A stretch of 20,804 nt of DNA from a virus. The notes under the pieces were generated by a model that ran no database searches, was not told where the DNA came from, and saw only the letters and a program-made list of their open reading frames with translations. The stretch lies in the IMG/VR virus record IMGVR_UViG_3300009790_002287, positions 1 to 20,804 of that record. One strand, 5' to 3'. A program made the position numbers and the translations under genes. Shown here one piece after another: positions 1 to 20,804 of this stretch. Each line of letters starts with the position of its first letter. Within the stretch, counting starts at the first letter, position 1.

Positions 1-1
1 A

Positions 2-58
2 CCTCCAAAAGGACTGAAAGGCTATGAAATCTATAAATGGTTGCAAGCTCGGAAGTGA
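2..58 (+). CDS. C-terminal end of an upstream gene (partial)
   Basis: Of the three forward frames at the left edge, only frame 2 stays open beyond the first 27 bases; it reads 18 codons to a TGA at 56-58. The encoded tail is short, basic and helix-compatible (PPKGLKGYEIYKWLQARK). The gene directly upstream of a phage capsid gene is often the scaffolding protein, and scaffolds often end in a basic helix, so that is a reasonable guess from position only. The fragment is too short to identify and may not be coding. Confidence 0.4.
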   Translation, partial: PPKGLKGYEIYKWLQARK

Positions 59-86
59 TTATGGAAAACATACATACTATAAATGA
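31..86 (+). promoter_or_regulatory. Repeated CTATAAATG upstream of the capsid gene; possible late promoter elements
   Basis: The nonamer CTATAAATG occurs exactly at 31-39 and 77-85, 46 bases apart, upstream of the capsid start at 200. It resembles an AT-rich -10 box and is close to the T4-type late box TATAAATA. No well-spaced -35 hexamer is seen for either copy: TTGCAA at 41-46 is about 31 bases before the second. The first copy lies inside the presumed end of the upstream gene. Position before the most highly expressed gene makes a promoter plausible, but the call rests on a short motif only. Confidence 0.25.
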
Positions 87-199
87 ACCCTCACACCCTC
101 GATCGCATCGTGAGACAAGTTCCGGACCCTCTTTGAGGATAACCATAAAACTATTAGCGACAAACACGAAACTAAAAACTAAACTAACGGAGGCCTCAA

Positions 200-1228
200 A
201 TGGCTATCAGTAATGATGTATTAAGTTCGACACTCCGTATTCTTCTTGATGAAGAAGTAGATCAGTTGTTCCAAGCAACTCCTCTTCTCAAGACAATGCG
301 TGAAAAGGGTGGTATCGAAACTTACGACGGTGGACAAAAATTAGATGTTCCACTTATCTTAGAAGAGCATTCTTCTATTACCCAATTAGACAGCGGATAC
401 GAACCCGTAAACCTTGCTGTCAAAGACAGTTTGCGAAATGCAAGCTTCAACTGGTGTGACTTTGTTGCTCCTATCGTCCTTACTCGTTCAGAAGAACTAA
501 GTAATAAAGGCGAAAGAGCAATCGTATCTATCCTTGAAGCTCGTATGAAGTCTGTTATGGGTGCACTTCAACGTGAAGTTGAAAAGCAACTTGTAGCAAA
601 CAGTTCAACTGTTCTTACAAACCTTCTTTCTCTTAACGGACACAACGGAACAAACGCCGGTGGTTCTACAACTGGTTTCATCGAAGATGGAGCAGTTGGT
701 GCACAAACTAACACTGTTGGTGGACTTGCAAAGGGAACTTTCGAAAGATTGAACAATCAGTATAAAACAAGTTCTGGTACTTTGAGTATCGCGGACATGA
801 CTGACTTGTACATCTCTTGTCAAATCAACTCTCCAAATGGTAAAGGACCAGATTTGATTATCTGTTCACAAGATTACTTTGCTACTTACAAGAGTTTGGT
901 TCAACAACAAGAACGATACATTGATGATGCACAGCTCGATGCTGGTAGACTGTCATTGATGTTCCACGGTGCTTCATTGCACGTAGATCCATTCCTTGGT
1001 GCAGCTGTACAGAATGGTGCTGGTACGGACCCAACTGGGGACAACATCATCGGTGCTTACTTCTTGAACACTGAATACATCAAGCTTGCTTTTGATAGTG
1101 CAGCTCAGTTCGAGATGGATGACTTTGAACACGTTTCAGGTTATGCTTCACGTTCAGCTAACATCTACACTCGTATGCAGATCTACTTCACCCACTTGGC
1201 CTCTCAAGGTCTTCACGTTAACCCATAG
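200..1228 (+). CDS. Major capsid protein (HK97-fold type)
   Basis: 342 residues, a usual length for a phage coat protein. It would form the icosahedral shell. An N-terminal helical stretch (residues about 5-35) is followed by a segment near residues 42-70 containing GGQKLDVPLILEEHSSITQL, which looks like the extended E-loop strand pair of HK97-fold coats. Next come a conserved-looking VAPIVLTRSEEL block and a long spine-like helix near residues 100-135, then alternating beta and helix. The C-terminal part (YTRMQIYFTHLA) resembles the final beta strand seen in this class. The start is set by GGAGG at 189-193, six bases upstream of the ATG. It heads the late block and is followed after nine bases by the decoration gene. 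The fold call comes from pattern and context; the T7 gp10 family itself is not recognised. Confidence 0.82.
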   Translation: MAISNDVLSSTLRILLDEEVDQLFQATPLLKTMREKGGIETYDGGQKLDVPLILEEHSSITQLDSGYEPVNLAVKDSLRNASFNWCDFVAPIVLTRSEELSNKGERAIVSILEARMKSVMGALQREVEKQLVANSSTVLTNLLSLNGHNGTNAGGSTTGFIEDGAVGAQTNTVGGLAKGTFERLNNQYKTSSGTLSIADMTDLYISCQINSPNGKGPDLIICSQDYFATYKSLVQQQERYIDDAQLDAGRLSLMFHGASLHVDPFLGAAVQNGAGTDPTGDNIIGAYFLNTEYIKLAFDSAAQFEMDDFEHVSGYASRSANIYTRMQIYFTHLASQGLHVNP

Positions 1229-1237
1229 GAGTAAATC

Positions 1238-1756
1238 ATGGCTACATCAACATTAATTCAAAAGTTATTCGGAAGTGACGAAACTGGAGTTGGAGAAGAC
1301 TCGAACGCAGTTTCAAACCGTGTACAGACCGAGAAATTTCTCGCATCAGAAGCAATCTCTGCCGGAGCTACTGTATCTCTTGACATCAGTCAAGCGAGCA
1401 ATGGTCAACGTGCTATGGTTGTTGCTGAAGGTGATGGAACAGACTACTGTCCAGTAGGTATTTACGCTGGCACAACTGATGCTGCACAAGGCGACTTCAT
1501 TGACGTTGTCCTTCGCGGTATCGTTGAAGAAGCACTTGTAAAAGGTGATGCAACTGCTGTCACCGCTGGAGACAGATTGTATCTAGCTACTGACGGAAAG
1601 CTCCAAAAAGCTCCATCTTATCGTTCAGACCAAAAAGAAGGTTCTGGCGGTGGTGGTGCCGGTGCTGTGACACAACAAGTTCACGTCGTTGCTATCGCTC
1701 TTGAAGCTTCATCTTCGGATGCTACTTCTCGAGTCTTTGTTCTGAAAAACTTCTAA
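1238..1756 (+). CDS. Probable capsid decoration/stabilisation protein
   Basis: 172 residues. The SD site AGGAG (1227-1231) overlaps the stop codon of the capsid gene, so the two are translated as a pair. The sequence is small, beta-rich and Gly/Ala/Thr/Ser-rich. The middle part (VGIYAGTTDAAQGDFIDVVL, then a GDRLYLATDGKLQKA-like stretch) resembles the DUF2190/decoration class of head proteins that bind the outside of the shell and handle 'initial value, then correction' beta repeats. A Gly run (GSGGGGAGAV, near residues 133-142) probably forms a flexible loop. The terminator immediately downstream sets this pair apart from the tail genes, as expected for two proteins needed in hundreds of copies. 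Function is inferred from position and composition; no catalytic motif is visible. Confidence 0.6.
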   Translation: MATSTLIQKLFGSDETGVGEDSNAVSNRVQTEKFLASEAISAGATVSLDISQASNGQRAMVVAEGDGTDYCPVGIYAGTTDAAQGDFIDVVLRGIVEEALVKGDATAVTAGDRLYLATDGKLQKAPSYRSDQKEGSGGGGAGAVTQQVHVVAIALEASSSDATSRVFVLKNF

Positions 1757-1786
1757 TAGAAGCTATCAGTCAAGCGACACAAAAAT

Positions 1787-1816
1787 GGGGGAGGCCTCTT
1801 TGGCCTCTCCCTCTTT
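1787..1816 (+). terminator. Intrinsic terminator between head and tail genes
   Basis: A 10-bp GC-rich stem (1787-1796 pairs with 1802-1811, one G-U pair) closes a 5-base TCTTT loop and is followed by TCTTT. An A-run precedes the stem at 1781-1785. The U-tract is short and interrupted, so termination is probably partial, which would let some polymerase continue into the essential tail genes. The position directly after the capsid and decoration genes matches that of T-phi after gene 10 in T7. Confidence 0.75.
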
Positions 1817-1831
1817 CCAAAAAGGTGATAA

Positions 1832-3319
1832 ATGAACTTACAAGAAATGAGAAGTATGATTGGGTCCATCATCGACTACGACCCACAAGTGACGAGCTAT
1901 CAAGATGAAGTAAACCGAATTGTAAATGAGATCTATCTTGAGTTCTTTACATCCCACCCTTGGAAGTTCAACCAAAAATCAGTCGATGTGTATACGAAGC
2001 CAGATGTATCTGATACAGCAGCTACGATTGCACAAACAACTTATTCAGAAGAATACCCCTCGGCGGCAGTCACATTGTCGTCTTCTACGTTTTTGAACTC
2101 TAGCGAAAGCCGGTTTGGCCAAATAAAATACGATGGCGAGGTTGTCGTTATCTCTGGATCCGAAACGAACATAAACAATGGACTGTACATTCTTGACAAA
2201 CAAGCAGCGAATGGTACGGCCTTACAGATAAGCAAATACTCATCCAACTCACCAAGACATCACTTTACTGGAAGTGGTTCTGAAACAGTCACGTGTCAAG
2301 TACAACAAAGGTATCTTACACTGCCACAAGATTGTATCAACATCCTATCAGTCGGCATTAGAAACTTAGAAGAAGCCGGTGTAGGAACAAATGCATTGGG
2401 ACACGTTTACGCTCTGATGCGTAGAGAAGACGAAGAGTTGAACTTACGAGATGACTTTACTGGTACACCCACTTGTTGGATACCTTACGATCAACCACCA
2501 GAAACTGTATCTCGTAAAGTACGTGATTACATACCCAGAGCAAACAAAGACTTCAAAGTAGAAGATGCAGCCTCTGGCGGTGGATGGCTTGCTGGTACAT
2601 ACGAGTTTGCAATGGCATACGAACTACACGGTGAAGTAGGACCAATGAGTGATCCAATACAAATCACGATTGCACAACGACCTCACTTTACTTTCCAAGA
2701 TACAACAAAACAAGGCAACTTTGGACTACGTAAACGAATCTTCTTTCGTATCGTATCAGCCGAAGGAGTACTGGCTGGTGTCAATCACGAAGAGAAGTTC
2801 TTTAGAGACCTCGGTGCTTTCGTATTCCAATCTGCTGGTGCAACACTTAACCGCGTTATAGCCGAAGATACAGATACAACATTCCAACTTCCATACCAAG
2901 AAGCTTGGTGGAACTTAAATGTGATGGCAACGTTGCTACAAGTACCAAGAGTGCCCGTCACACTGGATAACCGGTGGAGAATACGTTTACACCCAAGACC
3001 AGCGACACAAACGCCAATGCGAATACGATACATGTATTATCCAGGCAAGTTGCTCGATGATTACGATACACCAAACTCACCAACTGATACACACAGATAC
3101 CTTGTCTATCGTGCTTGTCAAGAGTTATTCGTAAAGCATAAGAACCCGGACATGGCGTTATACTACGAAAAGAAAGCAGATGATGAAATGCGAAAGTGTG
3201 AAAGAAGATACTTGAGCGAAAGAGCACAATACTACATCAAAGGTTCTATGAGAGGTGGTCCTATGCATCTTCGCCCATTCCGTAATCTAACACACGGTAC
3301 TGGAGCGGATGGAACATAA
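1832..3319 (+). CDS. Head-tail adaptor, tail tubular protein A-like (T7 gp11 position)
   Basis: 495 residues. The N-terminus (residues 1-55, helical, with EVNRIVNEIYLEFFTSHPW) and the C-terminal part (residues about 380-465, WRIRLHPRPATQTPMRIRY followed by helices in RYLVYRACQELFVKHKNPDM) look like the adaptor or 'gatekeeper' proteins that ring the portal and carry the nozzle. T7 gp11 is under 200 residues, so about 300 residues between these parts are extra. That insert contains a fibronectin-III-like stretch near residues 249-280 (TYEFAMAYELHGEVGPMSDP). The SD site is AAAGGTGATAA just before the ATG. The next gene starts on the last base of its stop codon (TAATG), fitting stoichiometric partners. 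Assignment rests on order and on this end-to-end pattern. Confidence 0.65.
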   Translation: MNLQEMRSMIGSIIDYDPQVTSYQDEVNRIVNEIYLEFFTSHPWKFNQKSVDVYTKPDVSDTAATIAQTTYSEEYPSAAVTLSSSTFLNSSESRFGQIKYDGEVVVISGSETNINNGLYILDKQAANGTALQISKYSSNSPRHHFTGSGSETVTCQVQQRYLTLPQDCINILSVGIRNLEEAGVGTNALGHVYALMRREDEELNLRDDFTGTPTCWIPYDQPPETVSRKVRDYIPRANKDFKVEDAASGGGWLAGTYEFAMAYELHGEVGPMSDPIQITIAQRPHFTFQDTTKQGNFGLRKRIFFRIVSAEGVLAGVNHEEKFFRDLGAFVFQSAGATLNRVIAEDTDTTFQLPYQEAWWNLNVMATLLQVPRVPVTLDNRWRIRLHPRPATQTPMRIRYMYYPGKLLDDYDTPNSPTDTHRYLVYRACQELFVKHKNPDMALYYEKKADDEMRKCERRYLSERAQYYIKGSMRGGPMHLRPFRNLTHGTGADGT

Positions 3320-5457
3320 TGAAAACAACTTCGAGACAAATAGTCAATCCACAAATGGGAATGGACTTATCTATCCCTGCGCCACCAAACACGGCACAAT
3401 TGATAGAAAACTTCACGTATGATGCACAGACCAAAGGCTGGACTACACATCTTGGCTTCGAACCTTTCTTTCATACAGATCCAGACAATGGTCCCTTTAC
3501 ATCTTCCAATCTATTGAACCATCCAGTCGATTCACTTTATGTGTTTCAAAAGCACGGTTCAAAACAACAGAACATCTTGTTTGAATGTAATGGGAAACTA
3601 TGTCAACTACAACCTTGGCGTGATACATCTGCTACGCAGAGAATAACATTAGATCATACAAGAACAAGACCGGCACCCAATTCTCCAAGAACATCGTATG
3701 AACCGTACGGCAAGTACTGTATCATAACAAATGGAATAGATGAACCAGTCAAGTACAGAGCGGATGGAAGATTGTATCCTCTCGGTTGGGCTGAAGCACC
3801 TGGTGCACCTACGATCTCTGCGATAAGAGACCCTGGAGCTACTGGAGACATTACAGCACTCGAAGCTGCTGATGACTACGTAGGAAGTGGAGATAACATC
3901 TATCAAGGAGACGATTCGTACTTCGAAGGTGTCACCTCCAACGATGCTGACGTAGAAGTAGAATACGTCTATCGAGTATCATTTGTGAATGAGAACGGTA
4001 GTGAAAGTCCACTCTCAAACGATAGCAACAAACTAAAGTACAAAGGAACCTCTGTCACTCGTGATGGTCATTCTGGTGTACCCAAACTATGTGCAGTAGT
4101 TGAGATACCAACTGGACCAAGAGGTACTGTAGCAAGACGAATGTATCGTACAGACAAAACTGGTGATCGTTCACTATTCTACTTTGTGGAAGAGATAAAG
4201 AACAATCACGATACAGAATACGTAGACTACAGATCAGATAAATCATTGGGTGCACAAGCTCCAAACAGATCTGATAGTATTCGGTTTCCAGCATCAACTT
4301 GTAGGTTCTCTGCTGCATTCAAAAACTGTCTATTTGTAGATGGTGGTGAGATGGACCCAACAAGATTGTACTTCTCAAAACCTCTCGAACCTGATAGGTT
4401 TGGAGCGTTGGACTTCTTTGAAGTTGGAACCAGAGAAGGTGGAGACATAACTGGCCTTGAAGCCTACTATAATTCCTTACTGGTTTTCAGAGAGAATGGT
4501 ATCGATTTGATACGAGGAGATAACGTTCAAGGCTTCGAGATTGTACCGTTCGTGGAAGGTATTGGTGCTTTTTCTCATAACGCTATAGTAGCCGCTCCTA
4601 ACATTGGAGTGACATTTGTATCACGTGATGGTATCTACATCATTGCTGGTGGATTGGATGGTGGTTCAGATCTTACTCTAAACAAGTTGAGTAAAGGTTT
4701 GGATGAGATCTTCGAACGTTTATCGGTAGATGCGATGCCAGCAGCTGTGGGTGCTTACTCACCAATGATGCAAGAGCTACACTACTATCTACCGGTATCT
4801 GGACGAACCAAACTACAAATGGGACTTGTGTATCATACGAACAATGGTCAATGGTCTCAAAGAAGTCAAGACTGGCCAGTACGATGCATCACGACAGATA
4901 AAGATGCAAACTTCTTGTTTGGATGTGATGATTACAGTCCAGCTGGTACACCCGGAAACAATGTAGTAATACGAAGAGGCATTTACGCTATCTCAGCTAA
5001 AAGAGCGGCTGGTACGCAAGGTTCTTCTGTATCTGATGTACCAAAAGAAGCTGAACCAATACAGTTCAAGTTTCGTTCTCAATGGATAGACATGGGACTT
5101 CCATACCTCAAAAAGTATCCAAAGTACCTATACCTCTACGTCATAACAACTGGAGACTTCGGTATCAAAGTAGACCACTACAAGGATAGAGATTGGGGCA
5201 CACCATTCGAGGGTGGCATAGCAATAATGCAACCACCAGATCACATAGACCAAAAAGTTTATGACCTTGCAAAATGGGACCAGATAAAGTGGGACAACAA
5301 ACGATTGGCTCAAGTACGAGTACCAATAACTGGTGGTGCTTATTCAGAGTATGCTTTTGAAATGTCTGGTATAGAAAACTTCGTCTTCATCGGTTATTCA
5401 GTCGAATACCAAGCAGATGGAGCAATGACAATCAGAGGAAAAAGGAGCGATACATAA
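3319..5457 (+). CDS. Tail nozzle beta-propeller, tail tubular protein B-like (T7 gp12 / P22 gp10 class)
   Basis: 712 residues, close to the usual size of podoviral nozzle proteins. It would form the hexameric tail tip through which DNA leaves. The first part is beta-rich and starts with the typical 'own name of the protein list' region (QLIENFTYDAQTKGWTTHLG, residues about 28-47). A fibronectin-III-like insert lies near residues 212-240 (VYRVSFVNENGSESPLS). The propeller core is clear at about 349-441: YFSKPLEPDRFGALDFFEVG, then a block with YNSLLVFRENGIDLIRG, then GAFSHNAIVAAPNIGVTFVS with DGIYII. The C-terminal part near 585-612 (SQWIDMGLPYLKKYPKYLYL) is a further beta domain. It overlaps both neighbours by one base (TAATG). 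Best-supported tail protein in the window. Confidence 0.78.
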   Translation: MKTTSRQIVNPQMGMDLSIPAPPNTAQLIENFTYDAQTKGWTTHLGFEPFFHTDPDNGPFTSSNLLNHPVDSLYVFQKHGSKQQNILFECNGKLCQLQPWRDTSATQRITLDHTRTRPAPNSPRTSYEPYGKYCIITNGIDEPVKYRADGRLYPLGWAEAPGAPTISAIRDPGATGDITALEAADDYVGSGDNIYQGDDSYFEGVTSNDADVEVEYVYRVSFVNENGSESPLSNDSNKLKYKGTSVTRDGHSGVPKLCAVVEIPTGPRGTVARRMYRTDKTGDRSLFYFVEEIKNNHDTEYVDYRSDKSLGAQAPNRSDSIRFPASTCRFSAAFKNCLFVDGGEMDPTRLYFSKPLEPDRFGALDFFEVGTREGGDITGLEAYYNSLLVFRENGIDLIRGDNVQGFEIVPFVEGIGAFSHNAIVAAPNIGVTFVSRDGIYIIAGGLDGGSDLTLNKLSKGLDEIFERLSVDAMPAAVGAYSPMMQELHYYLPVSGRTKLQMGLVYHTNNGQWSQRSQDWPVRCITTDKDANFLFGCDDYSPAGTPGNNVVIRRGIYAISAKRAAGTQGSSVSDVPKEAEPIQFKFRSQWIDMGLPYLKKYPKYLYLYVITTGDFGIKVDHYKDRDWGTPFEGGIAIMQPPDHIDQKVYDLAKWDQIKWDNKRLAQVRVPITGGAYSEYAFEMSGIENFVFIGYSVEYQADGAMTIRGKRSDT

Positions 5458-6131
5458 TGCCTTATAGATTTACTAAAGCAGACATTATCAGTGGTTCTAT
5501 CGTACAATCAAGAGAGTTTGATAATGCGATAGGAAACTACGTTGATGTAATGAATGGAGGTATGGATAGAGATAACATGCCTTACGGTGGTGTAGTGAGC
5601 GCTTCTTGTGATGGAGGCTTGTTTCAAAACATCGCTATCTTCGATAACATCAATCCTATAGATACAGATCTACAACCAGATGGAAACTACGTCACTTTGA
5701 CACCAAATAGATTGGGTCGTTTGATGTACGGTTATAGATACGGTGAAGAACCAATAAATGCTGGTGATGGTTGGGCCCAAGCTACTTCCAAGTCGCTTGA
5801 ATGTAATGAAGGAATGTTGCAAATAGATTGGCAATGTGCTGAAGCCAAAACGCAATACTGGTCTTACTGGCGCAACTTTACAACAGATAAAGTGGCTCTC
5901 AAATACATGCAATGGCAGATACGTGTAGATGGAAACAATGTCTATACAAGTGCCGGACAATACGAAATAATGAACAACTCCATCCATAGATGTACGATAC
6001 CAATCAGCAAGGGCAATCACGAAATCTCTATACATTGGCGAGTACCTTCACAACGTGATGACACAGATCAGAACCAAGTGGTGGCTGTCTGGTGGGGTGG
6101 ACTTCTCACAATGATTAACAAGTATAGGTGA
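5457..6131 (+). CDS. Virion-type protein of unknown function, first of three related neighbours
   Basis: 224 residues, not recognised. The SD site AAGGAG (5442-5447) and the TAATG overlap couple it to the nozzle gene. The N-terminus (FTKADIISGSIVQSREFDNA, residues 4-23) matches in pattern the N-termini of the next two proteins: an aromatic residue, a short loop, then I/V-x-A/S-x-x-V/F and a helix ending near an Asn/Gly turn. The rest is beta-rich and Trp-rich. Near residues 180-200 it has IPISKGNHEISIHWRVPS, resembling beta-sandwich proteins in which a Gly-x-His turn leads into a strand. Position between nozzle and ejection genes, where T7 has nothing, suggests a tail-tip or side-fibre part. 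No enzyme motif is visible. Confidence 0.6.
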   Translation: MPYRFTKADIISGSIVQSREFDNAIGNYVDVMNGGMDRDNMPYGGVVSASCDGGLFQNIAIFDNINPIDTDLQPDGNYVTLTPNRLGRLMYGYRYGEEPINAGDGWAQATSKSLECNEGMLQIDWQCAEAKTQYWSYWRNFTTDKVALKYMQWQIRVDGNNVYTSAGQYEIMNNSIHRCTIPISKGNHEISIHWRVPSQRDDTDQNQVVAVWWGGLLTMINKYR

Positions 6132-6134
6132 ACA

Positions 6135-7286
6135 ATGGGCTCAGTAAACTTAGAGAAATTTTATCCAGCGAATGGTACAGTCGAAGCTGCAAAAGTCAAC
6201 GCAAACTTTAATGCTGTCGCTGGTTCGTCGCAAGGCGTAAATGATGATAACGTTGCCACCGAAGGTCTGATACGAGACAACTTTGCAAATGCAAACTCGG
6301 CTACTGCATACAATAAAGGACTGTGTATCAAGCACGCAGCCTTTCAAGAGAATGGCTACACTTTGGCTACTGGTTCTGCAGTTTCGGCAAATGCGAAGTA
6401 TCATTCACTCACAGATAATACTATCGCTACAGCCAACAAGACTGACGATGCAAACAAAAGACAAGAGATTGCACACAACTCTTCTGGCGCGACAAGTACA
6501 CAACAAGGTATTGGTACGAAGATACCAGTTGGAGGGTATCAAGATGGTTCTACACAACGCTCTAACGGTATTGCACTCGAAGTAGGTGATGTGATACACG
6601 TATACTGGAATGTGACTGCTTGGCGATGGGAACCACAGTATTCTGCATCTTGGGCTACCTATGTGTGTGAACTGATAGACTATTCCAGTGTAAGAGGAAC
6701 GATACTAAACTACGCAATGTGTATCTGGCCAGAGTTCAATACACAAGATGACCTTGGAAGCAATGCAAACTTCACATCAGCATCTGATAGTACACACGGT
6801 TTTGCTCGTACATCACCGGGCTTTGCCAATCCAGATGATGGTGTTGCACCACTCGGTGGTGGAGGTGGTGTTTCAGATCCAAACAGTACTGGACTAAACA
6901 ACTTGATGCCATTCGCTGATAAACGTAGAGATCATTGGACTTGGGTACCAGTAATGATGGGTTCTTGTGGATCTTCCAATGTGGCTGGCAATGATACTGT
7001 TTGTGTGATGATGGATGCAGAGAATGGTCCTTCAGATACGGTTATCGGAGGAGCAAGAAATTGTTCTGGACAAACATACATAACAGTGGATACTGCGAAA
7101 ACATTGCACTCTATTCAACTTTATGTGACTGGACTGATGGGCTTGCATTATAATACATCATCGAACAAGAATGGGACATTCATTGAGGACCAAGCTTCTA
7201 CCAACACAAGTGGCGGTATAGACGGCACTCTTCACATAGAACGAGCATCAATCGGCTATGTAGTTTATCGAAAGGAAGGAGTGTAA
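6135..7286 (+). CDS. Virion-type protein of unknown function, second of three related neighbours
   Basis: 383 residues, not recognised. The SD site AGGTGA overlaps the stop of the preceding gene, and the ATG follows three bases after that stop. The N-terminal module (FYPANGTVEAAKVNANFNAV, residues 9-28, then NDDNVATEGLI) is a clear form of the start-of-fibre motif shared by the three neighbours. The body is Gly/Ser/Asn/Thr-rich and probably beta-structured. It contains a run of five glycines near residues 241-245 and several Trp residues (WTWVPVMMGSCGSSN near residue 265). Such composition is usual for receptor-binding or tail-surface proteins. It ends with IERASIGYVVYRKEGV, a strand followed by a basic tail. 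It could be a second receptor-binding protein or a structural collar; the sequence alone does not decide. Confidence 0.6.
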   Translation: MGSVNLEKFYPANGTVEAAKVNANFNAVAGSSQGVNDDNVATEGLIRDNFANANSATAYNKGLCIKHAAFQENGYTLATGSAVSANAKYHSLTDNTIATANKTDDANKRQEIAHNSSGATSTQQGIGTKIPVGGYQDGSTQRSNGIALEVGDVIHVYWNVTAWRWEPQYSASWATYVCELIDYSSVRGTILNYAMCIWPEFNTQDDLGSNANFTSASDSTHGFARTSPGFANPDDGVAPLGGGGGVSDPNSTGLNNLMPFADKRRDHWTWVPVMMGSCGSSNVAGNDTVCVMMDAENGPSDTVIGGARNCSGQTYITVDTAKTLHSIQLYVTGLMGLHYNTSSNKNGTFIEDQASTNTSGGIDGTLHIERASIGYVVYRKEGV

Positions 7287-7287
7287 A

Positions 7288-7947
7288 ATGGCGTACGTAG
7301 TACCAAACGCATTTAGTGCGAATACAAAAATAGAAGCAGATAAGGTTCAAGAGAATATTGATGGTATCAGAAACTGGCTGAATGGCGATGTTGCTGGTGC
7401 AGACCTTAGTACTGCATCAACTTGGTGCGAACCAAAACACGTGATGAAAGGTTTGTACAACCCTATCAATAATAGATACGAAATGCAATCACAACTCACT
7501 TGTGGACATCCAGTCTTTCCATTCTTTCACCCTGGATACTTTGGTTCAAAGTTTCACGCATTGGGTGGTTCTGGTCGTGGTGTTGTACCCAACTGTTCAG
7601 TCGACTTTTACTTAGAATACCCAGCGAAGGTATTGTTTTACTTTACGATAAGTCCAAGACCTCTTGCACCAGATGATACAAGTTCACCGACACAGACCTT
7701 GATAAGTTGCCGCGTTGATAACGTTGCTGTCAATAGTACACAACAAACATTTGCAGAACAAGTAGAGGTCAACGGTTCTGGAACTGGCAACGAACCAATC
7801 GTATCACCATACAGAAGAAGAACCTATTCTGCACAATTCGTAAAAGAACTTGATGCGGGAGAACATTTCTTTACGTTGGTGGGACAAACCGGTTCGACTT
7901 CTGTTCCACTTAAATTCTACACTTATTCCATTTCAGCATTTTATTAG
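7288..7947 (+). CDS. Virion-type protein of unknown function, third of three related neighbours
   Basis: 219 residues, not recognised. The start is fixed by GGAAGGAG (7274-7281), six bases before the ATG. The N-terminus (AFSANTKIEADKVQENIDGI, residues 8-27, then RNWLNGDVAGADL) repeats the pattern seen at the start of the two preceding proteins. After a loop with WCEPKHVMKGLY, the rest is beta-rich. Near residues 175-198 it has FVKELDAGEHFFTLVGQTGS, which parallels the Gly-x-His strand of the 224-residue protein upstream. The first and third proteins are similar in length and layout, so they may be diverged duplicates with the longer second one between them. A virion role is inferred from context. 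Confidence 0.6.
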   Translation: MAYVVPNAFSANTKIEADKVQENIDGIRNWLNGDVAGADLSTASTWCEPKHVMKGLYNPINNRYEMQSQLTCGHPVFPFFHPGYFGSKFHALGGSGRGVVPNCSVDFYLEYPAKVLFYFTISPRPLAPDDTSSPTQTLISCRVDNVAVNSTQQTFAEQVEVNGSGTGNEPIVSPYRRRTYSAQFVKELDAGEHFFTLVGQTGSTSVPLKFYTYSISAFY

Positions 7948-7957
7948 GAGATAACCA

Positions 7958-8587
7958 ATGGAGCCTTTAACATTAGCACTCATCTTGGCGGGTGGCAAAG
8001 CGATCCAAGGTATCGGACAAGGTATCGCTGCACATCAACAAGCCGAAGGGATGATGAGTGATTACGAGAAAAAACAATTACAGAAACTACAAAGAGAGCA
8101 AGAGTTGGGTCTCCTTGGGTTCAGTGATCAAGAAATGACAGATGTACGACAAGCTATTATCAATCCAGTCAAGGCCGCATCAAGAGAACGACAAGATCAA
8201 TTGAAAGCTACGATGGCTGGTATGGATAGTGGTTCTGGTTCTACGTTTCTTACGGCATTAGCTGAAAGTGAAAACATGGCGAAGATACAAGCTGGTGCTG
8301 AAGATAAGATACAAAAACTAAACCAAGCACAACGACAACGTGAAGAACAATTGTTATTGGGTCTAAGCAACAGAGCTGCTGCACAAGAAGCTGCAAAGAA
8401 AGCGGCTATAACGCAAGCAATCACATTAGGTATTGGTGGCGCTGTTGAAACTGGAACACAAGGTATGTTGCTTGGCGAAGAGTTGTCGATGGGACAAGCT
8501 CAGTTAGAAGCTGAGAATGAAATCCTCCAACAACTGCAAACATTGAATGAATACGGTATCGGTACCGGCACCGGAGGAACACAATAA
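7958..8587 (+). CDS. Internal virion (ejection) protein, T7 gp14-like by position and composition
   Basis: 209 residues, about the size of T7 gp14. In T7 this protein forms the outer-membrane part of the channel that carries DNA into the cell. The N-terminus (LTLALILAGGKAIQGIGQGI, residues 4-23) is hydrophobic and glycine-rich. A long Gln/Glu/Ala/Lys-rich stretch at about residues 28-145 should be helical or coiled-coil. A second hydrophobic, Gly-rich segment lies near 147-167 (KKAAITQAITLGIGGAVETG). This layout, with glycine-rich hydrophobic ends around a charged helix, is what ejection proteins show when sequence similarity is lost. The SD site is AGGAG in AGGAGATAACCATG. The next gene starts at its stop codon (TAATG). 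Sequence homology to gp14 itself was not established. Confidence 0.6.
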   Translation: MEPLTLALILAGGKAIQGIGQGIAAHQQAEGMMSDYEKKQLQKLQREQELGLLGFSDQEMTDVRQAIINPVKAASRERQDQLKATMAGMDSGSGSTFLTALAESENMAKIQAGAEDKIQKLNQAQRQREEQLLLGLSNRAAAQEAAKKAAITQAITLGIGGAVETGTQGMLLGEELSMGQAQLEAENEILQQLQTLNEYGIGTGTGGTQ

Positions 8588-10422
8588 TGCCAGAACAAAT
8601 AAAACAAGAGTACATACCACCTACGTATGGCGCACTGTTTATGGACACTTATTTGAAGACCCATAGACAACGAATGCAAACTGCATTAGCATTAGCACAA
8701 CAAGAACTGACTACACAACAGTCTCTCTTGGCGTACTATGCGAAGAAAGAAAAAGAGTACTTAGAGTTTATCGAAGGTGTAGGTACTGCTGGATCTAGTG
8801 GTGGTTCACGTAAAGGTCTTACTGATAAGAAGTTTGATAGACAGCTTGCACTTGCAAAATTCAAACAAGGTATCCAAGAAAACAAACAGAATAGAACCCT
8901 GAGTGTAGAGAAACTGGTAAATCAAGAGTTTGGTGTCCCAGTTGGTGCGAACTTGAATGCAACAGCAAGAAATGCTGCACTCAATCTTTCAGCATCTATG
9001 GCAAACACAATTTCAGCTATTCGTGGACTAACCGGTTTTGATAGTGGTTCCAACGAAGCAAGAGTTGTGGGTGTTGCTTTATACAACAAGATGGAAGCTG
9101 AGGCACAAGCTGCTGGAAACGGTGCAATCTTCAATAGCAATAAAAGTGCAATACGAAAAGCAATCGCTGACACCGTTGGTGTTCCCGAAGTCGAACAAGA
9201 CATTTTAGCACCAAAGAGAATTGAAGCTGCAAAGGCTGCTCGTAAATCAGACTTGATGGCCTCGATTGCTGGTGGTACAATTTCTAACAAAGAGTTGAAA
9301 GAGCTTGAAAGGCTCGCTGGTGTCGCTCCTACACAAACAACCGGTACGACTGGAGCAAAAGGCCCCAGTGCTACATCGTTGGAGCAAGAAGAGTTGATGG
9401 CATCACGCTTAGCGGGTATCCAATCTAAGATGACAAACTTGGAAGATAGTATACTTGAAAAGAGTACAGCTGAAGCAATGTTGAGAAGACAGAAAGAAAT
9501 CTATCGGGACCAGTACGGCAAGAAGAAAGGCAGTTCTGGAGCAACAAGAAAAGCAATGAGAAACCTCACAACAGAACAACGTTTCTTATTCGATGCTATC
9601 AAATCTACACAAGGAATGGGTTTCAATCCATACAACTACGTACCAGCCGCTGATGGTAGCGATAGTGCTACAGTAAAGTACAAAGCAAATGAACTGATGA
9701 ATGCAATCATAGCTAATCGTGGTACTGGTAAACCTATCGATGTTGCGGGTATGGCAGCTAAGATGGACCCTAAGAATGCTGAACAGATAGCTGGACTTGC
9801 ACTTAAAGGTGTTGTTGCATACGCAAAAGAAGCTGATCCTCTTTCAGATACTAAAGAAATAGTTGATGCTGAAACAACAGAGAATGCACTTGAAAGTGCG
9901 ATAGACGATAAATCTGCACAGATAGAAGTACAAGAGAAAGAACTTGCAGATGCCGAAAAGAAAGCTAACGCACCAATCGATGAAGGTTTTGAAAGTATGA
10001 CCCAACTTCGTAATGATCCGGCATTCCCTGGTGGTCAAGCTGATGTTGATGCTTTCTTAGCAAATCGTACGGGTGTTCCTACAGAAAGAATTCAAGAGAT
10101 ACTCGGTGATAGAGTGACTGAAGCACAAGCCAAACGAATTACTGAAATCACTACACCACCGGCCTTCTACGGAGGGGAACCTCAGACTGTTGCTGTTGAG
10201 AGTGCACCAAAACCATTCGAGATACCCGAAGGTACAATCTTCACATACAAGACTACTGGCAAGATGGGATACAAGTTCCTTGGCTATAATGACGATGGCA
10301 CTCGTAGGTACGCATTCGTAAATAAGAAAGGTATCGTAAAACCAGATGTCGCTCTGAATGCTAACATGTATGCAGATGCAGAAAAGATGTTTGAAGACTT
10401 TGGAAAACAAGAACAAAAGTAA
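8587..10422 (+). CDS. Internal virion (ejection) protein, T7 gp15-like by position
   Basis: 611 residues, somewhat shorter than T7 gp15 (about 750). It is mostly helical, Ala/Lys/Glu/Gln-rich and without signal peptide or membrane segment. Helical stretches cover about 20-65, 85-130, 180-245, 275-320 and 425-470. A Gly/Thr/Ser linker near 250-262 (QTTGTTGAKGPSATS) and a Gly/Ser run near 67-75 separate them. The last 70 residues differ: a compact beta-like domain (PEGTIFTYKTTGKMGYKFLG, near 545-564, then YAFVNKKG). The SD site GGAGG (8573-8577) lies inside the end of the preceding gene. Its place between the gp14-like and giant proteins makes an ejectosome part the best guess. Confidence 0.6.
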   Translation: MPEQIKQEYIPPTYGALFMDTYLKTHRQRMQTALALAQQELTTQQSLLAYYAKKEKEYLEFIEGVGTAGSSGGSRKGLTDKKFDRQLALAKFKQGIQENKQNRTLSVEKLVNQEFGVPVGANLNATARNAALNLSASMANTISAIRGLTGFDSGSNEARVVGVALYNKMEAEAQAAGNGAIFNSNKSAIRKAIADTVGVPEVEQDILAPKRIEAAKAARKSDLMASIAGGTISNKELKELERLAGVAPTQTTGTTGAKGPSATSLEQEELMASRLAGIQSKMTNLEDSILEKSTAEAMLRRQKEIYRDQYGKKKGSSGATRKAMRNLTTEQRFLFDAIKSTQGMGFNPYNYVPAADGSDSATVKYKANELMNAIIANRGTGKPIDVAGMAAKMDPKNAEQIAGLALKGVVAYAKEADPLSDTKEIVDAETTENALESAIDDKSAQIEVQEKELADAEKKANAPIDEGFESMTQLRNDPAFPGGQADVDAFLANRTGVPTERIQEILGDRVTEAQAKRITEITTPPAFYGGEPQTVAVESAPKPFEIPEGTIFTYKTTGKMGYKFLGYNDDGTRRYAFVNKKGIVKPDVALNANMYADAEKMFEDFGKQEQK

Positions 10423-10433
10423 GAGGATAACAA

Positions 10434-13400
10434 ATGCCAACACCAGAAGAACTCGAAAAGCTTAACGACATCTATCGTTTCAATTATGACCAAATGATAC
10501 GTGATGGTCTAATAGATCCAGATGAAGCGTATAAGACTATCTTTGCTGAACAACAATCAGAAGTTAATGCACAACAAAACTTGACGCAACAAGCAGAGAT
10601 GGAAAGGAATGTAAAGAGTGGAAGAACTGACCTACTACCTCAAGAAATCATTGATGTATTAGACTTAGACTCGCCGGCATCTACATACAAACCTTTCTCA
10701 CAGTTTATGCCCGGGTTTGAACCAGAAGTACCAGAAGATAGACCTCCTCTTCCTCCAGCTGCTTTCTCTATGAGAAATCGTAATGTATACGATCCAAAAC
10801 GAATAGAGAAATTAGAACAACAAGCAATGGAAACTGCCATTGGTTATTATCAAGGTCAAGGCTTTCCTTCTTATCAAGAAGCACAAAACAAATCACTGAA
10901 AGACTTCGTAGAGAAATTCGGTGGAAGGGCAGAGTTTGTAGAAACTGACCCACTTGGTCTTGGTGGAGATACAACCTCTCGTGCAAAACGATACGATCTT
11001 ATGTTTAGCATTGCCAAAGACCCACCAATGGGTTTCACGCAAAGTGCAGAACAAAAAGCTTACGAAGATCTAAAAGGTGATAAAGCTGACCCTGCTGTAA
11101 TGGGCAACATCAAAAGACCAGACCAACCAAGAAGATACGCACAATACGATGACATGCAAAAGGTTGGTCCTCGTGCACCAAGTGATGCTGTGCCTTCTAT
11201 ACCAATCCCATTCACTGGCGAAACAATAGATGTACCGGTATACGATGAAAACTTTCAACAAACTGGCGAAACAGAAAGGAAGACATTCGACCAAAGAAGT
11301 ATACCAATCCCTGGTCGTACATTGCTTCAGGGTGCTTCACCTCTTGCTGAAGACTTGCGAACACAACCAGAACTTGCACGTGAGATGGATACAAGCACAT
11401 TGGCTGTTGAAGCTTTCAGACCACAAGTTGTAAAGAGTGGCGAACAAGTACGAAAAGAAAGAGCTCAACAGAACTTGAAGAGAGATGTCCTACTTAAAGC
11501 ACAACAACAAATAATGGATGAACAACAGTTAACTGAAGAAGATGCATTCAACGAAGTTGTAGATAGTCTATTAGGACAAGCAAGAAATCAAGCAAGAGCA
11601 CAACTTGAAAATAGAGTGACGCCCAAGATGTTGTTGGACTATCACACTGGTTCACTTACAGCGATGGGTAGATTGAAGATGTTTCCTACTCAAGAAGAAA
11701 TCTTTGATGACATGATTGAAACAATTGCTGTCAACGCAGTGCTTACCGAGTATCGTAATGCTGGGATGTATGGGTACGCTACAAAGTACGACAAGCTCAA
11801 GGGTGGTAGAACATACGGGTCGAGAACAATGAGTGTGTTAGAAGACGCATGGAAGTATGCTACAACAGATAGTGGCAACACGATGATCCAACAGATGAAG
11901 AAGACTGGTCGTATAGACCCTGATGCTATCGTAGAAAGTACACCGGTCCAGTATGCAAGAAACTTAAACTTTGTATTCAGACTTGCACTCAATCCCGTAG
12001 TTGACATCGCATCAGAAACAGTTATGCCAGAGTTCAGAACTGGAGATGATGAGGTTGAGTTTGCAAGGAAGTATGGATCGAGATTGGTATCTCCTACTGT
12101 AGACTTTACAGATGATGTGGATGGAACGATCACACAACCAATCAATCTAATGGATGCTTACTTGAAAGAAGTACTTGTAGAAACTGCTACGGGTAGAACA
12201 CTTGGTAATGACATTGTTTCACTTATTCCAGAAGTATACTTTCGTGGTGGCCAATCAGACTTTACTGAAGAACAGATAGCTTCTGGTGATCTACCTTGGC
12301 GTTATTCACCAGATGCATTCGTCATTGGTGGTACTATTGGCGAGATTGCTATTCCTCTTGAAGCACCACTCAAGCTTGCACAATTGGGAGTACAGGGTGC
12401 ATCAAAACTACCAGCCAACTTCAGAATGTATGGAATGTTGAACAAAGAACTGAATGCGATAGAAGGTTTGAGTGAAGCTGGAAAGCAAAGTACAAGTGTC
12501 AAAGATGCATTCGAACTTACTGGCCCTAAACTTCTTGGTGGCGAAGGTCTTGGCATTATCAAAGAGACTTCAAAGGTTTCATCACACGTTGCAGATGATG
12601 CAGCCGATGTTATGCTTGCGATGGAAAGAGTAGGCGATGGTATCTTAGATGAAGCGTTGGTTGTACAAGGCTTGAGTGCAAGAGGTCAAAATGTTGGAAA
12701 GGCTTTACTGAATACAAGCGAACCTCAAGTACAAGCAACAAAGATGATTGATGACTTGGCTGCAAACCCAGATAAAAGTCCAGCATTGGGTACAGCTGCA
12801 CAAGATAGTGTCAATCGAAGAGGTGGTATTGGTGCTGATCCAAAAGGACCAACAAAGTCGACAAGAGCTGGAAAGAGACAAGGTCAACTTGCCAAAATTG
12901 CTGACGATACCAATGACAAAGAAACACTGGATGTTGTAGCTGAAACAACAGCGCATGCATCGATGAAAGGAAAGGTTGCTGCAACACTCGAAGGACAGTT
13001 TGGATTGGGTGATTACCATCTTCTTACAGATAGAGTTGCTGTATCTTCACGTTTCCTCAATGCAAAAGAAAAGGTACCAGCAAGATACGGTACCGATGGT
13101 ATCGCAAGAGTACCGAGTGGAACACCGGGTATGACAAAAAGAATGAAAGGAAAGCCTGGCGATACAGTGATGGTCAAAAACGATCAAGGCGACATGGTTC
13201 CTTTGATGGTAGATAGACCAATGCCTATCAGACTTATCGAAGATGTCGAAGAAGTATTCGGTCCACTCAAAGGTGAAAGTATGGGCCCAAGAGTTATGAA
13301 TAAAGATTCGTTCGTAGGTGCACCATACAATCCAGATGTTCTCGGACTTGGGACAACAGTTGCTGCAGATGGCAAAAACATACCAGTAAACTTTGGTAGA

Positions 13401-16400
13401 TTGTTTCAAGTGGACAGAGTACAAGATCCTTTCTTAGATAACATCATACGAAAAGTGAGAGCCGGTGAAAAAATCACTTACGCTGAAGATGTATACGTCA
13501 GACAAAGAGCATTAGAAAAATTCGCTGGCATTCGTGGTGGTAGGTTCCAACAAAAACCCACCAAAACACAAGATGGCACCACTCTCCAAGACTTGGACAG
13601 AGGTTATGGTGAAATCCCAAGAGGTGAAACCAGAAACGTTATACCCGTACAAGAAGGAACACAGTTTGCTGATAGAGTGAATGTACCAGCCGAAAGAAGA
13701 TACGGAATGTACGATGCTATGGATGCAGCAAGAAGAAGTGTAAGTCCTATAGATGTACGTGATGGTCTCAAAGCTGCTGATGAAACATTGTTGTCTCCCT
13801 TACAAAGTATCGATGAACTCGGTACTCCTATCGACCCAATGGTTAGGAAAGTACAACAAGCACAAACAGAAGCTGTTGTATCCTTACAGAGACAAACACC
13901 TCTTACAGCAAAGACATTACGAAAGCAAGGATACGATGACAGACAAGTTATAGATGAGATGTTCCATAGAGCTGTCAATGGCGATGACTATACAATGGTC
14001 ATCAAAGAACCAAAGCCAATAACAGTTGCTCCAGATGGCACAAAGATACCAATCACAAACACTCCAATAAAATCAGATGTTCCACGACACGTAGTTGATG
14101 ACTTCTACGAAAGATTGTTAGGTCCAGCATTCAATCTACCAGAGACCAGACTTGCATACGAAGCAGCAACATCTGGTTTACCAGCTGCAGCTCTACTTGA
14201 TGATGCAGTTATCCTAAGAGTATTAGGAAAGATGCAAAATGAGAACCCACAAGCTTTGTACACTGCAGCGATGAAGAAGAATGCAATGCCAACGAAGCCG
14301 GGGAGAATGATGGCATCAGACATGAGACCTGATACTGTCGACATCAGCGCAGCAAAAATCTCGTACGCTGTCGATAAAACGAGAGGCCTTCGAGTACAAA
14401 AGGTGATAACAGAGACAATGCCACAAGGGCAAATCAACATCGGATACTACGCAAAACAAATCGAAGCAACAAAAGAAGAGACTGCAAAGGCCATCGATGC
14501 GTTAGCTGCGGAGAAGATGGGTTTGTTGAAAAATAGTGAAGGACAACTTATCAAAGCTGACATCACACCAAAGCAAAGAGCAAGACTTGATAGACCAGCA
14601 CAACAACAAGCAAACTACTTTATGGGTATCAGAAGTGAAGCAACAAAACTGAAGATTGAACCAAAGATTGTTGATGAAGTTATCAAAGAAAGTGCTTCAC
14701 TTTACATAGTCCCTGGTACTGACCTCGCAACAATCGGAGCTAATAACAAGGCATTGCAAAAGATAGTATTGGATCCTGAAACATCTGACATCATTGCAAA
14801 GAACCTTACACGATTGCAACGAGCACCTGGCAACAACTTAGAATACTTGAACCAAGTAATGAAATACAACATCGCACTACGAAAGAGACTTGTATCTGGA
14901 CAACTTGGTGGACTTGCATTGCCAAATGTTATCTATCACGCAGAGAACTTCGTGACTGCACCAATGATTGCGAGTGTGACGGCACCAGAGTATGTTGGTA
15001 CTGTAATGAGACAACAAGCAAGAGCTATCAAAAATCCTTTCACTGGTCGTAGTCCTTCAGTTGCTGGTGATGTGTTAGAAGAAACTGGCGCACTTGGCAA
15101 ACCAAAAGTACCATTCACAGATAAAGAGATACCAGCTGGCATACCCGCAACCAATAAAGACATTCCGAAACTTGGTGGAGTTGGAACACCACAAATGGGA
15201 AGTGCTGGTCTTAATCGTTATGTGACGAGACAGATTGGAGATACAAAGTACATTGGTCCTTACACAATGGAAGAAGCTGTGGACTTGTACAGAACAAAGA
15301 ACCTTGGGTCTACGCAAGCATCATTACACTTAGACGATAACTTCATTCGTGATGTGCAAAGAATGGCTGAAAAGTATGGTATCGCCAAAGAGATGGTGCC
15401 GATAGGTACTGTACGACCGGGTATGGGAACATCTCTTGGTATGGAGTTTGCTGATAGTACAGACCGGATGTTCCGTGAAGCTGTATTCTTCAAAGCACTT
15501 AGCGAAGGAAAGACTGGCAACCAAGCATCAGTCCTTGCAAGAGATGTTCTATTAGACTACGGTGCAATGCCGAAACCAGCACAAGAAACTGTAGGTAAGG
15601 CCTTCCTATACATGTCCTTCTCGTGGATGATGGGACAAGAGATGATCAAAGGTATGGCTGATCCAAGAAAGTTCAGAAGTGTTGTAGCACAATTGAACAC
15701 ACATCGTAAAACAACTGAAGACATCTTTGGTAGTCAGTATGAGTTAGGAGACCAACTTCTCTATAACGAGATAGACCCACTATCAGAGAAAGACCAAACA
15801 GCATTCAATGTGTACTATCGTAATCCAGTTATTGGTTCTTTCAAACAGATTGCTTCAATGGCAGAAGGTGGTCGAAACACTATGCTTCTATCGAGAGAGT
15901 TGAAAGACTTTGCACAAACACCACAAGTTATGGAAGCTGGTCTTGGTGGTATCTTAGAGATGGGATACAATCCGTACCTTGCGTTATTGAAAGATACAAC
16001 AATGGAATACAAGAAAGGTGTACCAGCCAAGACTGTGTATCAAATCAGTGCGATACCACCGTGGATGGGTAAGAGTGCAATGGAATACTTTGACATAGAC
16101 TATGTCGCCACAGAGAACAGAAGAGCTGGCAAAGCAGAGGTTGGAGTTCAAAGATACATTGTTGACCCTGACACATTCGAAAGAAGAAAGTTAACTGCAG
16201 AAGAGTTAGCGAAAGGTATAGACTTTGATGACAGTGGCGTAGGAATGGTCGATAGTGGAAGAGTTGATGATGAAGGCAATCCAATCCTTGTGCCAAGTGA
16301 AGTAGACGTTGAACCAAGAGGTGGATACCAACTACAGTTCAAGAGTGCTGAAGGATACGATAGGTTCTTAATGTATCAGACAATGCTACAGTTCGGTGGA

Positions 16401-16628
16401 TACCAAAGACTGATGAATGATCTAACTGGTGCCGCAATTGCTGGAGGATACTTACCAGAGGGCACTTCGTTTGGCTACGAAGAAAGTGAAAGAGGTATAG
16501 TAAAACCCGTCCTATACCTTGTAGGTCGTGAGAAAACAATAAGAGTACCCAAGGAATGGGAAAAGTTAGACAGACAAGTGAGACAACAAGAAGCTGAACT
16601 GCGTAAGTTTATGGAGGGATACAAGTAA
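10434..16628 (+). CDS. Giant internal virion / ejection protein (T7 gp16 position), 2064 residues
   Basis: The largest gene here, well above T7 gp16 (about 1320 residues). The N-terminal 100 residues are charged and then Pro-rich (PEVPEDRPPLPPAAFS, near 95-110). Long helical regions follow. Around 623-650 lies a hydrophobic, amphipathic stretch (FVIGGTIGEIAIPLEAPLKL). The last third carries two blocks seen in giant 'polyvalent' phage proteins: LVSGQLGGLALPNVIYHAEN (about 1485-1505), and LARDVLLDYGAM with KAFLYMSFSWMMGQEMIKG (about 1700-1740). No lytic transglycosylase signature was found by eye, although gp16 of T7 has one at its N-terminus. The protein would be packed in the head, leave ahead of the DNA and span the cell envelope. 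The SD site is AGAGGATAAC before the ATG. The exact role is inferred from position, size and partial motif likeness. Confidence 0.62.
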   Translation: MPTPEELEKLNDIYRFNYDQMIRDGLIDPDEAYKTIFAEQQSEVNAQQNLTQQAEMERNVKSGRTDLLPQEIIDVLDLDSPASTYKPFSQFMPGFEPEVPEDRPPLPPAAFSMRNRNVYDPKRIEKLEQQAMETAIGYYQGQGFPSYQEAQNKSLKDFVEKFGGRAEFVETDPLGLGGDTTSRAKRYDLMFSIAKDPPMGFTQSAEQKAYEDLKGDKADPAVMGNIKRPDQPRRYAQYDDMQKVGPRAPSDAVPSIPIPFTGETIDVPVYDENFQQTGETERKTFDQRSIPIPGRTLLQGASPLAEDLRTQPELAREMDTSTLAVEAFRPQVVKSGEQVRKERAQQNLKRDVLLKAQQQIMDEQQLTEEDAFNEVVDSLLGQARNQARAQLENRVTPKMLLDYHTGSLTAMGRLKMFPTQEEIFDDMIETIAVNAVLTEYRNAGMYGYATKYDKLKGGRTYGSRTMSVLEDAWKYATTDSGNTMIQQMKKTGRIDPDAIVESTPVQYARNLNFVFRLALNPVVDIASETVMPEFRTGDDEVEFARKYGSRLVSPTVDFTDDVDGTITQPINLMDAYLKEVLVETATGRTLGNDIVSLIPEVYFRGGQSDFTEEQIASGDLPWRYSPDAFVIGGTIGEIAIPLEAPLKLAQLGVQGASKLPANFRMYGMLNKELNAIEGLSEAGKQSTSVKDAFELTGPKLLGGEGLGIIKETSKVSSHVADDAADVMLAMERVGDGILDEALVVQGLSARGQNVGKALLNTSEPQVQATKMIDDLAANPDKSPALGTAAQDSVNRRGGIGADPKGPTKSTRAGKRQGQLAKIADDTNDKETLDVVAETTAHASMKGKVAATLEGQFGLGDYHLLTDRVAVSSRFLNAKEKVPARYGTDGIARVPSGTPGMTKRMKGKPGDTVMVKNDQGDMVPLMVDRPMPIRLIEDVEEVFGPLKGESMGPRVMNKDSFVGAPYNPDVLGLGTTVAADGKNIPVNFGRLFQVDRVQDPFLDNIIRKVRAGEKITYAEDVYVRQRALEKFAGIRGGRFQQKPTKTQDGTTLQDLDRGYGEIPRGETRNVIPVQEGTQFADRVNVPAERRYGMYDAMDAARRSVSPIDVRDGLKAADETLLSPLQSIDELGTPIDPMVRKVQQAQTEAVVSLQRQTPLTAKTLRKQGYDDRQVIDEMFHRAVNGDDYTMVIKEPKPITVAPDGTKIPITNTPIKSDVPRHVVDDFYERLLGPAFNLPETRLAYEAATSGLPAAALLDDAVILRVLGKMQNENPQALYTAAMKKNAMPTKPGRMMASDMRPDTVDISAAKISYAVDKTRGLRVQKVITETMPQGQINIGYYAKQIEATKEETAKAIDALAAEKMGLLKNSEGQLIKADITPKQRARLDRPAQQQANYFMGIRSEATKLKIEPKIVDEVIKESASLYIVPGTDLATIGANNKALQKIVLDPETSDIIAKNLTRLQRAPGNNLEYLNQVMKYNIALRKRLVSGQLGGLALPNVIYHAENFVTAPMIASVTAPEYVGTVMRQQARAIKNPFTGRSPSVAGDVLEETGALGKPKVPFTDKEIPAGIPATNKDIPKLGGVGTPQMGSAGLNRYVTRQIGDTKYIGPYTMEEAVDLYRTKNLGSTQASLHLDDNFIRDVQRMAEKYGIAKEMVPIGTVRPGMGTSLGMEFADSTDRMFREAVFFKALSEGKTGNQASVLARDVLLDYGAMPKPAQETVGKAFLYMSFSWMMGQEMIKGMADPRKFRSVVAQLNTHRKTTEDIFGSQYELGDQLLYNEIDPLSEKDQTAFNVYYRNPVIGSFKQIASMAEGGRNTMLLSRELKDFAQTPQVMEAGLGGILEMGYNPYLALLKDTTMEYKKGVPAKTVYQISAIPPWMGKSAMEYFDIDYVATENRRAGKAEVGVQRYIVDPDTFERRKLTAEELAKGIDFDDSGVGMVDSGRVDDEGNPILVPSEVDVEPRGGYQLQFKSAEGYDRFLMYQTMLQFGGYQRLMNDLTGAAIAGGYLPEGTSFGYEESERGIVKPVLYLVGREKTIRVPKEWEKLDRQVRQQEAELRKFMEGYK

Positions 16629-16903
16629 TGCCAAAGAAAAAGAACTACAAAAAGATCTATAAGAAGTACCATTCTTCTAAGAAAGCAAAGACCGAAAGGA
16701 ACATGCGAAACCAAGCAAGGCGAAGAGCTAAGCGGAAAGGTTTGGTAAGGAAAGGAGATGGCCTTGAGATAGACCACATACGGCCCATAAGTAAAGGTGG
16801 GAGCAACAAACCAGATAACCTACGTGTCGTAAAGAGAAGTACGAACAGACGTAAAGGTGCCAAGTACTCAACCAGATACAGACCATCGAGGAGAAGCAAA
16901 TAA
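16628..16903 (+). CDS. Small HNH endonuclease
   Basis: 91 residues. The catalytic core is clear at residues 46-76: LEIDHIRPISKGGSN, then DNLRVVKRSTNRRKG. Asp49-His50 form the usual DH pair, Asn64 the central Asn, and Asn73 of the NRRKG motif the last one. These residues bind one divalent metal and cut DNA. The usual CxxC zinc ribbons flanking many HNH domains are absent. Residues 1-44 are instead almost entirely Lys/Arg (RRRAKRKG), probably a DNA-binding arm. The start follows GGAGG (16613-16617) and overlaps the stop of the giant protein (TAATG). HNH proteins beside phage packaging genes assist DNA cleavage; others are homing enzymes. The location in the late block, coupled to an ejection gene, fits packaging or virion cargo better than homing, but this is not settled. 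Confidence 0.85.
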   Translation: MPKKKNYKKIYKKYHSSKKAKTERNMRNQARRRAKRKGLVRKGDGLEIDHIRPISKGGSNKPDNLRVVKRSTNRRKGAKYSTRYRPSRRSK

Positions 16904-16977
16904 TGTGTACAACTTGCAAAAGTAGAAACTGTAAATGTTGTGATTGCTGCGAATGCAATTGCGAAAAATGCAAATAA
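16903..16977 (+). CDS. Tiny cysteine-rich, metallothionein-like protein (24 residues, 10 Cys)
   Basis: The ORF is 24 codons plus TAA and is too short for most ORF finders. Ten of 24 residues are cysteine, in the order C-x2-C-x4-C-x-C-C-x-C-C-x-C-x-C-x2-C; the others are mostly Lys, Asn, Asp, Glu and Thr, with no aromatic residue. CxC and CC pairs without aromatics are the hallmark of metallothioneins, which bind several Zn, Cu or Cd ions through clustered thiolates. Evidence that it is translated: an SD site GAGGAG at 16888-16893, nine bases before the ATG, and a one-base TAATG overlap with the HNH stop, the same junction used by four larger genes here. Metal binding follows from composition; the biological role (metal supply to the HNH enzyme, redox buffering, virion part) is unknown. 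Confidence 0.7.
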   Translation: MCTTCKSRNCKCCDCCECNCEKCK

Positions 16978-17002
16978 CCCAATCAAGAAATGGTGATAAC
17001 AA

Positions 17003-17155
17003 ATGAAGAAACCTAAAAGAAAAATGAAAGCAAGAGCGAGACTAAAGAAGAAGCGTACGAAGGCAAAGCCTATGCGTCGTGGAAAGAATAAAGCTATTGC
17101 AAGACAGAGACAAGTAGCCAATCAAGAGATGGGCAAACCCAATCAGTACAACTAA
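17003..17155 (+). CDS. Small highly basic protein (50 residues)
   Basis: Too short for standard calling. It has 13 Lys and 8 Arg in 50 residues (42% basic) and one acidic residue (Glu42). The N-terminal two thirds are strongly basic (MKKPKRKMKARARLKKKRTK) and the C-terminus is neutral and Gln/Asn-rich. The leader GGTGATAACAAATG matches the leaders of other genes here (AGGAGATAACCATG at 7947-7960, AGAGGATAACAAATG at 10422-10436). No fold is recognised. The composition fits a nucleic-acid-binding or DNA-condensing protein, possibly packed in the head beside the ejection proteins, but could also be a ribosome- or RNA-binding factor. It stands 25 bases after the cysteine-rich gene. Confidence 0.6.
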   Translation: MKKPKRKMKARARLKKKRTKAKPMRRGKNKAIARQRQVANQEMGKPNQYN

Positions 17156-17190
17156 TAATAAACAGCAACAAACAACGCGGGGAGTAGCAG

Positions 17191-17619
17191 ATGGCGAAGT
17201 TTGGTCAGTTTATTCATAGAGTAAAAGAGGATGTGGCTAATGTCGTATTCGATACCTCTTATGGATCAACCAAGAAGATAACAATAAACTTAAACCAGAT
17301 AACAGATGGTGCGAACTCATCAATAGTGAGAAGAAGCACAGTCTATGCTGGGAACATACAACTAATACGTATCAAAGGAACGGTGTCGGGTAGTGCAACA
17401 TCAATAACTCTGAAAGGATACACAGATGATGCTGGTAATGACTTGTTGTTGCCATCGAGTAGTTCATCGTTTGAACCATCGATAGATGGTACATCGTATT
17501 CTGTGGCCTTTAGAGTTAATGCCTATCACGCATCAGAGACAGATAAGATTGTCCTCTTTTGTAAGACAAACGTTGGAAGCTTTACAGCTACTGAGATACT
17601 TGTCACGTGGTTCGAATAG
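17191..17619 (+). CDS. Small beta-rich virion-type protein of unknown function
   Basis: 142 residues, not recognised by name. SD site GGGGAG (17179-17184), six bases from the ATG. The sequence alternates beta strands with Ser/Thr-rich loops: VYAGNIQLIRIKGTVSGSAT near residues 50-69, LKGYTDDAGNDLLLPSSSSS near 73-92, and a strand ending in ATEILVTWFE at the C-terminus. This is typical of small jelly-roll-like phage tail, collar or fibre-tip proteins. It opens a run of three genes that ends with a clear fibre protein, so a fibre accessory or adaptor is likely. No membrane segment, signal peptide or catalytic motif is visible. Confidence 0.55.
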   Translation: MAKFGQFIHRVKEDVANVVFDTSYGSTKKITINLNQITDGANSSIVRRSTVYAGNIQLIRIKGTVSGSATSITLKGYTDDAGNDLLLPSSSSSFEPSIDGTSYSVAFRVNAYHASETDKIVLFCKTNVGSFTATEILVTWFE

Positions 17620-17630
17620 GGAGGTGAAGA

Positions 17631-17912
17631 ATGCCAGACATCACCTTCGGAGGACCATTCGAACCGATACAAGGTTCAGACTTTATCCAAGAAGACTTGT
17701 CATCACAGATACAAGTTGGAGGGACAACACGATTTACAACGACACAATCGTTTCAATCAACAAGACTAATTGTCTATCTAAATGGTTTATACCAAGGTCC
17801 TCCTGGAGGATCGGAAATAAATGTGATAGACAATGAGACATTCACTATCGCCACGACGGTGCAGCAGGGCGAGTCAATAACGGTGATTTATTCACCATCA
17901 ATCAAAACCTAA
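17631..17912 (+). CDS. Small protein matching the tip domain of phage fibres
   Basis: 93 residues. SD site GGGAGGTGA (17619-17627) is nearly a perfect match to the 16S rRNA tail. From residue 30 on it follows a recognisable fibre-tip pattern: a strand, then LIVYLNGLYQGPPGG, then FTIATTVQQGESITVIY. The last 70 residues of the 313-residue fibre downstream show the same order (IIVVRNGLIME, a loop, then ITFGTAPTNGDNLRVWY). So this looks like a free-standing copy of one fibre-tip domain. It may cap a trimeric fibre or bind receptor alongside it. Homology is inferred from motif order rather than an alignment score. Confidence 0.55.
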   Translation: MPDITFGGPFEPIQGSDFIQEDLSSQIQVGGTTRFTTTQSFQSTRLIVYLNGLYQGPPGGSEINVIDNETFTIATTVQQGESITVIYSPSIKT

Positions 17913-17928
17913 ATAAAGGAGCCCTTTC

Positions 17929-18870
17929 ATGGCTATTCAAATTAGGGGTAATCAGGTTGCAAATAATACCTTAGGCCCTACTCAAATTGACGAGACCGCC
18001 ACCTATGACTTTTCATCTGGTACTGTTTCTGTCGCTACTCCCTCATCTGCTGGACACGCAGCAACTAAGGCATACGTAGATAGTAAAGTCGTAGACACCT
18101 TCAGTGGTGGAGACGGTATCGCTATCGATGCTTCTGGAAACCCAGATGTTATCAGCGTAGACCTTGCTACAAACCCTGGAATGCAGTTCACTTCTAACAA
18201 GTTGGATTTGAAATGTAAATCAGAAAGTGGTGGTACAATCACAAAAGATGCTAACGGTATCTACATTGCTGATAGTGCTATCTCAAGTGCGAAGCTTGCT
18301 GGTTCTATTGCGAATGCAAAGCTTGCTAACAGTACAATCTCTGGTAAAGCTCTGGGTACAAACCTTGATGCTCTTGCTGCTGGACAAGGTCTTGCGATCG
18401 GTGGTGCCTTCAATGGTTCTGCTGCTCAAACAATGGACTTAAACCTTGATGGATCTTCTCTTGCGAAAGGCGGATCTGGTGTAAAGGTTGCTGACGGTGG
18501 TATTGGTGCAACTCAACTTGCTTCTAACGCTGTCACGACTGTTAAGATTGGAGACAATCAAGTCACAGCCGCTAAGATACCAAACGACAGTATCGGTTCT
18601 GCTAAGCTTTTGCTTCAGTCTGAATGGGTAAGTCTCACTGCAAACGGTTCAGCTACTGCTTTTGATCTTGGACATACTCTGTCTGGCGACTTCGCATCGA
18701 TCATTGTTGTACGAAACGGTTTGATTATGGAACAAAAATCATCTTCTCCTTCTGGAATGGATGAGTACAGTGTTTCATTGAACGGTGGTACTGGTGGAGT
18801 TGGACAGATAACCTTCGGGACTGCTCCAACAAACGGCGATAACCTACGCGTTTGGTACATCCAAGGGTAA
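17929..18870 (+). CDS. Tail fibre protein
   Basis: 313 residues. The N-terminus (AIQIRGNQVANNTLGPTQID) is followed by ATKAYVDSKV at residues 45-54, a motif common where fibres leave the tail. Then come two sets of short heptad-like repeats of the form I/V-x-x-A-K-L/I: about 116-145 (ISSAKLAGS, IANAKLANS) and about 191-228 (IGATQLASN, AVTTVKIGD, QVTAAKIPN, SIGSAKLLL), as in trimeric fibre shafts. The C-terminal 70 residues form a tip domain with VVRNGLIMEQ and ITFGTAPTNGDNLRVWY. It would bind the host surface. Short for a fibre, so it may be one segment of a longer assembly with the two small genes upstream. The SD site AAAGGAG (17915-17921) sits in a small 5-bp hairpin with CCTTT (17923-17927). 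Confidence 0.75.
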   Translation: MAIQIRGNQVANNTLGPTQIDETATYDFSSGTVSVATPSSAGHAATKAYVDSKVVDTFSGGDGIAIDASGNPDVISVDLATNPGMQFTSNKLDLKCKSESGGTITKDANGIYIADSAISSAKLAGSIANAKLANSTISGKALGTNLDALAAGQGLAIGGAFNGSAAQTMDLNLDGSSLAKGGSGVKVADGGIGATQLASNAVTTVKIGDNQVTAAKIPNDSIGSAKLLLQSEWVSLTANGSATAFDLGHTLSGDFASIIVVRNGLIMEQKSSSPSGMDEYSVSLNGGTGGVGQITFGTAPTNGDNLRVWYIQG

Positions 18871-18893
18871 TAGATGATAACAAGGAGTAAATG

Positions 18894-19112
18894 ATGGACA
18901 TCATAACATTAATTGAAATGTTCGGCATCGTTGCCGTTGCTCCGGCTATCGCTATTTACTTACACCAATCCTTTGTGAAAATTACTCAAGAACAGATGAA
19001 AATGATGATGGAAGAGAGTAAGGCTGACAGGGAAGTGTTTGTGCAAGCTGTTGATAAACTCGACAGACGCATAGAGATGCTGGAACAAGTAGTACGACAA
19101 ACAGATAAATAA
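18894..19112 (+). CDS. Holin-like small membrane protein (BhlA/UviB-type layout)
   Basis: 72 residues from the second of two adjacent ATG codons; AAGGAG at 18882-18887 is six bases before this ATG but only three before the first (18891). One membrane segment lies at residues 8-26 (MFGIVAVAPAIAIYLHQSF starts near 9), followed by a charged, methionine-rich coiled coil to the end (EQMKMMMEESKADREVF, LDRRIEMLEQVV). This single-helix plus coiled-coil layout is known from BhlA/UviB-type and some phage holins, which open the inner membrane for the endolysin. It comes directly after the fibre gene, as gene 17.5 does in T7. No endolysin is present in the window to confirm a lysis cassette, so a spanin-like or other membrane role remains possible. 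Confidence 0.6.
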   Translation: MDIITLIEMFGIVAVAPAIAIYLHQSFVKITQEQMKMMMEESKADREVFVQAVDKLDRRIEMLEQVVRQTDK

Positions 19113-19208
19113 ATGAACAACAGAAGTTAGGGATGGTATAGTTAGTACTGAGCTTGAATGTTTTATGTAATACATTTTTAGTTCTCCTTAAAAATTGAGA
19201 TTTGTTTG

Positions 19209-19239
19209 ACCCCATCGGCCTCCGTCGGTGGGGTTTTTT
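19209..19239 (+). terminator. Strong intrinsic terminator ending the late block
   Basis: An 11-bp stem (ACCCCATCGGC at 19209-19219 pairs with GTCGGTGGGGT at 19224-19234, two G-U pairs) closes a CTCC loop and runs into six T (19234-19239). This is a textbook Rho-independent terminator and by far the best in the window. It lies 97 bases after the holin-like gene. Confidence 0.9.
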
Positions 19240-19261
19240 CTTTACAAGTTTGTCAAACTTT

Positions 19262-19291
19262 TTGTAATTGAACACACTCTTACTGTATAAT
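19262..19291 (+). promoter_or_regulatory. Sigma70-like promoter for the downstream unit
   Basis: A perfect -10 box TATAAT at 19286-19291 with TTGTAA at 19262-19267 (four of six matches to TTGACA) and an 18-base spacer. Transcription would begin near 19298, about 50 bases before the next gene. It follows the terminator by 23 bases, which is the expected place for a promoter that starts a new unit. It would be read by host RNA polymerase. Confidence 0.6.
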
Positions 19292-19348
19292 TATGTATTG
19301 ACGGTTCCAAGATAACCGCCAACAAACAAACAGAAGGAAGAACAAATG

Positions 19349-19912
19349 ATGACAAAAACATACAAGATAAAGACAAGGAACAAGTCTCCATTCAAGGCCT
19401 ACGATCTCGATGCCCAAAAGAGAGGATGGCTGAATACAAACAGACAAGTACAGTTTGGTACTCGATCGTTGACAAGACAACTGATGGCACAGAAGAACCT
19501 CGAAGGAGCATTGTGGGTGATGGAGACATCTAACCAGATGAGAACATTTGCTTACAGTTCATCACCTCAGTCCAATGGAGACAATGTATGGCACGCTATC
19601 TCTTGGACAGATGTAGAGATGTGGGCCAATGAACAGTATGCACCCACTGGCAACATCAGTGCTCTGTTCGTAGATACCACCAACTGTAGACAAAGGTTTG
19701 TAGAGATAGACTTTATTGTCAATCGTGTCAATGCTTTAAAGAAGGTAGCAAACCCTGTACAATTTATAGATGTGAACGGACATCAATGGCTATCAAACTG
19801 GAGTTGTCAGAAGTGGCACAAGAGAGGACATAAGGACTTCGTCTTCGATGCAGTCTACTTATTCTGGCAACCTCATTCACACTGTGTCGATACATTCAGT
19901 CCATTAACATAG
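19349..19912 (+). CDS. Unknown protein, first gene of the downstream unit
   Basis: 187 residues, not recognised. Two adjacent ATGs (19346, 19349) follow GAAGGAAG (19334-19341); the second has slightly better spacing, but either may be used. The protein is soluble-looking and mixed alpha/beta. It is unusually rich in Trp, and its last 60 residues are rich in Cys/His/Trp: WLSNWSCQKWHKRGHKDFVF and then FWQPHSHCVD. This Cys-His group could bind a metal, but spacing does not fit a standard zinc finger that I know. It is the first gene after a host-type promoter, a place where phages usually keep early host-takeover proteins. No function can be given. Confidence 0.6.
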   Translation: MTKTYKIKTRNKSPFKAYDLDAQKRGWLNTNRQVQFGTRSLTRQLMAQKNLEGALWVMETSNQMRTFAYSSSPQSNGDNVWHAISWTDVEMWANEQYAPTGNISALFVDTTNCRQRFVEIDFIVNRVNALKKVANPVQFIDVNGHQWLSNWSCQKWHKRGHKDFVFDAVYLFWQPHSHCVDTFSPLT

Positions 19913-19941
19913 ATGAAATCTATGATTGCAACATAACCCAA

Positions 19942-19969
19942 GCGCTCCCTCTACAATCGTATGGAGCGC
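19942..19969 (+). promoter_or_regulatory. Inverted repeat just upstream of a ribosome binding site
   Basis: GCGCTCC (19942-19948) and GGAGCGC (19963-19969) form a perfect 7-bp stem with a 14-base loop. It ends eight bases before the AAGGAG (19978-19983) of the next gene. No T-run follows, so a terminator is unlikely. It could be an RNA hairpin or a protein-binding operator controlling the gene at 19989. Confidence 0.45.
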
Positions 19970-19988
19970 CCTTCAAAAAGGAGCACGT

Positions 19989-20363
19989 ATGCTAACACTA
20001 TTACCATTCCCAACTATGGGAGGAACACGCACTGAGCGTATCAAAACGTTTCGTTTCACTCTCATTGACGATACGATTGAAAGAAAAAAACTAAAAGTGT
20101 CTATTGCCGCGAAAGATGACAAGCCAAGAGTGAACATCTTCGAAGATGAAAGCTTCACAGTAGGAGAAGAACCAACAGTCTATAAAGCAGTAGTCTCCGC
20201 CGATAGTGATGAAGCTGAATGGCTAAAAGTATTTGAATTCAAAGCAGTACACATCGAATACGAAGACATCGAAGCACCCGATTACACATCACAGCTGTTC
20301 GAAGAGAAAGAAGAAGATGATAAGAAAGAGAAAGATGAAGGAGACACTGATGAACAAGAGTAG
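19989..20363 (+). CDS. Unknown small protein with a very acidic C-terminal tail
   Basis: 124 residues from the ATG at 19989, chosen because AAAAGGAG (19976-19983) lies five bases upstream; the longer in-frame reading starts at a TTG (19926) without an SD site and would run through the inverted repeat. The N-terminal 95 residues look like a small beta-rich domain (FRFTLIDDTIERKKLKVSIA near 22-41). The last 25 or so residues are almost all Glu, Asp and Lys (FEEKEEDDKKEKDEGDTDEQ). Acidic tails of this kind occur on single-stranded DNA-binding proteins, where they recruit partners, and on DNA mimics. The fold is not recognised, so this is only a possibility. Confidence 0.65.
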   Translation: MLTLLPFPTMGGTRTERIKTFRFTLIDDTIERKKLKVSIAAKDDKPRVNIFEDESFTVGEEPTVYKAVVSADSDEAEWLKVFEFKAVHIEYEDIEAPDYTSQLFEEKEEDDKKEKDEGDTDEQE

Positions 20364-20751
20364 TCCCAATGCACAACAAAGAACATTACGTGGTACCCAT
20401 AAAGATCTAAAGGATGCACTGATAGACATAGCCTCTGGTCTTGTTGCGATAGATAAGAACATACACTACTTGACCAAGTTCATTCCCGAAGAGGAGCGAA
20501 AGAGAATAATACAACATCTAAGAAACTGTGAACATCAGATACAACTAGGGACTGGACATCTCCGTGCATCCATAGACATCATAGCACCACATGTCCTTAC
20601 AGACACAGAGCTCACACTCAAACAACAAGAACACAATGATGAGATAAGGGAAGCTAAAGAAGAGAAGCTAAGAGGGATGACTGAAGAAGAGATACGAGTG
20701 CAGAAGGAAGAGAAGAAGGCCAAACGTAAGGCATACAGAAAGAACCGATGA
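20350..20751 (+). CDS. Unknown protein with charged C-terminal helix
   Basis: 133 residues. The start at 20350 is set by AAGGAG (20338-20343), six bases upstream; a longer in-frame reading from 20233 would run over the preceding gene for 130 bases without an SD site. It overlaps the acidic-tail gene by 14 bases, suggesting translational coupling. Predicted helical throughout: LKDALIDIASGLVAIDKNIH, RIIQHLRNCEHQIQLGTGHL, then a C-terminal stretch of alternating acidic and basic residues (about 95-133) ending in KAKRKAYRKNR. It could be a DNA- or protein-binding helper of its neighbour. A small terminase role is conceivable from the T7 order, but no HTH domain is evident. Confidence 0.6.
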   Translation: MNKSSPNAQQRTLRGTHKDLKDALIDIASGLVAIDKNIHYLTKFIPEEERKRIIQHLRNCEHQIQLGTGHLRASIDIIAPHVLTDTELTLKQQEHNDEIREAKEEKLRGMTEEEIRVQKEEKKAKRKAYRKNR

Positions 20752-20804
20752 CCTCTGTCTTTCACGATGTTGCCGCTAAATAAAAGAAAGAGTAAGAGGA
20801 CACA
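20752..20804 (+). other. Window edge: leader of the next gene
   Basis: No gene is complete here. AAGAGGA at 20794-20800 looks like an SD site for a gene starting just beyond the window. CCTCT (20752-20756) and CTTTC (20759-20763) can pair with AGAGG (20795-20799) and GAAAG (20786-20790), giving an imperfect hairpin that would cover this SD site. Confidence 0.35.

Follow-up and report, generated by a model that had tools for sequence, protein, structure and literature searches.

The short open reading frame (ORF) at the 3' side of an HNH endonuclease gene in the virus record examined here is almost certainly a real phage gene. The 24-residue, ten-cysteine peptide that it encodes belongs very probably, as judged by sequence comparison, to a widespread and previously undescribed family of phage proteins of 13-24 residues, about half of them Cys. 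It appears rather likely that the micro-protein works like a metallothionein, that is, as a metal-thiolate peptide. The window, i.e. the whole stretch of DNA that was analysed, is a virus record of 20.8 kb, whose genes include those of a capsid, an adaptor and a tail-fibre-like protein. The features discussed are collected in Table 1.

Table 1. Features of the window around the Cys-rich micro-ORF
Feature	Position	Strand	Remarks
Giant protein, 2064 aa	10434..16628	+	Upstream synteny marker; without Pfam match
HNH endonuclease gene, 91 aa	16628..16903	+	PF01844, E 5.9e-7; phrog_4590
AGGAG, Shine-Dalgarno-like (SD) site	16889..16893	+	Within the 3' end of the HNH gene; 9 nt upstream of the ATG
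TAATG overlap	16901..16905	+	HNH stop codon (TAA, 16901-16903) and micro-ORF start
Micro-ORF, 24 aa, ten Cys, MCTTCKSRNCKCCDCCECNCEKCK	16903..16977	+	ATG to TAA
Very basic ORF, 50 aa, MKKPKRKMKARARLKKKRTKAKP...	17003..17155	+	Next downstream; without family match
p142, 142 aa	17191..17619	+	Downstream synteny marker; 45% identical in L504, 48% in L584
p93, 93 aa	17631..17912	+	Downstream synteny marker; 57-59% identical in L504
p313, tail-fibre-like, 313 aa	17929..18870	+	Downstream synteny marker; 72% identical in L504

The micro-ORF and its slot in the window

The Cys residues of the peptide occupy positions 2, 5, 10, 12, 13, 15, 16, 18, 20 and 23, and its build is that of a CTTCKSRN segment followed by the family core CKCCDCCECNCEKC. 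The frame with its ten Cys and their spacing, the SD site at a proper distance from the ATG and the overlap with the HNH gene had all been reported in a first-pass annotation of the sequence and were found exactly as described. Cys is encoded by four TGT and six TGC codons, among which stand varied non-Cys codons, and the micro-ORF is not covered by any tandem repeat. The ORF is presumably translated.

Neither the window DNA, nor the micro-peptide, nor p142, nor the flank of the related locus L504 had a match in annotated phages. No close relative of the window phage was found, and the window copy of the micro-ORF has no close homologue. The search of the PDB with the micro-peptide gave a single, meaningless match to a defensin (E 5).

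The giant protein encoded upstream is probably an internal virion protein. No relatives of its C-terminal part were found in viral contigs, and its relatives are only remote ones, namely the giant genes lying in the same place in L504 and L584. The former locus is a distant relative of the window, with neighbour proteins 26-72% identical to those of the window; the giant gene before its micro-ORF shows 26% identity over 462 aa. Directly after this gene L504 contains an SD-led MTNCKCCKCCDCECCDE, which is followed by a basic protein, the HNH gene being absent between them. Since L504 was fetched by its Cys pattern, the independent finding in this locus is the synteny and not the Cys content. L584 was found through its p142 homologue, without the use of any Cys pattern, and there too the slot following the giant gene is taken by an SD-led peptide, MIYLDSVCTGCYKRLCCCAKCCNE, again with no HNH gene. 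This peptide shares the C-x2-C-x4-C start with that of the window, has just seven Cys and contains I, Y and L. In both loci the same basic gene (83% identical) comes next, with its start codon overlapped by the stop codon of the micro-ORF; its product differs in sequence from the 50-aa basic ORF found in that place in the window. A linkage of the micro-gene to this basic gene was considered and rejected, since of the 27 loci bearing it L504 and L584 alone have the Cys ORF. In L586, the most distant relative examined, the giant gene runs straight into the p142 homologue, and no Cys ORF of this kind was found in L586-L588. The Cys micro-gene thus belongs to the slot after the giant gene in part of the group. 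Its position in the structural-gene block, the one pointer to timing, may suggest expression late in infection.

A family of Cys-packed micro-proteins in viral contigs

The viral contigs were scanned with three patterns, and all resulting counts are lower bounds. The first pattern, the plain C-x-C-C-x-C-C-x-C-x-C core, matched mostly TGC-repeat-like DNA in frames without a start codon, among which short, SD-led and very polar ORFs were recognized, for example MSSCKCCRCCSCECC and MCKCCKCCTCTCPECN. When the core was anchored to an SD site, as in the second pattern, many more short ORFs were recovered. In the third pattern the first two spacers were restricted to K, N, E, D, Q or H. This makes it immune to TGC repeats, because Cys and hydrophobic codons are barred at these two positions; it gave at least 122 matches, at least 96 of them in ORFs of 60 aa or less, with an SD-like site in 90 of the 96.

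The family collected in this way comprises at least 108 members and at least 64 distinct peptides, MSKCKCCKCCNCTCC being a further example. Among the matches listed, the peptides are 13-24 aa long (median 16) with 8-10 Cys each; after the Met, 53% of the residues are Cys and nearly all of the rest are K, N, E, S, D and T, while F, W, I, V and H do not occur at all. After the core C-x-C-C-x-C-C-x-C-x-C comes either C or x2-C(C). Among the matches listed, the window peptide exceeds all others in length and alone has ten Cys. Most members are SD-led and fitted between co-oriented phage genes, with median gaps of 11 bases to the upstream and 7 bases to the downstream gene, which are typical of genes in operons. 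The virus records that were checked whole have one copy of the micro-gene apiece. The core pattern was absent from the whole records of 12 isolate phages, and only a handful of comparable ORFs occurred in the cellular genomes of an 84,980-species collection.

Since the search patterns themselves fix most of the core Cys, the conservation of these residues proves little, and the pooled family pN/pS of 0.22 is biased low for the same reason. Cys conservation and synonymous bias, which the first-pass annotation had named as a check, were therefore not taken as main evidence. A fair test is provided by the positions that the pattern leaves free. Among the distinct cases listed from the SD-anchored scan, Cys was present at both core positions 9 and 11 in 21 of the 30 cores in frame with an ATG, whereas of the 58 out-of-frame cores only 6 had it there (Fisher p 2e-8); the spacer residues 2 and 5 were polar in 51/60 in-frame against 35/116 out-of-frame instances. 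Hydrophobic residues made up 1.7% of the in-frame cores and 14-19% of those out of frame.

Some other Cys-rich frames were encountered in the course of the scans. L208 contains, at 3125 (-), a different SD-led phage micro-protein, MCCQCCKCCKNSNSEGLAKPEYVPPPPPVKIKIA, which combines a short cluster of Cys with a tail rich in proline; the same type is present in L220, L269 and L287. A cellular contig from a Bacillota MAG (L340, 1536 (-)) encodes an SD-led 47-aa MAKCKCKCCECCKCNPCTCGDTCNCCKCDVCECCKCNPCECAPCCCK, a longer and repeated version of the same motif. The viral contig L532 has, around 7777 (+), an open frame of 662 codons in which a CCDCC cluster is followed by KVPKVK repeats.

Genomic contexts and mobility

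Homology of the immediate neighbours sorts the members, among the matches listed, into about 39 contexts, which include PhoH with a PD-(D/E)XK nuclease, DUF6267 with a cytidylyltransferase, and a primase-like gene. The DUF6267 and cytidylyltransferase genes of cyanophages abut or overlap by a few bases, whereas in phages of the L297 type the micro-gene stands between the same two genes with 3 bp on either side; from the gene order this is a clean insertion of the micro-gene. The varied neighbourhoods, together with this comparison, therefore indicate that the micro-gene is an accessory phage gene that moves. Just upstream of the micro-ORF in L206 lies a phage gene (1111-1878 (-)) with a match (E 1e-27) to PF03332, the family of eukaryotic phosphomannomutases.

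The metal-thiolate reading

The composition, spacing and size of the peptides fit a metal-thiolate function. With 24 aa and ten Cys in the window, and 13-24 aa and 8-10 Cys in the family, they have the size and Cys content of the metallothionein class, and they share with it the C-x-C, C-C and C-x2-C clusters, the near absence of aromatic residues and the lack of His. No Pfam family, PF02069 and the other metallothionein profiles included, was matched at E<=10 by ten family peptides, that of the window among them, HMMER being poor on sequences so short and biased. A description of a phage or viral metallothionein was not found in the open-access literature, and one may exist in subscription journals or in large catalogues of small genes.

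The fungal Family 8 Cu-metallothioneins of Neurospora crassa and Agaricus bisporus are not known to contain aromatic residues or His. They resemble the phage peptides in size, in their many C-x-C motifs and in the dominance of Cys. They have 26 aa and 7 Cys (PMC4755600). Compared with these, the phage family is denser, with its 8-10 Cys in a shorter chain, and has adjacent C-C pairs within C-x-C-C-x-C-C as well as K, E, D and N as spacers. The fungal 26-residue proteins are the nearest known analogues by build. The bacterial metallothioneins SmtA/BmtA (PF02069) and the mycobacterial MymT are also small, cytosolic and Cys-rich, and may share the mode of work. However, they are about 50-60 aa long, and SmtA has metal-binding His, whereas the phage peptides are shorter and without a Pfam match.

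According to the mechanism proposed, the micro-protein would be made within a phage operon from a compact ORF that has a ribosome-binding site to itself, and this unstructured peptide would wrap around thiolate-loving ions, Cu(I) or Zn(II), gathered in a small cluster, so as to buffer metal in the infected cell. The benefit could be that during infection Cu(I) and Zn(II) are kept off Fe-S enzymes and vulnerable thiols or, alternatively, that metal is held for phage metalloenzymes. What the sequence shows is the ORF, its SD site, the recurrence in many phages, the choice of residues and the synteny of the slot; metal binding, the kind of metal and the benefit are inferred. The first-pass annotation had likewise proposed a phage metal-thiolate mini-protein; its metallothionein-type Cys clusters, the lack of aromatic residues and the recurrence of the SD-led form support that proposal in part, while the coupling to the HNH enzyme that went with it is not supported.

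Other explanations

The micro-peptide could instead be an accessory to Fe-S assembly or to sulphur/thiol redox and not a Cu/Zn buffer; it might, for example, protect Fe-S scaffold proteins, serve as a sink for them, or act as a thiol buffer. The idea comes from the neighbours. Among 120 neighbour proteins the A-type carrier family Fe-S_biosyn ties with DUF5824 as the commonest Pfam family (4/120), and NifU_N and NifU occur twice and once, respectively. In L581 (1-420 (-)) the Fe-S carrier gene starts 3 bp after the micro-ORF, in L214 (3577-4356) a NifU_N scaffold gene starts 8 bp after it, and in L206 (-) a carrier and a scaffold gene follow close downstream; over these three loci the distances range from 3 to 325 bp. 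Carrier or scaffold genes were present in 6 of 108 member loci as against 2 of about 507 other loci (p 5e-4, the loci not being independent). Nevertheless, the linkage concerns a minority of contexts (L206, L214, L538/L541, L566 and L581), and in most of them, including that of the window, Fe-S genes are lacking in the vicinity; the base rate of Fe-S genes in other marine phages may exceed that in the comparison loci; and no signature specific to the binding of Fe-S is seen in the peptides. Because base rates vary from one phage group to another and the loci are not independent, the linkage is to be taken as a lead only. An accessory role in Fe-S assembly seems unlikely. Fe-S neighbours would also fit a peptide by which Fe-S assembly is protected from Cu(I) or Zn(II).

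Less probable still is that the ORF is a cysteine-sensing leader, on the Cys codons of which slowed ribosomes control the next gene. Mycobacteria have short Cys-rich ORFs ahead of operons, for which Cys-responsive control was proposed (PMC4633059; Canestrari et al. 2020, as cited in PMC9031893). These ORFs are, like those of the phages, very short, Cys-rich and overlooked by annotation, and several members of the phage family do abut or overlap the next start codon. The mycobacterial ORFs, however, stand upstream of operons, some of them with Cys-metabolism genes, and their Cys codons are clustered, whereas the phage ORFs, with their SD site and spaced Cys, lie inside operons between unrelated genes and do not stand first ahead of Cys genes. 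The ORF of the window is placed between the giant virion-like gene or the HNH gene and the structural genes, and elsewhere the neighbours are varied and do not mark the start of a Cys or sulphur operon. After the window ORF no terminator-like site and no Rfam match were found, and the folding energy is ordinary (z -0.30). The conserved polar spacers and the C-x-C-C spacing also point to a peptide and not to runs of codons.

A chance frame without function is very improbable, although the window copy lacks a close homologue and ORFs of 24 codons are common. At the Cys content of the other window proteins (0.55%, 36/6526), the probability of at least ten Cys in 23 codons is 3e-17, and at the any-frame TGY rate of the window it is 6e-9. 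In 6.2 Mb of first-order Markov sequence, containing 92,513 ORFs of 12-60 aa, ten Cys were reached in one ORF and 35% Cys in two. Far stronger evidence than these statistics is that the peptide form recurs in other phages, the same SD-led form being found in at least 64 distinct peptides and the same slot being filled in the two related phages L504 and L584. The earlier judgement that the composition is very unlikely by chance is borne out.

The least credible reading, and one largely refuted, is that the micro-peptide is a zinc donor or partner specific to the upstream HNH nuclease: the TAATG overlap implies translational coupling and HNH enzymes use metal ions, but none of 71 HNH-relative loci, an independent check, had a Cys-rich ORF of this kind, L504 and L584 lack the HNH gene in the slot, and among the neighbour families listed for the 39 contexts, namely 25 of the 41 from Pfam and 25 of the 54 from PHROGs, there is no HNH family. 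On these data the functional link to the nuclease is not supported. Since the micro-gene holds its slot in L504 and L584 without the HNH gene, the latter is most simply regarded as an insertion in the lineage of the window, and it would be an incidental neighbour of the micro-ORF and not part of a unit with it.

Significance for phage biology

If the metal-thiolate reading is right, a sizeable class of phage genes would have been invisible so far, because ORFs shorter than about 30 codons are passed over by gene callers. On an evenly balanced judgement, this widespread, mobile and unannotated gene of environmental phages may encode the smallest metallothioneins known, in some phages within an operon that also has Fe-S carrier and scaffold genes, and phages may actively manage both thiolate-bound metals and Fe-S chemistry in the cells that they infect. 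The peptides would then be the smallest natural metal-thiolate proteins, short enough to be ready-made for metal-binding tests, and would offer a handle on the dealings of phages with the Cu, Zn and Fe-S chemistry of their hosts.
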